Shown: positions 1-64,000 of the stretch, one piece after another
How the letters are laid out: every line of letters begins with the position of its first letter
How positions within the stretch are numbered: position 1 is the stretch's first letter
Origin: Roseiflexus sp.
Lineage (GTDB): Bacteria; Chloroflexota; Chloroflexia; Chloroflexales; Roseiflexaceae
NCBI GenBank assembly: GCA_025062325.1
Contig: JANXAL010000140.1
Span: 1-64,000, forward strand
DNA length: 64,000 nucleotides
Direction of reading: 5' to 3'
Made by a program: the position numbers and the translations under genes
The notes under the pieces: generated by a model
The model's input: only the letters and a program-made list of their open reading frames with translations
Databases searched by the model: none
What the model was told of the DNA's origin: nothing

Positions 1-468
1 GGTTTTTGAGTAATTATTCCGCTATCCGCCTCCCCGCCCGGCGCCTGAAGTCGCGGGCTGCGGTTGCGAAGCCTGCCTGCGCGGGCTGGATCTGGCGATA
101 CCGGACTATTTTCTCAAGCTCCAAGGGTCCTCGCTCAGGACGTGGAAGCCCCAGAGGGACTTTCATGACCTAGCCAGGGCTTCAGCCGACAGCGCCCAGG
201 AAGACTAGACCATATTTATCTTCATCAGCCCGCAGCGTCCTGGCACGACCGGACTATAGCCGCCGGGCAGACGGGCGGATAGCGGCATGTGTATTCAAAC
301 CCTATCAACTGCCAGGCAGGAGCGCGCAGAGCGGAATATGTCTTCCCATAATGCCCGCGCTGATCGCACGAAGCCCCTCTGACGCGGGGCTGATGCGGGA
401 CATCGGCGTGCAGAAAGGCGAGAGCGCGTGAGCGCCCTTACTTGAAATTGGAATCAGGGCGGATTGCT
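1..468. other. Intergenic stretch with no gene, rich in dispersed repeat fragments
   Basis: I see no convincing reading frame. The region holds an inverted-repeat pair (19-43 and 261-285, listed separately). A block at about 52-118, beginning near GCGGGCTGCGGTTGCGAAGC, matches a degenerate copy at about 56220-56292. The stretch just before the next gene (350-440) shows no clear promoter. Confidence 0.6.
19..285. repeat. Inverted-repeat-bounded element of about 267 bp (MITE-like)
   Basis: The left arm at 19-43 reads CCGCTATCCGCC, five variable bases, then GCCCGGCG. The reverse complement of 261-285 has the same 12-5-8 layout with both conserved blocks identical. A third, solitary copy lies at 56090-56114 (CCGCTCTCCGCC, five bases, GCCCGGCG). 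The interior codes for nothing recognisable. This looks like a small non-autonomous element or a degenerate palindromic repeat family. No target-site duplication was evident. Confidence 0.5.
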
Positions 469-1599
469 ATGGACTTCTCAACGCTTATTCCTGAATTGAT
501 CAAAGGTCTGGCGAACTTCTCTCCCGGTAATCTGGTGATGATCGCCGTCGCAGCGACATTGATTGCGCTGGCGGTGGTGAAAGAGTACGAGCCGGTGCTG
601 CTGCTGCCAATCGGGTTCGGCTGTCTGGTGGCAAACATTCCGCTCACCGGCATGACCGACGGCGAAGGGTTGTTCGGCATTCTCTACCGCGCCGGGATCA
701 GCACCGAACTCTTTCCGCTCCTTATCTTCATTGGCGTTGGCGCGATGATCGATTTCAGCCCGTTGCTGGCGATGCCGCGCATGGCGCTTCTTGGCGCCGC
801 CGGTCAGTTCGGCATCTTCGGCACGCTGATCCTGGCGACGCTCCTCGGCTTTCCGCTCAATCAGGCGGCGTCGATCGGGGTCATTGGCGCGATTGATGGT
901 CCCACATCGATCTATGTCGCCACACAACTGGCGCCAGAACTGCTTGCGCCAATCGCCGTCGCCGCTTACTCCTACATGAGCCTGGTGCCGATCATCCAGC
1001 CGCCGCTGATGCGGTTGCTGACGACACGCCGCGAGCGGTGCATCCGCATGGCATACGCGCCGCGCCCGGTCTCGCGGCAGGCGTTGATTCTCTTCCCCAT
1101 TATCGTCACCCTGACCATCGGGTTGCTGGTTCCAGCGGCGACGCCGCTGATCAGCATGCTCATGCTGGGGAACCTGCTGCGTGAAAGCGGCGTGGTCGAG
1201 CGCTTGAGCAAAGCAGCGCAGAACGAAGTGATCAATATCGCCACGCTGTTCCTGGGATTAACCATCGGCTCAACGATGGGCGCCGAGTCGTTTCTGAGCC
1301 TGGTGACGCTGCAAGTGCTGGGGCTGGGGTTGCTGGCGTTCATCCTCGACACCGTCGCCGGTCTGTTATTTGGCAAATTCCTGGCGCTGGTCAGCGGCGG
1401 GACGATCAACCCGCTGATCGGCGCGGCTGGCATCTCCGCCTTCCCGATGGCAGGGCGCCTGGCGGCAAAAGTGGCGCTCGCCGAAGACCCCGATAACTTC
1501 ATCCTCATGCACGCCATGGGCGCCAACACTGCCGGGCAGCTTGGCAGCGTCGTCGCTGGCGGGGCGCTGCTGGCGCTGGTAACAGGGATTATGAGATAA
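469..1599 (+). CDS. Sodium-translocating decarboxylase beta subunit (OadB/GcdB/MmdB family)
   Basis: This is the membrane subunit that couples decarboxylation of a biotin-carried carboxyl group to Na+ export in oxaloacetate, glutaconyl-CoA or methylmalonyl-CoA decarboxylases. About 376 residues form many hydrophobic segments. Family-typical stretches include the N-terminal LPIGFGCLVANIP region, the GAIDGPTSIYVA segment, and the C-terminal GGTINPLIGAAGISAFPMAGR and NFILMHAMGANTAGQLGS segments. A TTG at 442 also opens the frame, but the ATG at 469 fits the family N-terminus better. The alpha (carboxyltransferase) and gamma subunits are not in the window, so the substrate cannot be assigned. The gene ends in a TAATG overlap with the next gene. 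Confidence 0.88.
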   Translation: MDFSTLIPELIKGLANFSPGNLVMIAVAATLIALAVVKEYEPVLLLPIGFGCLVANIPLTGMTDGEGLFGILYRAGISTELFPLLIFIGVGAMIDFSPLLAMPRMALLGAAGQFGIFGTLILATLLGFPLNQAASIGVIGAIDGPTSIYVATQLAPELLAPIAVAAYSYMSLVPIIQPPLMRLLTTRRERCIRMAYAPRPVSRQALILFPIIVTLTIGLLVPAATPLISMLMLGNLLRESGVVERLSKAAQNEVINIATLFLGLTIGSTMGAESFLSLVTLQVLGLGLLAFILDTVAGLLFGKFLALVSGGTINPLIGAAGISAFPMAGRLAAKVALAEDPDNFILMHAMGANTAGQLGSVVAGGALLALVTGIMR

Positions 1600-2825
1600 T
1601 GCAGCAACTTGGCTTATCCGCCCACCTTACCCATAAAGCAAACCTCAAGCATACGCGCTATGGATGGCTAAGGTTGACGCCTGCATACTCAGTTCACCTG
1701 GTTCAGGATCTCCTCTCCGAAACTGCGTCACACGATGCTGTTGTTCTTGATCCTTTTTGCGGAACAGGAACAACAGCTCTTGCATGCGCCGAACGAGGTA
1801 TTCCTGTTGATACGACCGATATTAATCCCTTTCTTCTATGGCTTACTAAAACGAAGGTGAGTACCTATGAATCGGACCACTTGAATGAATTTCGATCAAT
1901 CGCCCGACATATCGCCCGCTTAATGGAGGATCACAGCTCAGACGATATATGGATTCCTCCTATTCATCAGATAGAAAAATGGTGGAATGGTGATGTCCTC
2001 CGTATGCTAGGCGCAATAATGGGTTTTGTTCGTCAAATATCAGAATCGTACCCAGAAAAGGTCGTAGATTTGCTCAAAGTTGCATTCTGTAGGACGATGA
2101 TTGCACACTCAAGCGCGAGTTTCAACCATCAATCGATGTCGTTCAAGCCGCAAAATAACCTTTCATTGTTTCATCGGGCCGTTGACGATATGTTGATAAC
2201 CTGGGAATCGGCAGTGGAAGATCTGTATATTTCTGCACAAAGTGAAGTGCGAGTAACACCAGGGATTTTCTTATGTGACGCCCGGCGATTATCAACCGTC
2301 CTTCCCCATAACTACTACACCTGTGTCATTACCTCGCCGCCATATCCGAACAGAATGAGTTATATTCGTGAGTTGCGCCCGTATATGTACTGGTTGGGCT
2401 ACCTGCATAATGGTCGAGAGGCGGGTGAACTCGATTGGCAGGCAATCGGCGGAACATGGGGCATTGCGACGAGCAACGTTAGCAGATGGTCGCCGTCAGA
2501 ACCGCGCACTATTCCGCATCCCGGCTTCCTGAACACGCTTGCGAAAATATCAGAAAAAAGCGATCTGCTCGCCCGGTATGTGCACAAATACTTTTACGAT
2601 ATGGTTGAGCATATCAATGACCTGTTCGTAGTGACCAGATCCGGCGGATCGATTCACTACATCGTCGGGAATTCGAAGTTCTACGACGTCATCGTGCCGG
2701 TTGAAGCGATTTTTGCCAGCATGTTTAGCGATCGCGGCTTTGTCGATGTGGACATTCGCCCAATTAGAAAGAGAACATCGAAAAAGGAATTGTACGAATA
2801 TCTCATATGTGCACGTAAACCTTAA
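1599..2825 (+). CDS. Site-specific DNA methyltransferase (N4-cytosine/N6-adenine amino-MTase class)
   Basis: A SAM-dependent DNA methyltransferase of 408 residues. Motif I is DPFCGTGTTA (about residues 51-60), followed by an acidic TTDINP loop. The catalytic motif IV is TSPPYPNRMSY, about 190 residues downstream. The FxGxG-before-SPPY order with a long middle section suggests an alpha-like arrangement. The start ATG overlaps the stop of the upstream oadB-like gene (TAATG), so no separate RBS is needed. The gene is clearly more AT-rich and uses more A/T-ending codons than its neighbours, which suggests recent transfer. No restriction endonuclease is adjacent, so it is an orphan methyltransferase or the surviving half of an R-M system. 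Recognition sequence unknown. Confidence 0.85.
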   Translation: MQQLGLSAHLTHKANLKHTRYGWLRLTPAYSVHLVQDLLSETASHDAVVLDPFCGTGTTALACAERGIPVDTTDINPFLLWLTKTKVSTYESDHLNEFRSIARHIARLMEDHSSDDIWIPPIHQIEKWWNGDVLRMLGAIMGFVRQISESYPEKVVDLLKVAFCRTMIAHSSASFNHQSMSFKPQNNLSLFHRAVDDMLITWESAVEDLYISAQSEVRVTPGIFLCDARRLSTVLPHNYYTCVITSPPYPNRMSYIRELRPYMYWLGYLHNGREAGELDWQAIGGTWGIATSNVSRWSPSEPRTIPHPGFLNTLAKISEKSDLLARYVHKYFYDMVEHINDLFVVTRSGGSIHYIVGNSKFYDVIVPVEAIFASMFSDRGFVDVDIRPIRKRTSKKELYEYLICARKP

Positions 2826-3295
2826 CCAGATCGCCATACCAATGCTGTGGATGGCGCGCGCCAATAACCCAGCCTGGAGCGGATGCCTACTGCCGGGTGA
2901 GCAACCTGGAACTGGCGTATATGACCCTGTTCGGCTGGTTCGACGCCAAACGCGCGCTCTCTCGCTTGTTCGCTGTCTGGTTCTTCCTCCTATCAGAGAC
3001 GCTCCTACGCCGCCTGCGCTGGCAACCTTCGCACCCGCATTTCTGAAGAGGCACAGAGGACGCCAATGCGCCTGTCTTCTTCGGATCGAGATCGACAACA
3101 GAGACCTCAACGATTGGGCATCCGCTTCAACCTGTCCCCGTTCAACGTGCAACTTCGACGTTCGACGTACAACCTGTCTCTTTACTGAGTACGCGCTTTG
3201 CCCTGTCTACATCCAACGTGCAGCCTTCAGCCTTCCTGCCTTCCTGCCCGCTGTAATCCGCTTTCGACATTTTCCCCTGTTTTCTTTGTTTATGG
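2826..3295 (+). other. Intergenic region with a possible gene-tail remnant
   Basis: In frame from 2882 to a TGA at 3044-3046 there is a 54-codon reading with protein-like character (SNLELAYMTLFGWFDAKRAL, then hydrophobic and Arg-rich). It lacks a start and may be the decayed 3' end of a lost gene, possibly a partner of the methyltransferase. From about 3130 to 3260 the sequence turns into the low-complexity, pyrimidine-rich intergenic style seen elsewhere (repeated TTCAACGT/TTCGACGT words). No complete gene is supported. Confidence 0.35.
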
Positions 3296-3324
3296 TTGAC
3301 AAATAGCATTTATTAGACTATACT
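3296..3324 (+). promoter_or_regulatory. Sigma70-type promoter of the heme island
   Basis: TTGACA (3296-3301), a 17-bp spacer and TATACT (3319-3324). This is the best-matching promoter in the window. It sits about 90 bp upstream of the hmuV-like start and reads into the heme operon. Confidence 0.8.
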
Positions 3325-3327
3325 AAT
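3312..3327. promoter_or_regulatory. Candidate DtxR/IdeR-type operator over the -10 element
   Basis: ATTAG (3312-3316) and CTAAT (3323-3327) form a perfect inverted repeat with a 6-bp centre that covers the TATACT -10 box. TTAG...CTAA half-sites are typical of DtxR/IdeR/MntR operators, and a DtxR-family gene closes this island at 10742. Metal-dependent repression by occlusion of the promoter is inferred from this geometry. Confidence 0.5.
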
Positions 3328-3411
3328 TCCCAACGTTAGCGACTTGTATTGACCATCCTCTGACCTGTCGAATACCACGCGCGGCTCTTTCGCGCCTGGA
3401 TTGGGGAAGCT

Positions 3412-4209
3412 GTGTCTGCTCCAATCATCGAAGCGTGCGCGCTCAGCTACCACGCAGATGGTCGCCGCCTGATCGACGATGTTTCACTGGCAGTCAACGC
3501 CGGTGAAGTTGTGGCGATTGTCGGTCCGAATGGCGCAGGGAAGAGTACGCTGCTCAATCTGCTTGCAGGTGATCTTCGCCCAACGACAGGGCAGGTTCTG
3601 CTGGGCGGCGTCCCGCTCGACCGGATGCGCATCAATGACCAGGCGCTGCGACGTGCAGTGTTGCGTCAGCGCATCAGTGTGACGCTTCCCTTCACCGCAA
3701 TCGAAGTGGTGCTCATGGGGCGCGCGCCGCATCTGCGCGGAAGGGCGGAGGGTCCGGCAGACATGGCGATTGCACAGGACGCTCTTGCCCAAACGGAGAT
3801 GTTGCCATTTGCGCGGCAACTTTTTCCGACGCTCTCCGGCGGCGAACAGACGCGCGCCAGTCTGGCGCGCGTGCTGGCGCAGCAGGCGCCGCTGCTCCTG
3901 CTCGATGAACCAACCGCTGCGCTCGATCTTCGTCATCAGCATGCGGCGCTGCGCCTGGCGCGCGCAACCGCCCAAACCGGCGGGGCTGCCATCATCGTGC
4001 TCCACGACCTCAATCTGGCAGCCGCGTATGCCAACCGGGTCGGAATCCTTCATCAGGGCCGGCTCATCGCCATTGGCGCACCCTGGGACGTGCTGCGTTC
4101 AGAGTTGTTGAGCGATGTCTACGGCGTCGCAGTGACAGTCTACCCGCACCCGCATACGGGTACGCCGCTGTTGCTGACATTCCCTGATTATCCGTCTTCA
4201 CGCACGTGA
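3412..4209 (+). CDS. hmuV: Heme ABC transporter ATP-binding protein
   Basis: The cytoplasmic ATPase of a heme/siderophore-type importer, 265 residues, normal for HmuV. Walker A is GPNGAGKST (38-46), the signature is LSGGEQTRASLARVLA, and Walker B is LLLLDEPTAALD followed by an H-loop (VLHDLN). The start is GTG at 3412 preceded by GGGGA. It is the first gene of a run with substrate-binding protein and permease, in the common hmuVTU set. A promoter with an overlapping palindrome lies directly upstream, so iron control is likely. A siderophore or B12 importer ATPase is possible, but the IsdG-type protein and Ccm-like genes downstream favour heme. Confidence 0.85.
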   Translation: MSAPIIEACALSYHADGRRLIDDVSLAVNAGEVVAIVGPNGAGKSTLLNLLAGDLRPTTGQVLLGGVPLDRMRINDQALRRAVLRQRISVTLPFTAIEVVLMGRAPHLRGRAEGPADMAIAQDALAQTEMLPFARQLFPTLSGGEQTRASLARVLAQQAPLLLLDEPTAALDLRHQHAALRLARATAQTGGAAIIVLHDLNLAAAYANRVGILHQGRLIAIGAPWDVLRSELLSDVYGVAVTVYPHPHTGTPLLLTFPDYPSSRT

Positions 4210-4219
4210 GGAGGCGTAC

Positions 4220-5311
4220 ATGATGCCCTGGAGACGAAACCGCCGTTCACCCGCAGCAGAACGCTGGCTGCGTCAGATGGTCCTTGGGTTCAGCCTGGCA
4301 TGTGCGGCGTTGCTCACCGCATGCGGGACACCGTCGTCCTCCGGCGGAACGCCGCCCGCCGCAACGATAGTTCCAGCTTCTTCGTCTCTCCCGACACCCG
4401 TATCCGCGAGTCCGCCGAATATCATCGAGTTTGTTCCAGGCGAGGCGGAACCGCAACTTCCCGCGACCGTCGTCGATTATCAGGGAGCGCAGGTGACAAT
4501 TACGTCGATTGAGCGGATCGTCAGTCTGAACGGCGATATTACCGAAATCATCTTTGCGCTTGGCATGGGAGATTATGTTGTCGGCGTCGATAGCAGCGCA
4601 ACATACCCGCCCGAACGCACGAAGACGCTGCCAAACATCGGCTACCAGCGGCAATTGAACGCTGAAGGGATCCTGGCGCTCAACCCGACGCTCGTTATTG
4701 GCGATGAGGCTGCCGGTCCGCCTGAGGCGCTGGCGCAGATCCGCGCCGCAGGCGTGCCGCTGGCGATTACTGCCGATCCGCCAACGCTCGAGGCGCCAGC
4801 GCAGAAAATCCGGTTCGTCGCGCAGGCGCTGGGCATCCCGCAGCGCGGTGAACGTCTCGCCGCACAGGTTGAAACCGAGATTACCCGCGCGCGCGACCTG
4901 GCAAGCCGGATAACGAGTCCGCCGCACGTCCTCTTCCTCTACCTGCGCGGCACGGACGTGCAGCAGGTCGCCGGGGTCAGGACGCCGGTTGATGTGATGA
5001 TCACCGCCGCCGGCGGACTCAATGCGGGCGCAGAAGCAGGCATCGTGGAGTTCAAGCCGCTGAGTCCCGAAGTGGTCATCGCTGCGCAACCTGATGTAAT
5101 TCTGGTACTGACGAAAGGGCTGGAGTCGGTCGGCGGCGTCGATGGTCTGCTGACCATCCCTGGTCTCGCTGATACGCCAGCCGGGAAGCAGCGCCGGGTT
5201 ATTGCGCTCGATGACCTCTACCTGCTCGGTATGGGTCCCCGCACCGGGCAGGCGCTTGCCGATCTTGCCACTGCGTTTTACGAGATTGCTCAGCAGGAGA
5301 AGCGACCGTGA
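4220..5311 (+). CDS. hmuT: Heme/iron ABC transporter substrate-binding lipoprotein
   Basis: A periplasmic-type binding protein (363 residues) of the FecB/HmuT group, expected to be lipid-anchored outside the membrane. The N-terminus is basic, then hydrophobic, ending in the lipobox LLTAC with the modified Cys at residue 35, followed by a Ser/Pro/Thr-rich linker. The mature part starts with the typical IERIVSLNGDITEIIFALG strand-helix and continues with the VVGVDSSATYP and NPTLVIGD elements of class III binding proteins. The RBS is GAGGAGG just after the hmuV stop, and tandem ATGs lie at 4220 and 4223. The stop overlaps the GTG of the permease gene. Confidence 0.85.
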   Translation: MMPWRRNRRSPAAERWLRQMVLGFSLACAALLTACGTPSSSGGTPPAATIVPASSSLPTPVSASPPNIIEFVPGEAEPQLPATVVDYQGAQVTITSIERIVSLNGDITEIIFALGMGDYVVGVDSSATYPPERTKTLPNIGYQRQLNAEGILALNPTLVIGDEAAGPPEALAQIRAAGVPLAITADPPTLEAPAQKIRFVAQALGIPQRGERLAAQVETEITRARDLASRITSPPHVLFLYLRGTDVQQVAGVRTPVDVMITAAGGLNAGAEAGIVEFKPLSPEVVIAAQPDVILVLTKGLESVGGVDGLLTIPGLADTPAGKQRRVIALDDLYLLGMGPRTGQALADLATAFYEIAQQEKRP

Positions 5312-6384
5312 GCGCAGCATCGACGGTTCAGACCCAGGCGACGTTGCAGCACCGCGTGGGATGGCGGCGCATCGGGCTGATACCAGCGCTGTTCCTGCTG
5401 CTGTTGACGACTGTGCTTCTCGGTGCAGGGATTGGCGCTGTCGCTGTGCCGCCGGATGTGATCGGCGCTATCCTGCTCAAGAAGATCGGCATCCTGATTG
5501 ATATGCCGGTCAGCGCGCAACAGGAGGCGATCTTCTGGACCATCCGCCTGCCGCGGGTGTTGCTCGGCGTGCTGGTCGGCGCGGCGCTGGCGGTGAGCGG
5601 CGCGCTGCTACAGGGTGTGTTTCGCAACCCGCTGGCTGACCCGGGCTTGATTGGCGTGAGCAGTGGCGCAGCGCTTGGCGCTGTGGCAGTCATCGTTCTT
5701 GGCCTGTCATCATTCGGATTGATGACCCTGCCGCTGGCAGCGTTCCTCGCTGGCACAGCGACGACGCTCCTCGTCTATCGGCTGGCGCAGCGCCATGGAC
5801 GCACCGATGTGGCAACTTTGCTCCTCGTCGGGCTGGCGCTCAACGCGCTGGCTGGCGCAACCACCGGATTGCTGACCTATCTGGCAGATGATGCGCAATT
5901 GCGATCAATCGTGTTCTGGACAATGGGTGGACTGGGAGGCGCACTCTGGGAGACTCTGATCGTCGCCGCACCGTTGATCGGCCTGGCATTGCTGCTGGCG
6001 CCGCACCTGGGGCAGGCGCTCAACCTGTTTGCGCTCGGCGAGATTGAGGCGCGTCATCTGGGCGTAGATGTTGAACGGGTGAAACGCGCAGCCGTTCTGC
6101 TGGCGGCGCTCGCCACCGGCACCGCCGTGGCGCTTGCCGGTCCTATCGGGTTCATTGGGTTGATCGTCCCGCACATCGTGCGCCTGATCGCCGGACCGGA
6201 TCATCGGCTCCTGTTGCCGGCCTGTGCGCTTGGCGGCGCCAGTCTGCTGGTGCTGGCGGATTTGCTGGCGCGCACAATAGCGGCGCCTGCCGAAATCCCG
6301 GTTGGATTAATCACTGCGTTTGCGGGAGGACCTTTCTTCCTGGCGCTGATCCTGCGCGCCAGGCGACAGTATGGCTGGGGATAG
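5308..6384 (+). CDS. hmuU: Heme/iron ABC transporter permease (FecCD family)
   Basis: The inner-membrane channel subunit (358 residues) with about nine or ten hydrophobic segments. FecCD hallmarks are all present: IRLPRVLLGVLVGAALAVSG, then GVFRNPLADPGLIGVSSGAALG, the GLALNALAGATTG segment, and near the C-terminus GPIGFIGLIVPHIVRLIAGPDH and EIPVGLITAFAGGPFFL. Translation is coupled to hmuT through a GTGA overlap. It pairs with the ATPase and lipoprotein upstream. A second, degenerate relative of this permease lies at 8715, which may reflect duplication within the island. Confidence 0.9.
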   Translation: MSAASTVQTQATLQHRVGWRRIGLIPALFLLLLTTVLLGAGIGAVAVPPDVIGAILLKKIGILIDMPVSAQQEAIFWTIRLPRVLLGVLVGAALAVSGALLQGVFRNPLADPGLIGVSSGAALGAVAVIVLGLSSFGLMTLPLAAFLAGTATTLLVYRLAQRHGRTDVATLLLVGLALNALAGATTGLLTYLADDAQLRSIVFWTMGGLGGALWETLIVAAPLIGLALLLAPHLGQALNLFALGEIEARHLGVDVERVKRAAVLLAALATGTAVALAGPIGFIGLIVPHIVRLIAGPDHRLLLPACALGGASLLVLADLLARTIAAPAEIPVGLITAFAGGPFFLALILRARRQYGWG

Positions 6385-6406
6385 CATTTCGTGACTGGAG
6401 CGCACT

Positions 6407-6790
6407 ATGAATTTTCGTCTCGCCCCGTATCGCGTGCTGGCTCACAATGGACGCAACTGGTACATTTTGCTCCTGAGCGATGGGCGGCTGCAACTGGACT
6501 TTGGTCCTTTCGCTCTGGCATTGAATCAGGACGATTTCAGCCTGATGCATGGTCTGGCGGAGGCGGCAATGCAGAACGACTCGGTGACGGCGGGGTGCAT
6601 TGCGCACGCTGGCGTCGAGCGCAGCATCTGGCTCGATCAGACGTACGGAGCGCTGCTCCTGGCGTTCGATAACGTTGTTCTGCGCTTCATGCCCCAGGAA
6701 CTGCTCGTATTTGCGCAGCTCTGTCGTGAGGCAAGCCAGAAACTCAACCTGACGCCTGTACCGCTGCCACTGGCGTTTGACAATAACTGA
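6407..6790 (+). CDS. Conserved-looking protein of unknown function in the heme operon
   Basis: 127 residues with no signal peptide and no membrane segment. The sequence reads as a small mixed alpha/beta protein (RVLAHNGRNWYILLLSDG, then a long amphipathic middle). A conserved Cys and His pair (GCIAHAG) and several Trp and Phe residues could bind a cofactor, but this is speculation. Start ATG at 6407 with GGAG ten bases upstream. It lies between hmuU and the ccmC-like gene in the same orientation with short gaps, so it is probably co-transcribed and may act in cytoplasmic heme handling. I do not recognise the family. Confidence 0.65.
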   Translation: MNFRLAPYRVLAHNGRNWYILLLSDGRLQLDFGPFALALNQDDFSLMHGLAEAAMQNDSVTAGCIAHAGVERSIWLDQTYGALLLAFDNVVLRFMPQELLVFAQLCREASQKLNLTPVPLPLAFDNN

Positions 6791-6837
6791 AGCTCGGAGA
6801 AACCTGGCATTGCGCCCTATGAAAGGAACGATTCGGT

Positions 6838-7803
6838 ATGGCTCAACGACTCGGATCCATTGGGAAACTGCTCGTTGGTGTGTGGCTGGCGGGCGTAACG
6901 ATTGCAACCTTCGTCGTCATCCCGCCGTATCAGGGGCTGGGCGACGCCGGACGGATCGTCATCGTCCATGTGCCAACCGCATGGGTAGCGGTTATTGCGT
7001 TTACGGTATCGGCGGTGTATAGCGCTCTGTATCTTCGTCGGCGGCGTCCCGATGATGACGCGAAGGCGACTGCCGCTGCCGAGGGCGGGTTGATCTTCAC
7101 CCTGCTGGCGACGTTGACCGGCATGGTTTTCTCGCAGGTCGCCTGGGGCGTCTTCTGGAACTGGGACCCGCGCCAGGTGACGATCCTGATCCTGCTGCTG
7201 ATCTATGCTGCACTCTTTGCGCTGCGCAGCGCCATCGACGAGCCGGAGCGGCGGCGACGTCTGGCGGCAGTCTATAGTCTGTTCGCGTTTGTGACCATGC
7301 CATTTCTGATGTTCGTGGCGCCGCGTATGGCGGAGAGCACGCTGCACCCGAACTGTGCGTTTATCAGAGGCAGCAACTGTGATGGCATCACCCTGAAGAT
7401 CGGGCATGTAGGTCAACTGGGCGATCAGAAGGTGCAATTGCTAGGGCTTGAACGGCAGGGTGACATCGTCATTGCGCAGGTGAAGGTCAGCACGCCTGGT
7501 CTGGCGAGCGAGGCGATCCTGCAACCCGGCTACGATCTGGCGACGCGCAGCTACACCGACCGACCGACGTTCCCCGGTCAGCGCTTCACGCTAGCGCTCG
7601 AATCGGTTGATCTGGAGCGCGGCGAGGCGCGCATCAATATGGAAGCGCCAGGAAGCGGACTGCTGGCGAATCAGCGCACCCTGTGGGTCTTTCTAGCATC
7701 TAACATCGGCTTCACGATGCTGTTTGTCTGGATGTTCCTGGTTCGGTCACAGGTTCTGAGTCTTGAAATGCAGATCGCGCAGCGAAAGGTAGCGCTGGCA
7801 TGA
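6838..7803 (+). CDS. CcmC/CcsA-type heme-handling membrane protein with a periplasmic insert
   Basis: 321 residues of the heme-handling-protein family that presents heme on the outer membrane face through a Trp-rich motif. The WWD-type motif is WGVFWNWDPRQV (about residues 101-112). The two candidate axial His residues are in HVPTAW (before TM3) and STLHPN (after TM5). Classical CcmC proteins have about 245 residues. Here roughly 110 hydrophilic residues (about 175-280), including two Cys, separate TM5 from the last TM, giving a soluble outer domain. Its place in a heme import operon is unusual, since CcmC normally serves cytochrome c maturation. The ATGA overlap with the next gene shows coupling. 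Confidence 0.8.
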   Translation: MAQRLGSIGKLLVGVWLAGVTIATFVVIPPYQGLGDAGRIVIVHVPTAWVAVIAFTVSAVYSALYLRRRRPDDDAKATAAAEGGLIFTLLATLTGMVFSQVAWGVFWNWDPRQVTILILLLIYAALFALRSAIDEPERRRRLAAVYSLFAFVTMPFLMFVAPRMAESTLHPNCAFIRGSNCDGITLKIGHVGQLGDQKVQLLGLERQGDIVIAQVKVSTPGLASEAILQPGYDLATRSYTDRPTFPGQRFTLALESVDLERGEARINMEAPGSGLLANQRTLWVFLASNIGFTMLFVWMFLVRSQVLSLEMQIAQRKVALA

Positions 7804-8120
7804 GCGAGAGCACATCTGCTATCTATGTTTCGATGGCGACAGTGCTACTGGTCTGGGTGACCATCGCCATCTATCTGGCGCAGGTCAGCGCGCACCTGCG
7901 TTCCCTGCAACGCAATCTGAAGGGTGATCCGCCAGGGTCGCAGCGATCGGAAGAAACGACGCCGCAACCGACTGCTGCGCCAGAATCGCCATCGGTCGCG
8001 GCTGATCAGTGGACATGGATGGCGTGGTACGCAGCTCTGACGTATGGGTGCGTCGAAGCGCTCGGAATGCTGAAGTGGCTGCAACCGCACCCAAAAGCAG
8101 CCGGGCGCTCTGCGACATGA
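7800..8120 (+). CDS. CcmD-like small membrane protein
   Basis: 106 residues. One N-terminal membrane helix (YVSMATVLLVWVTIAIYLAQ) is followed by a basic, coiled stretch (SAHLRSLQRNL), the usual build of CcmD, which holds CcmC and CcmE together in heme export. The C-terminal half is Pro/Gln-rich and then aromatic (DQWTWMAWYAALTYG), so it is longer than a typical CcmD of 50-70 residues. The start ATG overlaps the stop of the ccmC-like gene (ATGA), which is strong context. No CcmE, CcmF or CcmH is present here, so this pair may act outside the normal cytochrome c pathway. Confidence 0.6.
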   Translation: MSESTSAIYVSMATVLLVWVTIAIYLAQVSAHLRSLQRNLKGDPPGSQRSEETTPQPTAAPESPSVAADQWTWMAWYAALTYGCVEALGMLKWLQPHPKAAGRSAT

Positions 8121-8140
8121 TGCGAAGAGGAGGAGCATGC

Positions 8141-8500
8141 ATGATCACAACCGCTAATCGAATTTTCGTCAACCCGGACTACGCTGATCTGTTCGAGGAG
8201 AACTTTCGCAACCGCGCCGGTCTGGTCGACAAGATGCCCGGCTTTGTCAGCAACCAACTGTTGCGTCCGGTCAATCCCGGTGATCCGTATATCGTTCTGA
8301 CAGTCTGGGAGAGTCGGGAGCATTTCGAGAACTGGGTACGTTCGGATGCGTTTCGCCTGGGGCACGCGCGCTCGAGCAGTCTGCCTCCTGAGGCGTTCAG
8401 TGCGCCGAGCAAACTGGAGTTGCACGAGATCGTGCTTGACACCAGCCGCCCCGACCTAGTTCCCGAACCGCGCGGCAAGCCATTCCGGGCGCATGGGTGA
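8141..8500 (+). CDS. Heme-degrading monooxygenase, IsdG/HmoA type (ABM domain)
   Basis: 119 residues with the antibiotic-biosynthesis-monooxygenase ferredoxin-like fold signature. The residues known to be essential in IsdG/IsdI are all in place: Asn6 (TANRI), Trp65 (FENWV) and His75 (RLGHARS). Family landmarks MPGFVSNQLLRP and VLTVWESREHF are also present. The start ATG at 8141 follows a strong GAGGAGG. The same frame is open further upstream, but that part overlaps the ccmD-like gene and lacks family similarity. Opening of imported heme to release iron is the likely role and fits the transporter upstream. The C-terminal 20 residues beyond the fold (Pro-rich) are unusual. Confidence 0.85.
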   Translation: MITTANRIFVNPDYADLFEENFRNRAGLVDKMPGFVSNQLLRPVNPGDPYIVLTVWESREHFENWVRSDAFRLGHARSSSLPPEAFSAPSKLELHEIVLDTSRPDLVPEPRGKPFRAHG

Positions 8501-8504
8501 TTCG

Positions 8505-8711
8505 GCGTAGATGACCGTCACCTGGGCAGGCAGGGCAGCGATCAAGAGGCGCGCCGCAACCCCGGGTTTCGTCCGCGCCTGCTGCCAGCGGCAGCGGTGA
8601 TGGTCATCTAACCGGCGCGGGCAGAGCAGCAATCAGTGGCGCGTTCAAAGCAGGTGCAGCCTGCTCGCCTCGGCGCTGGCAGCGGTGACGGTCATCTAGC
8701 CTGGGAGGTGC
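8505..8711 (+). repeat. Degenerate tandem repeat of about 88 bp
   Basis: Two and a half imperfect copies. The GGTCATCTA word recurs at 8602 and 8690, the GCGGGCAGAGCAGCAATCA-like word occurs at about 8526 and 8614, and the CTGGCAGCGGTGACGG-like end is at about 8583 and 8676. GATGACCGTCACC (8510-8522) is also the exact reverse complement of GGTGACGGTCATC (8684-8696), so the array could fold back. It separates the monooxygenase gene from the second permease gene. Confidence 0.5.
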
Positions 8712-8714
8712 GTG

Positions 8715-9680
8715 ATGGAGCGGACAGTAGAGTTGCCGTCAAGCGCATCGGGAAAGGGTTTCACCCGGTTTTGGGCGTTCACCAGCGTCTTGCTCTGCGT
8801 CCTGTTTGTGATGAACCTTGCGCTCGGCGTTGTGACGCTCACGCCGGAACGCCTGCTGACCGCGTTTGTCGCGCCAGCCGCCGACCCGGCCGCAACAGCC
8901 ATTCTGTTCAGCATACGGCTTCCCAGGGCGCTTCTGGCATGCTGCGCTGGCGCTCTGACAGCGCTTGCGGCGCTGACTCTCGAGCGGATCGCCGAAAATG
9001 GAGAGGGTCACGATCCGGGGTGGAGCGGCATAATGGCACTGGGTGCGCTGGGCGCCGTTGTGGCGCTGACGGTTGCTGAGGGCGCGCCGTGGAGCGCGCC
9101 GGGTGCGCTGATCGGCAGTGGCACTGGCATCGCTCTCTTCATTGTCGCACAGCGCCGGTTACGGCGCGTCTGGCAGCGCAGAGCTGTCGGATGGAGCGTG
9201 GCGATGATCGCGCCTGTGCTGGCGTTCGCTCTGCTGATCGGCGATGTTCGGATCGCCACCTGGGTGCGCTGGCGCCTCGGCAGCCTGGAGCAACGCGACT
9301 GGCAGACATGGAGCGGTGTCTGGGTTCTCCTGCTGATCGCCGCGCCAGTTGGATTGGCAAGCGCATCAAAATCAGGGTTTCTCTGGACGCGCTATGCAGG
9401 CGCCACACTGACAGCCGCTACAGTCGTTGTTGCCGCTGGCGCGATCGGGTGGATCGGGCAGGCTGCCGCACGTTGGGCGAGCGTGGCTGCAACGTCTGGC
9501 ATGCAACGGGCAATTGCCGCCGTGTTGTTGGGCGCCGTGCTGCTGATCGGGATCGATCTCGCCGCTCGCGGATTGACGGCGCTCCTGCCATCGCTCAGTC
9601 TGGTCAGCGAGGTTCCGGTAGGCGCTCTTCTGGTTGTCTTGAGCCTCGTGTCGTTTCTGACTGCGCGCATCAGAAAGTGA
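8715..9680 (+). CDS. Divergent FecCD-like integral membrane protein
   Basis: About 321 residues, strongly hydrophobic, with eight or nine membrane segments. The SIRLPRALLACCAGALTALA segment and the C-terminal SEVPVGALLVVLSLVSF match the layout of FecCD permeases such as hmuU upstream (IRLPRVLLGVLVGAALAVSG and AEIPVGLITAFAGGPFF). The diagnostic NPLADPxxLGxSSGA loop that touches the ATPase is lost and replaced by ENGEGHDPGWSGIMALGALG. It may be a decayed second permease or a derived heme-handling membrane protein. The start ATG at 8715 follows GGGAGGTG; a GTG at 8712 would add one residue. Confidence 0.6.
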   Translation: MERTVELPSSASGKGFTRFWAFTSVLLCVLFVMNLALGVVTLTPERLLTAFVAPAADPAATAILFSIRLPRALLACCAGALTALAALTLERIAENGEGHDPGWSGIMALGALGAVVALTVAEGAPWSAPGALIGSGTGIALFIVAQRRLRRVWQRRAVGWSVAMIAPVLAFALLIGDVRIATWVRWRLGSLEQRDWQTWSGVWVLLLIAAPVGLASASKSGFLWTRYAGATLTAATVVVAAGAIGWIGQAAARWASVAATSGMQRAIAAVLLGAVLLIGIDLAARGLTALLPSLSLVSEVPVGALLVVLSLVSFLTARIRK

Positions 9681-9698
9681 CGGTTCCGCAAAGAGACA

Positions 9699-9707
9699 TG
9701 CTATAAT
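9699..9707 (+). promoter_or_regulatory. Extended -10 promoter candidate
   Basis: TGC directly before TATAAT (9702-9707), no good -35. It would start a transcript about 55 bases before the next gene. The same TGC-TATAAT layout recurs before other genes in the window. Confidence 0.5.
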
Positions 9708-9770
9708 CGATCCATCATCGCCGGAAAATGTTTGAAACACGCCTGAAAGGGGCCTGGAACGGAAACCGCC

Positions 9771-10154
9771 ATGGCAGTTGCAGATGCTGTTGATCGCGTG
9801 ATGGCACGAGTGCTCTTCGTAACGCTGCCGCCGCCCACCGAAGAGGAAGTCATGCCAGAAGAGGCGAAGGAAGGGCGCACGATTGGGCTGGCGCTTGTCA
9901 TCTCAGGGTTACGCTGCACGTTACAGTACCTGATTCTGCCGATTGTTTTGCCGATCATCGGGTTAGCGGGCAGTTTTTCGCTAGTCGTAGCTATGGCGCT
10001 GGACCTGGTGGCGCTCTGGCTGCTCATTTCGGGTCTGCGTTATCTCTGGCGCACGCGCCATCCGCACCGCTTCGACATGCTGCCGCTGTCCGCCGCCATT
10101 CTGGCGATCATTTTCGGTTCTTTCATCTATGATGTCTGGCGATTGATCTTATGA
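9771..10154 (+). CDS. Small membrane protein of unknown function
   Basis: 127 residues. After an acidic, Pro/Glu-rich N-terminal part (PPPTEEEVMPEEAKEG) there are about three hydrophobic helices: GLALVISGLRCTLQYLILPI, then SLVVAMALDLVALWLLISGL, and LSAAILAIIFGSFIYDVW near the end. A basic loop (RYLWRTRHPHRF) separates the last two. I do not recognise a named family. It overlaps the next gene by ATGA, so the two are translated together, and both sit between the heme genes and the DtxR-type repressor. An extended -10 promoter lies upstream, so they may be expressed independently of the heme operon. Confidence 0.6.
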   Translation: MAVADAVDRVMARVLFVTLPPPTEEEVMPEEAKEGRTIGLALVISGLRCTLQYLILPIVLPIIGLAGSFSLVVAMALDLVALWLLISGLRYLWRTRHPHRFDMLPLSAAILAIIFGSFIYDVWRLIL

Positions 10155-10678
10155 TCCCGCCCTTTCTTGCCTCCTTCGCCCTGTGGACGGCGCTGTTGAC
10201 GCTGGCGCGGCTGCACCTGGGCATCGCCAATGAGGACGGTTCGCACGATCCGGCGACGCCGTTCATCATTGACAATCCCACTCTCGCCCAGGCGATCTAC
10301 GGTCGACTCAGCGCAGCAGCACCATCCGCGTACTACACGTTTTCTGTTCCTGAATCCACCGGGATCCGCGCGATGCTGCTCATTCCCGAAAAAGAGCATC
10401 AATCCGGCTTTAGGGCATACATCACCCTCTTCGGTCCGGGTTTTCCCGCAGCAGGGCTGACGCCAGCAATTCATCCAGCGCCGCTAACGATTGCTGGGCG
10501 CAACTATTATCTGATCCAATCCTACGTGCCGCCGCTGCCAGAAGCCGGCGCCTATCGAATCGAGGTTCGCCGCGATGCAGGGAGCGGCGTGTACTGCCTC
10601 TGCGTCGGCACGCGCGAAGGCGGACATGCTGACGCTGCAATGCGCGCACGGATCGAGCGCATGCTTGCAGAAGCGTAA
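10151..10678 (+). CDS. Putative exported or membrane-anchored protein of unknown function
   Basis: 175 residues. A hydrophobic N-terminus (PPFLASFALWTALLTLARL) looks like a signal anchor. The rest is a compact beta-rich domain: FSVPESTGIRAMLLIPE, FRAYITLFGPGF, YYLIQSYVPPLPEAGAYRIEV. The PEAGAYRIEV stretch is reminiscent of C-terminal beta-sandwich domains of secreted proteins. Two Cys (YCLCVG) near the end could bind metal or form a disulfide. The ATGA overlap with the upstream membrane protein suggests a two-component surface unit. Function not recognised. Iron or heme binding is only suggested by the neighbourhood. Confidence 0.55.
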   Translation: MIPPFLASFALWTALLTLARLHLGIANEDGSHDPATPFIIDNPTLAQAIYGRLSAAAPSAYYTFSVPESTGIRAMLLIPEKEHQSGFRAYITLFGPGFPAAGLTPAIHPAPLTIAGRNYYLIQSYVPPLPEAGAYRIEVRRDAGSGVYCLCVGTREGGHADAAMRARIERMLAEA

Positions 10679-10741
10679 TGTGTCAGCAATCAGACCGCAT
10701 CGTCGCCAACGACTACGCAAGGCGCAGAAACAGGACATGCC

Positions 10742-11458
10742 ATGACATCACGGGTTGTCTATCTGACAGGCGCCGACGGCATTGATGACCATACCAGCGA
10801 GAGGGATGGACTTGAACGCGCCTGTTTAGAAGTTGTCGCTGTGTTGAGTGAACGGCGTGAGCCGGTGGTGACTCCGCAGGTTGTTCACTGGATGCGCGCG
10901 CGGGCGCTGGCGCCATCCATCGTTCTTGCGCTGCGGCAACTGGAGCAGAAAGGTCTGATCAGGCGCGATGATGCGAATATCGTTCATCTGACCGATGAAG
11001 GCGCTGCGGCTGGCGCACAGATCCTTCGTCGCCGTCGTCTCCTCGAGCGCTTCCTCAACGACACCCTCAAAGTGCCGTGGCACGAGGTGTACCGCGAGGC
11101 GAAGCATCTGGAACCGGTTCTCTCGCCAGTGATGGAGGCGCGGATTGAAGCGCTCACCGAGCAGGCGACAACCTGCCCGTATGGCAATCCTATCCCCGGA
11201 CGCAGCGAGACGCATCCTAACGAGCAACGGCTAATCACTGCGCCGGTCGATGCCTGGTTTATCATTTCCCGGATTGACGAGGAAGCTGGCGAGGACAGTT
11301 GCGCACTCCAGTTTCTCTGGACACGCGGGTTGCGTCCCGGAACGCCGTTGATCCGTCGCCCAGACGCACCTGATGGTCTGGTTGTGCAACGCGCCGACCG
11401 GCGGATCGTTCTCTCGCGCCGCATCGCGCGCTTTCTCTGGGGACGCAGCAAATTATAA
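10742..11458 (+). CDS. DtxR/IdeR/MntR-family metal-dependent transcriptional repressor
   Basis: 238 residues in the usual order for long DtxR-family members. An N-terminal winged helix spans about 25-85 (PSIVLALRQLEQKGLIRRDD, VHLTDEGAAAGAQILRRRRL). The metal-binding dimerisation domain follows (LLERFLNDTLKVPWHEVYRE, EAKHLEPVLSP) with the family-specific TTCPYGNPIPG near 145. The C-terminal part is a FeoA/SH3-like domain (LRPGTPLIRRPDAPDGL). Cys, His and Glu ligand positions are kept in the dimerisation domain. Start ATG at 10742 with AGGA upstream. It ends the heme/iron island and is the obvious candidate to bind the ATTAG-N6-CTAAT palindrome over the hmuV promoter. Fe versus Mn cannot be told. 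Confidence 0.88.
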   Translation: MTSRVVYLTGADGIDDHTSERDGLERACLEVVAVLSERREPVVTPQVVHWMRARALAPSIVLALRQLEQKGLIRRDDANIVHLTDEGAAAGAQILRRRRLLERFLNDTLKVPWHEVYREAKHLEPVLSPVMEARIEALTEQATTCPYGNPIPGRSETHPNEQRLITAPVDAWFIISRIDEEAGEDSCALQFLWTRGLRPGTPLIRRPDAPDGLVVQRADRRIVLSRRIARFLWGRSKL

Positions 11459-12652
11459 TCAAACGCTAACTGGCAGACGTCTCAATCCGCGCAGCCAAGT
11501 GACCGGTTTCCACTCCGGTTGATCGGTCGCCAGTCGTATGGCTGGCAGGTGCTCCAGAATGTGACTGAACGCTACCCGCGCCTCAATTCGCGCCAGCGGC
11601 GCACCCAGGCAGTAGTGGATCCCTGAACCGAACCCCAGATGCGGGTTGGGATGGCGCGTGATGTCGAAGCGATCCGGATCGGGGAAGTGCGCCGGGTCGC
11701 GGTTGGCAGCGCCAAACATGAGACTGATCTGCTGTCCTGGTTCGATCCGCTGTCCCGCAATCTCGAACGCCTCGGCGGCAAACCGCGGAGTCGAGCGCTG
11801 CACCGGGCTTTCGTAGCGCAGCATTTCTTCGATAGCAGACGTCAGGTATTCCGGGTGCTGTCGCAGCAATGCCAGTTGCTCTGGGTGACGCAGCAACGTC
11901 AGCAACCCGTTGCCGATCAGGTTTACCGTGGTCTCGTGACCGGCAATCAGGAGCAGAATGCACATTCCCAGCAGTTCATCCTCACTCAGTCGATCTTCGG
12001 CATCGCGCGCGGCGATCAGGGCGCTGATCAGATCGTCGCGCGGCTGCTGGCGACGCTGCTGGATCAACGCTGTGAAATAGGCAACTAGCGATGCCATCGC
12101 CTCCTGCGACCTGCGCGCCGCCTCCTCGCCGCCGAGCACCGAGTCGCTCCCGATCATAACCTGATCAGACCAGGCGCTGAACCGGTCGTGATCCTCGAAT
12201 GGCACACCGAGCAGTTCTGCAATGACCATAATTGGCAGAGGACGGGCGTAGTCTGCGATAAAATCTGCTGCACCCCTTTTGCGAATGCGTGCCAGCAGAT
12301 CCAGGCTCATCTGTTCGATGCGCGGCTCGAGGCTCTGCACACGGCGCGGCGTGAACGCATGGCTCGCCAGCCGCCGCAACCGCGTGTGGTCGGGCGGGTC
12401 GCGCTGCAACATGGCCCGGTCAAGGGGGGTCAGACTATCGGGGGGAGCGATGCGACTTGTATCCTTAAAGACTGGCGCATTGTGCAGGATGAAGATGACG
12501 TCATCGTACCGTGCGATGCACCACATTCCGCCCGGCGCATTGCTGTGCGGCAGCCAGAACACCGGCGTCTGCTCGATCAACCGCCGATACACGGGGTAGG
12601 GATTAGCAAGGAACTCAGGACTTGCTAGCTCGGCAACGAGAGCATCAGTCAT
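11459..12652 (-). CDS. Cytochrome P450
   Basis: A soluble bacterial class P450 of 397 residues. The I-helix motif is AGHETTVNLIG, the ExxR motif is EEMLRYESP, and the heme-thiolate loop is FGSGIHYCLGAPLARIE with the ligand Cys. The N-terminal SPEFLANPYPVYRRLIEQTP and DPPDHTRLRRLASHAFTPRR are also typical, like the CYP107/CYP110-type monooxygenases of Chloroflexota. I chose ATG at 12652, which has GGAG ten bases upstream; a GTG at 12673 would add seven residues. No ferredoxin or reductase is adjacent and the substrate is unknown. It converges with the DtxR-type gene, sharing no space between their stops. Confidence 0.92.
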   Translation of the reverse strand: MTDALVAELASPEFLANPYPVYRRLIEQTPVFWLPHSNAPGGMWCIARYDDVIFILHNAPVFKDTSRIAPPDSLTPLDRAMLQRDPPDHTRLRRLASHAFTPRRVQSLEPRIEQMSLDLLARIRKRGAADFIADYARPLPIMVIAELLGVPFEDHDRFSAWSDQVMIGSDSVLGGEEAARRSQEAMASLVAYFTALIQQRRQQPRDDLISALIAARDAEDRLSEDELLGMCILLLIAGHETTVNLIGNGLLTLLRHPEQLALLRQHPEYLTSAIEEMLRYESPVQRSTPRFAAEAFEIAGQRIEPGQQISLMFGAANRDPAHFPDPDRFDITRHPNPHLGFGSGIHYCLGAPLARIEARVAFSHILEHLPAIRLATDQPEWKPVTWLRGLRRLPVSV

Positions 12653-12760
12653 ATGTACGGGTTCTCCGTCCACATGCCTTGATCAAGCTCATATAAAGCA
12701 CAAAAGCGCAAAGATCTTACGTTACCGATAGCCCGAGGTCTCGCATTTGCGATGTTATTT

Positions 12761-13549
12761 CTACATCCGCAGAGCATGCCCTACAGTCTGCACCAGCGCC
12801 AGCACTGCGACTGTTCCTGCCAGCGCCCACCAGTCGCGCTCGCCCATCTGGTGCGGATTGATCGTTAGGAAGCGACCGTCGAAGCCGCGCGCCAGCATTG
12901 CCTGATGCACCCGCTCACTGCGCTCATAACTGCGCAAAAAGAGTTGCCCAACCATATATCCCGCCACCTGCGCTCGCCAGAGGATCGAACCGCCGCTTCC
13001 TGCGCTGCGTGCATCGCGCGCGCGCATCAACCGCAGCGCCTCATCGGTCAACACGTCTAGGTAGCGGAGCATCAACCCAATGACGCCGACCAGAAGCGGA
13101 GGAACGTACAGATGCCGCAGAGCGTGGAGCAGGTCAGGAATGTTCGTGACCGCTGTCAGCACAATTGCCATCTGCACCGACAGCCAGCTCCGCGCTAGGA
13201 TGCTGAGGAAGCGTGTTACTCCTGCGTCGGTCACCACCAGCGCGTAGCTGCCGACCTGCCAACCGGCGACTGGTAATCCTGGCGTGGCAAACAAAACGCT
13301 GACGGCAACAAGCACGAATGGCAGCGCTACAAACGACCGCTTTAGCGCGAAGAACGCTCCCAGCCTCGCTAGCATACACACGAACGTCACCAGTCCCAGT
13401 GATAAGGCGAATGCCGTCCATGCGCCATCAGGCACGAGCGTATTTGACGCGATGAACAGAACAGTAATGATGACCTTGACCCGCGGCTCGAGCCGGTGCA
13501 CAATGCTCACACCGTTGTGATAACGATCTGACAGATGGGTGTGCGTCAT
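12761..13549 (-). CDS. cbiQ: Energy-coupling factor transmembrane protein of a cobalt/nickel importer
   Basis: The T component that links the substrate-binding membrane protein to the ATPases, 262 residues with about five or six membrane segments. The first helices follow HRLEPRVKVIITVLFIASN. The coupling-helix motifs are LMRARDARS (Ala-Arg-Gly/Asp type) and MLARGFDGRF near the C-terminus, both diagnostic for EcfT/CbiQ. The frame is open much further upstream, but the first 95 codons overlap cbiM and are not family-like. ATG at 13549 gives a normal length. It lies 22 bases after cbiM. No ATPase (CbiO) follows. Confidence 0.85.
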   Translation of the reverse strand: MTHTHLSDRYHNGVSIVHRLEPRVKVIITVLFIASNTLVPDGAWTAFALSLGLVTFVCMLARLGAFFALKRSFVALPFVLVAVSVLFATPGLPVAGWQVGSYALVVTDAGVTRFLSILARSWLSVQMAIVLTAVTNIPDLLHALRHLYVPPLLVGVIGLMLRYLDVLTDEALRLMRARDARSAGSGGSILWRAQVAGYMVGQLFLRSYERSERVHQAMLARGFDGRFLTINPHQMGERDWWALAGTVAVLALVQTVGHALRM

Positions 13550-13571
13550 AAAAGAACCGAGAACCTGATCC

Positions 13572-14558
13572 CTAACCCCTAACCCCCATCCTCCGGCTCC
13601 GCAACGCCTGGGCAACAAGGATGACGACAACGGCGACGACCAGCGCTCCGATAATGCCTGCCACAATTGTCGAGAGCGGCGTCTCCCCCAGGAAGGGCAC
13701 CGTATAGTCGGGAATAATCTCATACGGCGCGCTCTGTCCCAGGCTAATAAAGCCGATATCCTCCGCCACGCGCTCGAGGCCGTCCGGGTCGGCAGATGCG
13801 AGCGGCGACAGAACAACGACAATGAGCGACGCAATAGCGCCGCCGATAATCCAGCCGCGATCAGCGCCGCCGCGCTGCGCGCTGGCGTCCAATATCTCAG
13901 GCCGAGTGCGCAGAATGAACGAAACCGCTGCTACGGTGATCAACGCCTCGCCAATGCCGATCAGCGCGTGAACGCTCATCATCGCCGGGATCACGATGTC
14001 GAGCGGAACCGTTCCGCTCAACCAGAGTTGCAGCGACGTCGCCAGTGCGGCGCCCATCACTGAGAGCCACGCTGCCACGCTGATGACCGCTAGGCGGGTT
14101 GCCTGACGCCGGTTAATGACGCTGCGGTACAGACCGTAGCCGATCAGGGTTGTGATCAGCCCCATATTCAGAATGTTTGCGCCCATGACCAGGAGTCCGC
14201 CATCCTGAAAGAGCAGCGCCTGTACGGCGATCACAGCAGTCATGACCAGAATCCCCGCCCACGGACCAAGCGTCACCGCTGCCAGCACGCCGCCCAGCAG
14301 GTGCCCTGATGTTCCGCCGGCAACGGGAAAATTGATCATCTGCGCGGCAAAAATGAACGCTGCCATGATGCCCATCAGCGGCATCTGACGTTCATCGAGC
14401 GTGCACTGCGCCTGTTGCGCAGCGCGTGCGATGAGCGCAATCGCACCAATCCAGCAGACAATCGAGATCGGCAGGTTGAGGAAACCGTCGGGAATATGCA
14501 GTTCCGCCCCGAAGAGCGACCACGACGCACCGGGAATGTAACTGGTGATTGCGCTCAT
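13572..14558 (-). CDS. cbiM: Cobalt/nickel ECF transporter substrate-capture protein, CbiM-CbiN-type fusion
   Basis: 328 residues. The metal-site N-terminal motif HIPDGFLNLP is present but preceded by about 20 extra residues. That matters because in CbiM/NikM the free N-terminal Met-His binds the metal, so processing or a different geometry would be required. Typical membrane parts are MIAAFIFAAQMINFPVAGGT-like, SGHLLGGVLAAVTLGPW and ANILNMGLI. The C-terminus carries a PDGLE domain (LASADPDGLERVAEDIGF) and a last helix, equivalent to CbiN. Start ATG at 14558 with AGGAGGAAAG. The last codons and the stop (GVRG then TAG) are made from a GGGGTTA-type repeat. Confidence 0.88.
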   Translation of the reverse strand: MSAITSYIPGASWSLFGAELHIPDGFLNLPISIVCWIGAIALIARAAQQAQCTLDERQMPLMGIMAAFIFAAQMINFPVAGGTSGHLLGGVLAAVTLGPWAGILVMTAVIAVQALLFQDGGLLVMGANILNMGLITTLIGYGLYRSVINRRQATRLAVISVAAWLSVMGAALATSLQLWLSGTVPLDIVIPAMMSVHALIGIGEALITVAAVSFILRTRPEILDASAQRGGADRGWIIGGAIASLIVVVLSPLASADPDGLERVAEDIGFISLGQSAPYEIIPDYTVPFLGETPLSTIVAGIIGALVVAVVVILVAQALRSRRMGVRG

Positions 14559-14576
14559 GTCTTTCCTCCTTGAACC

Positions 14577-14626
14577 AGGGGTGAGGGTTAAGGGTTGAGG
14601 GTTAGGGGTTAGGGGTTAGGGGTTAG
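14577..14626. repeat. Telomere-like GGGGTTA tract
   Basis: Eight runs of three or four G separated by TTA, TGA or TTAA, the last four being exact GGGGTTA units. It is directly upstream of the cbiM RBS, with the G-rich strand as the template strand for cbiM. It has the pattern of a G-quadruplex-forming sequence. Related tracts lie at 13568-13586, 18752-18783, 23365-23392 and 29497-29522. The rest of the gap to 14839 is low-complexity pyrimidine-rich sequence. Confidence 0.75.
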
Positions 14627-14839
14627 ATCGCTTGCCTTAACCCGCACTGTTCTTATGCGCAATGCGTACCCTTCGCGCCTGCAACCTGCCATCTCATAAC
14701 CTCTCGCCGCGCATCTTTCGCCTTTCATTCCTCACACAGAGGCACAAAGGCACAGAGATGCTCAGAACCACTCGTCACTCGTCACTCATCACTCATCACT
14801 TACCTCTCGCCTCTCGCCTCTTGCCTCGCGCCTTTCCTA

Positions 14840-15817
14840 TCACTCCCACAACGACGCCAGCAACGGCGGATCGATGTTGCCGCCGCATACAATGATCCCA
14901 ACACGTCGCGCTGAGTCTGGCAGCCGACCGGCAAGCGCTGCGGCGATGCCAGCCGCGCCGCTCGGCTCGACAACGAGTTTCATTCGCAGCATCACAAAGC
15001 GCATCGCTTCACGAATCTCATCGTCACTCACAGTGACAATCTGTGCGACGTGGCGTTGCACGACGGGAAACGTCAGCGCGCCGGGGGTCGTGACGCGCAG
15101 CCCGTCGGCGATCGTGGCAGGCGGCGGGATGGTGATTCGTTTGCCAGCCTCCAGCGAACGGCGCGTATCGTCGGCATCTTCTGGTTCGACGCCAATGACC
15201 TGGATGGCGGGACTCATACCGTGAGCGGCAATGGCGCAGCCGGAGATCAGCCCACCGCCGCCGACTGGCACAACCAGCGTATCGATACCCTCAACCTGTT
15301 CGAGCAGTTCGAGCGCCGCCGTTCCCTGCCCTGCCATAATATGCGGGTGATCATAGGGCGGCACGAGAGTTGCACCGCGCTCCTCCGCAATGCGCTGCGC
15401 CAGCGCCGCGCGATCGTCGCGCATGCGGTCGTAGAACACAATCTCGGCGCCATAGCCGCGAGTGGCTTCCACTTTGACCGCAGGCGCGTCGGAGGACATG
15501 CAGATAATGGCAGGCATATCGAGCAGGCGAGCGGCGAGCGCTACCCCCTGCGCGTGGTTCCCCGACGAGTACGCAACGACGCCTCGGCGACGCGCTTCGC
15601 CTGGCAGGCGGCTGATCATATTGTAGGCGCCACGAAACTTGAACGAGCCGCCGCGCTGCAGATTCTCGCACTTCAGGAATATCGCGCGCCCGGTCAGCGC
15701 ATCGAGCGTGCGCGAGGTCGCCACCGGCGTCAGATGGGCAATACCGCGCAGACGGTCGCGCGCAGCGAGCACGTCGGCAAACGAAAGGGCATCGTTCGTT
15801 TGGCTCCACATGGTATT
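14840..15817 (-). CDS. Threonine/serine ammonia-lyase (PLP fold type II)
   Basis: 325 residues, the length of single-domain catabolic-type threonine dehydratases or serine racemases without the regulatory ACT-like domain. The PLP lysine is in SFKFRGAYN, the phosphate-binding or substrate loop is SSGNHAQGVA, and the PLP-phosphate cradle is VPVGGGGLISG. The C-terminal IIVCGGNID is typical. It deaminates L-threonine or L-serine to 2-oxobutanoate or pyruvate. I chose GTG at 15817, with GGAG seven bases upstream; ATG at 15811 is the alternative. Lack of the C-terminal domain argues against feedback control by isoleucine, so serine racemase/dehydratase activity is also possible. Confidence 0.85.
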   Translation of the reverse strand, partial: NTMWSQTNDALSFADVLAARDRLRGIAHLTPVATSRTLDALTGRAIFLKCENLQRGGSFKFRGAYNMISRLPGEARRRGVVAYSSGNHAQGVALAARLLDMPAIICMSSDAPAVKVEATRGYGAEIVFYDRMRDDRAALAQRIAEERGATLVPPYDHPHIMAGQGTAALELLEQVEGIDTLVVPVGGGGLISGCAIAAHGMSPAIQVIGVEPEDADDTRRSLEAGKRITIPPPATIADGLRVTTPGALTFPVVQRHVAQIVTVSDDEIREAMRFVMLRMKLVVEPSGAAGIAAALAGRLPDSARRVGIIVCGGNIDPPLLASLWE

Positions 15818-15978
15818 CACGCGCTGGCTCCGCGCTGGCAATTGCCGCACTCTGCGACCTTAGGAAGCCACCAACCCGTGACGTCTGGGCGACAACGATT
15901 GTCGGAGAGATGGGCGGGATAGCGTGCATGCGCCGGTGCGCAATCGACTGAGCAGAACGGCGCATCGGGACATATGCT

Positions 15979-15987
15979 ATTATAGCA
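15979..15987 (-). promoter_or_regulatory. Extended -10 promoter for the dehydratase gene
   Basis: On the minus strand TGC precedes TATAAT (plus-strand ATTATA at 15979-15984). The element sits in a small palindrome, GCTATTATAGC. A leader of about 150 bases would result. The rest of 15818-16119 shows no gene. Confidence 0.5.
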
Positions 15988-16119
15988 TCCATTTCAAAGG
16001 AACTCGTAGATTGGCGGCGCCGTTCCTGGCGGATCTTCGGTGAGGCAGGCAAGAGTAGCACGTTCTGATCACTAGTCTGATGGTCGGCATTACGTCTGTT
16101 GCGTCTCCGCGGTTAAGTT

Positions 16120-17328
16120 TTAGCGCCGGTCGTCATGGCGGCGCGGCGTAGCGCGCGGCCCGCGAGCGCTGAATGGACTGGCGGCATGCTCCATGGTATG
16201 CCCGCGGTCGGTTGTCAGACCAACGCTGGGTTGTTGTGGTCCATCGCTCGGCAAACGTCCTACCTCGGCAGCGCGCAGTTCCTGCGCCTGCACGAGCAGT
16301 TCCGGCGCCGGTTCGTAGTAAAACTCCAGCGCTTCGCCGTGGCGATCCACGCCTGTTGCGACGACAAGCACGCGGCTGCCCGGCGGAATGCCGCCAGATG
16401 CCATTAGATCGGCGAGTGGCGCCTCGATCAGCTTGAGGAGTTGCTGCCGCAGCGGACGAGCGCCGAAGCGCGGCTCGAACCCTTTGCGCAGCACATACTC
16501 GCGCGCTTCCTCGGTCAACGTGACGTGAATGCCGTGGCGCAGATACTGCTCATTCGCCTCTTTTACCATCCGATCAAGCACCTGCCGCAGCACCTCGCTC
16601 GATAGCGGTCGGAATGCGATAATCTCATCAATGCGATTGATCCACTCGGGCTGAAACACTTTTTGCAATGCCTCGAACCCAATCTGATAGATCTGCCGTC
16701 CGGTCGCCTCTACATCCTGACGCGACGTGCGAAAGCCAATGGTACGCTGATCGAGAAAATCGACCATCTCCTTGGCGCCGACGTTCGTGGTCAGAATAAC
16801 GATGCTTTTGCTGAACGATACGCGCCGTCCGCCGTTCAGCAGCAGGATCTCGCCGTCCTCCATAATCTGAAGCAGCAGATTCCACAATTCCGGCTGACCC
16901 TTTTCGATCTCATCGAACAAGACCACGCTGTTTTCCTGCTCAATGATGTCGGGACTCAGCAATGGCTTCTGGTCCCGCCCAACATACGACGGCGGCGCGC
17001 CGACCAGCGCCGACACCTCGTGCCCCTGCGAAAAGAGCGAGCAATCAATCTTGAGAAACGCCTCGCCGTCAGGACGCAGCAACTGCGCCAAGCGCCGCGC
17101 CGTTTCCGTTTTGCCGACGCCGGTGGGGCCAAGGAAGAGCAGTGTGGCGCGCGGACGGCGCGAATTACCCGCCGAAAAACCGAAACGCGCCCGATTGAGC
17201 ACCCGGATGACAGCCTCGATTGCGCGATCCTGACCGAAAATGGCGTTGCGCAGATTCTGCTCGACAACATCGAGCGGATTTTTGTCGCCACGGACCGCAC
17301 GCTGCATGGTGGAGGGAATCTGAGTCAT
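16120..17328 (-). CDS. Single-module AAA+ ATPase resembling the second (D2) domain of ClpB/ClpA
   Basis: 402 residues. The AAA_2 core begins at about residue 30 (FGQDRAIEAVIRVLNRARFG) with Walker A GPTGVGKTE, Walker B VVLFDEIEK, sensor 1 ILTTN, arginine finger NRIDEI and sensor 2 GARPLRQ, followed by a ClpB D2-small domain. There is no N-domain, no D1 and no middle coiled coil, so this is about half the size of a normal Clp unfoldase. A pore-loop candidate (APPSYVGRD) is present. No ClpP-type IGF/IGL loop is clear, though FLDQRTIGFR might be one. The C-terminal 60 residues are disordered and Arg-rich. Protein remodelling is inferred; the partner is unknown. Confidence 0.8.
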   Translation of the reverse strand: MTQIPSTMQRAVRGDKNPLDVVEQNLRNAIFGQDRAIEAVIRVLNRARFGFSAGNSRRPRATLLFLGPTGVGKTETARRLAQLLRPDGEAFLKIDCSLFSQGHEVSALVGAPPSYVGRDQKPLLSPDIIEQENSVVLFDEIEKGQPELWNLLLQIMEDGEILLLNGGRRVSFSKSIVILTTNVGAKEMVDFLDQRTIGFRTSRQDVEATGRQIYQIGFEALQKVFQPEWINRIDEIIAFRPLSSEVLRQVLDRMVKEANEQYLRHGIHVTLTEEAREYVLRKGFEPRFGARPLRQQLLKLIEAPLADLMASGGIPPGSRVLVVATGVDRHGEALEFYYEPAPELLVQAQELRAAEVGRLPSDGPQQPSVGLTTDRGHTMEHAASPFSARGPRATPRRHDDRR

Positions 17329-17471
17329 ACGAAAGCCTCTCTCAACGAGCCATACCCTATTGTTCCTCTGTCGATTATAGACAACGGATCGAGCGCGTTT
17401 GTAAGCGATATTGCATCAGGTATGTTGCGAAGATGTGATCGTTACAAGGATTCATAAAACTCTGCATGAGT

Positions 17472-17499
17472 TTAACTGTGGCATAACAGAACGTTAATG
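17472..17499 (+). promoter_or_regulatory. Three 11-bp-phased direct repeats, likely response-regulator box
   Basis: TTAACT (17472), ATAACA (17483) and TTAATG (17494) begin exactly 11 bp apart, the arrangement bound by PhoB/PhoP-type tandem dimers. They sit 20-50 bp before a PhoB-type regulator gene, so autoregulation is likely. An inverted repeat, AAACTC-TGCAT-GAGTTT (17457-17473), lies just upstream. Confidence 0.5.
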
Positions 17500-17520
17500 C
17501 TCATTGAGTAAAGTAGAGAT

Positions 17521-18249
17521 ATGACAACAATACTCCTGGTTGAAGACGATAGCGTTCTGTTGGAAACGCTGTCCTACAACTTCGAGCGAGCTGGCTTTCA
17601 GGTGACAACCGCCGCCGACGGCTTGACCGGGCTGGAGATGGCGCGTCGGGTTCGCCCTGACCTCATCATTCTTGATGTGATGTTGCCAGGGCTTGATGGA
17701 TTCTCCGTCTGCCGCGCAGTAGCGAAAGAAACTGCGGTTCCAATCGTGCTGCTGACTGCGCTGCACGATGAGGCGCATCGTATTGCTGGACTGGAACTCG
17801 GCGCCATCGATTATGTGGTCAAACCATTTAGCATGGGCGAACTGCTGGCGCGCGTGCGTGCGATCCTGCGCTGGAACGAGCGTCAGCGGCAGAAACCAGC
17901 ATCCAGCGTGCTAAGCGTCGGTCCAGTTCAACTGGATCGCAACAGTCGGCGCGTCTGGTATGAAGATCGCGAGATCGAACTCTCGCACAAGGAGTTTGAT
18001 CTGCTGGCTTGCCTGATGCACAATGCAGGGGTTGCGTTATCGCGCGATCTGTTGCTGGAGCGTGTTTGGGGCAGCGATTTCCTTGGCTCAAACCGAACAA
18101 TTGACGTTCACGTGCGCTGGCTGCGGGAAAAACTCGAGCCTGATCCCGCCAACCCGGTATTGATTCGCACGGTGCGCGGCATCGGTTACTGCTTCCAAGA
18201 CCCGTCGTCCGATCCGTCTGGACGACAGAACCGGAAGAAAACCGAATAG
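17521..18249 (+). CDS. OmpR/PhoB-family response regulator
   Basis: 242 residues. The receiver domain (1-115) has the acidic pair VEDDS, the phospho-Asp in LIILDVMLPG, the switch Thr in LLTALHD and the Lys in VVKPFS. The winged-helix DNA-binding domain (about 140-230) has ELSHKEFDLLACLMHNAG, the recognition helix NRTIDVHVRWLREKL and the wing RTVRGIGYCF. No histidine kinase is adjacent, so it is an orphan in this window. Phased TTAAC-type repeats lie in its upstream region. The stop is only seven bases from the convergent smpB stop. Confidence 0.9.
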   Translation: MTTILLVEDDSVLLETLSYNFERAGFQVTTAADGLTGLEMARRVRPDLIILDVMLPGLDGFSVCRAVAKETAVPIVLLTALHDEAHRIAGLELGAIDYVVKPFSMGELLARVRAILRWNERQRQKPASSVLSVGPVQLDRNSRRVWYEDREIELSHKEFDLLACLMHNAGVALSRDLLLERVWGSDFLGSNRTIDVHVRWLREKLEPDPANPVLIRTVRGIGYCFQDPSSDPSGRQNRKKTE

Positions 18250-18256
18250 TAGTCAG

Positions 18257-18733
18257 TCAACGCTGCATCCGTGCTTTGAGCGCGCGATCAATGTCGCGGC
18301 GCGCCTCGCGGCGTGCAATATCTTCGCGTTTATCGTACAGTTTCTTCCCACGTGCCAGCCCGATTTCGACCTTCGCACGCTGCCGGCGCAGATATAGGCG
18401 AAGCGGCACAAGCGTATATCCTCGCCGCTCGACCTGCCCGGCAATCCGGGAGATCTCACGCCGATGCAACAGCAACTTCCGTGGTCGGGTCGGCTCGTGG
18501 TTAAAATACTTCCCCGATTGCTGATAGGGCGCAATGTGCACATCGTACAACCACGCCTCACCATTGACGATGCGCACATATCCGCCACGCAGATTCACCT
18601 GACCAGCGCGGATCGATTTGATCTCGCTGCCAGTCAACGCAATGCCGGCTTCATATGTTTCTTCAATGTGATAATCGTGGCGCGCCTTGCGATTATCGGC
18701 AATCACGCGCTCAATACCATTCTCCCGCGCCAT
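18257..18733 (-). CDS. smpB: SsrA-binding protein SmpB
   Basis: 158 residues, full length. SmpB binds tmRNA and delivers it to stalled ribosomes for trans-translation. Recognised features are the NRKARHDYHIEETYEAGIAL start, the GSEIKSIRAGQVNLRGGYVR segment that contacts tmRNA, and the basic C-terminal tail (KKLYDKREDIARREARRDID) that mimics mRNA in the decoding channel. Start ATG at 18733. The ssrA RNA gene itself is not visible in the window. Confidence 0.95.
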   Translation of the reverse strand: MARENGIERVIADNRKARHDYHIEETYEAGIALTGSEIKSIRAGQVNLRGGYVRIVNGEAWLYDVHIAPYQQSGKYFNHEPTRPRKLLLHRREISRIAGQVERRGYTLVPLRLYLRRQRAKVEIGLARGKKLYDKREDIARREARRDIDRALKARMQR

Positions 18734-18862
18734 AGCGGGTCCTCTCCTGGACTAGGGGTTAGGAGTTGAGGAATTGGGGTGAGGAATGCATTCGCCTCTT
18801 TCACCTCCAACTGTCCCAACCTCCAAAGCTCCCTGATCTTCGGCAATGATGCCCTGCTTGTC

Positions 18863-18868
18863 ATTATA
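18863..18868 (-). promoter_or_regulatory. Possible -10 box for smpB
   Basis: Plus-strand ATTATA gives TATAAT on the minus strand, about 130 bases before smpB. The -35 match (GGTTGT at 17 bp) is poor. The surrounding gap (18734-19023) is otherwise low-complexity sequence with a GGGGTTA-type tract near smpB. Confidence 0.3.
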
Positions 18869-19023
18869 CAATACGAGCGCCACGCACAACCGCACACTGC
18901 TCGAGTCAACGTACCCCGCATCCTAGGAACAGCACGACGAAGTCCGCTGTCACTCATCACTCGTCGCTCTCGACGCCTGCACTCCTGTGAGAAGCGCGAC
19001 CACGGAGCCTCGCCTAAGGCAGT

Positions 19024-19833
19024 TCACAGCGCGGCGTTGATGGCGTCGCGCAATTGGCGCGCCGCTACGCGCGCCGCTGCAGCGAAGTTCGTGCCGCGAT
19101 CTGCGTACAGGACGGCGCGCGATACGTTGATGATCAACCGCAGGTCATCACCTGTTGCGGCAGCGCGCACGGCCGCCCTGAGGTCGCCGCCTTGCGCCCC
19201 GATCCCCGGCGCTAGAATCAGCAGAGCTGGACAAATGCGCCGAACATGCGCCAGCGCCTCAGGATGCGTCGCCCCGACGACCAGCCCCACGTTGCCGTAC
19301 ATGTTCCAGCGGTCACGCGCCATCTCAGCCACCGCCAGGTACAACGGGCGTCCATCCACCAGTTGGGCATCTTGCAGATCGCCGCTGCCGAGGTTTGACG
19401 TTTTGCAGAGAATGAAACACCCGCGATCAGCGTGCCGCAGAAAAGGTTCGAGCGCATCGCTGCCGAGATACGGGTTCAACGTTACGGCGTCCGCGCCGAG
19501 CGTTGTGAACATCGCGCGCGCATACGCCTCAGCCGTTGAACCAATATCACCGCGCTTGGCATCAAGGATGATCGGCACCCCCAGGCGAAGCCGAACGAGA
19601 CGTTCGAGCGCCGACCATCCAGCCGCGCCGAGAGCCTCGAAAAAGGCGACATTCAGTTTGAAGGCACAGACGAGATCGGCAGTGGCATCCATGATGGCAG
19701 CGCAAAATGCGTAGACGCCATCGGCATCCTTCGGCAGATGATCCGGCATACGCGCTGGTTCCGGGTCCAGCCCGATGCACAACCAGCTCTGATTGCGCCA
19801 GACAGCAGCATATAGGGACTCGTGAAATTTCAT
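19024..19833 (-). CDS. pyrF: Orotidine 5'-phosphate decarboxylase (type 2)
   Basis: 269 residues, the length of the longer PyrF type found in actinobacteria, Chloroflexota and Myxococcus. It converts OMP to UMP in pyrimidine synthesis. Signature elements are CIGLDPEPARMPDHL near the start, the catalytic LDAKRGDIGSTAEAYA and the C-terminal LAPGIGAQGGDLRAAV and INVSRAVLYA, where phosphate is bound. I chose ATG at 19833 with GGAG nine bases upstream; the frame is open to 19881 but the extra residues are not family-like. Other pyr genes are not adjacent. Confidence 0.92.
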   Translation of the reverse strand: MKFHESLYAAVWRNQSWLCIGLDPEPARMPDHLPKDADGVYAFCAAIMDATADLVCAFKLNVAFFEALGAAGWSALERLVRLRLGVPIILDAKRGDIGSTAEAYARAMFTTLGADAVTLNPYLGSDALEPFLRHADRGCFILCKTSNLGSGDLQDAQLVDGRPLYLAVAEMARDRWNMYGNVGLVVGATHPEALAHVRRICPALLILAPGIGAQGGDLRAAVRAAATGDDLRLIINVSRAVLYADRGTNFAAAARVAARQLRDAINAAL

Positions 19834-20364
19834 ACTATGCGGCTCCAGATACCATTGCCACGCCACTGGAGCGTCCAGCAAGGCGGAGGAACAAGACTGC
19901 TCTATTCATCCGCCATCAGCCTGATGTTTTGGCGTCGGCTATCGTTGTAACTCGCCCTGAGTATAATAGCAGCATCTTGTCACGTTTTCTTCACGCTCAT
20001 ATGTAGGATACCGGTACGGTTCATGAACTGGCGTGATGGGGGTTCTGCCGAGACCCGCCAGGCAATGATGCCGCCGATGCGAGACGACCATCACAGATGT
20101 GGAAAATGTGGACAAAGTGTTTATAACATTAGTGGATAAAGGGGTTGACTTTAACCACTTGCTAATGTATAGTAGCGCAAGAAACAACAGAGCGCCATGC
20201 TCGCGTTCTGGTCAGGCAATGAAGTTGGGGGGCTTGGAGTCGTTTACTCTTAGCCCCGTCTTGTTGCCAAATGACCCATAAACGGAAACGACGGTATTCG
20301 CATGGTCCGCAGAGCATACTGTTCTGCGTGGCCGCAAGTTAAGTCAATGTAAGAAGGCAGACAC
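19834..20364. other. Intergenic region between divergent pyrF and rpoD
   Basis: A 530-bp gap. It holds the strong rpoD promoter at 20145 and an upstream TATAAT at 19962-19967 without a good -35. No gene or structured RNA was recognised in the roughly 190-base leader between the promoter and rpoD. Confidence 0.5.
20145..20173 (+). promoter_or_regulatory. Near-consensus promoter of rpoD
   Basis: TTGACT (20145-20150), a 17-bp spacer and TATAGT (20168-20173). The leader to the rpoD ATG is about 185 bases. The AT-rich sequence just upstream (20110-20135) could act as an UP element. Confidence 0.75.
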
Positions 20365-21546
20365 ATGGCCACCGAGATCGTGGAGCAGACACAGCAGGCG
20401 TGGGCGCAAACGCTTGAATATCTTCTTGACATTGGGCGCACGCGCGGGTTCCTCACCTACAACGAAATTCTAGAAGCACTCCCACAACCCGAGTACCACG
20501 TCGCCGACATCGATCAGTTGTATGCAGCGCTGCAAGCCGAGGGCATTCGCGTGGTCGAAACCCCGCTCGATGTGAGCGATAACGGTGCGACCAGCGATGA
20601 CGAATTACTGGCAGAAATGCCAGACCTGACCGATGTAGCGCTTGACGATCCGGTTCGGATGTACCTGCAAGAGATCGGTCAGGTTCCGCTGCTGTCGGCA
20701 GAGCAAGAGGTGATGCTGGCGAAAGCGATGGAAGCCGGGAACCGCGCCCGTCGAGCGCTCGAACGTGAGGAGTATAGCTCCTGGCAAGAGCGCCTGATGT
20801 ATGAACAGCAAGTCGCCCAGGGGAATGAGGCGCGGCAACACCTGATCCAGGCCAACCTGCGGTTGGTCGTCTCGATTGCGAAAAAATACACCTCCTACGG
20901 GTTGACAATGATGGACCTGGTGCAGGAAGGAAACATCGGCCTGATGCGTGCGGTTGAAAAATTCGACTACACGAAAGGGCATAAGTTTTCGACCTATGCC
21001 ACCTGGTGGATCCGCCAGGCAATTACGCGCGCTATTGCCGATCAAAGCCGCACGATCCGTCTGCCTGTGCACATGGGTGAGGCGATCAGCCAGGTCAAGC
21101 GCACCTCGCACAAACTCCAGCAGATAATGCAGCGCGAGCCGACCCCGGAAGAGATTGCCGACGCAATGGGCATCAGCTCAACGAAGGTGCGCCGCACGCT
21201 AGAGGCATCAATGCATCCGCTGTCACTGGAAATGCCCGTCGGTCAGGAAGGTGAAGGGCGCATGGGTGATTTCATCGAGGATGATCGCATTTCTCCCCCT
21301 GCCGAAGCTGCGGCGGCATCGATGCTGCGTGAGCAGCTTGAAGAGGTGTTGCAAAAACTTCCTGAGCGCGAACGGAAGATCATCCAGTTGCGCTATGGCT
21401 TGAAAGACGGTCGGTACCGTACGCTTGAGGAAGTGGGTATGGAGTTCGGCATCACCCGTGAGCGCATCCGTCAGATCGAAGCCGTAGCATTGCGGAAATT
21501 GCGCCACCCCCACCTTGGCAAGAAATTGCGAGGTTATCTCGATTGA
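20365..21546 (+). CDS. rpoD: Principal RNA polymerase sigma factor (sigma70/SigA)
   Basis: 393 residues. It has a short region 1.1 (residues 1-85, [11 protein letters not shown]), region 1.2 ([20 protein letters not shown]), a short non-conserved region, region 2 with [20 protein letters not shown] and [20 protein letters not shown] for -10 melting, region 3, and region 4 ending in the helix-turn-helix [20 protein letters not shown]. The length and complete region 1.2-4.2 set indicate a primary sigma factor. Start ATG at 20365 with AAGG upstream. It has its own strong promoter and a 3' hairpin. The consensus-like promoters in this window are presumably read by this type of factor. Confidence 0.95.
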
Positions 21547-21564
21547 GCAGATTCCCGGCGCCTG

Positions 21565-21595
21565 CGCCCTCTTGTCGCACTGCGATAAGAGGGCG
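21565..21595 (+). terminator. Hairpin after rpoD
   Basis: A 14-bp stem, CGCCCTCTTGTCGC paired with GCGATAAGAGGGCG (one G-T pair), closes on a 3-base loop 18 bases after the rpoD stop. It is followed by a weak T-rich stretch (ATATTTGAT). Confidence 0.65.
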
Positions 21596-21676
21596 TCATA
21601 TTTGATAAAAGGCGGAAAATCTGCGTCGAGAACCGCTTTCCGGAAACTCAATATCGACGCGACCTGATGCAACTCC

Positions 21677-21685
21677 TGGTATACT
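21677..21685 (+). promoter_or_regulatory. Extended -10 promoter before the pterin dehydratase gene
   Basis: TGG immediately before TATACT (21680-21685), no clear -35. The word CTGGTATACTAAG is almost the same as GTGGTATACTAAG at 46544 upstream of another gene. Confidence 0.5.
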
Positions 21686-21806
21686 AAGAGTGCGTGTAGC
21701 GCACCGGATTGTCATTAAACTGGTTTCGGCAACGGCGACGAGTAAGCGATGCATGTCGTGATGGCATCGAAACGGTCAGTTAGCATGTGCGTGAAGGAGT
21801 CCGTGT

Positions 21807-22088
21807 ATGGCAGCCCGACTAAGTGATGCCGAGATTGAAGAACGCCTCGGAGACCTCACGGGATGGACTCGTCAGGGGAACGAAATTCGGAAGACCTTTC
21901 AGCTTCCCTCATTTCCGTCCGCTATCGCCTTCGTCGTCAACGTTGCGTTTCTCGCTGAAGCCGCTGGCCATCATCCTGACATCGACATCCGATGGCGGAA
22001 AGTGACACTGAGCCTGACCACCCACGACGCTGGCGGTTTGACCCAAAAGGACTTCGACCTGGCGGCACAGATCGATGAAATTATGTGA
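21807..22088 (+). CDS. 4a-hydroxytetrahydrobiopterin (pterin-4-alpha-carbinolamine) dehydratase
   Basis: 93 residues, full length for the PhhB/DCoH family. It dehydrates the carbinolamine formed by pterin-dependent hydroxylases. Characteristic residues are the active-site EAAGHHPDIDIRW (two His and Asp), the LTTHDAGGLTQKDFDLA helix-strand, and the opening LTGWTRQGNEIRKTF. RBS AAGGAG upstream of ATG 21807. No phenylalanine hydroxylase is adjacent. In bacteria the family may also act in molybdopterin or other pterin recycling. It is probably co-transcribed with the HD protein 15 bases downstream. Confidence 0.92.
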   Translation: MAARLSDAEIEERLGDLTGWTRQGNEIRKTFQLPSFPSAIAFVVNVAFLAEAAGHHPDIDIRWRKVTLSLTTHDAGGLTQKDFDLAAQIDEIM

Positions 22089-22103
22089 GCACTTGATGAA
22101 CTG

Positions 22104-22634
22104 ATGGAAGTACACCCATTGTCGCTACGACAACGGTGGTTCTACCGAATCTGGCAGTTCATCACAGCTCTGACCGCTACCATCCACCTGGAAGAACGAG
22201 TTCTACTGGTTCGCGTGCTGAGCGATCCGCAATTGTTGCTCTTTGAACGGATGCCGCGGTTCGCTCAGCGCCACAGTCTCGATGTTTACCACGCCCTGGT
22301 GCGCGCTGGCTATACCGACTCGCATCTCCTGCAGGCAGCGTTGCTGCACGATTGCGGCAAGGTTGATGAAGAGGGGCGGACTATTCCCTTGATCTACCAC
22401 GGGCTGATTGTCGTGTTGCAACGCTACGCGCCCAATCTGTACGAACGCGCCGCGCGTCACGGACGCGGCCTGTTCTATCCTTTTGCGCTGCACGCCTCAC
22501 ACGAGCGGCGCAGCGTTGCTTATGCCCAAGCCGTGTGCAGTCCTCCCGAAGTCGTGCAGATCCTGCGCGACTACGCAGAGCGGCGCCCCACGCCGTTCGC
22601 CGAAGCGCTGCGCGTGGCGGATGACGCCAATTGA
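22104..22634 (+). CDS. HD-domain protein, putative phosphohydrolase
   Basis: 176 residues. The HD metal site can be read as RHSLDVYHAL with the His, then LLQAALLHDCGKVDEEG giving His-Asp, with a further acidic residue in the C-terminal helices (ALRVADDAN). HD proteins cleave phosphate esters of nucleotides or cyclic nucleotides. The small size and N-terminal basic helix (RQRWFYRIWQFITAL) suggest a YfbR-like or membrane-peripheral enzyme. Substrate unknown. It is followed directly by scpA, whose start overlaps this stop, so the two are translationally coupled. Confidence 0.75.
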   Translation: MEVHPLSLRQRWFYRIWQFITALTATIHLEERVLLVRVLSDPQLLLFERMPRFAQRHSLDVYHALVRAGYTDSHLLQAALLHDCGKVDEEGRTIPLIYHGLIVVLQRYAPNLYERAARHGRGLFYPFALHASHERRSVAYAQAVCSPPEVVQILRDYAERRPTPFAEALRVADDAN

Positions 22635-23386
22635 AGGGAATGTTCGTCACACCGGTCGACTATGCCGTCACCCTGCCCATCTTCACAGGTCCGCTCGATC
22701 TGCTGTTACGCCTGATCGAGCGCGAGGAACTGGATGTCACCAGTGTGGCGCTGGCGCGCGTCACTGATCAGTATCTTGCGCATGTGCGCGCGATGGACGC
22801 GCCAGATCCAGCCTCACTCTCAGCATTCCTAGTAGTGGCGGCACGGTTGCTGCTCCTGAAATCGCGGGCGCTGCTGCCCCGCCCTCCCGCAACCGACGAC
22901 CAGGAACCCGACGATGACAGCGATGCTCTAGTGCGTCAGTTGCAGGAATATCAGCGCTTCAGGCAACTGGCGTCTCTGCTGCGCCTCTACGAGGGCCGGC
23001 GCATGTATGTACGGTTCGCACCGCCCGTAGCCCGACGCACGGTACGGCTCGACCATACCGTGGCCGATCTGATCGCCGCCGTGCAACGCCGTAAGCAGTT
23101 GGCGCTGCCGCTCGATCCGTCGCCCGTAGCGCTGCCCGTGCCGAAAATCGTCAGCGTTCACGAGATGATTGAGCGCATTCATGCCCGCTTGCTGGCTCGT
23201 CCATGGGTGGCGTTCGAGGAGATCACTTCGCTCGCTGCACAACGTGTCGAGGTCGTTGTCGCGTTCTGGGCCGTGCTCGAATTGTGGAAACGCCACATCA
23301 TTGAGGTTGAGCAGGCTGACCTGTTCGGGACCATTGTGATTCGGCGAGGCCTGTTGTTTGGTGAAGAGTTAGGGATTAAGGGTTAG
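22631..23386 (+). CDS. scpA: Segregation and condensation protein A
   Basis: 251 residues. ScpA is the kleisin that bridges the heads of SMC in chromosome condensation. The N-terminal SMC-binding motif is LPIFTGPLDLLLRLIEREEL with VALARVTDQYLAH, followed by FLVVAARLLLLKSRALLP. The C-terminal winged-helix part is VAFWAVLELWKRHIIEVEQ. The frame opens with TTG at 22631, which overlaps the HD gene's stop; ATG at 22640 is an alternative. The last residues and the stop (LGIKG, TAG) are formed by a GGGGTTA-type repeat. ScpB is not adjacent. Confidence 0.88.
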   Translation: MKGMFVTPVDYAVTLPIFTGPLDLLLRLIEREELDVTSVALARVTDQYLAHVRAMDAPDPASLSAFLVVAARLLLLKSRALLPRPPATDDQEPDDDSDALVRQLQEYQRFRQLASLLRLYEGRRMYVRFAPPVARRTVRLDHTVADLIAAVQRRKQLALPLDPSPVALPVPKIVSVHEMIERIHARLLARPWVAFEEITSLAAQRVEVVVAFWAVLELWKRHIIEVEQADLFGTIVIRRGLLFGEELGIKG

Positions 23387-23593
23387 GGGTCAGGAACCCA
23401 CTCTTACGCGGACCCAACCTTGCGATATGCAACCTTCTCAAGGGCGCACCGCTATGCGCCCCTGCCTGTAACCCGCAACCTTTGCACCTGTAATCTCTTG
23501 CCCCCGCCATGCCGAGCGGTGCGAGCCGCTGATTAATGTAACCCGCAACCTTCGCGCCTGTAACCTCTTGCCCTGCACCTCGCGCCTCTCGCC
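23387..23593. repeat. Low-complexity intergenic tract between convergent genes
   Basis: It starts as a GGGTTA-type tract continuing the scpA stop and goes on with two degenerate copies of a GTAACCCGCAACCTT-GCACCTGTAA unit (about 23467-23495 and 23536-23565). No gene or clear terminator. Confidence 0.6.
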
Positions 23594-24313
23594 TCATCCA
23601 TGCCCCTCGCGCTTGAAATCGACGAAACGGTACCCAATGCCGCGTTCAGTCAGGATGTACTTCGGGTTTGCCGGGTCTTCCTCGATCTTCTGGCGGAGAT
23701 AGGTGATGTAGAGCCTCAGATAGTGCGTCTCGTCGCGGTACTCCGGACCCCACACCTTGCTCAGAAGCTGCTCGTGGGTCATCACATACCCCGCATTCTG
23801 CACCAGGTGATAGAGCAGCCGATACTCCGTCGGGCGCAGGTTAACTCGCTCGCCGTTGACCAGCACCTCGCGCCGGGCAAAATCGATCTGGAGCCGATCA
23901 TCGACCTTGACCGTCGTCTGGGGTGCAGGCGGCGGGGTATTGTAGCGCCGCAGCACGGCGCGAATGCGACTGACCAATTCACGATGGCTGAACGGCTTGC
24001 CGATGTAATCGTCGGCGCCTAGTTCCAAACCTTTGATGCGGTCCTCTTCGTCATCCTTCGCAGTCAGCACCAGCACCGGCACCGACGACGCCTGTCGCAG
24101 TCGCCGCAACGTTTCAAAGCCGTCCATCACCGGCATCATAATATCGAGCAGCACCACGTCCGGCATCTCATCGCGCACCTTTTCGAGCGCCTCGCGCCCG
24201 TTCGATGCACTGATCACCCGGCATCCTTCAAGTTCCAGATTCATGCGCATGAAGTTGACCATGCGCGGCTCGTCATCGACGACGAGGATCAGCTTGTCCT
24301 TGAGTTCTGACAT
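23594..24313 (-). CDS. OmpR/KdpE-type response regulator
   Basis: 239 residues. Receiver domain (about 8-120) with the acidic pair VVDDE, phospho-Asp in [10 protein letters not shown], Thr in VLTAKDD and Lys in YIGKPFS. The winged-helix domain (about 145-235) has the recognition-helix region [18 protein letters not shown] and the wing [10 protein letters not shown]. The receiver and DNA-binding parts are similar to KdpE-group regulators. It lies 14 bases downstream of the histidine kinase at 24328, so the pair forms a two-component operon. No kdp or other obvious target operon is adjacent. Confidence 0.92.
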
Positions 24314-24327
24314 ATCGGCGCTCTTTC

Positions 24328-25998
24328 TTACTTTTCATGATCCTCGAGCAGCGGCGGCTCAGCACGAGGCGGCGTTGCTGGAACCAGCTCGGGATGATCG
24401 ACAGACGTTGCGGCTTCCGTTTCACCCTGCGTCGACTGATCGCTCAGCACCGGCGTCGCCAGCGGCACCGTAAACGAAAAGCGCGACCCCCGCCCTGGTC
24501 GGCTATCCACCCAGATACGTCCTCCCTGCGCCTCGACGATGACACGTGACAGGAACAGCCCCAGCCCTGCCCCCTGCGTTTCGCGTCGCAGACGGTTATC
24601 GACGCGATAGAAGCGGCGGAAGAGTTTTTTCTGCTCTTCAAGCGGTATGCCAATTCCCTGGTCGCTGACCGAGATAATGGCAAAGTCGCCGCTCACCCGC
24701 GCCGCGATACGCACCAACCCTCCGTTCGGGCTGTACTTGATTGCATTGCTGATCAGATTCTCCAGCACGGTTCGGGTACGTTCATAATCAGCATGCACCG
24801 GCGGGAAATCATCGGGGATGTCGATCTCGAAGGTAAACCGGTCCCCTGCCTGCGGCGCGAAACGCTCAACGACCCGCTCCGCCAGCGGACGCACCGACCA
24901 GTCGCTTAGCTCAAGGCGCATGCTGTCGGCCTGCAGCCGAGAAGCCTCCAGCAGCGTGTTGATCTGCTGCGCCAGGCGATCCGCCTCTTCGATGATAATC
25001 GCTAGCCCTTCACGGAGGGTCGCTGCGTCCCAGGTCGCATCCTGGCGCGCTAGCGTCTCAGCGTACCCTTTGATAATGCTCACCGGCGTGCGCAATTCGT
25101 GCGAGATGACAGAAATGAAAGTGTTCTGCATCTCGGCTTCGATTTTTTGCTCGGTCACATCGCGGACATTGGCAATTGCGCCGAGGAAAGCGCCCTGCGG
25201 ACTGCGCTGCGCCGCATAGCGGCTCTGGATATAGAGCCGCCGCCCATCGCGGGTGGTGATCCATCCCTCGGCAACCGGGTTCGGCTCGAACGGCTGACGC
25301 TGCAGCGGGCAATCGGTCAGGCAGAGATTAGCGCCCTGCGGCGTATGAATTGCCAGCACCTCAGCGCATGGGCGCCCAATCGCCTCCTCGCGACTCCATC
25401 CGGTCAATTGCTCCATCGCGCGGTTAAACGTCGTAATACGCCAGCGTGAATCGAGGATCATCACGCCATCGGCGCTGTTCTCAATCAGCGCGTCAAGATG
25501 TTGCTTCTCACGCAGGACGCTCTGGAACAGGCGCGCATTGGAGACCGCGATCGCCGCCTGGTCAGCGAATGCAGTCAGGAGCTGATGTTCCTCGGCGGTG
25601 AACTCAACATTCAACGCAGCGCGGAAGACGTAGATCACCCCGACCGTTGCGCCGCGAAACACCAGCGGCACGGCGCTTACATGACGCAACGGCAGCCCGA
25701 TGTCCTCGCCTGCTTCGCGCAGACGTCGCACCAGCGCCTGCTGGTCGTCGAGCGGCGTTGCCAGCAGGTCGTCGAAGGCGGGCCAGGTTTCGCTCGCTAG
25801 CCCCGATGCCGCATAGATGCGCATCACGCCGTCATCATCACGCAACGCAATTAACCCCGAATTGCCGGCAAGCAGGTCGACTGCCGCCTCGATTACCAGA
25901 TTGAGCACACTGGTCAGTTCGAGTTGCGCGGTGATGGCACGGCTGACGCGCAACAGCGACTCAAGCTGCCGCAGTCGTTGATCATACCGGTCTAACAT
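24328..25998 (-). CDS. Soluble sensor histidine kinase (GAF-PAS-HisKA-HATPase)
   Basis: 556 residues with no membrane segment. GAF domain about 20-165 ([18 protein letters not shown] to [15 protein letters not shown]), PAS about 170-290 ([20 protein letters not shown]), HisKA with the phospho-His in [16 protein letters not shown], and the ATPase with N box [11 protein letters not shown]1 DQGIGIP and G2 GAGLGLFLS. The PAS domain contains a Cys cluster (PCAEV, then NLCLTDCPL) that might sense redox or bind metal. I chose ATG at 25998 with GGAG upstream; the frame runs on to 26397 but only as antisense of hsp20. It feeds the regulator 14 bases downstream. Confidence 0.92.
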
Positions 25999-26121
25999 CG
26001 TTCTAACGCTCCATAGATGGCATTTTAACACACATGCCATATACTGCTCAATGGATGGAGTAGAACAACGATGCACTGGCGGCGGCGCAAGCCAATACCC
26101 TATGTAAAGGAGGTTAAAGCC

Positions 26122-26565
26122 ATGACGAACCTGACTCGCTGGGATCCCTTCCAGGAGATGATGACCCTGCGCGAGGCGATGAATCAACTGTTCGAGGAAA
26201 GCTTCGTGCGACCAGATCTGACACGGGGCAGCTTCGTTCCGGCGCTCGACCTGAGCGAAACTGAGGACGCCTACCTGGTGGAGGCGACGGTGCCCGGACT
26301 GAAGCCTGAAGACCTGGAAGTGACGGTTGAGAACAGCCTGCTGACGATCAAGGGCGAGATCAAGCAGGAGTCGCAGGAGACCAAGCGCAACTACCATCGC
26401 ATGGAGCGGCGCTACGGTGCGTTCCAGCGCCAGATCGCTCTGCCGCGCTCGGTCAAGGCTGATGCGATCAAGGCGACGCTGAGCAACGGCATCCTGCGCT
26501 TGGAAATTCCCAAGGCTGAGGAGGTCAAGCCGCGCCGCATCCTGATCGAGCAGAAGAACGGCTAA
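26122..26565 (+). CDS. Small heat-shock protein (Hsp20/alpha-crystallin)
   Basis: 147 residues with an alpha-crystallin domain from about 40 to 135: ALDLSETEDAYLVEATVPGL, the TIKGEIKQE strand and the C-terminal ALSNGILRLEIPKAE-like segment (LSNGILRLEIPK). The C-terminal IxI-type motif is present as RILI. Its role is ATP-independent binding of unfolding proteins. ATG at 26122 is preceded by a strong AAGGAGG. It is divergent from the histidine kinase and ends at a strong terminator, so it is a single-gene unit. No CIRCE-type repeat was seen upstream. Confidence 0.95.
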   Translation: MTNLTRWDPFQEMMTLREAMNQLFEESFVRPDLTRGSFVPALDLSETEDAYLVEATVPGLKPEDLEVTVENSLLTIKGEIKQESQETKRNYHRMERRYGAFQRQIALPRSVKADAIKATLSNGILRLEIPKAEEVKPRRILIEQKNG

Positions 26566-26696
26566 TCATCCGTCACGATGACTTTTGCGCACTGGCTGCG
26601 GCGCTTATCACTGTCTACGCTCTGAGCCGGTCGCAGGATAGGCAGCGGCATGCATCCTTCGACCGGCTCAGAGTGACCGCACACTTTGGATGAAGC

Positions 26697-26744
26697 AAGA
26701 GTTCTGCCCGCTGGCCTGCGCGTGCCAGCGGGCAGAACTCTTTT
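26697..26744 (+). terminator. Strong rho-independent terminator of hsp20
   Basis: A perfect 19-bp stem, 26697-26715 paired with 26724-26742, 8-base loop, with the arm ending in CTCTTTTAT. The stem is GC-rich in the middle (CTGCCCGCTGGC). It is symmetrical enough to work in both directions. Confidence 0.85.
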
Positions 26745-26895
26745 ATCGGACAGGCGACAGTCTGTTAATACTTACATGTCGTCATGTCTCGAAAGGATCT
26801 TCACCATGATGCTCCATAGCATGAGCCGCTACCTGATCGGCTCCGCTGTGTGAAGTGCATCACAGAACATGCCAATTACTGTTTACAAATAGCAC

Positions 26896-26924
26896 TGGAC
26901 ATTCGGTTTTCCTCATGCTATGAT
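26896..26924 (+). promoter_or_regulatory. Promoter of the small HTH gene
   Basis: TGGACA (26896-26901), a 17-bp spacer ending in TGC, and TATGAT (26919-26924). The leader to the ATG at 27001 is about 70 bases. Confidence 0.65.
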
Positions 26925-27000
26925 CATACACGAAGAGCTGTCTGTCATGATCCTGCCCGCCAGCAAATGGACAAGGGCGCAAGCGTAAAGGTGCGCATCT

Positions 27001-27291
27001 ATGCGTCTCGATCTAACCAGTAAGCGAGCCAGAAAACTTATTCGTGAGCACGACCTGAGTGAAGAAGAGATTTTACAGATCGTTGCATCGGCGCGCATCA
27101 ATCTGGCAACGTTCGATCCCGAGTATCGTACCAACGTCACCCAGATAGCTGAAGATCTGCGCAAGAGTCGTCCGACAATCTACGGGTGGGCGGATCGGGC
27201 ATTGGCGGCTACTATCCAATCGCTCCGCAACATTCGTACCGGGCGACCACCCAAGGAACGCGAGCGTAACGCCAACAATCAGGAAGCGTGA
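27001..27291 (+). CDS. Small helix-turn-helix protein
   Basis: 96 residues, basic, all-helical by composition. A helix-turn-helix can be read in NVTQIAEDLRKSRPTIYGWA (about 44-63), of the type found in Tc3/IS630-like or Fis-like regulators. The N-terminal helices (LTSKRARKLIREHDLSEEEI) may dimerise. The C-terminus is a short basic tail (RTGRPPKERE). It has its own promoter and lies before the MglB/MglA signalling genes, though a second promoter (27448) separates them. Possible DNA-binding regulator. The family was not identified with certainty. Confidence 0.6.
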   Translation: MRLDLTSKRARKLIREHDLSEEEILQIVASARINLATFDPEYRTNVTQIAEDLRKSRPTIYGWADRALAATIQSLRNIRTGRPPKERERNANNQEA

Positions 27292-27300
27292 TCCATCAAC

Positions 27301-27329
27301 GGTAGCGATGCTGCAATCACGTCGCTACC
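27301..27329 (+). terminator. Hairpin after the HTH gene
   Basis: GGTAGCGA (27301-27308) pairs with TCGCTACC (27322-27329) across a 13-base loop, ten bases after the stop. There is no T-tract, so termination is uncertain. Confidence 0.4.
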
Positions 27330-27447
27330 GCTTTGATCACGTTCCCGTATGCAACGATGTAGTATAATGGGGAATAGGCTGCAGCAGATGCGCCACCCGG
27401 CTGTGCTTCACAGTCGGTGCAATGGACCGTCTGCGGTATAAGCGGTA

Positions 27448-27456
27448 TGCTATAAT
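27448..27456 (+). promoter_or_regulatory. Extended -10 promoter of the mglB-mglA cluster
   Basis: TGC followed by TATAAT (27451-27456), no clear -35. A second TATAAT lies at 27363-27368. The leader to mglB is about 70 bases. Confidence 0.55.
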
Positions 27457-27533
27457 AGCGGAAGATAAGGCGGGTGCATGCTGCGCACCCGTTTGTCCCG
27501 GTGCAAGCCACCGCACGCAGAGTGGAGAGCCGC

Positions 27534-28028
27534 ATGGACCCACAACTTACGAGTCAGATAGTTCCAGCCGAAGAAATCAAAGTTATCGAAGAATGTCTGG
27601 TGCGCCTTGCTGAAGACACCGGCGGCAACTATGTTCTGCTTCTCGACAAAAGCGGTCAGGTAATCACGGCGCAGGGGGATGCAGCACGCCAGGATATTAC
27701 TGCTCTGGGTGCATTGATCGCTGGCACGTTCGCTTCTTCGCGCGAGGTTGCGAAACTGTTGCGGGAGAAAGATTTCCGCCAGTTGTTTACTCAGGGTGTG
27801 CGCGAGAATATCTTTATTTCTTTGATCGAAGATCAGTGGATCCTGTGCATCATCTTCAATAAAGGGACGCACATCGGGCTGGTAAAGGTGCTGACGAAGA
27901 AAGCTACCGATGATCTGAGTGTGGTTCTCGAGCGTGTGCGCGAACACCAAAAGGCCCGCGACGATGTGCTCGGCTCGTCGTTCCGTACTTCGATGGAAGA
28001 TACGATTGACCTCCTGTTTCGCGACTAG
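27534..28028 (+). CDS. mglB: Roadblock/LC7-domain protein (MglB-like GTPase-activating protein)
   Basis: 164 residues. The roadblock fold is visible as a central LAEDTGGNYVLLLDKSGQVI, TALGALIAGTFASSREVAKL and ENIFISLIEDQWILCIIF, followed by a C-terminal helical extension (DDLSVVLERVREHQKARDDV). MglB-type proteins activate the small GTPase MglA and set polarity for gliding and type IV pilus switching in Myxococcus. I chose ATG at 27534 with GGAGAG upstream; the earlier in-frame ATG (27474) adds unrelated residues. The mglA-like gene follows about 60 bases downstream. Confidence 0.85.
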   Translation: MDPQLTSQIVPAEEIKVIEECLVRLAEDTGGNYVLLLDKSGQVITAQGDAARQDITALGALIAGTFASSREVAKLLREKDFRQLFTQGVRENIFISLIEDQWILCIIFNKGTHIGLVKVLTKKATDDLSVVLERVREHQKARDDVLGSSFRTSMEDTIDLLFRD

Positions 28029-28090
28029 TCGGCCACTGCCGCGCTTTCGCGCCATCTGGCACGGCCGCCGGCATGCAAACGAGAGGACCT

Positions 28091-28666
28091 ATGGCTCTGA
28101 TCAACGTTGCTGCGCGCGAGATCCATTGCAAGATCGTCTACTACGGACCTGGCATGAGTGGGAAGACCAGCAACCTGCAGTACATCCATAGCCAGGTTCC
28201 CAAAGAAGCGAAGGGGGAATTACTGTCTATTGCTACAGAGACGGAGCGCACGCTGTTCTTCGACTTCCTGCCGCTCGATCTGGGGAAGGTGCGCGGATTC
28301 CAGACGCGCTTCCATCTCTACACCGTCCCTGGTCAGGTACTCTATGAGCGGACGCGCGTCGCAGTGCTCAGCGGCGCCGATGGCGTCGTTTTCGTCGCCG
28401 ATTCGCAGAAGCATAAGCTTGAGGAGAATATTCGCAGTTTGCGCGAACTTGCAATCAACATCACCCGTCAGAATAAGCGCTTCCAGGATTTTCCAATCGT
28501 TTTGCAGTACAATAAGCGCGATGTTCCCGGAGCGCTTCCGGTTGCCACCCTTGATAAATACTTGAATACCCTTGGATGGCAGCGGTTCGAGGCGACAGCG
28601 ACCATCGGCGCAGGGGTGTTCGACACCCTGAAGGCGATCAGTAAACTGGTGATCAGTAAATTGTAG
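28091..28666 (+). CDS. mglA: MglA-like Ras-family small GTPase
   Basis: 191 residues. The P-loop is YYGPGMSGKTSNL (residues 18-30), the switch I region is in SIATETERTLFFDF, the switch II motif is TVPGQVLYERTR in place of DxxG, and the guanine-recognition motif is QYNKRD. A Thr-Val-Pro-Gly-Gln switch is the hallmark of bacterial MglA. Start ATG at 28091 with GAGAGG upstream. It would act with the roadblock protein upstream. Filamentous Chloroflexota glide, so a role in motility or polarity is plausible but is inference only. Confidence 0.9.
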   Translation: MALINVAAREIHCKIVYYGPGMSGKTSNLQYIHSQVPKEAKGELLSIATETERTLFFDFLPLDLGKVRGFQTRFHLYTVPGQVLYERTRVAVLSGADGVVFVADSQKHKLEENIRSLRELAINITRQNKRFQDFPIVLQYNKRDVPGALPVATLDKYLNTLGWQRFEATATIGAGVFDTLKAISKLVISKL

Positions 28667-28699
28667 TGCGCGCAGACTCCTGCATCTGGAACGTAAGCC

Positions 28700-29503
28700 A
28701 TGGCTCTTGCAGGCGATTTGAGCGAGTTTTCGCTGACAGACATTATTCAACTGATTGAGCTAAGCAATAAGACGGGCGCCGTGCATATTCAGGGTAAACG
28801 CGGCGCTCAGGAAATTGATGGTTGGCTTTACTTCCGCGATGGCCGCATCATCGGGGCGCGTCTGGGGTCGTTGCCGCCGCTCGAGGCTGCCTACACGTTC
28901 TTCACGCTGACCTCTGGCCCCTTCCGCTTCCACGAGGACGTCGTGCTCGATAAACCGACTATCACCCAGAGCAACAATATGATCATCATGGAAGGCATCA
29001 TGCGTCAGGAGGCGATGGCGCACGAGTCGGAGCCAACGCTTTCCATGAATACCATTCTGCGCCTCGTTCCCAACCCGGCTTCCACCGGTAGCGAAATCAG
29101 CCTGGAAGCTGATGAATGGCGCGTGCTGACCATGGTGAACGGGAAGAATACAGTGGGGTACATTGCGCAACGCAGCGGTTTGGGCGAAGCGCGCACGTGT
29201 GAGATTCTGAACCGCCTGCTCGAGAGCGGTTTGGTCGAAAAACGTGACTCGAACCTCACCGACTCGCTGTTCCCTGAGCTTGAACGCATCGTTCTCGAGG
29301 CGCTTGGTCCGCCGGCCCGCGCGCTGCTGGTTGAGGCGTATGTGCGCGCTGGCATCCACGACCAGGATACTGCGACGCCTGAACAGGTCACCACAGCGCT
29401 GAACCTCTTCGAGATTTCAGCCGCCCGCGCCTTTGGCGCTGATCGCATCAGCGAACCACTCGCACACATGCGCTCGTTCGCTGAGCAAGTCTTCAGAGGT
29501 TAG
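28700..29503 (+). CDS. DUF4388 (PATAN-like) domain signalling protein
   Basis: 267 residues. The N-terminal DUF4388 domain (1-105) has GDLSEFSLTDIIQLIELSNK, TGAVHIQGKRG and DGWLYFRDGRIIGARLG, a pattern shared with the PATAN domains of cyanobacterial PatA regulators. The middle part (about 130-190) looks like a winged helix (WRVLTMVNGKNTVGYIAQRS, EILNRLLESGLVEKRD). The C-terminal 70 residues form a helical domain. These proteins often accompany MglA/MglB and two-component genes. The stop codon (GGTTAG) begins a GGGGTTA-type repeat. It sits 33 bases after mglA in the same direction, so one operon is likely. Confidence 0.8.
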   Translation: MALAGDLSEFSLTDIIQLIELSNKTGAVHIQGKRGAQEIDGWLYFRDGRIIGARLGSLPPLEAAYTFFTLTSGPFRFHEDVVLDKPTITQSNNMIIMEGIMRQEAMAHESEPTLSMNTILRLVPNPASTGSEISLEADEWRVLTMVNGKNTVGYIAQRSGLGEARTCEILNRLLESGLVEKRDSNLTDSLFPELERIVLEALGPPARALLVEAYVRAGIHDQDTATPEQVTTALNLFEISAARAFGADRISEPLAHMRSFAEQVFRG

Positions 29504-29778
29504 GGGTTAAGGGTTAGGGGTCAAGAGACTTCTCTCCTTCAACCTTCAATCTTTCTTTCCTGCCTGCTACCTTTCTCCGTCAAAGTTCCACCTGCACTCT
29601 TTAACCTTCTACCCTTGATTCCCCTCAAACTGGTTACGCCCTGGTTATATTCCTAGGTATCATCATGAGCGGTTCTTTCAATGCGTTCGCCTCCGCAGCT
29701 CCGCAGTCGCACCCATGCAGGCGCGTTGCTCGACCAAGGAGTGATGAGCTGCGCATCAGACCGGAAGGAAAATGCACG

Positions 29779-32322
29779 ATGTCGCGCGGATACGTCATTC
29801 AGCAGACGCTTCGATCCTGGGCGCGCGATTGGGGAGGAGCGCTGGCGATCCTCTCTATGGTTCTCGCCCTGCCCTGCGCTGTCTGGATAGCGCTCGCGTG
29901 GGGCGACGCAGACGCACGCAGCTGGCTGGCACAAGCGGGGTCTTTGTTTTCCAGCGCAATCGCGGCTCTGCTTGCATTTCGCGTCGCACGCGCCGCACAT
30001 CTGCCTGTAAACATACGGCGCGGCTGGCTCTTCTTTGGAAGTGCGTTCCTCGCCAGTTGGTTGGGAAACACAATCTGGCTCATCTATACGCAGGCGCTCC
30101 GCCAGACGCCTGCCGCTTCATGGGCCGATCTCTTCTGGCTCGCTTTCTATCCGCTGACCCTGATCGGTTTGCTCCTGCTGCCTGCCGCTCCCCGTCAACG
30201 CACGGAAAAGGTCGCCTTCTGGCTCGACGCCGGAGCAGTGCTGGTGAGCGGCAGCATGCTGATCTGGTTCTTCAGCGTGCTACCACGAGCCAGTGCAGGA
30301 ATAGACGACCCATGGCTGACTGCGCTGACTCTTGCGTACCCGGTTGGCGACCTGATCGTCCTGTTCGGCGTGGTGCGCATTGCGCTCAGAAGCGACGACT
30401 GGCGCAACAACCTTCCCATGCATGTGTTTGGACTTGGATTGCTGGCTTTCCTTGCAGGGGACCTCGGCTACTCAAGCATGATGATGAGCGAGACGTACCA
30501 GGAAGGTACGTGGCCCAGCAGTGCGTGGATTGCGGCATACGTCATCTTTGCTGTCGCCAGCCAGTTGCAATTCACGAGTCGAACACTATCAGCCGGACAG
30601 CTCGTAACCAGTGGCAGCGCGACGACCTCGCTCAACCTGCTTCCCTATGCTGGCATCGCCGTCGGTTTCGGGTTGCTGCTGATAGTGACGATTCAGAACT
30701 GGACGAGACCGCTCGGTGATCTGATCATCGGTGCGCTGGCGCTGACAGCGATTGTCATCGTTCGCCAGATCGTGGCCATGCGCGAGAATATGCGGCTGGC
30801 CACTGAGCGTGCCGCCGCCGAGCAGGCGAACCGGATCAAGAGTGAATTCCTGGCAAATATGTCGCATGAACTGCGCACGCCGCTGAATTCAATCATCAAC
30901 TTTACCCGCATTATCAGCGCCGGCGCGCGCGGTCCTGTGACGCCCGAGCAACTTGATTACCTGAACCGGGTACGGCAAAGCGGCGAACATCTGCTGGGTC
31001 TGATCAACGATATTCTCGATCTGTCGAAGATCGAAGCCGGTCGGATGGAACTCGTGCGCGAGCCGTTCTCAGTCAATGATCTCATCCAGGGCGCTATGGC
31101 GACGGCAGCGGGGCTGATCAGGGAGAAACCGATCGAGCTGCGCAGCGACATCCCCCCGAACCTGCCGCTGGTGTACGCCGATCACACGCGCGTCCGGCAG
31201 ATACTGCTCAACCTGCTCTCGAATGCGGCAAAGTTCACCGACGCTGGGAGCATCACCGTGCGCGCTGAGCGACATGGCGACGAGGTCATTATTCACGTCA
31301 GCGACACGGGCATCGGTATTCCGCCAGAGAAGATCAACACGATCTTCGAGGCGTTTCGCCAGCTTGATAACGCCGGTAACCGTCGCTACGAAGGCACAGG
31401 GTTAGGGCTGGCGATCTGTCGTCGCCTGGTTGATCTGCACGGCGGTCGGTTGTGGGTCGAAAGCGCTGTAGGGGTCGGTTCGACGTTCTCGTTCAGTCTG
31501 CCAATCGCGTCTGTGCCTTCTGTCTCCTTGCCGCCTGAGCCGACGGTGATCGATAAACCTCAGGATAGCGCACCGATCATCATGGTGATCGACGACGATC
31601 TGGCTGCCGTCGAGATTGTGCGCAGTTATCTGTCGCGCGACGGATACACGGTCGTTGCGCTGACCGACAGCCGTCACGCGATAGAACAGGTGCGACGAGT
31701 CAAACCGGCGGCCATTATTCTGGATGTGCTTATGCCGCATCGTGACGGGTGGGCGATACTCGCAGATTTGAAAGCGGATCCGGAGCTGTGCGCTATTCCA
31801 GTGGCGCTCTATACGATCGTCGAACAGAAACGCCTTGGTTTTCAGTTGGGCGCCAGCGCCTATCTGATCAAACCGATTGATGAGGCGCAATTGCGTAAGA
31901 CAGTGGCGCAACTGGTGCGCAAGCACGCTGCTGTCGTCGTTATCGATGATGATCCAGATCAGCTCGAAATGATCTCCAGCTCGCTCAACCGGACCGGTTC
32001 ATATCAAGTGCACACGGCGTGCGATGGCGCACGCGGCTGGGAGGCAATTGTCAACCTGCGTCCCGATCTGATCATCCTCGACCTGATAATGCCGGGGATC
32101 GACGGGTTCACGATCCTGAAACGATTAGAGAGTCATCCGCACACCCGGCACATTCCGGTAATCGTTTTGTCGGCAAAAGACTTGAGCGCTCAGGAACGCA
32201 CCTATCTTGCGCAGCGCGTCAAAGCCCTGCTCACCAAAGGCGAGACGTCGCCGGAACGCCTGCTTGATCGCATGATGGAGCTCCTGACTGCCAGAATATC
32301 GTCATCCGCCGTCTCGCCTTGA
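29779..32322 (+). CDS. Membrane hybrid histidine kinase with two receiver domains
   Basis: 847 residues. An N-terminal membrane region with about nine helices (20-330) forms a sensor that I do not recognise as a named MASE family. HisKA carries the phospho-His at about 363 (FLANMSHELRTPLNSI), then the ATPase (NLLSNAAKFT, DTGIGIPPEK, GTGLGLAICRR). Two receivers follow: the first about 608-725 (VIDDDL, Asp in AIILDVLMPH), the second about 730-845 (VIDDDP, LIILDLIMPG). I chose ATG at 29779 with GGAAGGAAA upstream; the frame opens at 29665 but the extra residues lack family character. It is followed by a lone receiver, a likely phosphorelay partner. Confidence 0.9.
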   Translation: MSRGYVIQQTLRSWARDWGGALAILSMVLALPCAVWIALAWGDADARSWLAQAGSLFSSAIAALLAFRVARAAHLPVNIRRGWLFFGSAFLASWLGNTIWLIYTQALRQTPAASWADLFWLAFYPLTLIGLLLLPAAPRQRTEKVAFWLDAGAVLVSGSMLIWFFSVLPRASAGIDDPWLTALTLAYPVGDLIVLFGVVRIALRSDDWRNNLPMHVFGLGLLAFLAGDLGYSSMMMSETYQEGTWPSSAWIAAYVIFAVASQLQFTSRTLSAGQLVTSGSATTSLNLLPYAGIAVGFGLLLIVTIQNWTRPLGDLIIGALALTAIVIVRQIVAMRENMRLATERAAAEQANRIKSEFLANMSHELRTPLNSIINFTRIISAGARGPVTPEQLDYLNRVRQSGEHLLGLINDILDLSKIEAGRMELVREPFSVNDLIQGAMATAAGLIREKPIELRSDIPPNLPLVYADHTRVRQILLNLLSNAAKFTDAGSITVRAERHGDEVIIHVSDTGIGIPPEKINTIFEAFRQLDNAGNRRYEGTGLGLAICRRLVDLHGGRLWVESAVGVGSTFSFSLPIASVPSVSLPPEPTVIDKPQDSAPIIMVIDDDLAAVEIVRSYLSRDGYTVVALTDSRHAIEQVRRVKPAAIILDVLMPHRDGWAILADLKADPELCAIPVALYTIVEQKRLGFQLGASAYLIKPIDEAQLRKTVAQLVRKHAAVVVIDDDPDQLEMISSSLNRTGSYQVHTACDGARGWEAIVNLRPDLIILDLIMPGIDGFTILKRLESHPHTRHIPVIVLSAKDLSAQERTYLAQRVKALLTKGETSPERLLDRMMELLTARISSSAVSP

Positions 32323-32357
32323 AGCACAATCGCATCCTTGAGTTACGGAGAACAATC

Positions 32358-32771
32358 ATGACCCCGATCCGTCCAGAAGACGCATATGTTCTGGTCATAG
32401 AGGATGATGCAAACAATCTAATGATTACGACCGATCTCCTGCGCATGATGGGTGTTCGCTACGTCAATGCGCGCGCATCCGGTCGACAGGCGCTGAAACT
32501 GATCGAGACCATGCCACGTGTCGATCTTGTCCTGCTCGACATTCAACTCCCCTACGAAGACGGCTATCAGGTGCTGCGTCAATTGCGCGCGCATCCGAAG
32601 CTGCGCGCGACCCGCATTGCAGCGGTGACTGCCAATGTTCTGCCGCAGGACGAAGCGCGCGCCCGCGCGGCCGGGTTCGATGGGTTCATCGGCAAACCGA
32701 TCGATTTCGACCGCTTTCCGCAGCAGATCAGATCGTTGCTGGAAGGCATGAAAGTTTGGCAGCCGCGCTGA
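32358..32771 (+). CDS. Single-domain response regulator (DivK-like)
   Basis: 137 residues made of one receiver domain without output domain. It has the acidic pair VIEDDANN, phospho-Asp in LVLLDIQLPYEDGY, Thr in AAVTANVLPQ and Lys in GFIGKPID. The early EDDANNLMI sequence is typical of stand-alone receivers that work in phosphorelays or as allosteric regulators. Start ATG at 32358 with GGAG seven bases upstream. It lies 35 bases after the hybrid kinase, so the two are probably co-expressed and linked functionally to the mglAB genes upstream. Confidence 0.88.
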   Translation: MTPIRPEDAYVLVIEDDANNLMITTDLLRMMGVRYVNARASGRQALKLIETMPRVDLVLLDIQLPYEDGYQVLRQLRAHPKLRATRIAAVTANVLPQDEARARAAGFDGFIGKPIDFDRFPQQIRSLLEGMKVWQPR

Positions 32772-33097
32772 CGCCGGAGTAGGGGGCTTACGACGTTGCA
32801 ACACGGAAACATCCGTATCGCCTGAAAACACCTGATCCTGAGACCCCACGCACGCCCCGTATGCTTTCCAGAAAACGGCACATTGTGCTCTGTGGTACAA
32901 TAAGGATAGAGAAATATATCCGCTTCCGCCTGAGGTGGCGTTTGTGTAAGAATGCCTTACGCAAAGGTTGACCAGATGCTTCAGGGGTGCAAAACGTGTC
33001 TGGAACACGCACCTGAGCCCTCTGTCAAACCGCTATTCAAAACACCTTCGCGTCGTTGCGTCAACCTTTCCGGGCAGTATAGCAATGGAGGCGCAGT
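32772..33097 (+). other. Leader region of purH with hairpins
   Basis: It contains an extended -10 element at 32893-32901 (TGG-TACAAT), a hairpin at 32941-32965 (TTTGTGTAAG, 5-base loop, CTTACGCAAA) and a second foldable stretch at about 32980-33015 (CAGGGGTGC with GCACCTG, inner GTGT and ACAC). Directly before the RBS lies a copy of the TTGCGTCAACCTT dispersed word. Attenuation is possible, but no known purine riboswitch core was recognised. Confidence 0.45.
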
Positions 33098-34615
33098 GTG
33101 CGTGCGCTTGTAAGCGTTTCCGACAAGCGCGGCATCGAAGCGTTTGCTGCCGGTCTCGTCGAACTTGGCTTTGAGATCATCGCAACCGGCAATACGGCGC
33201 GAACGCTTGCCGCAGTCGGCATTCCGGTTCGATCGGTCAGCGATGTTACCGGTTTTCCCGAAATCCTCGATGGGCGGGTGAAAACGCTCCATCCTGCAAT
33301 CCACGCTGGCATTCTGGCGCGCCGCGATAATCCAGACCATATGGCGGCGCTCGATGTCCACGGCATTGCACCTATCGATCTCGTCGTTGTCAACCTCTAT
33401 CCCTTCAGTGAAACAATTGCCCGCCCCGATGTCACCCTGGCGGAAGCGATTGAACAGATCGACATTGGTGGTCCTGCGATGGTTCGCGCTGCCGCCAAAA
33501 ACCATGAATCGGTGCTGGTGGTGGTCAGCCCTGACGACTACGACGCTGTGTTGACGGCACTGCGCACCGAGGCGGTGACGCCTGATCTGCGGCGGCGCCT
33601 GGCGGCGCGCGCGTTCGCGCACACTGCTGCGTATGATGCCGCTATTGCCAGGTATCTCTCCGACGAACTCTTCCCGGAGACGCTGCCGCTGGCATTCCGC
33701 AAGGCGCAGGATTTGCGCTATGGCGAGAACCCGCATCAGCGCGCGGCGCTCTATGGTGATTTCCACACGTTCTTTGAGCAACTGCACGGGCGCGAGTTGT
33801 CATACGTTAATATCCTCGATATTGCTGCGGTCCAGTCGCTGATCGAGGAATTCGATCCGGCAGAAGGCGCAGCGCTGGCGATTGTTAAGCACACGAATCC
33901 ATGCGGCGTCGGGGTTGGCGCCACACCGCTCGAAGCATGGAAGAAAGCATTCGCCACCGACCGGGAAGCGCCGTTCGGCGGCATCATCGCCGTGAATCAG
34001 ACGCTCGATCTGCCGCTGGCACAGGCGATTGATGAGATTTTCTCCGAGATAATCGTCGCACCTGCTTTCGCCGATGATGCGCTGGCATTGCTGCGTAAGA
34101 AGAAGAACCGCCGCCTGATGCGCGTCCTGCGCCCTGTCGGTCAGGCGCGCGGGCTGGCGTATCACAGCGTGCCCGGTGGCATCCTGGCGCAGGAGCCGGA
34201 TGTTGCACCGCTTGATGAGGAGCCGTTCGAGGTTGTGACGCAACGCGCGCCGACAGACGCCGAGCGCGCTGCGTTGCGGTTCGCCTGGCGCGTCGTGAAG
34301 CACGTCAAGTCGAACGCGATCGTGTTTGCCGCCGCTGATCGCACCCTGGGCATTGGCGCCGGGCAGATGAGCCGCGTTGATAGCACGCGGGTGGCGGTGT
34401 GGAAGGCGCAGAACGCTGGTCTCTCGCTCGCCGGGTCGGTCATCGCCAGCGATGCGCTGCTCCCGTTCCCCGACAGCGTTGAGATTGCGGCAGCGGCTGG
34501 GGCGACAGCAGTCATTCAGCCTGGCGGGTCGGTGCGGGATGAAGAGGTGATTGCCGCTGCCAATCGGCACGGCATGGCCATGGTATTTACCGGCAGACGA
34601 CACTTCTTGCACTAG
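33098..34615 (+). CDS. purH: Bifunctional AICAR transformylase/IMP cyclohydrolase
   Basis: 505 residues, full length. It carries out the last two steps of IMP synthesis in the cytosol. The N-terminal IMP cyclohydrolase domain (1-190) starts [16 protein letters not shown] and has [19 protein letters not shown]. The transformylase part has [27 protein letters not shown] and the catalytic Lys-His environment, ending in the [28 protein letters not shown]-type tail. Start GTG at 33098 follows GGAGG. It stands alone from other pur genes, with hisIE about 110 bases downstream. The two pathways share the intermediate AICAR, which may explain the neighbourhood. Confidence 0.95.
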
Positions 34616-34722
34616 GTCGATGCAGATATGCACGTTCCACCCCTCAACTGTCTTGCGACAGGCGTCGGCTTCAACGGATCAACGCCTGTCGCACAAGGCA
34701 ACGGTTGCGCGAAAGAGCGGAG

Positions 34723-35349
34723 ATGGACATCGTCCGTATGCAATTCAACGAAGCAGGCCTGATTCCGGCTATCGTTCAGCATGCGCGAAGCGGCGAAGTG
34801 CTGATGCTGGGATATATGAACGAGGAGGCGTTGCAGCAGACGCTGGCGTCGGGCTTGGTGACGTTCTGGAGCCGGAGCCGACAGGCGCTCTGGCGCAAGG
34901 GCGAAACCTCCGGCAACGTGCTGCGTCTGGTCGAAATCCGGCAGGATTGCGACGGCGATGCGCTGCTGGTGCTGGCGGAACCTGCTGGACCTACGTGCCA
35001 TGCCGGTCGTGTGAGTTGCTTTCATCGCACCCTCGATGGTCATCTGACCGAGACACGCACGCCAGCCTCCGTTATCCTCACTGACCTCGCCGATGTTGTC
35101 GCACAGCGTGCATCCGCTCCGAAAGAGGGTTCGTATACTACGAAGTTGCTTACCGGAGGCGTTGACCGGATTGGCAAGAAAATCGGCGAAGAAGCGGCGG
35201 AAGTGATTATCGCAGCGAAAAATGGAGCACTCTCTGAGATTGCCTGGGAAGTCGCCGATCTGATGTATCACGTGCTGGTGCTGCTGCAAAACCGAGGTAT
35301 GACTCTTGAGGATGTCTGGAATGAACTGCGCCGACGTTACGGTGGGTAA
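34723..35349 (+). CDS. hisIE: Bifunctional phosphoribosyl-AMP cyclohydrolase/phosphoribosyl-ATP pyrophosphatase
   Basis: 208 residues. The HisI half (1-110) shows [20 protein letters not shown], the Mg/Zn-binding [10 protein letters not shown] and the [13 protein letters not shown] metal cluster. The HisE half (about 120-208) shows [35 protein letters not shown] and [12 protein letters not shown]. It catalyses the second and third steps of histidine synthesis. I chose ATG at 34723; a TTG at 34705 would add six residues and has AAGG upstream. The stop is two bases before a histidine kinase gene, so they are coupled. Confidence 0.93.
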
Positions 35350-35351
35350 AT

Positions 35352-36632
35352 ATGACGCAGCGAGATTTAAGAGGGTTTGCATTCTCCGAACAGCGTGCGG
35401 GTTTGTCCAACGGGCACAGTGAAGGCATCGTATTGCCGCAGCATGCCGGGCACCTGGCATGGGTCGCGCAGACCGGGTTGGCGCTGACACAGTGTCGCAC
35501 GGCTAGCGATGCACTGGATGTGTTCGCGGCGCGGCTCGGTGCAGCGCCGTTTTTGTTGCGCGGCTATGTGATTCTGGCCGAAGACGACATGTGGCGCGTT
35601 AGGCGAGTTGTATCGTTTGGAAAAGCGCCAGCATTGCCGGTTGCGCTGTCGCTGTCCGACGGTCTCTGCGGTGCAGCCATTGCTCGAAAGTGCGTGATTT
35701 CGTCCTCGACAGACGGGGTTCCGCTCTCGTCCTGGGAACGGAGTTTGGCAACCAATGCTTCGCTTATCTGCACACCATTTACAGGCGACGCGGCGAATGG
35801 CGTTATCATTGCAGCCCTTCCCGACAGCGCAGACGACGATGCTGAGATCGGCGCCTGTTTGCGAGCGGCTGCCGCACTTCTCAGCGCCACGCTCAATCGT
35901 GCTGCTGAATGCGAGGCGCAATTGCAGCAGCGGATGCAGCAGCTCGATCAGGCGCATACTGAGCGCCTGGCGCTGGTAGGCCGCCTGACGGCAGCGCTGG
36001 CTCACGAGATCAATAATCCACTCCAGGCGATTGCCAATACCCTCTATCTGTTGCAGCACCGTCCGCTGAGTAATGACAAACGTCAGCGGTATCTGGGAAT
36101 GGCACAGCAAGAAACAGAGCGCGTCATTATCAGCGTGCGGCGCCTGCTCGATCTCTACCGTTCGTCGGGGCAAGGGAAGCGACCGGTTGCCCTGCACCGG
36201 ATTCTCGATCAGGCGCTGCAGCAGGCCGACGACCTTCTGCGAGAACGAGCCATTGATCTGCAGCGCGAATTCACATCCGACGATCCGCGCGTGTCGGGGT
36301 TTGCCGGTCATCTGCGCTACGCGTGTTACAACCTAATCCTCAACGCTGTTTATGCCATGCCCCGCGGGGGACGGTTGACAGTTCGCACATACCGGCAGTT
36401 CGATGGCGCAATGCATCAAGCCGTGGTAGAGTTTGCCGATACCGGCGTTTCCGTCGATGATGCCGATCTGCATCGGCTGTTTGAACCGGATGGACCGGTC
36501 CGTGGCGAGGCGAACGGTATTGAATTGCCGTTGAGTTATAGCATCGTTGAGCAACACAACGGCACGCTGACTGCTCATCGAAGCGGAGACGAAATGGTAT
36601 TCCGCATGACCCTTCCTGCCATCGTCCCCTAA
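35352..36632 (+). CDS. Cytoplasmic sensor histidine kinase, NtrB-like core
   Basis: 426 residues without membrane segments. A GAF-like N-terminal domain spans about 30-190. HisKA carries the phospho-His in LTAALAHEINNPLQAI (about 213-228), the NtrB/PhoR-like HEINNPLQ type. The ATPase is degenerate: the N box is NLILNAVYAM and G1 is DTGVSVDD rather than DxGxG. G2 is weak (EANGIELPLSYSIVEQHNG). Reduced ATP binding is therefore possible. It begins two bases after the hisIE stop, an unusual coupling between amino-acid synthesis and signalling. No response regulator is adjacent. Start ATG at 35352. Confidence 0.8.
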   Translation: MTQRDLRGFAFSEQRAGLSNGHSEGIVLPQHAGHLAWVAQTGLALTQCRTASDALDVFAARLGAAPFLLRGYVILAEDDMWRVRRVVSFGKAPALPVALSLSDGLCGAAIARKCVISSSTDGVPLSSWERSLATNASLICTPFTGDAANGVIIAALPDSADDDAEIGACLRAAAALLSATLNRAAECEAQLQQRMQQLDQAHTERLALVGRLTAALAHEINNPLQAIANTLYLLQHRPLSNDKRQRYLGMAQQETERVIISVRRLLDLYRSSGQGKRPVALHRILDQALQQADDLLRERAIDLQREFTSDDPRVSGFAGHLRYACYNLILNAVYAMPRGGRLTVRTYRQFDGAMHQAVVEFADTGVSVDDADLHRLFEPDGPVRGEANGIELPLSYSIVEQHNGTLTAHRSGDEMVFRMTLPAIVP

Positions 36633-36659
36633 TTCTCAATCCTGACTCACATCGAACGC

Positions 36660-36962
36660 TTATCTCCTAATCGAAAACCAGCGCCATCCGCTGCGGAGCG
36701 CTTGAAGTATCACGAGCAGCAGCGTCGAACCAAGAATAGTGTACAGCAGACTCAGACGAATGTTGCCGACACGAATCTCAGTAATCGGCGGCAGACCGAT
36801 CATTCCGGCGATCCACCCGCCAATAAATGCACCGATGATGCCAACGATGATCGACACAAGCATCACGTGCAACCCCGGCGGGCTGAAACCGACGATCAAC
36901 TCAGCGAACGCACCGCAGATTCCCACAATGACCAGCAAGATCAGCAATTCTAGCGGATCCAT
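36660..36962 (-). CDS. GlsB/YeaQ/YmgE-family stress-response membrane protein
   Basis: 100 residues with three hydrophobic segments: LELLILLVIVGICGAFAELI, VMLVSIIVGIIGAFIGGWIA and LLYTILGSTLLLVILQALRS. The GIIGAFIGGWIAGMIG motif is typical of the transglycosylase-associated family. The exact role is unknown; members are induced by stress. The ATG at 36962 follows GGGGAGGG. The frame is open for 60 codons more upstream, but that part overlaps another gene's flank and has no membrane or family features. Confidence 0.85.
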   Translation of the reverse strand: MDPLELLILLVIVGICGAFAELIVGFSPPGLHVMLVSIIVGIIGAFIGGWIAGMIGLPPITEIRVGNIRLSLLYTILGSTLLLVILQALRSGWRWFSIRR

Positions 36963-37081
36963 TGAACCCTCCCCACTGAGAACCAAGAACTGAGAATCAA
37001 GAACGCAGCATCGCTCGAAAAAGCTGGCGCGAAGATGCAAAGCCTCGCAACTCGTACGATGCGCTTTTGCTTCCTCGCGCC

Positions 37082-37399
37082 TCAGAGACCGCCTTCCTGA
37101 GAAACCCTCGCCGCATCCGGCGAGCGATTTCCGACGCATTTCCACATAAGCGCCGTGATGAGCGGCAGCACGAGCAGCAGCACGAGCGTGGCAAACTCGA
37201 GCGTTGCGCCATACTGGGGTTGTCCTGCGTCGAGCGCCCGCAGCGGTGCAATAATCGGTTGTGTAACCGCGTACACCACCTGAACTACTGGATTGTCAGG
37301 ACGAGCGGCGAAGAGACGCAGGACGAATCGCGCAACTAGCGCTCCTTCCGCTCCTCCCAACGCAATGGTTGCCGCCATTAGAAGGCGATGTCGTTGCAT
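37082..37399 (-). CDS. YggT-family membrane protein
   Basis: 105 residues with two membrane segments. The family signature appears as VARFVLRLFAARPDNPVVQV then AVTQPIIAPLRALD, matching the usual (RLxxxNP.N.....TxPxLxPxR) pattern. YggT proteins are often encoded near cell-division genes and may help in membrane organisation or ion homeostasis. Here the neighbour is murA about 80 bases downstream. The final residues (ARVSQEGGL) are encoded by a copy of a dispersed CTGAGAAACCCTC-type repeat, so the C-terminus may have been altered by repeat insertion. Confidence 0.75.
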   Translation of the reverse strand: MQRHRLLMAATIALGGAEGALVARFVLRLFAARPDNPVVQVVYAVTQPIIAPLRALDAGQPQYGATLEFATLVLLLVLPLITALMWKCVGNRSPDAARVSQEGGL

Positions 37400-37480
37400 G
37401 GGACGTGATGAGAAATATCCTCAACAATCAATACCTCTTTGCGTCTTCGCGTCTTGGCGTCGGCTTTTCTGAGAACCCTT

Positions 37481-38773
37481 CTAGCGCGCGCGTTCGATAT
37501 GCGCGCCCAGGGAGCGCAGGCGCTCATCGATCCGTTCATAGCCGCGATCGATCTGACCAATGTTATAGATGACGCTTCGCCCCTGAGCGCACAGCGCCGC
37601 CAGCAGCAGCGCCATGCCCGCCCGAATATCAGGGCTTGGCAATCCGTCGGGCTCGCCGTACAACTGGCTCGGACCGACGACCACAACGCGGTGGGGATCG
37701 CACAATATAATCCGCGCCCCCATGCCGATCAGCCGGTCCACGAAAAAGAGGCGACTTTCAAACATTTTTTCCCAGATTAGGATCGTGCCGCGCGCCTGCG
37801 TTGCCACCACGATCGCAATACTAATCAGGTCAGGATTAAAGCCAGGCCAGGGAGATGAGTCAATCTTTGGAATCGCGTCGTGCACATCATTGCGGACGCA
37901 CAGTTCCTGCTCGGCAGGCACGACAATATCGTCCCCTTCATCGCGCCAGGTGACACCCAACCGTCCGAATGCGATGCGCGTCATGCGGTGTTCAGACGGG
38001 CGCGCGCCAATGATGCGCAGCGCGCTGCGGGTCACTGCTGCCAAGCCAATGAATGACGCCACTTCCATAAAGTCGGGACCGATCGTGTACTCGCCGCCGC
38101 CGAGCGACGACACGCCCTGAATGAACAGGCGATTCGTGCCGATCCCTTCGATACGCGCCCCCAAGCGGTTGAGAAAATGGCAGAGGTCCTGGACGTGCGG
38201 TTCTGAGGCAGCGTTGCTGATAATGGTCTCGCCTTCAGCAAGCACGGCGGCCATAATCGCCTGTTCGGTGCCGGTGACGCTCATTTCATCGAGAAAGATA
38301 TCGGCGCCGCGCAGCCGTTCGGCGCGCAGGATATACGCGGTTGGCGTGACTTCGACCGCCGCGCCCAGATCGCGGAGCGCGTTGAGGTGGGTGTCAAGCC
38401 GTCGTCGCCCAATCATATCGCCGCCAGGACGGGGGATGGTTACGTATCCCCGGCGCGCAAGCAACGGCCCGGCGAGTAACACTGAGGCGCGGATCTTGCG
38501 CGCCAGCGTGGGATCGGGTTCTGCTGCGCCAACGGTATCGGCCCGTACAGCCCAGCTATGCGAGCCGCGACGTTCGACACGCGCGCCGAGTCGCTCCAGC
38601 AAGCCAATCATGGTGGCAACATCACCAATCTGCGGAATGTTGTGCAGAACGACTTCGCTGTTGGTCAACAGGGTCGCAGCGAGCAACGGGAGTGCAGCAT
38701 TCTTATTGCCAGACGGTCGAATGCTGCCGCTGAGACGGTGACCGCCTTCGATGATGAAACGTTCCACAGTCAA
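37481..38773 (-). CDS. murA: UDP-N-acetylglucosamine 1-carboxyvinyltransferase with Cys-to-Asp active site
   Basis: 430 residues, full length. It transfers enolpyruvate to UDP-GlcNAc in the first committed step of peptidoglycan synthesis. The substrate-binding Lys is in SGNKNAALP (Lys24). The catalytic loop reads [15 protein letters not shown], so the usual Cys (Cys115 in E. coli) is Asp119. This exchange is known from Mycobacterium, Chlamydia and Borrelia, where MurA stays active but fosfomycin cannot bind covalently. Start is TTG at 38773 with GGAGGAG upstream, overlapping the stop of the upstream DUF697 gene by TTGA. Confidence 0.95.
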
Positions 38774-39936
38774 TACTCCTCCGGCAGTGGCTCAGGACTG
38801 TCTGCTCCTGGCGCCGGACGCAGGCGCGTCGGCAGGCGATTGCGCATACGCCGCAGCGCGTGATGACTCTGTTGCCGAATCCTGTCGCCAAGCGAGTTGA
38901 GACGACTTGCTGCTTCTTTGACAGCGTGGCCTGTCGCTTCCCGGGTCATCTGCGCCTGCCCAATCACCTCGCGGGCCTTTTCCTGACCGAGCGCCTGCGC
39001 TTCGCGGGCAATACGTCGGAGTTCCTCGCGCGGGACCAGTTCGCCTTTTTCGTACCAGCGCCAGGCTACCACGCCTGTCGCATAGGTGCCAGCGTAGGCG
39101 ATGCCGACTTTTGGCACGATCCCCCAGACCGGCGCCAGACCCGCCAATGTGCGGGCAATTTCACGCCAGACGAAAGCCCCGCCAACAACAGGCATCACTT
39201 CAGCGATACGCTGGCGAAAGTCAAGCGGCGCGCCATACGCCAGCGCCAGTCGGTAGACCATGATCGCCTGATTTTTAGTGAGCACCAGAATATCAGCCAC
39301 AGCAAACGGCATACTCAGGATCGGGATTTGTTCGGGCAGACTCGATGCTAGCGCATACGTGGCATTCGTCATCGAGGTGGTGTCAATTAGGCGACGGGCA
39401 TAGACGGCGCGAACGCCCGGCAACCGCCGAGCAGCAGCGAGATGATGCGTTGCCGGCAACTGTTCGAGCAGACCCTCGGCGAAACGTTGCGTAGCATCGG
39501 CGTGATTGATGTCCGGGATCGTCACTGCGCGTGCAGCGGCAGATGCCGGAAGCGGCGCGCTTCCTGGCGCGAGGCGCGTTCCAAAGAGAAGGATCAGCAG
39601 GGTGGGGCGTGGCAGGCGATCAATCCGCGCCAGCGCGGTTGCCTCTCGGTCTGTCAACCCAACCCGGCTATCAACTGCCAGGATCAATGCATCGGCAGCG
39701 CTCAGGCGATCAGGGAAACGGGCGGCATCGTATAACGAAAGGAGCGTCAAGGGAGCGACGCCGGTCTGCACATAGCGGTTGGGACCGCGGTGCGCCAGCG
39801 TATCGATTGCCTTCAACGCCGCATCATGTCCGACAGCGACGATGCTGAGCGGCTGTTCCGCCTCGTTCTGGATCGCACCAATATCGATCTCGCGTAGGGT
39901 TGACCACAGATTTCCGAGAGCGCTCCAGCGCGACAT
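38770..39936 (-). CDS. DUF697/YcjF-like membrane-associated protein with a degenerate GTPase-like N-terminus
   Basis: About 388 residues. The N-terminal half resembles a GTPase fold without a P-loop: [19 protein letters not shown], then [20 protein letters not shown] and [13 protein letters not shown]. The C-terminal half matches DUF697, with hydrophobic [20 protein letters not shown] and [20 protein letters not shown]-type segments. A charged, helical tail follows ([20 protein letters not shown]). I chose ATG at 39936, with GGAG eight bases upstream; ATG at 39942 is two codons earlier. Translation is coupled to murA through an overlap, suggesting a cell-envelope role, but the function is unknown. 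Confidence 0.7.
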
Positions 39937-39942
39937 GCTCAT

Positions 39943-40331
39943 CTCTCCGGCGCACTACAGCATTTGTCGGGAAGGTTGACGCAAAGGCGCAGAGCTTCGC
40001 AATCACCCTAATCACCTTTGCATCTCTCGCCTTTGCGTCAGCCCTTCTGAGAAACTCTCTTGTCGATCAGCCCTGCCGCCAGGCGCAGACGCGGCCCGGG
40101 CAGCCAACAATTTGCACAACCGCAATCGGCGCCTTTCGATTATAGCACGCAGCGGACAGAGCGTATCTTGATACGTACCGGGCGGATGAGCCAACCGCAA
40201 TAGCGCCGTTCCGTCTGTCTCGAGAAGAGAATTGTCAACGATCATGTGCGTGCAGCGATGGCGACGCATCGCGTTACCTAACGGCAGGCAAGGATGCCCA
40301 CCGTTAGGCAACCTAGCGTGATCTGCCACAG
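39943..40331. other. Intergenic region with dispersed repeat copy and a minus-strand promoter
   Basis: 39970-40060 holds a copy of the repeat family containing TTGACGCAAAGGCGCAGAGC and TTTGCGTCAGCCCTTCTGAG, also seen at 44908-45005. The extended -10 for the DUF697/murA unit is at 40139. A hairpin at 40277-40308 (CCTAACGG with CCGTTAGG) follows the mutase gene and may mark its 3' end, without a T-tract. Confidence 0.5.
40139..40147 (-). promoter_or_regulatory. Extended -10 promoter of the DUF697-murA unit
   Basis: On the minus strand TGC precedes TATAAT (plus ATTATA at 40139-40144). No clear -35. The leader would be about 190 bases. Confidence 0.5.
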
Positions 40332-42005
40332 TCACACTACCACCATCTCGCGATATACTCCGAACACATCGCGCAGCACGTCGCACATTTCGCCGATAGT
40401 GGCATACGCGCGGACGCAGTCGAGGATGGTCGGCATGAGGTTTTCGCGCCCCATCGCTGCCTCGCGTAGCGCTGCCAGGCGTTTTTGCACCAGCGCATTG
40501 TCACGTGTCGCGCGCACGCGATTCAGGCGTTCCAGATGCCGCGCCTCGCCGTGCGGGTCCATCTGGAGGATGGGAATTTCGAGCGGCGTTTTCACCGCAT
40601 ACCGGTTGACCCCGATGATGCCGCGTCGACCAGAGTCGATCTCACGCTGGTAGCGATAGGCGGCATCGGCGATTTCCGACTGGAAGAAACCGCGACGGAT
40701 GGCAGGAATGACGCCGCCAAGCTCTTCGATCCGGCGGAAATAGGCAAGGCACTCCTCTTCCATGCGATTGGTCAGCGCCTCGACGAAATACGAGCCGCCG
40801 AGCGGATCGACAGTATTGGCAACGCCGCTCTCTTCGGCGATGATCTGCTGGGTGCGCAGCGCGATAGTGACGGCTTTTTCAGAGGGAAGCGCCAGCGCTT
40901 CATCCATCGAGTTCGTGTGGAGCGACTGGCACCCGCCGAGAATGGCAGCAAGCGCCTGAATGGTGGTGCGAACGATGTTGTTCTCCGGTTGCTGCGCTGT
41001 GAGCGAGCAGCCAGCCGTCTGCGCGTGGAAGCGCAGCCAGAGCGACCGCGGGTTCTGCGCACCGAATCGTTCGCGCAGTGTGCGCGCCCAGATGCGCCGC
41101 GCCGCACGGTATTTCGCCACTTCTTCGAAGAGATCGTTGTGCGCGTTGAAAAAGAAACTGAACCGCGGCGCGAATTCATCAACGTGCAACCCGCGCTCGA
41201 TGGTCGCCTGTACATATGTTAGTCCGTTGGCGAGAGTGAACGCCAGTTCCTGTACAGCGGTCGCACCCGCTTCACGAATGTGGTAGCCACTGATTGAAAT
41301 CGGGTTCCACTGCGGTACGTAACGCGTCGAAAACTCAATCGTATCCACAACCAGGCGCATCGACGGCTCTGGCGGGAAGATGTACTCATTCTGCGCAATA
41401 TACTCTTTCAGAATATCGTTCTGGAGCGTGCCGCGCAGTTTGTCCCAGGGAATGCCGCGCTTCTCCGCCACAACCAGATACATCGCCCAAATAATCGCGG
41501 CTGGCGAATTGATCGTCATTGATGTGCTGATCTCATCGAGCGGCAGTCCGTCAAGCAGAATCTCCATATCGGCGAGCGACGAGACCGCCACGCCGCACTT
41601 GCCGAACTCGCCAGGCACCAGCGGATCATCGGTGTCGCGTCCGTAGAGCGTCGGCATATCGAACGCGATCGAGAGACCGGTCTGCCCTTGCTCGAGCAGA
41701 TAGCGGAAGCGGGCGTTGGTTTCCTCAGCGCTGCCGAAACCGGCAAACATGCGCATTGTCCAGAGTTTGCCGCGATACCCGGTCGGGTGAATGCCGCGGG
41801 TGAACGGATAGGCGCCTGGAAATCCGATGTCGCGCAGCGGATCGGTTCCCTCTAGGTCGAGCGGAGTGTAGAGACGGTTGATCGGCGCGCCGGAGACGGT
41901 GGTGAAGTCAGCATCGCGCTCGGGGGCGCGCTCAAGCGTCGGGCGCAGCACGGTGCGTTCCCATTCCTGATAGGCTTCACGGAAGGCAGCGAGCGAATCG
42001 GACAT
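40332..42005 (-). CDS. Methylmalonyl-CoA mutase, large (catalytic) subunit without B12 domain
   Basis: 557 residues, covering the TIM-barrel catalytic half only; the cobalamin-binding domain must be a separate protein encoded elsewhere. Key features are [20 protein letters not shown] (Tyr77, matching Tyr89 of the Propionibacterium enzyme), PPEPSMRLV (Arg that binds the substrate carboxylate), and [14 protein letters not shown] (catalytic His). Keeping Tyr, Arg and His supports a carboxylated substrate rather than isobutyryl-CoA. It differs from the usual form in TGY for TMY and [11 protein letters not shown] for LPTxxGYDSD. It would make succinyl-CoA, as in the 3-hydroxypropionate cycle. ATG at 42005 follows AAGGAGGAG. 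Confidence 0.88.
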
Positions 42006-42024
42006 CGTTGTCTCCTCCTTCACA

Positions 42025-42054
42025 TTGACAACAACTTATCAACTATTGTACAGT
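42025..42054 (+). promoter_or_regulatory. Promoter for the 42100 gene
   Basis: TTGACA (42025-42030), an 18-bp spacer and TACAGT (42049-42054), 45 bases before the ATG at 42100. It lies between divergent genes. Confidence 0.6.
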
Positions 42055-42099
42055 ATATCCCTGAAATCCATTTCTCCATCCAGATGGGGAGACGCCGAT

Positions 42100-42714
42100 A
42101 TGCGAATATCACTGCTGCGCGCGCGCCGCTGGCGGATTATCTGGGTCATTCCTTTTGCTGCCTTGAGCCTTGGGTTGATGGCCAGCGGAGCGATGCCAGC
42201 GACCTACGCCTCACGTCGTGAAGCGGCGCAGCAGGTCTGGAAGGCGCAGGCAATCACCTCGTACCGCATTGTGGTGCGGGCATTCTTCGCTGGTCGCACG
42301 TGCGCGCAGGAGATCGAAGTGCGAGGAACCCGGCAGCATATCCTGCGCGATACGTGCAACTCCTCGTGGCTCTCGTTGCTGACGGTGGATCGGCTGTTCG
42401 AGTTGAGCGCACGCCTCGAAGCTGGACCTGAGTGCTTCCCGTCGAAACAGGAGTGTATCTGCCATCGCGTACGTATTGGCGCTATCGAGTACGATCCCAT
42501 CTACGGTTTCCCGGCGACTATCGGCTGGCGGCGCGAGATGCAACCGAACTGGCAGCATCCCGCGTACTGGAAGCGTCTCTGGGAGAAGCGCGAATTGCCC
42601 AACTGCACCTCGCCAGTGCGCACCCTGCGCCTGGAAGTCGTTTCTCTGACACCGCTGCACGATCATGAGACCCCGCGCTTATATCACGCGTCGTCTGCCG
42701 CAGGCGGCAATTGA
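42100..42714 (+). CDS. Membrane-anchored protein of unknown function (DUF6174-like)
   Basis: 204 residues from ATG 42100, which has GGGAG upstream. One N-terminal hydrophobic segment (WRIIWVIPFAALSLGLMASG) looks like a signal anchor. The exterior part has six Cys, including CFPSKQECICHRVRIG, which could make disulfides, and a pattern (AITSYRIVVRAFFAG, then LFELSARLEAG, then YDPIYGFPATIGW) that resembles the small DUF6174 family of secreted or anchored proteins. That match is from memory of the pattern and uncertain. The 3' end overlaps the next gene by 50 bases, so the two are coupled. Confidence 0.6.
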   Translation: MRISLLRARRWRIIWVIPFAALSLGLMASGAMPATYASRREAAQQVWKAQAITSYRIVVRAFFAGRTCAQEIEVRGTRQHILRDTCNSSWLSLLTVDRLFELSARLEAGPECFPSKQECICHRVRIGAIEYDPIYGFPATIGWRREMQPNWQHPAYWKRLWEKRELPNCTSPVRTLRLEVVSLTPLHDHETPRLYHASSAAGGN

Positions 42715-43660
42715 CATCGTGACTGCTGCCTGCGATGCCACATTCTGGGACGACGAAGCGACGCCTGTGCCCCGCGAGACGCTTCTGCGCGCCGTCGCCG
42801 ACGTGGATGGCATTCTCACCCTGCTGACCGATCGCGTGGATGCTGAGTTGCTCGATGCCGCGCCACGCCTGAAGGTCGTCGCCAATATGGCAGTCGGCTA
42901 CGATAATGTCGATCTGCCAGCGCTTACGGCGCGCGGGGTGTTGTTGACCAACACGCCCGATGTGTTGACCGAAACGACTGCCGATCTGGTCTGGGCGCTC
43001 ATCCTGGCGGCGTCACGGCGGGTCGTCGAAGGACATCAACTGATTGCCGCCGGGAGATGGATCAACTGGTCGCCAATGTTCATGGTCGGTCAGGATGTAC
43101 ACGGCGCAACGCTTGGCATAGTCGGCGCGGGCCGGATCGGATCGGCAGTGGCGCGACGTGCAGTCGGTTTCGGGATGCCGATCCTGTACCACAATCGCCG
43201 TCCGTCGCCGACGCTGGAAGAGCGGATCGGCGCAATCCCCGGCGCAACCATCCGCTATGCGCCGACGCTCGACGATCTGCTCACTGAAGCGGATGTAGTG
43301 GTCGTGATGGTTCCGCTAACGCCGGAGACGCGCGGGATGTTCGGGGCGCGCGAGTTCGCCCTGATGAAGCCGAACTCGGTCTTTGTCAATGCCTCGCGGG
43401 GTCCGGTGGTTCGTGAAGCAGAACTGATTGAGGCGTTGAAACGCGGTCGTCCGTGGGCTGCTGGCCTCGACGTGTTCGAGCGCGAGCCGATAGGCGCCGA
43501 TCATCCGTTGCTGGCGTTGCCCAACGTGGTACTGACGCCGCACATCGGCAGCGCCACGGTCGCCACCCGCACCCGCATGGCAGTGGTGGCAGCGACGAAC
43601 CTGGTCGCAGCGCTGACCGGTCAGCCGGTTCCAAATCCGGTGAATACCGTCGGATGTTGA
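42665..43660 (+). CDS. D-2-hydroxyacid dehydrogenase (glyoxylate/hydroxypyruvate reductase type)
   Basis: 331 residues. The NAD(P)-binding fold has TLGIVGAGRIGSAVARRAVGFG with GxGxxG, followed by LYHNRRPSP, whose Arg-Arg suggests NADPH preference. Catalytic residues are Arg in FVNASRGPVVREAEL, Glu in GLDVFEREPI and His in LTPHIGSAT. The VVANMAVGYDNVDLPAL segment is typical of GyaR-type enzymes. It probably reduces glyoxylate or hydroxypyruvate, which would fit glyoxylate-forming metabolism in Chloroflexota, but other 2-oxoacids are possible. It starts inside the end of the upstream gene at 42665. Confidence 0.88.
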   Translation: MRPRAYITRRLPQAAIDIVTAACDATFWDDEATPVPRETLLRAVADVDGILTLLTDRVDAELLDAAPRLKVVANMAVGYDNVDLPALTARGVLLTNTPDVLTETTADLVWALILAASRRVVEGHQLIAAGRWINWSPMFMVGQDVHGATLGIVGAGRIGSAVARRAVGFGMPILYHNRRPSPTLEERIGAIPGATIRYAPTLDDLLTEADVVVVMVPLTPETRGMFGAREFALMKPNSVFVNASRGPVVREAELIEALKRGRPWAAGLDVFEREPIGADHPLLALPNVVLTPHIGSATVATRTRMAVVAATNLVAALTGQPVPNPVNTVGC

Positions 43661-44041
43661 GGTTTGAATGTTTCGACGTGTATTCATTTGTTGCCCTGTG
43701 CGCTCTTGCAGTGGTGCATTTGTTGATTCGCTGTAGAACCACAGAGACACGGAGGACACAGCGGTTGTACATCGCCCGTCGGACACTGCCACATTCGCTC
43801 ATGCGCCGCCCCGTGCGCTTGCATTTGGTTATTCGCTAGCGCAGGACAGCGCAAGGCGCGAGGTAAGAGGCGCGAGGCCGCTGTCCGGCGCTGCGCCTGC
43901 ATTCGGTTATGCGCTGCCCCGCTTTGTGCATTTTCGAAGGAAATCGCATTTGATCCATTCTGCTGACAGGAAAATAGGGGAAAGCGCGGTGGAAAGACCG
44001 ACAACGTATTCCGAAGAACTCGCTGCACAGAGGACTTCTCA
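43661..44041. repeat. Intergenic tract with degenerate GCATTTGGTTATTCGCTG repeats
   Basis: Copies of a word like GCATTYGGTTATKCGCTG lie at about 43717, 43820 and 43899, with a further diverged copy at 43791. A fragment ACCACAGAGACACGGAGG (43739-43756) belongs to another widespread intergenic family. No gene; the tract ends at the RBS (GAGG) of the next gene. Confidence 0.55.
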
Positions 44042-44773
44042 ATGATCGCCAGCATCGATCACGTCGTTATTCTCGTGCGTGACCTTGTCGCTGCAATGGA
44101 CGACTACGCGGCGCTGGGGTTCACGGTGACGCCTGGCGGCGTGCATGCCGACGGCGCTACCCACAATGCGCTTGTAGCTTTCGCCGATGGGAGTTATCTG
44201 GAGTTGATCGCCTTCCGCCGCGAGGCGCCGGACCATATCTGGTGGCGCTATACTGCCGATGGCGAAGGGGTGATCGATTTCGCGCTGCTCCCTGACGCAA
44301 TCGACGAGGATGTCGCCGCTGCACGCGCTCGCGGGCTAGAGATCGCCGGTCCTTTCCCCGGCGGCAGGGAACGTCCTGACGGTGTGCGCCTCGCCTGGAA
44401 GACGGCCCGCCCTGCTACGCCAGACCTGCCGTTCCTCTGCGGCGATGTAACCCCGCGCGATCTGCGGGTTCCAACCGGCGCAGCGCGTCAGCACACGAAT
44501 GGCGTTACTGGCATTGCACGGGTGCTCGTCGCAACCCGTGATCCGACGGCGAGCGCTGCACGCTACCGCACCCTGCTGGGCATCGAGGGCATAACTAGTG
44601 CAGAAGGCATCTCTTTTCCTCTGGGGTCATCAGCGATCATGCTGACTGCTCTGAACACTCAACGCCGGGAAGGTCCCTACGCGCTAGAGCTGTACGGCGG
44701 CGCGCCTGGCGATCTCGATCCAGTGCGCACCCACGGCGCGCCGATTCGTACCGGCGCAGCATCACCTCAGTAG
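44042..44773 (+). CDS. Glyoxalase-like (VOC superfamily) protein
   Basis: 243 residues. The N-terminal VOC module begins ASIDHVVILVRDLVAAMDDY with His7 as a candidate metal ligand, and YLELIAFRREAPDHIWW gives the Glu. A second module follows after about residue 155 (GVTGIARVLVATRDPTASAA). The layout matches the Glyoxalase_3-like group, whose members have unknown substrates. Start ATG at 44042 with GAGG upstream. It lies alone between repeat-rich gaps. It could be a lactoylglutathione-lyase-like or extradiol-type enzyme, but the metal site of the second module is incomplete. Confidence 0.75.
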   Translation: MIASIDHVVILVRDLVAAMDDYAALGFTVTPGGVHADGATHNALVAFADGSYLELIAFRREAPDHIWWRYTADGEGVIDFALLPDAIDEDVAAARARGLEIAGPFPGGRERPDGVRLAWKTARPATPDLPFLCGDVTPRDLRVPTGAARQHTNGVTGIARVLVATRDPTASAARYRTLLGIEGITSAEGISFPLGSSAIMLTALNTQRREGPYALELYGGAPGDLDPVRTHGAPIRTGAASPQ

Positions 44774-45007
44774 CGGCTCCGGCGCGGATCGCATGCTTTT
44801 CAGGCAACTGGCAATCGGGGCGATCAACCGCCTCCTCAGCGATTTCCCGTTGGAAGTAGGGGCAGGCAGCGCGCGAGGCCGAGACATTGATGCGGTCGTG
44901 TTCAGCAAGATGGTTGACGCGAAGACTCAGCGGCGCCAGGCTTCGCAGCCGACACAATCACCCCAGTATCTTTATGCCTGGCCTGGCGTCAGCCTTTCCG
45001 AAACCCT
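44774..45007. repeat. Intergenic copy of the GACGC-AAG/CTTTGCGTC repeat family
   Basis: The stretch 44908-45005 aligns with 39970-40060: TTGACGCGAAG, then a variable middle, then TGGCGTCAGCCTTTCCGAAAC. It lies between two convergent genes and could act as a hairpin at their 3' ends. No gene. Confidence 0.5.
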
Positions 45008-45970
45008 CTAACTCTTCGCTCCCACCAGCGATGCCGCTGCACGCGGTTCAGCGGAGATCGCGCCTACGCGCAGCGCCGACGCCGCTAGCAGAATCAGCAC
45101 AATCCAGACGGCATCAGCCAGGAACAGATGCACCAGTTGCATCCAGACCGGCGCCTGAAGCGCGACATTGATGTATCCAGCGACAAGTTGCACGGCATAC
45201 AGCGCCGTCAGCGCAATCGCCAGCCAGCGCGTCGTAGCGCCCGGTCGCGCCGAGCTAGTGTACCATGCGGCAACAGTCACGAATGCGCCAACCCCGATTG
45301 CCAAGGCGGGATGCACCATGCGGATCGAAACAATCGCTGCGACAAGCGGCGCAAGATCTTCCTCACTCCCGCCTGCGCGAGTATGGGCAAAGAAGAGCGT
45401 ATCTCCGAGCGCGATGACTGCACCCGTCATTCCCACTAGGATCAACCCGACCATGCCGGTGATCAGCCAGGAAGCAACGGCGCCGTGACCACGAAGACGG
45501 ATCGGCTCGCCGCCCGATGCCCACCACCCTGTCAGGGTGATGCAGGCAAGGAGAATGAAGGTGTTCAGCAGGTGCGCCGCCATCGAAATGGCGCGCGTCA
45601 ACGACGCATTGTGCGCCACCAGTTCGAACAACACGAGGCCCGCGCCCAGCAGCGCCTCAGTAATGATGAACACCATCGACAGCGCCGCGCCACGCCGCAC
45701 GGTATGACCGCGGGGGTACGCGCGATACGCCCACACCAGCATGCCAACCACCATGAGCAACGCCACGCCGCTTGTCAGGCGATGCGTAAACTCGATCATG
45801 GTTTCAACCGCTGGTTCACGTGGAATGACCTCGCCATTGCAGAGAGGCCAGTGACTGCCGCACCCCGCACCCGAGCCGGTCGCCCGGACGAAGGCGCCCC
45901 ATAAAATGACCAGCAGGTTGTAGATCAGCACTCCCCACGTATACCATGCGAAGCGATTGCGCGTCAGCAT
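45008..45970 (-). CDS. ctaA: Heme A synthase (COX15/CtaA family)
   Basis: 320 residues with eight membrane segments. CtaA oxidises the C8 methyl of heme O to a formyl group for cytochrome oxidase. The loop-1 Cys pair of the CtaA type is in TGSGAGCGSHWPLCNG (Cys37 and Cys44). The Glu and His of the active helix are in MIEFTHRLTSG, with the other heme His in MAAHLLNTFILL and the C-terminal QLVHLFLADAV. RBS not strong. Start ATG at 45970 follows a good promoter. Heme O synthase (ctaB) and oxidase genes are not adjacent. Its presence indicates aerobic respiration. Confidence 0.92.
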   Translation of the reverse strand: MLTRNRFAWYTWGVLIYNLLVILWGAFVRATGSGAGCGSHWPLCNGEVIPREPAVETMIEFTHRLTSGVALLMVVGMLVWAYRAYPRGHTVRRGAALSMVFIITEALLGAGLVLFELVAHNASLTRAISMAAHLLNTFILLACITLTGWWASGGEPIRLRGHGAVASWLITGMVGLILVGMTGAVIALGDTLFFAHTRAGGSEEDLAPLVAAIVSIRMVHPALAIGVGAFVTVAAWYTSSARPGATTRWLAIALTALYAVQLVAGYINVALQAPVWMQLVHLFLADAVWIVLILLAASALRVGAISAEPRAAASLVGAKS

Positions 45971-46020
45971 CGAGATATTCCTTCCCAGGCACTCCAGATG
46001 TGCATTGTGTTGCGCCGTGC

Positions 46021-46050
46021 ATTGTATACCTGAGTCTGGCAGATGGTCAA
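46021..46050 (-). promoter_or_regulatory. Promoter of ctaA
   Basis: On the minus strand TTGACC (46050-46045), then TATACA after 16 bp or TACAAT after 18 bp (46026-46021). The leader to the ATG at 45970 is about 40-50 bases. Confidence 0.6.
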
Positions 46051-46543
46051 GCGCCTCATACGTCTTACACGCTCATTAGGCGCAGCCATCAGTTGACCAG
46101 GTTTTTTGCGTATCAACGCCTTATTTGCCCTCATCCCCCGCCTCTCAGATGCAGAGTTTGAGCACAGAGGATGTTCGCCGCGTCCTGACGCCCTTTCCTC
46201 CTCATCCCCCCACTCCCTTCGCCCACCCCCCTTGCCCCCGCGTGCGGGGGGTTGGGGTTCGCTGCCGTGAGCGAAACAGACATTATTGCCCCTTGCCCCC
46301 GCGTGCGGAGGGTTTGGAGGAGAAGGGGGAGTTAGGCCGTCCCGTTGCCTGAAACGGGCAGTGCAGCGCAAGGGCGTGTTATGAGGTCTGAGATCCGCCC
46401 TCGCGCTTCGCTGTCTCACCAGGTTCGTTCCTCGTATTCAGGCGCGCATAGCGCTAATGGCACACCGAACTGCGTTCGTAACCCGGCTGATAATTTATCT
46501 CTGCGCCCTGCTTATTTTACTGTTTGTTGACTTCACAGACTCG

Positions 46544-46552
46544 TGGTATACT
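46544..46552 (+). promoter_or_regulatory. Extended -10 promoter for the 46661 gene
   Basis: TGG followed by TATACT (46547-46552), with TTGTTG 17 bp upstream (46524-46529). The GTGGTATACTAAG word matches the promoter at 21677. Confidence 0.55.
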
Positions 46553-46660
46553 AAGCGAAGAGCCCTTTCTGTTCACACGAGCATAGTTGCGCCGTGCACG
46601 CAATCGCCGCTCAGGGTCAAACGTTGATCCTGACGTTGCGTCATCGAGGGGAGGCTGCCT

Positions 46661-47041
46661 GTGATCAAGCGCTCTAAAGCCCCCGACTTTGAGCGAATGG
46701 CGCGCGAGGCTGGCTACCGGGTCATTGGCATTGAGCAACTGCGCAGCAACCGCTGGCTGCTGACGCTGAGCGATGGCGATGGACGCACAATCCTCGTGCT
46801 GGCGCAGGCGCGCTCGTTGATCAGTTCCGCTGATGTGCAAGATCTGTGGGAACTGGTGCGGCTGCGCAATCCCGCAATCGGCATTCTTCTGGCGCTTGAC
46901 GGCAGTTTCAGTCCTGGCGCCCATCAAACGTGCGCCGAACTGCGCGATCGACGACTGCACCTCTGTACATCGTTGCCACCCGCCGCTGTTCCCGCAATCG
47001 AGGAGTCGTCGGTGCGCAGCGTACTGGCATCCTCCCGTTAG
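46661..47041 (+). CDS. Small protein of unknown function
   Basis: 126 residues, soluble. The N-terminal part (FERMAREAGYRVIGIEQLRS, NRWLLTLSDGDGRTILVLAQ) has the alpha-beta-beta pattern and a conserved-looking acidic and Gln position reminiscent of restriction-endonuclease-like or Mrr-type folds, but the catalytic set is not clear. The middle is AIGILLALDGSFSPGAHQTC. Start GTG at 46661 follows GGGGAGG. It converges with the amino-acid transporter genes. I do not recognise the family. Confidence 0.6.
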   Translation: MIKRSKAPDFERMAREAGYRVIGIEQLRSNRWLLTLSDGDGRTILVLAQARSLISSADVQDLWELVRLRNPAIGILLALDGSFSPGAHQTCAELRDRRLHLCTSLPPAAVPAIEESSVRSVLASSR

Positions 47042-47058
47042 CAACCCTGTCCAAAGGA

Positions 47059-47820
47059 TCAGTGTGACAGCACTTGTGAGAGGAATAGTTTCGTGCGCGC
47101 CTCGCGCGGATCGCCGAAGATCTGATCTGGCGGGCCGCTTTCTACGATCTGCCCTTGATCGAAGAAGTACATAGTATCGGCGACGGCGCGAGCGAACCCC
47201 ATCTCGTGCGTGACGACAATCATCGTCATACCGCTCTCTGCCAGTTCGATCATCACATCGAGCACTTCTTTGATCATCTCCGGGTCGAGCGCCGACGTTG
47301 GTTCGTCGAAGAGCATGATCTTCGGCTGCATTGCCAGAGCGCGCGCAATCGCCACACGCTGCTGCTGACCGCCGCTCAACTGCCCCGGATACTTGCGCGC
47401 TTGCTCAGGAATGCCAACCCGCTTCAGCAGTTGCATGGCAATCTCCTCCGCCTGCGCCTTCGTCCAGCCGCGCACCCAGATCGGGGCAAGTGTAATATTG
47501 TCGAGCACGGTGAGGTGGGGAAAGAGGTTGAACTGCTGAAAGACCATGCCGGTCTCCATGCGAATGCGCTCGATATTGCGCACATCGTGGGTCAGTTCAA
47601 TGCCATCCACGATGATCTGACCGCGTTGGTGCTCTTCTAACCGATTGATCGTGCGGATGAACGTTGATTTGCCGGAGCCGGAAGGACCGAAGACAACCAC
47701 GACTTCGCCCCGGCGCACTTCCATAGTGATGCCGCGCAGCGCGTGGTAATTGCCATACCACTTATGCACATCACGACAGATGATGATCGGATCAGTAGTT
47801 GACTGTGCGTTAGCGCTCAT
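47059..47820 (-). CDS. Polar amino-acid ABC transporter ATP-binding protein
   Basis: About 253 residues of the GlnQ/AapP type. Walker A is [10 protein letters not shown], the signature is [16 protein letters not shown] and Walker B is [14 protein letters not shown], followed by the H-loop VTHEMGFA. Type-specific words are [13 protein letters not shown] and [16 protein letters not shown] chose ATG at 47820; ATG at 47841 would overlap the upstream permease gene by 14 bases. It is the last gene of a four-gene operon (binding protein, two permeases, ATPase). Substrates are likely polar or general L-amino acids. Confidence 0.92.
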
Positions 47821-47827
47821 ACCCGAA

Positions 47828-49039
47828 TTAACGTCCCGCATGCAGCTTTGCTTCCAATCGCTGACTGAATGCTGACATCAAATAGCAGAAAACGCCATAG
47901 ACGAATGCGACGAAGGTGTAAACTTCCGCCTGCAACCCCAGAAAGTCGGGCTGCGCCAGAACGGTTTTGGCGATGCCCATGAGATCGAGCAGACCGACGA
48001 TGACTACCAGCGAGGTATCTTTGAACAGCGCGATGAACTGCCCGACCAGGATCGGGATCACGGCTCTGAGCGCCTGCGGCAGAATGATGAGCAGCATCAT
48101 TTTCCAGGAGTTCAAGCCGAGCGCGCGCGCCGCTTCGTACTGACCACGCGGGATCGACTGCAAGCCGCCGCGCACATTTTCGGCGAGGTAGGCGGCGCTG
48201 AAAATCACCACGCCAGCCATGGCGCGCACCACGCGGTCGATAGTGATGCCCGGCAGAAACAGCGGCAGCATCAGTTGGGCCATGAACAGCACGCTAATGA
48301 ACGGCACGCCGCGGATCAGTTCGATATAGATGACGCAGAGCCAGCTGATGACTGGCAGGTTCGACTGCCGTCCCAGCGCCAGCAGGACGCCGAGCGGGAA
48401 GGAGAACACAATCCCGACAATTGTAAGCAGCAGCGTCAGCAGCAACCCGCCCCACAAATTGGTCGGCACAGGCGGCAGTACGCTATCATCGGCGCCAAAC
48501 CCGCTGACCAGCACAAAGAGGAGCGGAAAATACAGGATCCATCCGATGATACTGACCCGCTGCAACGCCGCGCCCCAGCGCCAGCTTAGCGCATATCCAA
48601 CGATGCCAGCAACGCCGGTGATTACCAGCGCGAGCCGCGATAGTTCATCGGATGTGATGATTGCCAGAACGAAGGGGAGCGCGCCGAACGCTATCGCCCC
48701 GCCGCGCTGCATCCTGCCCCAGATGCCCCACGACATGCCGATTAGGAACGCCAGCAGCGCCACGCACGCCCAGATGCGCCACAGGGCGTCAGTCGGGTAC
48801 TGCCCGACCATAAACAGACGCAGGTTGACTGTAATCACCTCCCAGCGCGCCTGGATGAGCGCCCATTCCAGCACGCTACGCGCAGCCAGCACTGCTAGAA
48901 CCAGCATCACAATGGTGAGCAGCGTGTTGTACCACGTGCTGAACAGATTCTTGTGCAGCCAGCGAACGACACTGTACCGTTCAGTCGGAGGCGGCAGCGC
49001 CTCTACAGTTTTGGAGGCGGTCGGCGTCTCGGCGCTCAT
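47828..49039 (-). CDS. Amino-acid ABC transporter permease (AapM-like, long form)
   Basis: About 403 residues, longer than the usual 220-residue His/Glu/Gln permeases and like AapM/YhdY, with extra N-terminal helices. The coupling-loop motif (EAA) reads [28 protein letters not shown]. The last helices ([17 protein letters not shown]) are typical. I chose ATG at 49039 with GGAG nine bases upstream; TTG at 49045 is possible. It starts two bases after the stop of the partner permease, so the two are coupled and probably form a heterodimer. Confidence 0.9.
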
Positions 49040-49041
49040 CG

Positions 49042-50232
49042 TCAACGCTCCACCAGGCGGACACGGCGGTTGTACCAGTTCATAATGAGCGACGTGATCA
49101 GGCTCAGGGTCAGGTACACTGCCATCACTACAGCGATCATCTCGACGGCGCGCCCGGTCTGATTGATAATCGTGCCGGATACGGCGAACAAGTCAGGATA
49201 CCCGATAGCGACTGCCAGGGTCGAGTTCTTGGTCAGGTTCAGGTACTGGTTGGTAATCGGCGGAATGATCAGGCGCAGCGCCTGGGGAAAGACGACCAGC
49301 CGCAGCGTGAGCAATGGACTGAGTCCCAGCGCGCGCGCTGCTTCGACCTGCCCTTTGGGTACGGCCTGAATGCCAGCGCGCACCACTTCGCCGATAAACC
49401 CAGCGGTGTAGATGACGAGACCGATCAGCAGCGCCATGAATTCTGGCGACAGCACCCGTCCGCCCTGAAAGTTGAACCCGGCGATTTCGGGATACGAGAG
49501 GGTCAATGGGGGTTGCGGCAACGCGATCCATCCAACTGTTGCAATTCCTGCAATCGTCAGTAACGAGGGCCAGACCAGCGGACGCGGACGACCGCTGCGC
49601 TCTTGCCACCAGCGCATTGCGAACCCGACGAGCACACCCGCGATCAGCGCGCCAGCCAGGATAAAAACATAGAGCGACCAGGTATCTGTCGGCTCGCCCC
49701 AGGGGATGGCCACGCCGCGATTGCTCAGATAGACCGGACCAACGCTCACTGCCTGTCGTGCGCGCGGCAGTTTTAGGAAGAAAGCCGTGTAGATGAAGAC
49801 GAGCAGCACCAACAGCGGCACATTGCGCATGATCTCCACGAACACCCACGCCATGCGGCTGACAAGCCAGTTGCTCGAGAGGCGCGCTACGCCGACCACG
49901 ATGCCAAGGATGGTGGACAGCACAATCCCCAAAAGACTAACCAAGATCGTATTGAGCAACCCGACCTGCAACGCGCGCGCAAAGGTGTCGCTGCTGCTGT
50001 ACGCGATCAATGCGTCGCTGATATCGAACCCGGCGCCGCTGTTGAGAAAATCGAACCCCAATACTAGCCCCTGCTGCCGGAGCGACGTCAACATGTTGCG
50101 CAGCGCCACGGAACCGATCCAGACAACCAGCGCCAGAAAGAGGATCTGGACGGCGATCCTGATGAACCGTTCGTCGCGCCAGAAGGCACGGTTCAGTCGC
50201 AGCGGCGACGAGGGGCGCGGAGGCGCTTCCAT
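49042..50232 (-). CDS. Amino-acid ABC transporter permease (AapQ-like, long form)
   Basis: About 396 residues, with eight or more membrane segments and a large internal loop as in AapQ/YhdX. The EAA motif is [28 protein letters not shown], followed by PPITNQYLNLTKNSTLAVAI, a hallmark of this subfamily. It pairs with the AapM-like permease. The start is uncertain: ATG at 50232 has AGGG eleven bases upstream, while ATG at 50241 is three codons earlier. A hairpin separates it from the binding-protein gene upstream. Confidence 0.9.
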   Translation of the reverse strand: MEAPPRPSSPLRLNRAFWRDERFIRIAVQILFLALVVWIGSVALRNMLTSLRQQGLVLGFDFLNSGAGFDISDALIAYSSSDTFARALQVGLLNTILVSLLGIVLSTILGIVVGVARLSSNWLVSRMAWVFVEIMRNVPLLVLLVFIYTAFFLKLPRARQAVSVGPVYLSNRGVAIPWGEPTDTWSLYVFILAGALIAGVLVGFAMRWWQERSGRPRPLVWPSLLTIAGIATVGWIALPQPPLTLSYPEIAGFNFQGGRVLSPEFMALLIGLVIYTAGFIGEVVRAGIQAVPKGQVEAARALGLSPLLTLRLVVFPQALRLIIPPITNQYLNLTKNSTLAVAIGYPDLFAVSGTIINQTGRAVEMIAVVMAVYLTLSLITSLIMNWYNRRVRLVER

Positions 50233-50254
50233 GGCTGGCATGACCCTGATGAAC

Positions 50255-50288
50255 GAGACCTTGCAGACTCAGCAGCCTGCAAGGTCTC
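50255..50288 (-). terminator. Hairpin between binding-protein and permease genes
   Basis: GAGACCTTGCAG (50255-50266) pairs perfectly with CTGCAAGGTCTC (50277-50288), 10-base loop. It lies between the stop of the binding-protein gene and the permease start with no T-tract. This is a usual site for partial termination or 3' protection that keeps binding protein in excess. Confidence 0.6.
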
Positions 50289-50301
50289 ACTGCTGAGCGG
50301 C

Positions 50302-51468
50302 CTACCGGAACGGCGGCGCGTAGAGCAGCCCACCCTGAGTATAGAGACTGTTAGGGCCACGTGGAATGGCAGTCTTCGTGTTCGGACCAAGGTTGCGGTC
50401 ATAGATCTCGGCATAATTGCCGACTGCTCGGATGATATTGGCAGCCCAATCCTTGCTCAGACCGAGTTTCGCGCCGAGGTCCACATTCGGGTCAGCGCCG
50501 AGCAGACGGCGCACCTCAGGACGGGTATCTGTCTCCTTGACCTTATCCACATTCTGCGACGTAATGCCGAACTCCTCGGCGGCAAAGGTAACGAACACTG
50601 TCCACTGGACGATGTCGAACCACTGATCGTCGCCCTGGCGCACCATCGGACCAAGCGGCTCTTTCGACAATGTTATGTCGAGAATGACGTGATCATCGGG
50701 CTTGGGCAGCACCGACCGGCGCGACACCAGACCAGACTTGTCGGTAGTCACTGCATCACAGCGCCCTTCAGCATAAGCGGCGAAGGTGCTGTTAGCATCC
50801 TCAAACACAGCGGGGGTGTACGGCAGATTGCGCGCCGCCATCTGATCCGCCAGGTTCAACTCGGTTGTCGTGCCCTTCTGCACACAGATCGTCGCGCCAT
50901 TCAAGTCTTCGAGCTTTGTAATGTTCGACGCTTTTGGCACCATAATGCCCTGACCGTCGTAGAACGTGGTGGCGACGAAGTTGCCGCCGTTGTCGGTATC
51001 GCGGGTGAGCGTCCAGGTCGTGTTGCGGATGAGCACGTCGATCTCACCGCTCTGCAAGGCGGCGAAGCGCTGCTCAGCGGTCAGCGGGCGATATTCGATC
51101 TTGCTGACATCATTGAAAATGGCTGCCGCCAGCGCCTTGCAGAAATCGACATCAAAACCGCTGAATGCGCCTGCAGAGTCGACGAACCCGAAGCCGGGCA
51201 CCTGACTGTTGACGCCGCAGATCAGTTTGCCGCGCGCCCGAATCGCCTTTAGCGTCTCACCAAAACCGGTGGGAGCGGCGGGAGCGGGCGCTGGCGTCGC
51301 AGCCGGTTGCGCAGGCGTAGCTCCGCTAGCCGGAGTTACTTCAACGACGCGGGTCACTTCGACGATGCGAGTCACTTCTACCTGTTGCCCCGTCTGGGCT
51401 GCCTGCTGACCGCCGCATGCAGCCAGCAGCAGCGGAATGGCAATCAGCCATCCGAGCGCGCGTTTCAT
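50302..51468 (-). CDS. Amino-acid ABC transporter substrate-binding lipoprotein (AapJ-like)
   Basis: 388 residues. The signal peptide ends in the lipobox LLAAC with Cys18. A linker with VEVTR-IVEVTR-VVEVT repeats followed by Ala/Pro-rich sequence is a style common in Chloroflexota lipoproteins. The SBP_bac_3 domain shows GKLICGVNSQVPGFGFVDSA, GFDVDFCKALAAAIF, LTAEQRFAALQSGEIDVLIR and LGPMVRQGDDQW, all typical of AapJ/BztA general L-amino-acid binding proteins. Start ATG at 51468. First gene of the transporter operon, with its own promoter at 51515. Confidence 0.92.
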   Translation of the reverse strand: MKRALGWLIAIPLLLAACGGQQAAQTGQQVEVTRIVEVTRVVEVTPASGATPAQPAATPAPAPAAPTGFGETLKAIRARGKLICGVNSQVPGFGFVDSAGAFSGFDVDFCKALAAAIFNDVSKIEYRPLTAEQRFAALQSGEIDVLIRNTTWTLTRDTDNGGNFVATTFYDGQGIMVPKASNITKLEDLNGATICVQKGTTTELNLADQMAARNLPYTPAVFEDANSTFAAYAEGRCDAVTTDKSGLVSRRSVLPKPDDHVILDITLSKEPLGPMVRQGDDQWFDIVQWTVFVTFAAEEFGITSQNVDKVKETDTRPEVRRLLGADPNVDLGAKLGLSKDWAANIIRAVGNYAEIYDRNLGPNTKTAIPRGPNSLYTQGGLLYAPPFR

Positions 51469-51814
51469 GGCTCACGTCCTTTCTTGTGGAGAGTCTGCTG
51501 AGAGATTTGCGTATTATATACCAGTTTTCCGTTCGCCTGTAAATGATGATGACAGGAGGAGCCAGGAGGAGAGGGTCGGAGACTTCGGGGATTGGATGCG
51601 TCCTTCGCCTTCCGTATGTTCAGCTTTCAACCTTCAACCTTCAACGACCACCCTCCTGCCCTTCACCTTCAACCTGCAGCATTGTCACACCCAACCCGCG
51701 ACGTTCCCGAGACACGCGGGCGCACCACTGACGTAGGCATGCCGCCGCACGGGCGCGCTACTGGCGCGCCCTTACCTGTGCCCCGACTGCCTTCAACCTG
51801 TAACCTTGTCACCT
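51469..51814. other. Intergenic region: transporter promoter plus low-complexity tract
   Basis: The transporter promoter occupies 51515-51543. From 51600 to 51840 the sequence is pyrimidine-rich with repeated TTCAACCTTCAAC-type words, and it holds a hairpin GGGCGCGC-CTACTG-like (51751-51771). No gene. Confidence 0.55.
51515..51543 (-). promoter_or_regulatory. Promoter of the amino-acid transporter operon
   Basis: On the minus strand TTTACA (51543-51538), a 17-bp spacer ending in TGG, and TATATA (51520-51515) running into TATAAT. The leader is about 40 bases. Confidence 0.65.
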
Positions 51815-53032
51815 TCAAACCCTCACTCTTCCCCCGGCATTCTGGCGACGCTCCGGTCGGCGTGCGCCGAGTGTCGCCAGCTTTGCGCCGAGTTGCTCGA
51901 GGCTCACCAAGTTATGCACTGGCAGAAAGTCGTCGATGAACGGGAGCGCCGCCTGCATCCCCTGGGTAAGCGGTTGATAGCGCGGGTTGCCGAGCAGCGG
52001 GTTCAGCCAGATCAGGCGATGGCACGAACGTTGCAGACGCGCCATTTCGCGTCCGAGTAACTGCGGGTCACCGCGGTCCCAACCGTCGCTGATCAGCAGT
52101 ACTACCGGTCCGCGCCCCAGCACTCGGCGTGACCAATAGTAGTTGAAGTGGCGCACTGCCTCGCCAATGCGCGTCCCGCCTGACCAGTCGACCACCTGTT
52201 TGCTGACAGCAGCGATGGCTTCATCGATGTCTCGCTCGCGCAGCAGGCGAGTGATGCGCGTCAGGCGCGTACCGAACACGAATGCCTCGACGTCGCGCAG
52301 ACCGTTGGAGATCGTGTAGATGAACTGGAGCAGAATGCGGCTGTAGCGATCCATCGAGCCGCTGATATCGCACAGCACCACCAGTGGGCGCTGCCGATAG
52401 CGCGGTTCGCGGAAGGTCAGTTCGACGGGATCGCCGCCATAGCGCAGGCTTCGGCGCAGAAGACGACGCATATCAATTACTCCAGGACGGTTCGCCGGGC
52501 GACGACGGCGCGTGCGACGCGGCTCGATACGCCATTCAAGCGTGCGCAGCAATTCCTTGCACGCTTGCACTTCTTCGTGGCTGAAACTGCCGAAGTCTTT
52601 CGTGCGAAGCGTTTCGGAGGCGGTAAACGTAAGCGTGAAACCAACTTTCTCTTCCTGCTGCTCTCCGTGACGGTCCGACTCATCTTGCCCATCGCCTGGG
52701 CTGCGCGGTCGCTGCGGCAGGCGCAATGGCTTCGGCGGCGTTTTGACCACCGGGATCGCAAGCATGAGGGGATCGAACCCCGACTGCGTGCGCCAGTAGA
52801 AGTCGAAGGCAGCATCGAACACTGGCAGGTCTTCGCGCCGACAGACTAGCGTGCAGCGCGCAGCGGCGCGGAAATCGCTGCGCGACACGATAGGGACGTG
52901 TTCCAGCGCTCGCACCAAGTCAATCGTCTGCTCGACGCTGACTTTGATGCCAGTGCTGCGCAGCAGATGAGCAAACGCTACCACGTGCGCGATCAGGTTT
53001 CCATGAGGAATTAATGGTTCTGTGTCATCCAT
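51815..53032 (-). CDS. VWA-domain protein, CoxE-like
   Basis: 405 residues. The N-terminal half resembles CoxE (FAHLLRSTGIKVSVEQTIDL, TLVCRREDLPVFDAAFDFYW), with a charged, Arg-rich middle. The VWA domain (about 220-385) has an intact metal-ion-dependent adhesion site: DxSxS in LVVLCDISGSMDRYS, Thr in SGGTRIGEA and Asp in LISDGWDRGD. Such proteins act with MoxR-type ATPases in metal-cofactor insertion or complex assembly. The MoxR-type gene is upstream at 53307, about 270 bases away. No clear RBS before ATG 53032. The last residues (AGGRVRV) run into a low-complexity region. No CO-dehydrogenase genes are present. Confidence 0.85.
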   Translation of the reverse strand: MDDTEPLIPHGNLIAHVVAFAHLLRSTGIKVSVEQTIDLVRALEHVPIVSRSDFRAAARCTLVCRREDLPVFDAAFDFYWRTQSGFDPLMLAIPVVKTPPKPLRLPQRPRSPGDGQDESDRHGEQQEEKVGFTLTFTASETLRTKDFGSFSHEEVQACKELLRTLEWRIEPRRTRRRRPANRPGVIDMRRLLRRSLRYGGDPVELTFREPRYRQRPLVVLCDISGSMDRYSRILLQFIYTISNGLRDVEAFVFGTRLTRITRLLRERDIDEAIAAVSKQVVDWSGGTRIGEAVRHFNYYWSRRVLGRGPVVLLISDGWDRGDPQLLGREMARLQRSCHRLIWLNPLLGNPRYQPLTQGMQAALPFIDDFLPVHNLVSLEQLGAKLATLGARRPERRQNAGGRVRV

Positions 53033-53306
53033 GGCGTATATGCGTTCACTGACCTAATGGCAGCCTATCCAAAAGCCGCGCGCTGCTGTTGTTGCGGCGC
53101 GCACTGGTGCCGAGAGAACGAGTATACGTTGACGAGACTCGCTGTATCGCTGCAGGCTCGTGAAACGAACATTCACTCATCCGCCTCGCGCCAAGCAGTT
53201 GATGGGCTTTGCATGCATACGTATGCGCTCACCTGTCTGGCAGATGATGAATATCAAGAAACCGGCAGACCTTATGCCACTGGGCCGCACGCCCTCGCTA
53301 CTGGCC

Positions 53307-54197
53307 CTATACGCCTACTTTCTCCAGTATCGAGCGCACACCCTGCCTGCGCACCTGCGCGATGTCGTCCTGGTACTTCAGAATGGCGCCAAGCGTGTCC
53401 TCGACAAGCTCAGCAGTAAGTTCGCGCGCATCGAGCGCCGTCAGCGCCGTTGCCCAATCGAGCGTTTCGGCAACGCCGGGGAGTTTGAAGAGGTCGAGTT
53501 TGCGCAGCTCGTGGACAAACGCCACCACCTGCCGTGACAGACGCTCCGATGCACCAGGCACTTTCGCATTGACAATCCGCAGTTCTTTGTCAAGCGACGG
53601 ATAATCAATCCAGTAGAACAGGCAGCGCCGTTTGAGAGCATCGTGAATTTCGCGCGTGCGGTTGCTGGTGATGATGACCGTCGGCGGTTGACTGGCGCGG
53701 ATAGTGCCGATCTCCGGAATGCTGATCTGCCAGTCGGAGAGAAGTTCGAGCAGAAACGCCTCGAACTCCTCATCGGCGCGGTCGATCTCGTCGATCAGCA
53801 GCACCGGCGGGCGATCCCAGCTCTCCTCGATAGCCTGAAGCAACGGGCGCTTGATCAGAAACTCAGGGCTGAAGATTTCCTTGAGCGCCGCGTGGGCATC
53901 GGAGGCGCCGAGCGCCTCGATCAGGCGGATCTGAAGCATCTGCCGGGTGTAATTCCACTCATAGATCGTCGTGTTGACGTCGAGACCTTCATAGCACTGG
54001 AGGCGGATCAAGTGACGGTCCTGCATCCGCGCTAGCGTTTTGGCAATCTCGGTCTTGCCAACGCCTGCCTCCCCTTCCAGCAACAGTGGTTTCTGAAGCT
54101 TAAGCGCCAGAAAAATCGCCGTTGCCAGCGGTCGGTCGGCAATGTAGTCGTGTGCAGCGAGCGCCTGCTGTAACTCGTCGATGGTTGCGAAGTTCAT
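53307..54197 (-). CDS. MoxR/CoxD-type AAA+ ATPase
   Basis: 296 residues. Walker A is LLEGEAGVGKTE, Walker B is PPVLLIDEIDRADEE, sensor 1 is VIITSNRTRE and the arginine finger is LKRRCLFYWI. This Asn/Arg pattern is typical of the CoxD branch of MoxR ATPases. It works as a hexamer with VWA partners such as the CoxE-like protein encoded downstream. Start ATG at 54197. The 270-base gap between the two genes is unusual, as these pairs are mostly tightly linked. It contains a perfect palindrome GCATACGTATGC (53215-53226) and no gene. Confidence 0.9.
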   Translation of the reverse strand: MNFATIDELQQALAAHDYIADRPLATAIFLALKLQKPLLLEGEAGVGKTEIAKTLARMQDRHLIRLQCYEGLDVNTTIYEWNYTRQMLQIRLIEALGASDAHAALKEIFSPEFLIKRPLLQAIEESWDRPPVLLIDEIDRADEEFEAFLLELLSDWQISIPEIGTIRASQPPTVIITSNRTREIHDALKRRCLFYWIDYPSLDKELRIVNAKVPGASERLSRQVVAFVHELRKLDLFKLPGVAETLDWATALTALDARELTAELVEDTLGAILKYQDDIAQVRRQGVRSILEKVGV

Positions 54198-54495
54198 GGG
54201 TCTGGTGATCCTGTCGTCGGTGGACTACATGATGTATTGTACCGAAATGATATGGCGGGTTGCAAAGTGGAATGCGCTGAGATCAGCTTGCTGGATGTGT
54301 ATTGGCGGCGCACCTGCTTGTGCGGATCCAAGCGCCCAAGCAAGAGTTGTCGGGCAGACAGCGAACGTGGCGTAAAGGCAGGTCTGAAACCTGCCCTTAC
54401 GCCGATCTGACCATTCCAACTCCTCCGTGAGTCTGGTGATCCAGAGAGGAAGCAGATAGAGACCCGCCCTCACGCCGATTCGACAGTTCCGATCC

Positions 54496-54524
54496 TTGCT
54501 ACGAGAAACAACAGTGCATATAAT
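54496..54524 (+). promoter_or_regulatory. Promoter 1 of the DUF4870 gene
   Basis: TTGCTA (54496-54501), a 17-bp spacer and TATAAT (54519-54524). A second, extended -10 (TGC-TATAAT, 54555-54563) lies 36 bp closer to the gene. Confidence 0.6.
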
Positions 54525-54554
54525 GCTGCGGCACAGCGGAGCATAGACGGCTTG

Positions 54555-54563
54555 TGCTATAAT
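54555..54563 (+). promoter_or_regulatory. Promoter 2 (extended -10) of the DUF4870 gene
   Basis: TGC followed directly by TATAAT (54558-54563), no -35. It would give a leader of about 30 bases. Confidence 0.55.
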
Positions 54564-54598
54564 CGCCGGTACGATGCCTCCGCGTGAAGGCGACTGAC

Positions 54599-55519
54599 AT
54601 GGTTCGACCTGACGAAGATGAGCGCCTGACGGCTGCAATAGCGCACGCCAGCATCATAGCGAACGCAGCGGGACTAACCGGTCTGGCGCTGACCGTCATT
54701 CTTTGGGCAACGCAGCGCCAGAGGTCGCGTTTTGTGCGCGCGCACATCGTGCAGGCGCTGGTCTACCAGGCAGGTACGCTGCTCGGCGTAGTGCTGCTGA
54801 TGCTCCTATGGTCTGGGTGCCTGCTGCTCTCGCTGCTGCCAGCCGCGCTGCGACCGGACCTCTATCGGGATGGAACGCTGCCAGACACCTTCTGGGTCGC
54901 GCTGTTTGGTCTGATTCTTCCGATTGGATACGGAGTTGCCGCGACGCTGTATGCCCTTTATGGGGCATACCAGGTCTACTGCGGCAACCGGTTTGCATAC
55001 CCGCTTGCCGGGCGACTGGTAGCGCGCGATTTGGAGGAGGCGCAGTCTAGCGCTTCAGCACCGGTGACGCCGCCGCAGGAGGTACAGCCTAACCACACGC
55101 TGGCGCCTTTGCCAGATACAACATCAGCGCCGCCGCTTCCTTCGCCGGGCAGCCCGGTCGCTGCGCAACAACCGGCATCTGCCGAACGCCTAGCGCCTTC
55201 GACTGCGGCGCCTGTTCCTCCGGTTCCGCTCCAGACGCGCACAGTGGGAGAAGAGGTCATGCCTGCTTCATCGGTCCCGTCGTCAGGTGCAACGTTAGGT
55301 GCTGCATCGCCTTCTCCTTCAGAACCGTCGCCAGCGGCTATGAGCGACGAAGGCGCACCAATTTCTGCGGGGAGTGCGCCGCCGATTCCTGCCGTGAGAG
55401 ATATTGCAGACGTTGTACCAATGCAGGACGCGCTCGATCAAGGCCCTCGCGCAACCGACAGAGCCGCTGTTCCTTCTACTGAGGCTTCATCGACCGGTCA
55501 ACCGCCAGAGGAGCGGTAA
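54599..55519 (+). CDS. DUF4870-type membrane protein with long disordered Pro/Ser/Ala tail
   Basis: 306 residues. The N-terminal 130 residues match the DUF4870/Tic20-like layout: DEDERLTAAIAHASIIANAA, SRFVRAHIVQALVYQAG, then three or four helices and LYALYGAYQVYCGNRFAYPL. The remaining 170 residues are Pro, Ser, Ala and Thr-rich with no motif, probably a flexible cytoplasmic tail. Function unknown; the family may aid membrane-protein folding or sense membrane state. I chose ATG at 54599 with GAAGG upstream rather than GTG at 54584. The 3' end overlaps the convergent carbonic anhydrase gene by 22 bases. Confidence 0.75.
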   Translation: MVRPDEDERLTAAIAHASIIANAAGLTGLALTVILWATQRQRSRFVRAHIVQALVYQAGTLLGVVLLMLLWSGCLLLSLLPAALRPDLYRDGTLPDTFWVALFGLILPIGYGVAATLYALYGAYQVYCGNRFAYPLAGRLVARDLEEAQSSASAPVTPPQEVQPNHTLAPLPDTTSAPPLPSPGSPVAAQQPASAERLAPSTAAPVPPVPLQTRTVGEEVMPASSVPSSGATLGAASPSPSEPSPAAMSDEGAPISAGSAPPIPAVRDIADVVPMQDALDQGPRATDRAAVPSTEASSTGQPPEER

Positions 55520-56019
55520 CGCTCCTTCAGCGCCACATAGCGTTGCGCTGTGCGACGGATCCGTTCGAGCTGCCCTGCGCCAAGCGGGCGAATGACGCCA
55601 GGAATGCCCATCACCAGCGATCCTGGCGGGACGACCATACCCTCAGTGACCAGCGCGCGCGCCGCGATCAGGCTGCCAGCGCCGATCCGCGCGTGGTTCA
55701 GCACCACTGCGCCGATCCCGATTAGCACATCGTCTTCGACAGTGCAGCCGTGAACGACCGCTGCATGCCCGATGCTCACCCCGTCTCCAATGGTCAACCA
55801 GGCATCCGGATCGGCGTGCAGCACGCTGCCGTCCTGAATATTGCACCGCGCCCCAATCCGAATGAACCCGTTGTCGCCACGGATGACGACCATAGGCCAT
55901 ACCGACGAGTCGGCGCCGATGCTGACCGTGCCGCGCACATACGCATACGGCGAAATATACGCGGTCGGGTGGATGTCAAGCCGGTCGGTGATGTCGGGGA
56001 AAGTGAAAGGTTCGGTCAT
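55498..56019 (-). CDS. Gamma-carbonic-anhydrase-family hexapeptide protein
   Basis: 173 residues forming a left-handed beta-helix of hexapeptide repeats (IGADSSVWPMVVIRGDNGFI, IGDGVSIGHAAVVHG). All three zinc-ligand histidines of gamma-CA are present: His68 (SVLHADP), His85 and His90 (GHAAVVHG), and Arg47-Asp49 (VIRGDNG) are kept. C-terminal helix LGAGQLERIRRTAQRYV. The family includes the Cam/CamH carbonic anhydrases and PaaY/YrdA-type proteins, so CO2 hydration is possible but not proven. Start ATG at 56019. Confidence 0.9.
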   Translation of the reverse strand: MTEPFTFPDITDRLDIHPTAYISPYAYVRGTVSIGADSSVWPMVVIRGDNGFIRIGARCNIQDGSVLHADPDAWLTIGDGVSIGHAAVVHGCTVEDDVLIGIGAVVLNHARIGAGSLIAARALVTEGMVVPPGSLVMGIPGVIRPLGAGQLERIRRTAQRYVALKERYRSSGG

Positions 56020-56372
56020 GAGATTCTGTCCTGGGATGGATATTCTTTTCTACGGTCGCCGGGGGGTGGATGAACGTTGAATACATATTCCGCTCTCCGC
56101 CTCACTGCCCGGCGGTTGATGAGCATTAAGCATTAAATCCGGCATACGGGGCCGCCCGTGCCCTGAGCCCGTCGAAGGGCGCGCGTCGCTGGTGGTATAC
56201 CCAAATAAATAATCTTCATAAGCCGTGGGCTACGGTTACAGAGCCCGCCTGCGCAGGCTGAACCGGGCGATGCGGGATTATGTGCTCACACACCACGAAG
56301 CCCTCGACTCCGGTTGCGGGCGCCTGGTTGGATCGTTTACCTCCAATTGTGAACGGTTGCCAGCAGGAGGCA
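56020..56372. other. Intergenic region with dispersed repeats shared with the window start
   Basis: A solitary copy of the 12-5-8 repeat lies at 56090-56114 (see 19-285). A word CCCTGAGCCCGTCGAAGGGC at 56162-56181 is a widely dispersed short repeat type. 56220-56292 matches 52-118. No gene. Confidence 0.6.
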
Positions 56373-56690
56373 TCAGGGTATTGCACCGCTGAAGTTAAAC
56401 CGCAGGAGGTCGCCTGATGCCGCCAGTGACGAAAGATACCACAACGGGGCGTAGATCAACACAAAGGTCAGAACGCCGATCATGACAATGCCGATGAGAC
56501 TCTTGAGTGCATTCCGACCGGCCATAAGATCGGTCAGCACTATCACTGCGCCGGTCACAATTGCACCGCCGATCAGAACCAACCCGAGAATGCTTGTGAG
56601 CAATCCGGGCAGCAGGCCAGCCAGCATTGCCAGGCTGCCAACGCACCCAATAAAGGCGCTGATCGAATCACGTGTGCCGCGTTTTGTCAT
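56373..56690 (-). CDS. Small membrane protein of unknown function
   Basis: 105 residues with three hydrophobic segments (FIGCVGSLAMLAGLLPGLLT, LGLVLIGGAIVTGAVIVLTD and LIGIVMIGVLTFVLIYAPLW). The end is LRFNFSGAIP. ATG at 56690 follows AGGAGGAA, a strong RBS; the open frame upstream overlaps the next gene and is not used. It lies 100 bases downstream of the PIN-like gene and may be co-transcribed with the ATPase/PIN unit, where a membrane effector would make sense, but there is no direct evidence. Family not recognised. Confidence 0.6.
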   Translation of the reverse strand: MTKRGTRDSISAFIGCVGSLAMLAGLLPGLLTSILGLVLIGGAIVTGAVIVLTDLMAGRNALKSLIGIVMIGVLTFVLIYAPLWYLSSLAASGDLLRFNFSGAIP

Positions 56691-56790
56691 GGATGGTTCC
56701 TCCTCACAATGCTTCATTGATTGCTGCATAGCAGGCAAGGCTGAGATGAAATTCGATATGCCCGTCGTGAGATCAAGGACAAGGAGCGAT

Positions 56791-57330
56791 CTAACACACA
56801 TGATACGCTGGTGTATCCGGAGCCCCATGATCCAGCCAATTGCTCGCCTGATGGATGACAGGATGTACCCACATAACGGCGCAGATGGCGCCAGTTGTAT
56901 TTTTCAAGTGCGCAAGATGTCCAACAATTTTCTGATCCAGCGACAGCACACGCTTATCGGTCTTCAAGGCGGTTTCAATGAGATGAAAATCTTTTGCTAC
57001 TGCTGACATCAGGTTCTGGGTGTGCGGGTTCTGCGTCAGTGCGTTCAGGCAACGCCGACGTAGCTGGGAACTTCTGGCAAGTTTGACCATCTGAACCCGT
57101 CCGGCGCGCTGCATGTCAGTCAGCCATTGCAGGGCAAAGAGCGAAGCATACGGAACCAGACGACCCGAACGCGCTCGCATCCATTCATCTCTGATCTGTT
57201 GGCTCATCGCCAACCGGTGATTGTTGTTCTTGATCGCCAGCAGCGCCAGGCGACAGGCTTCAGGTTCCGGTTTGCCGCTTTCACCGGCAGCGCGAGCAAC
57301 GGACGCATCAACAACGATGGCGTATCCCAT
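56791..57330 (-). CDS. PIN-like-domain protein (putative nuclease)
   Basis: 179 residues. A PIN-like metal site can be proposed from Asp8 (AIVVDASVARAAG), Glu49 (QQIRDEWMRA), Asp114 (SAVAKDFHLIETAL) and Asp132 (VLSLDQKI), in the right order and spacing for a PIN nuclease. The KDFHLIETALKTDKRVLSLD stretch is the clearest part. It begins five bases after the stop of the AAA ATPase gene, with the RBS (GGGGAA) inside that gene's end, so the two form one operon. Unlike VapC it has no VapB-like antitoxin; the ATPase takes that place. Nuclease function is inferred. Confidence 0.65.
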   Translation of the reverse strand: MGYAIVVDASVARAAGESGKPEPEACRLALLAIKNNNHRLAMSQQIRDEWMRARSGRLVPYASLFALQWLTDMQRAGRVQMVKLARSSQLRRRCLNALTQNPHTQNLMSAVAKDFHLIETALKTDKRVLSLDQKIVGHLAHLKNTTGAICAVMWVHPVIHQASNWLDHGAPDTPAYHVC

Positions 57331-57334
57331 GGAG

Positions 57335-58732
57335 TTATTCCCCGGCAGCAGTCAGGTAGTTGTGCATTGCTTCCAGACTGACGGCGCCGAAGTCTACTGG
57401 AACATCGCCGAAGCCGCCGTGCTTGTCCAGTTCGCGGCTCGTCAGGCGACTTGCGCCCTGCTCGTCGCGTTGCAGCCAGTGCAGCATCACCCGCTTGGCG
57501 CCGAATTGCTGCGCTGCGACCAGTTCCTGCAATCCGAGCAGCAATAGTTCGCTGTGCGTCTCGACCACCACCTGGACGCCGCGCATCACGGCGCGGTGAA
57601 TGAGACGCGACATCTGATAGGCGGCGCGTGGATGCAGATGGATTTCAGGCTGTTCGAGGTATACCAGGTCATCGGGCCTCGCTGCCAGCAGTGCAACCGC
57701 GACCGGCAGCGACTGCGAGAGACCGAAGCCAACATCGGCGACGCTGACCATATCGCGCGCCGGCTGCCCGGCGCCTGTTGGCGAGCGCGCCACCTGAATT
57801 TCGACTTCGACATCGCTGATCCGGCGCGCCTCAATGTTCCACGTCAAGCCCAATTCACGCAGATCGTTCTTCAATTGCTTGAGTTCGCTGGCGCCCATTC
57901 GCTGCCAGAAAGCGATCACGCTGGCGACGTAATCCGGGAAAGGACTGGGGAAGTGTCTTTCAACCGCCGTCACCGGATAGGTGCGGCGTGGATTGCCGCG
58001 AAGACCTGGTACGTGGATAATGCGGCGGAGAGAGTTAGCAATATAATTTCGTACAAAATGCTCAGACTGAGGATAGAACCAGTCTATCACCTTCGTTTCA
58101 TTACGAACTCTGAAAGTAACAAAAAGAAAAAATCGGTCTCGTTCGAATTCGGGTTCGAGTGATAACTTTTCGTTTTCAGAGAAGCTTCGATTTTTCTTCC
58201 AGCGGTTGAACTCTTCTTCAAATTGCTCTTGCTGCTCCGGGTTCCAGTCGGGCGACACTGTCATGCTTCGCAATCCTTTGGATATTGTGGCCTTAACAAG
58301 ACGCAGCGGAGTGATGCCCTCTCCCTCCCAAGCTGCGCCAGTGGTGCGCGATATGCGCGAGCGCTTAGCAAGACGCAGTGGAAGCGGAGTAATGCCCTCT
58401 TCATCTTTTTCCCGTTGGACAGCAAATTCGTAGCCGATGCTCCCTCCATACTCGCTGATGACCAATCCCAGCGTGATACTATCACGCTGCTCGCCTGGCG
58501 CAGACCAGACCATTTGGGCAGTGTCGGAGAAAGCCACGTGCGGTCCGCTCATCAGGAGCGGTCCCGGATCGAAGACCGACTCAAGGGTCTGTTTCATCAG
58601 CAGCAGCGCCTGCATAATGGTCGATTTGCCAGAGCTATTGGCGCCCGCAAGGATCGTCAGATCGCCCAGTGTCACCTCGGTGCGATCCCGGAATGATTTG
58701 AAGCCGTCGAGAATAACCGTCTGAATGGTCAT
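57335..58732 (-). CDS. ABC/SMC-like AAA ATPase with DUF3696-type C-terminus
   Basis: 465 residues. It starts TIQTVILDGFKSFRDRTEVT, typical of RecF/OLD-type ATPases. Walker A is GANSSGKST (30-38), the signature-like motif is GFGLSQSLPVAVAL, Walker B is DDLVYLEQPEIHLHPRA, and the D/H-loop is VVVETHSELLLLGLQ. The middle (about 100-280) is a charged insertion. The C-terminus (SRELDKHGGFGDVPVDFG) fits DUF3696. There is no TOPRIM domain, unlike OLD nucleases. Together with the PIN-like gene it makes a two-gene ATPase-nuclease unit. An extended -10 lies just before it, and GGAGG precedes ATG 58732. Confidence 0.85.
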   Translation of the reverse strand: MTIQTVILDGFKSFRDRTEVTLGDLTILAGANSSGKSTIMQALLLMKQTLESVFDPGPLLMSGPHVAFSDTAQMVWSAPGEQRDSITLGLVISEYGGSIGYEFAVQREKDEEGITPLPLRLAKRSRISRTTGAAWEGEGITPLRLVKATISKGLRSMTVSPDWNPEQQEQFEEEFNRWKKNRSFSENEKLSLEPEFERDRFFLFVTFRVRNETKVIDWFYPQSEHFVRNYIANSLRRIIHVPGLRGNPRRTYPVTAVERHFPSPFPDYVASVIAFWQRMGASELKQLKNDLRELGLTWNIEARRISDVEVEIQVARSPTGAGQPARDMVSVADVGFGLSQSLPVAVALLAARPDDLVYLEQPEIHLHPRAAYQMSRLIHRAVMRGVQVVVETHSELLLLGLQELVAAQQFGAKRVMLHWLQRDEQGASRLTSRELDKHGGFGDVPVDFGAVSLEAMHNYLTAAGE

Positions 58733-59726
58733 GGTTGCCTCCGGCGGTATTGTAACACAGGTGAGGGAACAGGCGATTGTTCATCGGTAGCACTGCCTCG
58801 GTCATGGGGCGATCACGCGGGGGCGACTCGGCCTCTCGAGTGCGGGCTTTTTGGGATGCGAAGCGGGTTTGCCTCGTCTCGACACCCTTTTTCCCCCTCG
58901 TCCCCCCTGCCTCCTTCTCCTACCCCTCACAGATGTAGAGTTTTTGGGGTGCAACGGATGTTCTCCGCGTCCTGACGCCCTTTTCCCCCTCATCCCCCCT
59001 CCCCCCTTCTCCCACCAGGGGAGAAGGGGGAGTTGAGGGTCCAGATGCCTCAAACGGGCCATTCAACGTCAGGGCATGGCGAAATCTACCCTCTTGTGAT
59101 GCGGGAGCGACCCGGCCTCTCGAGTACAGGCTTTTTGGGTGCAAAGCGGGTTTGCCGCATCTCGACGCCCTTTTTCCCCCTCATCTCCCCTCCCCCTTCT
59201 CTCACAAGGGGAGAAGGGGGCGTTTGCGCATCCTGATGCCTGAAACAGACAATCAGCATGATTGCCAGAAAAATCCCTATCGGTGAGGGTGACCCAGCGT
59301 GGACGACCTGCTAGGTCGTCTCCACGATGGCGCGGTCCCCGGTTGCGGGGCGATAATGGGGCGGGTGACGCGGTGGAAACATGTTGAATTCGGCGCGACT
59401 GCGGACCGGTCTGAGACCGGCCCCGACAATGGCGAGGTCCTCGGTCGCGGGGCGATGACAGGACGGGCGACCCGCCGGGTCACTCCAACGACGACGCCAA
59501 CATTCCCCGTGCAACGCCTAACATTCCCACGTTCGTTTAATTCGACAACGACTCGGAGACGGTGCAATGCACCGTCTCTACTGCCTCTTCACCTCCGACT
59601 TTCCCACCTTCAATCTTCCCACCTTCAACTCCTCTTGCCTCTCGCTCCTCGCCTCACACCTCCAACGCCATCCCCGCCCCCGCCTTCAACGCCTCATCCT
59701 GCCAATTCTGCGGCTTGCTCCTCGCC
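58733..59726. repeat. 1-kb gene-free gap built from several repeat families
   Basis: Unit A (GGCCTCTCGAGT-CAGGCTTTTTGGG to CTCGACGCCCTTTTTCC) occurs at 58823-58900 and 59107-59190, 284 bp apart. Unit B (ACAGATGTAGAGTTTTTGGG to CGTCCTGACGCCC) at 58925-58980 is shared with 46141-46200. Hairpins of CCCCCTTCTCCC with GGGAGAAGGGGG follow at 59002-59030 and about 59192-59220. 59299-59325 is a hairpin around ACGACCT-GCT-AGGTCGT. Two copies of a CGGTTGCGGGGCGATAATGG-like unit lie at 59321-59374 and 59423-59476. The end is pyrimidine-rich CAACCTTC-type sequence. Confidence 0.7.
58749..58757 (-). promoter_or_regulatory. Extended -10 promoter of the ATPase/PIN-like unit
   Basis: On the minus strand TGT precedes TACAAT (plus ATTGTA at 58749-58754). 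The leader is short (about 10-15 bases) but includes the GGAGG RBS. Confidence 0.4.
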
Positions 59727-61340
59727 TCACACCTCCAACGCCATCCCCGCCCCGCCGGGGTCGGATGCGCCGCGCAACCCGCCGCGCGCCGGGTCGATGC
59801 TGATGACCTGCACGAGACCAAACGAACCGTAACTCTGTGGCGCGCGCACGACCGGGTGACGTTGGCGCACGTCGGCGCAGACGTATTCGGGAATGCGGTT
59901 CTGCACCACGATCCGCTCCCCCTGGCAGTCGAACCGCGGCGCCTGTACCGCTTCCGCCGGACTCATCCCGAAGTCGATGATGTTCAGCAGCACCTGTAAG
60001 ACGCTGGTGATGATCCGGTTCGCCCCCGGCGCACCGATGACCAGCACCGGGCGGTTGTCGGCGTACACGATCGTCGGCGCCATGCCGGTGGTGCGCCCTT
60101 TGCGCGGCGCAATCGAGTTGCGGTGACCGGGGATCGGGTTGAAGTTGATCATTGAGTTGTTGTACATAAAGCCAAGCCCTGGCGTGATCACCCCTGACGA
60201 TGCGCCAAGCGAGTGGGTGAGCGCGACGCAGTTGCCCGCAGCATCGACCACGTTGACGTGGGTGGTGTCAGGCGGACCGCTGGGCAGCGCCTCGACATTG
60301 ATCGACTGCCCGGCGTCGATCCGCGCCCGCCACTGCGCGGCGCGCTCTTTGCTCGTGAGCCAGTCAACGGGAACCGCATCGAACGCTGGATCGCCAATGT
60401 AACGATTGCGATCCGCAAACGCGGCTTTCATCGCCATTGCTACGGTGAAGATGTAATCGGCGCTGTTGTGCTCCAGTTCGCGCAGATTGTACCCTTCGAG
60501 AATGTTCAGCGCCTCGATCAAGGTCGGACCGCCGTGCGGCGCCTGCGAGGAGACGATGGTGTACCCGCGGTACGTGCCGATTGTCGGCGGCTCTTCGCGC
60601 AGCGCATACTCCGCCAGGTCTTCCGCCGTCACAAAGCCGTCGTTGGCGGCAATGTCCTCAGCGATGCGCCGCGCCAGCTCACCGTGGTAGAAATCGTCGG
60701 GACCGGCGTCGGCGAGGCGGCGCAGGGTGCGGGCATAGTCCGGGTTGCGCAGGATCATCCCCTCATCGTAAGGGCGTCCGTCGGCGGTCAGGTAGATGCG
60801 CCGCGCTTCTTCATTCGCCAGAATGTAGTCGAGCAGCGAACACGCCTCCGGGTAGATCGCGCGGGTCTTCCAGCGATTTGCGAGGACAGTATCGACCATG
60901 AACCCTTCTTCGGCGACGCGGATTGCCGGTTCAAGCGCCCGCGCCCAACTGATGCTCCCCCAGCGTTCCAGCAGGGTCGCCAGTCCCTTCACCGCGCCAG
61001 GCGTACAGATCGCCTGGTAGCCGACATCATTGACCTTGCCGGTCAGAAAGTATCCCCAGCCGTCCGGGTTCATGCCGATGAAGCGGTCTACCCACATATC
61101 AGGGCGCACTCGCGATCCGGCGAGCGCCGGGGCGTCGAGCAGGATCGTGCGCGATGCTGGCTCCCCCGCCAGCCGCACCACTGCCAGCGCGTATCCGCCC
61201 AATCCGCACATCTGCGGGTTGACAATCATCTGCACGAAGGCGCAGGTCACGGCGGCATCGATAGCGTTGCCACCGTCCATGAGCACCCGCGCACCAGCCT
61301 CGACGGCAATCGGTTCTGGCGCCACAATCATTCCCGACAT
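59727..61340 (-). CDS. Gamma-glutamyltransferase family protein
   Basis: 537 residues. An autoprocessing Ntn-hydrolase that normally cleaves gamma-glutamyl bonds of glutathione-type substrates outside the cytoplasm. The nucleophilic Thr begins the small subunit at about residue 360 (GPPDTTHVNVVDAAGNCVA). The large subunit shows GGNAIDAAVTCAFVQMIVNP, and the C-terminal part has the GGT-typical NSMINFNPIPGHRNSIAP region and the GSPGG-like GAPGANRI. No signal peptide is visible, and the oxyanion-site word is changed to GAPGANR. ATG at 61340 has AAGGG upstream. A cephalosporin acylase-like or capsule-cleaving relative is possible. Confidence 0.85.
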   Translation of the reverse strand: MSGMIVAPEPIAVEAGARVLMDGGNAIDAAVTCAFVQMIVNPQMCGLGGYALAVVRLAGEPASRTILLDAPALAGSRVRPDMWVDRFIGMNPDGWGYFLTGKVNDVGYQAICTPGAVKGLATLLERWGSISWARALEPAIRVAEEGFMVDTVLANRWKTRAIYPEACSLLDYILANEEARRIYLTADGRPYDEGMILRNPDYARTLRRLADAGPDDFYHGELARRIAEDIAANDGFVTAEDLAEYALREEPPTIGTYRGYTIVSSQAPHGGPTLIEALNILEGYNLRELEHNSADYIFTVAMAMKAAFADRNRYIGDPAFDAVPVDWLTSKERAAQWRARIDAGQSINVEALPSGPPDTTHVNVVDAAGNCVALTHSLGASSGVITPGLGFMYNNSMINFNPIPGHRNSIAPRKGRTTGMAPTIVYADNRPVLVIGAPGANRIITSVLQVLLNIIDFGMSPAEAVQAPRFDCQGERIVVQNRIPEYVCADVRQRHPVVRAPQSYGSFGLVQVISIDPARGGLRGASDPGGAGMALEV

Positions 61341-61408
61341 CTCAGAATCCCTTTCCAGGTCAATGGAGTAGAATAGTGTGACGCAGTATACAAGATTAGG
61401 AGACTGAC

Positions 61409-62380
61409 ATGTCACATCTCTGGCGGCTGGCGCCGTTTCTTATCGGCTTGGGTGCAGGAGTGGCGGTTGGTCCGACGGCGTACCGCGCCACAGAGGCGCT
61501 GCGCTTGATGATCTTCAGCACGCGCCAGCCATTGTGGCGCTACCCTGCCGATCTGAACCTCCACGCTGAGGATGTCACCTTTCCATCGCAGGATGGCGTC
61601 ACGCTGCGCGGCTGGTTCATCCACCGAGCGAACGACGACGGCTCGCCCGCACCCGCGATTGTGTTCATTCACGGTTGGCCCTGGAACCGCTGCGGCAACC
61701 GCGCTGGCGCGACGATACTCCCCGATCGCACGATCGATTTTCTCGAACCGGCAGCCGCCCTCAGCCGCGCCGGGTTTCACGTGCTGCTCTTCGATCTGCG
61801 CAACCACGGTCTCAGCGACGCCAGGATACCGGTGACATTCGGCGTCAACGAGGCGCGCGATGTGATCGGCGCGGTAGCGATGTTACGCGCGCGGCAGGAC
61901 GTGGACGGCGAGCGGATCGGGCTGATCGGGTATTCGATGGGGGCGAACGCCGCACTGCGCGCTGCGCCCGATTGCGCCCCCATCCGCGGCATTGTCGCCG
62001 TACAACCGACAAGCGCGCCAGTATTTGCGCCGAACACCGCGCGCGACGTGCTTGGTCCTGCCGGTCCGGCGCTGATCCAGATGGGCGGGCTGATCCACCA
62101 GGCATTCGGCGCACCGTCATTCGGCGCAATTGCGCCAGCGGCGTGGGTCCACCGCCTGCGCGATACCGACGTGCTCTACATCCAGGGTTCTGGCGACCGC
62201 TGGGGATCGCTGGCGGATGTCGAGGCAATGGCGGCGAACACCCCGCGCGCGCGCCCGGTCGTCGCAGCGCCATCGAACGAACGGTACGGCGGGTACCTGT
62301 ACGTCGCAGAACACGTGGACGAAATTATCGCATTTTTCAGGGAGACGTTGAAGGTGGAAGGTGGGAAGGTTGAACGTTGA
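61409..62380 (+). CDS. Membrane-anchored alpha/beta hydrolase
   Basis: 323 residues. An N-terminal hydrophobic anchor (APFLIGLGAGVAVG) precedes the fold. The oxyanion strand is IVFIHGWPWNRCGN, the nucleophile elbow is GLIGYSMGANAALRA (Ser), the acid is probably Asp in IQGSGDRWGS, and the His near the C-terminus is in AEHVDEIIAFF. Peptidase S15/BAAT-like esterase layout; substrate unknown. The last nine residues (LKVEGGKVER) are encoded by a CCTTC/GGAAGG-type intergenic repeat, so the natural end may have been extended by repeat intrusion. It is divergent from the gamma-glutamyltransferase gene. Confidence 0.82.
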   Translation: MSHLWRLAPFLIGLGAGVAVGPTAYRATEALRLMIFSTRQPLWRYPADLNLHAEDVTFPSQDGVTLRGWFIHRANDDGSPAPAIVFIHGWPWNRCGNRAGATILPDRTIDFLEPAAALSRAGFHVLLFDLRNHGLSDARIPVTFGVNEARDVIGAVAMLRARQDVDGERIGLIGYSMGANAALRAAPDCAPIRGIVAVQPTSAPVFAPNTARDVLGPAGPALIQMGGLIHQAFGAPSFGAIAPAAWVHRLRDTDVLYIQGSGDRWGSLADVEAMAANTPRARPVVAAPSNERYGGYLYVAEHVDEIIAFFRETLKVEGGKVER

Positions 62381-62650
62381 ACGTGGTAAGGTTGACGCCG
62401 TTGTGGGGGCGGCCTGGAGGATTTCCTGCCCCGGTATCGCCCTGCGACCGGGAACCGGGCGATTATTGGTGCAACCCGGCGGTCTCGTTGGGGCGGGCCA
62501 GCGGACGTGACCGTCACCAATGGGTGGCAGGCGGCGGCACCGGATGGGGGCAGACACGGGAGACCTACCCCCTACAAATGTGGGTGTTCATTGGCGCTGC
62601 TCCTGGTGGAGCAGGCTCAGGGTCTTGCCCCTGCGAACATGAACCTGGCT
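62381..62650. other. Intergenic region with a dispersed repeat fragment
   Basis: The stretch 62400-62480 is, on the minus strand, a relative of the GGTCGCAGGGCGATACCGGG-type unit seen at 59321-59476. No gene or terminator recognised. Confidence 0.5.
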
Positions 62651-62818
62651 CTAGGAATTGATGATGCTGCGCACGTCGAGACCGGCAATATGCTGAAAAT
62701 CGCCTGGATTGTGGGTTACCAGCGGAATCCGGTGTCGGAGCGCGGTTGCTGCAATCCGTAGCGCTCGCGTGTCGCCCTTGTACGATACGACATTTGTGTC
62801 CAGCAGCACGATTGTCAT
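62651..62818 (-). pseudogene. Internally deleted VapC-type PIN toxin
   Basis: A 55-codon frame. Its first part is a VapC N-terminus (TIVLLDTNVVSYK, first PIN Asp kept) and its second part a VapC C-terminus (AATALRHRIPLVTHNPGDFQ, then HIAGLDV). About 70-80 residues of the middle, including the second and third acidic residues, are missing, with the frame kept. The RBS GAGGAAGG is intact. The product should have no nuclease activity. It follows a VapB-like gene by 41 bases in normal antitoxin-toxin order. Confidence 0.8.
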
Positions 62819-62859
62819 GCCTTCCTCGTTCGATCAGCACGACGCTGTTGGGTGACAAA

Positions 62860-63105
62860 CTAATTGAAATCGTCGGCAGTCTCATCTTCAGGCCAGAAAT
62901 CGACCGCCAGAGCACGAATATCCGTGATGACCGGCGCGGCCTGCGCTATCTCGTCAATTGATCGTGGCGACCAGAATGCTTCACTCGCGGCTGTCAGAGC
63001 GTACCATTCGCGCACATCGCGTGAAATGACCTCCAGCAGCTCGAGTTTATCATTTAGCGAAAGAGTGCGAGCAGCGTCCAGCACCTGTTGCAGTTGCGGG
63101 GTCAT
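62860..63105 (-). CDS. VapB-like antitoxin
   Basis: 81 residues, acidic, helical. The opening LQQVLDAARTLSLNDKLELLEVISRDV is the style of small antitoxins of PIN-toxin systems in cyanobacteria and Chloroflexota (addiction-module component type). The C-terminal part (AVDFWPEDETADDFN) is acidic and probably neutralises the toxin. ATG at 63105 has a very strong AGGAGGTG. Its toxin partner is truncated, so this gene is a survivor of an inactivated module and may still regulate its own promoter. Confidence 0.7.
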   Translation of the reverse strand: MTPQLQQVLDAARTLSLNDKLELLEVISRDVREWYALTAASEAFWSPRSIDEIAQAAPVITDIRALAVDFWPEDETADDFN

Positions 63106-63425
63106 ATACTTTCACCTCCTGATGGATCGAGCCCTGGAAACGCCTTTCCACGGAAGAATGGGTATGCCATCGTCGATAGCTTTTTGATCCAGATTCTTCG
63201 TGCCTTTGCGCCTTTGTGCGAGCTACATTGCTCTTACCCGGTATTGTACCCTTCCTGCGCTTCTGGTGCAAAGAGAGAAGCCCCTTGCCACACCCCCGCC
63301 CCACGCCCTATAATGCGCATAGGCGTCTTTTGCTCTGGCGCTGGAGCAATGCGTTCAGGCAGCGCATCCGAACGTGCCGCCAGACCATTATCCAAAAGCC
63401 CTTCGCACCTTTGCGTCAATAGTTA
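63106..63425. other. Intergenic region between antitoxin and CHAT-like gene
   Basis: It holds fragments of the TTCGTGCCTTTGCGCC and CCTTTGCGTCAATA repeat words, a hairpin TTGCTC-N8-GAGCAA near 63330-63349 and a promoter at 63285. No gene. Confidence 0.5.
63285..63314 (+). promoter_or_regulatory. Promoter of the CHAT-like gene
   Basis: TTGCCA (63285-63290), an 18-bp spacer and TATAAT (63309-63314). The leader to the GTG at 63426 is about 105 bases. Confidence 0.55.
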
Positions 63426-64000
63426 GTGAAGGTGACCGACGACATCCCCCGCCTCAAGCAGGAAATCGCCGAATTGGAAAAGGCGCTGGAACAGGTCGCT
63501 GGCATCCCGGCGGCTGCGGCGGCGCTGCGCGCTCGGATTGACGAGAAGCAACAGCAGCTCGCGGCCCTCGAAAGCGCCTTCCACGCGCCCAGGGTCAGCG
63601 GTCCGACTGTCGGCAAGATCACCGCGCGTGAGGCGAATGTTGCCACCGAGCAGACGATCCTCCACGGCGCGCCCGACGCCGGTGCGCCCCCGGCGTCGGG
63701 CGGCGTCCCTGGCGCAGGCGCTGCGTCTGAGATCACCGGACCGCGAGTTGAGGGGATCGAGGCGGATGAGGCGAATATCGCCACCAGGCAAACGATCGTT
63801 CGCAACGCACCTGCCGCGCCGCTTGTCGTGCTGGCGGCACGCGCCGCGCCGCGCGGCGCTCCCACGCTTGCCTAGGATGTCGAGGAGCGGGCGTTGCGCG
63901 ACTGCCTGGCGCCCTACCCGGATCGCTTCCGCTTCGAGCCGCTGCCACGCGCCACGCTGGACGACCGCCACCAGACGTTGCTGCGCCTCCAGCCGTCCTA
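63426..64000 (+). pseudogene. CHAT-like protease gene, 5' part, interrupted by an amber codon; continues beyond the window
   Basis: The frame opens with GTG at 63426 (or 63432). Residues 1-52 form a coiled coil (DDIPRLKQEIAELEKALEQV). A linker follows with two copies of a GP-V-I-A-EAN-AT-QTI motif (about 56-80 and 102-124). After a TAG at 63873-63875 the same frame continues DVEERALRDCLAPYPDRFRF and ATLDDRHQTLLRLQP to the window end. This is the usual opening of a CHAT (caspase-like) domain, where LALD or LRLDxE would replace the stop. So the gene is either disrupted by a nonsense mutation or depends on readthrough. The catalytic His/Cys region lies outside the window. Confidence 0.6.

Follow-up and report, generated by a model that had tools for sequence, protein, structure and literature searches.

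ABC ATPase sensors that work together with a separate nuclease effector are found in several described systems. PARIS, which was found at a hotspot of P4 phage satellites (PMC9122126), consists of two genes, encoding the ABC ATPase sensor AriA and the nuclease effector AriB, a protein of the TOPRIM/DUF4435 type. The AriA ATPase forms a hexamer that sequesters AriB, a tRNase, and keeps it from acting before a phage protein has bound (PMC12409363). Septu and the type I-A retrons join an ABC ATPase, PtuA, to a small nuclease, in this case the HNH protein PtuB, and PtuAB of Septu cuts tRNA-Tyr (PMC13096335). In Menshen (NsnABC) the ATPase NsnB is accompanied by an OLD/TOPRIM component and by a protein with DUF262 (PMC10952713). 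HEC-03 is a candidate system listed in PADLOC, for which no paper on the mechanism was found in the literature; it comprises an ATPase gene and then a gene for a small protein with PIN-like motifs, with overlapping starts, and is also found in IMG/VR contigs. Finally, a PIN fold with four acidic residues is present in the VapC toxins of VapBC, where the partner is a small antitoxin.

The gene pair described here comes from Roseiflexus sp. and was found in a window of 64,000 nucleotides, meaning the whole stretch of DNA that was analysed (contig JANXAL010000140.1). Its features are as follows.

57335-58732, minus strand: ABC-type ATPase of 465 amino acids, without TOPRIM, based on the open reading frame, Pfam and an AlphaFold2 model
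ATPase residues 30-37: Walker A motif, GANSSGKS/T
ATPase residues 333-340: ABC signature, DVGFGLSQ
ATPase residues 358-368: Walker B motif, YLEQPEIHLHP, with Gln at the catalytic-Glu position
ATPase residues 391-394: H-loop, ETHS
56791-57330, minus strand: PIN-fold nuclease of 179 amino acids, the predicted effector, based on the open reading frame, the AlphaFold2 fold and an acidic site of D8, E49, D114 and D132

Both open reading frames are present as a first-pass annotation of this DNA had claimed when it proposed a two-gene ATPase/PIN-like unit. The ATPase gene lies upstream, and the gap to the PIN gene measures 4 nt (57331-57334) rather than the five bases given there. The pair is single-copy in its own 4.7-Mb genome, a promoter scan gave no site above chance, and a fold search of BFVD returned nothing below E 0.001.

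The larger protein matches the Pfam families AAA_15 (7e-24) and AAA_21 (5e-21), and its AlphaFold2 model (pLDDT 88) describes an ABC head of the SMC/Rad50/PtuA type with a C-terminal helix. Among solved structures, this model resembles SMC heads (Z about 22) and Rad50, along with PtuA from Septu and retrons (Z 18-19.5). Neither the profile matches nor the model contains a TOPRIM domain, and the model has no long coiled-coil arm. Matches to the OLD and GajA models span ATPase segments only, and the C-terminal TOPRIM by which Gabija and OLD are recognised was not found. The earlier description of an SMC/OLD-like ATPase lacking TOPRIM holds, but the DUF3696 end that was also reported falls below threshold in the window protein, even though 51 of the 57 family members match it. 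No paper on DUF3696 in defence was found in the literature.

The Walker A, signature (DVGFGxSQ), Walker B and H-loop motifs are intact, and are invariant or nearly so across the ATPase family. The residue that follows the Walker B acid, at position 361 (57650-57652, minus strand), is a glutamine in 57 out of 57 relatives (YLEQPE). The equivalent catalytic-Glu position is occupied by Glu in OLD (EEPE) and by Gln in PtuA of retron Ec78 (VLIDQIELHLHP). Because a glutamine is always found at this position, the sequence suggests that hydrolysis is slow or absent and that the switch would be set by ATP binding; the invariant residue thereby raises the question of whether binding or hydrolysis acts as the switch.

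The smaller protein is recognised by none of the profile libraries, and weak matches to Pfam PIN, PIN_3 and NYN are seen in single relatives. Its AlphaFold2 model is a confident PIN fold (pLDDT 95.5, pTM 0.90), and the solved structures that it matches best are PIN proteins, VapC among them (VapC21, 5sv2, Z 10.1, 3.4 Å, 132 residues; 7vwo, Foldseek E 2.7e-4). The acidic tetrad occupies the usual PIN places, with D8 after strand 1 (61/61 PIN proteins), E49 in a helix (59/61), D114 before a helix (61/61) and D132 after a strand (60/61). Residues R27, W50, M73, K113 and W154 are also near-invariant. The protein has both the fold and the conserved tetrad that characterise the PIN-domain superfamily, as the first-pass annotation had read from these same four residues; a predicted structure other than a PIN fold, which it had named as counting against the idea, was not obtained. 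The small protein is thus predicted to be a metal-dependent nuclease of the RNA-cutting type, with RNA as the substrate to which the PIN fold points.

When genomes were scanned with the ATPase, 77 loci were recovered, from at least 20 phyla. The PIN gene lies directly downstream on the same strand in 74 of these, with a few PIN genes frameshifted or cut by a contig end, which is far more pairing than expected by chance. The three exceptions are a locus where the contig ends inside the ATPase (L071) and two where the 3' end of the ATPase gene is truncated or frameshifted (L029 and L068), as if one deletion had taken this end together with the PIN gene. Searching with the PIN protein first avoids the bias of an ATPase-first search, and in each of the 36 genomes that gave a match the PIN gene occurs once, at the ATPase. 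Among 350 Chloroflexota searched in this way, 7 have the PIN gene and every intact copy is paired with the ATPase; among 292 genomes of a cyanobacterial sample there are 11, of which 10 are paired and the last is a PIN fragment. The search for co-occurring homologues that had been proposed as a check therefore finds an obligate pair in fixed order, not a lack of conserved pairing. The two genes are mostly separated by -4 to +2 nt, and 24 of 60 pairs show an ATGA-type overlap of 4 nt. The two proteins are co-inherited, in that their distances correlate (Spearman 0.73, Mantel p 0.0005), a value to which shared ancestry alone contributes. Since the two genes stay joined in at least 20 phyla and are also carried in phage genomes, the ATPase and the PIN protein almost certainly form a two-component unit and very probably act as one machine.

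The ATPase profile identified 18 loci in IMG/VR, 12 of them close relatives; the pair is kept in 11 of the 12, and the contig of the remaining one stops within the locus. These 11 (pro)virus contigs carry the pair inside phage genomes at cargo sites, which lie before HNH/TerS/TerL genes, between the tail genes and the tape measure, or beside an integrase. According to PHROGs, the small and large terminase subunits, HNH and integrase-like genes lie beside the module in contigs of the L153/L154/L158 type, tape measure and tail genes surround it in L159, an integrase and a repressor-like gene are found in L161, and an integrase in L163. Antiviral systems are known to come from the cargo hotspots of temperate phages (PMC9122126), and carriage by phages is what speaks most strongly for a part in conflicts among genetic elements. 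The PIN protein has no match among the plasmids of PLSDB (72,556 plasmid records) or the INPHARED phages, and a phage ATPase used as query against both sets finds only distant DUF3696 proteins. A PIN-first scan of the viral contigs with the window protein found none; the alignment was too divergent for patterns.

In cellular genomes the pair is sporadic, being present in 1 of 40 near relatives and in about 2-4% of the genomes sampled in two phyla (Chloroflexota and the cyanobacterial sample). A quick tree of the ATPase contains 20 named phyla, with Chloroflexota in four places; the window protein groups with Chloroflexus, myxococcotal and Saprospiraceae sequences (98% SH-aLRT), its nearest relative being from Chloroflexus. 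The reading frames adjoining the ATPase were assigned by reading to the PIN protein, a small membrane protein (start 56690), a gamma-carbonic-anhydrase-like protein and a gamma-glutamyltransferase-like protein. A sister genome of the same genus, G004, carries the last three genes in identical order and lacks the pair, so the pair was either gained here or lost in G004 as a unit.

The same comparison bears on the small membrane gene, which exists as previously noted but does not belong to the unit in which it had been placed: as G004 retains this gene, with the flanks on either side, although it lacks the pair, the gene is part of the host locus, and a third component is rejected for this genome. 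The G004 copy (L100, about 4180-4310) is interrupted by an inserted repeat. The repeat-rich DNA that had been seen beside the unit corresponds to a dispersed repeat at about 58832-59290, which is present dozens of times in this genome and has many copies in other genomes of the genus.

Because the pair is sporadic, spread across phyla, lacking at the syntenic position of G004 and carried at phage cargo sites, a role in conflict or defence is probable, and the proposal of a candidate defence module gains genomic support. The explanation that we favour, with reasonable though not strong confidence, is that of a mobile two-component conflict module, most likely anti-phage, in which a sensor ATPase would restrain and release a PIN RNase. 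By analogy with PARIS and Septu, the ABC ATPase would act as both sensor and regulator, with ATP-bound heads engaging as dimers or higher oligomers, and this assembly would form a complex with the PIN protein and hold it inactive. On sensing a phage component or a disturbed nucleotide state, the ATPase would free or activate the PIN protein, which would then cut RNA, most likely tRNA or rRNA, leading to a stop in translation and abortive infection. It is the architecture that is seen here, and this architecture with a PIN nuclease predicts restraint, a trigger, RNA cleavage and translation arrest; for this specific mechanism of restraint and release, drawn from analogy, we consider the chances to be about even.

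The PIN protein could instead be a VapC-like toxin and the ATPase its dedicated antitoxin, in a strict toxin-antitoxin pair that is kept for the stability of mobile elements and not for phage sensing. The VapC toxins that head the fold matches, the order of regulator first and toxin second, and the presence of the pair in prophages are all in keeping with such a role. However, the PIN neighbour in 74 of 77 loci is not the small DNA-binding antitoxin of type II VapBC but an ABC ATPase of 430-465 amino acids with all its nucleotide motifs conserved. Moreover, in the analogous PARIS system loss of either gene is non-toxic (PMC9122126), and the plasmid records, where addiction modules abound, gave no match, so that this explanation appears unlikely.

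A further possibility is a pair for RNA processing or stress that has no part in defence, in which the ATPase would load or regulate a PIN RNase, or a FEN-like nuclease, on host RNA or DNA, and which has spread by transfer. The flanks of the window pair are largely housekeeping genes, and the Cyanobacteria mostly cluster in the ATPase tree (2 changes, against 6.7 after shuffling), a pattern expected of a gene that is in part vertically inherited. The position of the pair in defence islands had been put forward as a check, and the outcome does not help the defence reading: for the two closest genes on each flank, taken from 36 genomes, PADLOC tallies show no clear excess over random regions, a comparison of family tallies only, with the regions drawn mostly from the same genomes. 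This lack of an obvious tie to defence islands weakens the defence reading, although not all defence systems lie in islands (PMC13092281). The low frequency of the pair in sampled genomes and near relatives and its carriage at phage cargo positions nevertheless speak against a role outside defence, as do the closest ATPase models, which all come from defence or candidate defence systems, though the library holds nothing else. A host RNA-processing role is accordingly improbable, and the conflict module remains the preferred explanation.

The ranking of these models places NsnB of Menshen nearest to the window ATPase (1.5e-47, full length over residues 3-448), followed by HEC-03B (9.3e-33, with the best stretch only 291-448; all 57 members match at 1e-15), PDC-M55A and AriA (1.6e-27). 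That the pair is no more than a diverged form of HEC-03 or Menshen, covered by existing names, is suggested by these ATPase matches and by the PIN-like motifs of the HEC-03 small partner, but is very improbable, as the PIN protein of the window does not match HEC-03A even at E<=1, 0 of 61 PIN members match it at E<=0.1, the profile comparison is weak (hhalign probability 13%), and no DUF262 gene or OLD/TOPRIM component is found among the adjoining reading frames, where a single PIN partner stands. By the tests available the pair belongs to neither system, and on paper it would work like HEC-03, PARIS and Septu. PARIS and Septu share with it the combination of an ABC ATPase and a nuclease, and PtuA also the glutamine described above, but the partner here has a PIN fold in place of the TOPRIM/DUF4435 of AriB or the HNH of PtuB. 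HEC-03 resembles it in gene layout and has homologous ATPases, but these are only 24-31% identical and the small proteins have no significant cross-profile match.

Neither PADLOC nor the literature provides an established name for this exact pair, with naming covered up to PADLOC 2023, and the earlier statement to this effect stands; HEC-03 represents a named candidate with the same logic and another PIN-like family. No ATPase-PIN pair of this kind was found in the literature, although Krishnan et al. 2020, in their classification of ABC ATPases, may mention such pairs. The pair is thus real, widespread and, as far as checked, unnamed, and despite its presence in at least 20 phyla and in temperate phages, the defence library searched (PADLOC) has no entry that matches the two genes together. 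With it, the combination of an ABC ATPase sensor and a swappable nuclease, TOPRIM in PARIS and HNH in Septu, comes to include a PIN nuclease, and the versions carried by phages would allow direct tests in laboratory hosts. A bolder and more doubtful reading is that of an unnamed defence family of at least 20 phyla, in which the Gln-bearing ABC ATPase would serve as an ATP-gated clamp, not a motor, that unleashes a PIN RNase on infection, and which together with HEC-03 would form an "ABC-PIN" branch parallel to PARIS and Septu.

Some more distant viral ATPase relatives belong to other pairings. Three of them (L164-L166) are HEC-03 in both components, with small partners that match HEC-03A at 1e-18 to 7e-76. 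These partners (L164:4300-4812, L165:2604-3143 and L166:3326-3808, all on viral contigs) have PIN-like motifs, namely IDTNV and late Asp residues, and HEC-03 is for this reason probably a second ATPase-PIN family. In another three (L167:7741-8748, L168:7509-8378 and L169:7540-8427) the ATPase relative is followed by a protein of 289-335 amino acids without a PADLOC family, which is another unnamed pairing. A similar two-gene cargo, encoding a protein of 308-311 amino acids and a membrane-like protein of 181-192 amino acids, lies beside the module in L152 (4173-5709) and L160 (8194-9684), and L160 also has an SMC-like ATPase (3075-4688) with an adjoining HNH-like gene (4905-5687).

Follow-up and report, generated by a model that had tools for sequence, protein, structure and literature searches.

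A single recent nonsense change has probably knocked out a chromosomal CHAT-protease gene in the genome of this Roseiflexus sp., which would be a case of ordinary gene loss. In conflict systems, CHAT domains are putative effectors. The interrupted gene comprises 310 codons in all and spans positions 63426–64358 on the plus strand, and it thus extends past the end of the window, by which we mean the 64-kb stretch that was analyzed, bases 1–64000 of the 124-kb contig C65 of the source genome (G000; 4.73 Mb in 143 contigs, 96.8% complete). All five close orthologs are uninterrupted and carry TGG (Trp) where the source genome has an amber codon, which makes the amber specific to this lineage. A first-pass annotation of this DNA had offered a real nonsense mutation, a phase-like switch, or a sequencing error as explanations for the interruption, and it is the first of these three that is best supported by the comparison with the orthologs.

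Results

The interrupted reading frame is opened by GTG 63426 and ended by the TAG after 149 codons, and beyond the TAG the same frame remains open for a further 160 codons up to a TGA outside the window (Table 1). When the frame was read past position 64000, neither a second stop nor a frameshift was found in the 310 codons, and old decay, for which downstream frameshifts would have been a sign, is thereby ruled out. The continuation encodes a CHAT domain, as had been proposed from the sequence up to the window end: the part after the TAG matches PF12770 (CHAT) with 37.0 bits, the read-through protein with 36.4 bits, and the ortholog from genome G011 with 46.4 bits, at a cut-off of 24. The CHAT catalytic dyad consists of a His in an HG motif and a Cys in an AC motif. 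In the source genome, these motifs are present as LNHG and LSAC, both 3' of the TAG, and they align with the HG and AC motifs of the structure 8tl0. The stop that had been noted is confirmed, but it had been placed ahead of the CHAT domain, and it actually lies inside, between the first CHAT strand (LVVLAA) and the first helix (helix 148–161 as modeled, with low confidence, for the G011 ortholog). This AlphaFold model (3 rows; mean pLDDT 53, pTM 0.38) is weak, and its fold matches are supporting only; the order of strands and helices and the top fold matches are those of CHAT domains and caspases, with TM values, normalized by query length, of at most 0.37.

Table 1. Features of the interrupted CHAT gene and its upstream region.
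Feature	Position	Strand	Remarks
Sigma-70-like promoter, TTGCCA-18-TATAAT	63285..63314	+	11/12 matches
N-terminal part, 149 codons	63426..63872	+	Predicted coiled coil (about codons 1–53), two similar linker stretches, and first CHAT beta-strand; from the model of the G011 ortholog
In-frame amber TAG	63873..63875	+	TGG (Trp) in 5/5 orthologs
Remaining CHAT domain	63876..64000	+	Runs outside the window to TGA 64356–64358 (L003 6356–6358)
Possible restart, GAGGAG and, six bases on, TTG (63894)	63882..63896	+	Putative; 18 bases past the TAG; 154 codons

In the region ahead of the gene, the good promoter that had been described is borne out as a pattern, and the same TTGCCA-18-TATAAT promoter is also found upstream of the orthologs in G012 and G013, while it is absent at G011. 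For most of the region 62351–63432, the G013 locus offers no match. The region includes a 55-aa frame on the minus strand (62651–62818) that resembles a VapC/PIN toxin minus its middle, with scores below the cut-offs of both models (PIN 17.2 bits, cut-off 23.6; VapC 19.9 bits, cut-off 140), and for the adjoining 81-aa frame at 62860–63105 a family match was sought and none was found. Codon 3 of the CHAT gene (63432–63434) is GTG in the source genome versus ATG in G011 and G012, and the likelier start codon at this position may also have been weakened in the G000 lineage. On the 3' side, the gene is followed by a tRNA-Asn gene on the opposite strand, an amidase gene, and a second CHAT gene of 822 aa, and this gene order is common to G000, G011, G012, and G013.

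A family-level search with the post-stop part covered 26 genomes, of which 13 matched, including the source genome. The five close orthologs that are open have 307–400 codons and belong to G011, G012, G013, and G009 of the same genus and to G005 of another genus, with identities over the post-stop part of 96% (G011), 93% (G012), 89% (G013), and 77% (G005 and G009). The open relatives combine a CHAT domain with a short coiled coil and a linker; in G005 and G009, the N-terminal part differs and is longer, and their sequences align with the locus over the CHAT part only and are regarded as putative orthologs for this part by similarity alone. Two paralogs, in G009 and G010, likewise have Trp at the amber position. 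A class-level search of 158 genomes gave matches in 26, and stops within the matches occurred in G000 (two), G011 (one), and G012 (one), of which the G011 and G012 stops and one of the two in G000 sit just upstream of start codons. Two peculiarities of individual relatives were also seen. In the G013 ortholog (L045, about 5990–6040), one extra base after the ATG shifts the start out of frame, and the gene would need a TTG start about 14 codons into the open frame; this extra base may represent another lesion of the same gene or else a fault of the assembly. In G005, the CHAT C-terminus occurs a second time in truncated form, as a 112-codon frame about 1.1 kb past the intact gene (L017 2418–2753).

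The difference at the amber codon is a base substitution that involves no slipping repeat or inversion, and with relatives that are invariant at this codon, the probability of a phase-variable switch is practically negligible. An assembly or sequencing error, or a collapsed minority strain, with an intact gene in the living population, has to be taken more seriously, as the assembly consists of 143 contigs and is not fully complete, and one wrong base would suffice. However, all 13 open reading frames of the source genome that match the syntenic G013 contig are free of stops, as are 10 of 10 in the reverse direction, in a control that considered frames of at least 100 aa with at least 75% identity and at least 60% coverage and that kept the longest of overlapping frames, by which some real genes, including the CHAT gene itself, were left out. 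As the 13 neighboring genes are stop-free, the local assembly looks sound, and there are further G000-specific changes at conserved sites that one isolated wrong base does not explain. We therefore consider an error unlikely, and less likely than a real nonsense mutation.

These further changes were identified by a strict polarization, in which a change was counted only where the sister sequence, G012, and G013 agree. In the CHAT half, G000 has nine nonsynonymous changes, the stop included, and nine synonymous changes, and G011 has one and four; in the N-terminal half, the numbers are three and five for G000 and four and six for G011. The difference between G000 and G011 in the CHAT half is not significant (Fisher P=0.25), with small counts. 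The probability of at least nine nonsynonymous changes among the 18 in the CHAT half of G000 is 0.0014 at an omega of 0.1, 0.018 at 0.16, and 0.096 under neutrality; the observed pattern would thus be improbable at the level of constraint of the other pairs, while it agrees with neutral change. The pairwise omega values of the CHAT part are 0.196, 0.161, and 0.166 for G000 with G011, G012, and G013, respectively, and 0.093 (G011–G012), 0.139 (G011–G013), and 0.163 (G012–G013) for the other pairs. With a looser polarization of the whole gene, 13 nonsynonymous and 19 synonymous codons were assigned to G000 and 7 and 16 to G011, with 8 left unpolarized. Among the nonsynonymous changes that G000 carries in this half, at otherwise conserved sites, are Y>R, L>R, and S>N next to the His-Gly motif, and none is located beyond column 224. 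In the final 87 codons there are three changes, all synonymous (P=0.033 under neutrality, for a cut at column 224 that was chosen post hoc), and such a clean tail would be expected if constraint continues or if the lesion is very young. Judged from these sequence comparisons, weakened selection on the CHAT half of G000 is suggested, albeit short of proof, and the lesion seems to be of recent origin. Diversity-generating retroelements alter A positions, and of the 18 polarized changes that G000 carries in the CHAT half, 14 are C>T or G>A. Mutagenesis by such an element, an idea prompted by PMC10907252, was rejected for this reason.

The same data bear on gene fission, in which the amber would end a first protein and a restart at TTG 63894 would give a 154-aa CHAT piece, and the two products may work together. 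This TTG is in frame, is CTG in the three syntenic orthologs, and is the only one of nine in-frame ATG, GTG, or TTG codons after the TAG that has a motif such as GAGGAG ahead of it; in addition, the break is predicted to fall in the loop that leads from the first strand to the first helix, and the clean tail would agree with a second product. However, the GAGGAG is a coding sequence that is present in G011 and G013 too, and the TTG is also found in G005 and G009, so chance suffices for the restart motif, and the substitutions close to the active site (S>N ahead of the His, L>R, Y>R) hardly point to a functional enzyme. Fission is thus quite unlikely, and it is very improbable that its result is a two-chain caspase-like enzyme, assembled from pieces that are translated separately and are divided between the first strand and the first helix; if this were so, nature would have produced a CHAT protease in two chains.

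The open and recognizable downstream frame could also be explained by amber suppression or programmed readthrough that yields the full-length protein. A suppressor tRNA, which had been considered earlier, was looked for with Rfam and ARAGORN, and none of the 46 tRNAs of the source genome has the anticodon CTA (Rfam found 46, ARAGORN assigned anticodons to 45, and the last has the loop TTGACAT, read by eye as GAC), although an unseen tRNA is possible in a genome of this completeness. None of the orthologs has a stop at this codon, and the other stops within matches of the class-level search sit upstream of start codons. We consider readthrough extremely improbable.

Discussion

The inactivation of the gene by a recent nonsense change thus remains the probable explanation. 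According to this model, a single base change would have turned the conserved Trp codon where the first CHAT helix begins into TAG; translation would stop after the coiled coil, the linker, and the first strand, and the portion bearing the catalytic His and Cys would be missing from the product. The full-length protein is presumably not produced. Other CHAT genes that are retained in the genome may explain why the loss is tolerated: a genome-wide search, which reports the locus with one TAG inside, found that seven of nine CHAT matches have no internal stop. A TGA stop is also present in a second CHAT fragment of the source genome (L012 1501–1656; C111:40583–40738), which is located about 1.5 kb past a further CHAT match of contig C111. 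The case resembles an ordinary nonsense pseudogene in having a single stop in a recognizable gene with open orthologs, and it differs in that the tail is still clean, and it would be a very young one.

The nearest solved structure, by sequence profile and by Foldseek, is 8tl0, named SAVED-CHAT in passages of PMC11417357. The two share the CHAT domain, with a profile E-value of 1.6e-11 over the CHAT part and a top Foldseek match of E 9.2e-08, for which the TM value is only 0.37 with the poor model, but the sensor half is SAVED in 8tl0 and a short coiled coil with a linker here. TPR-CHAT/Csx29 of Craspase is likewise a CHAT-type caspase-like protease, according to excerpts of PMC9729208 and PMC10028731, but Pfam reports no TPR repeats in our protein, and Csx29 is absent from its PDB sequence matches. 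The product of the gene was presumably a protease. The role as a defence effector that had been suggested stays conjectural, as no PADLOC family matched at E 0.01 for any of the four proteins scanned; NCBIfam gave no match for the CHAT proteins scanned either. Among the papers found on the CHAT domain and pseudogenes, none concerned Roseiflexus, judged by title. Effector-associated domains are treated in PMC7159879, as seen in an excerpt. Passages of PMC10907252 deal with conflict systems of multicellular bacteria, filamentous Chloroflexi among them, and describe the CHAT domain, which our gene shares, as a putative effector; the loci in these passages are tied to diversity-generating retroelements or ternary systems, and neither was seen among the neighbors scanned here.

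The result is mainly the correct annotation of a broken gene. With syntenic copies that are open in three relatives, it would represent the loss of a CHAT gene in one lineage, as is expected of conflict genes that are dispensable or costly.
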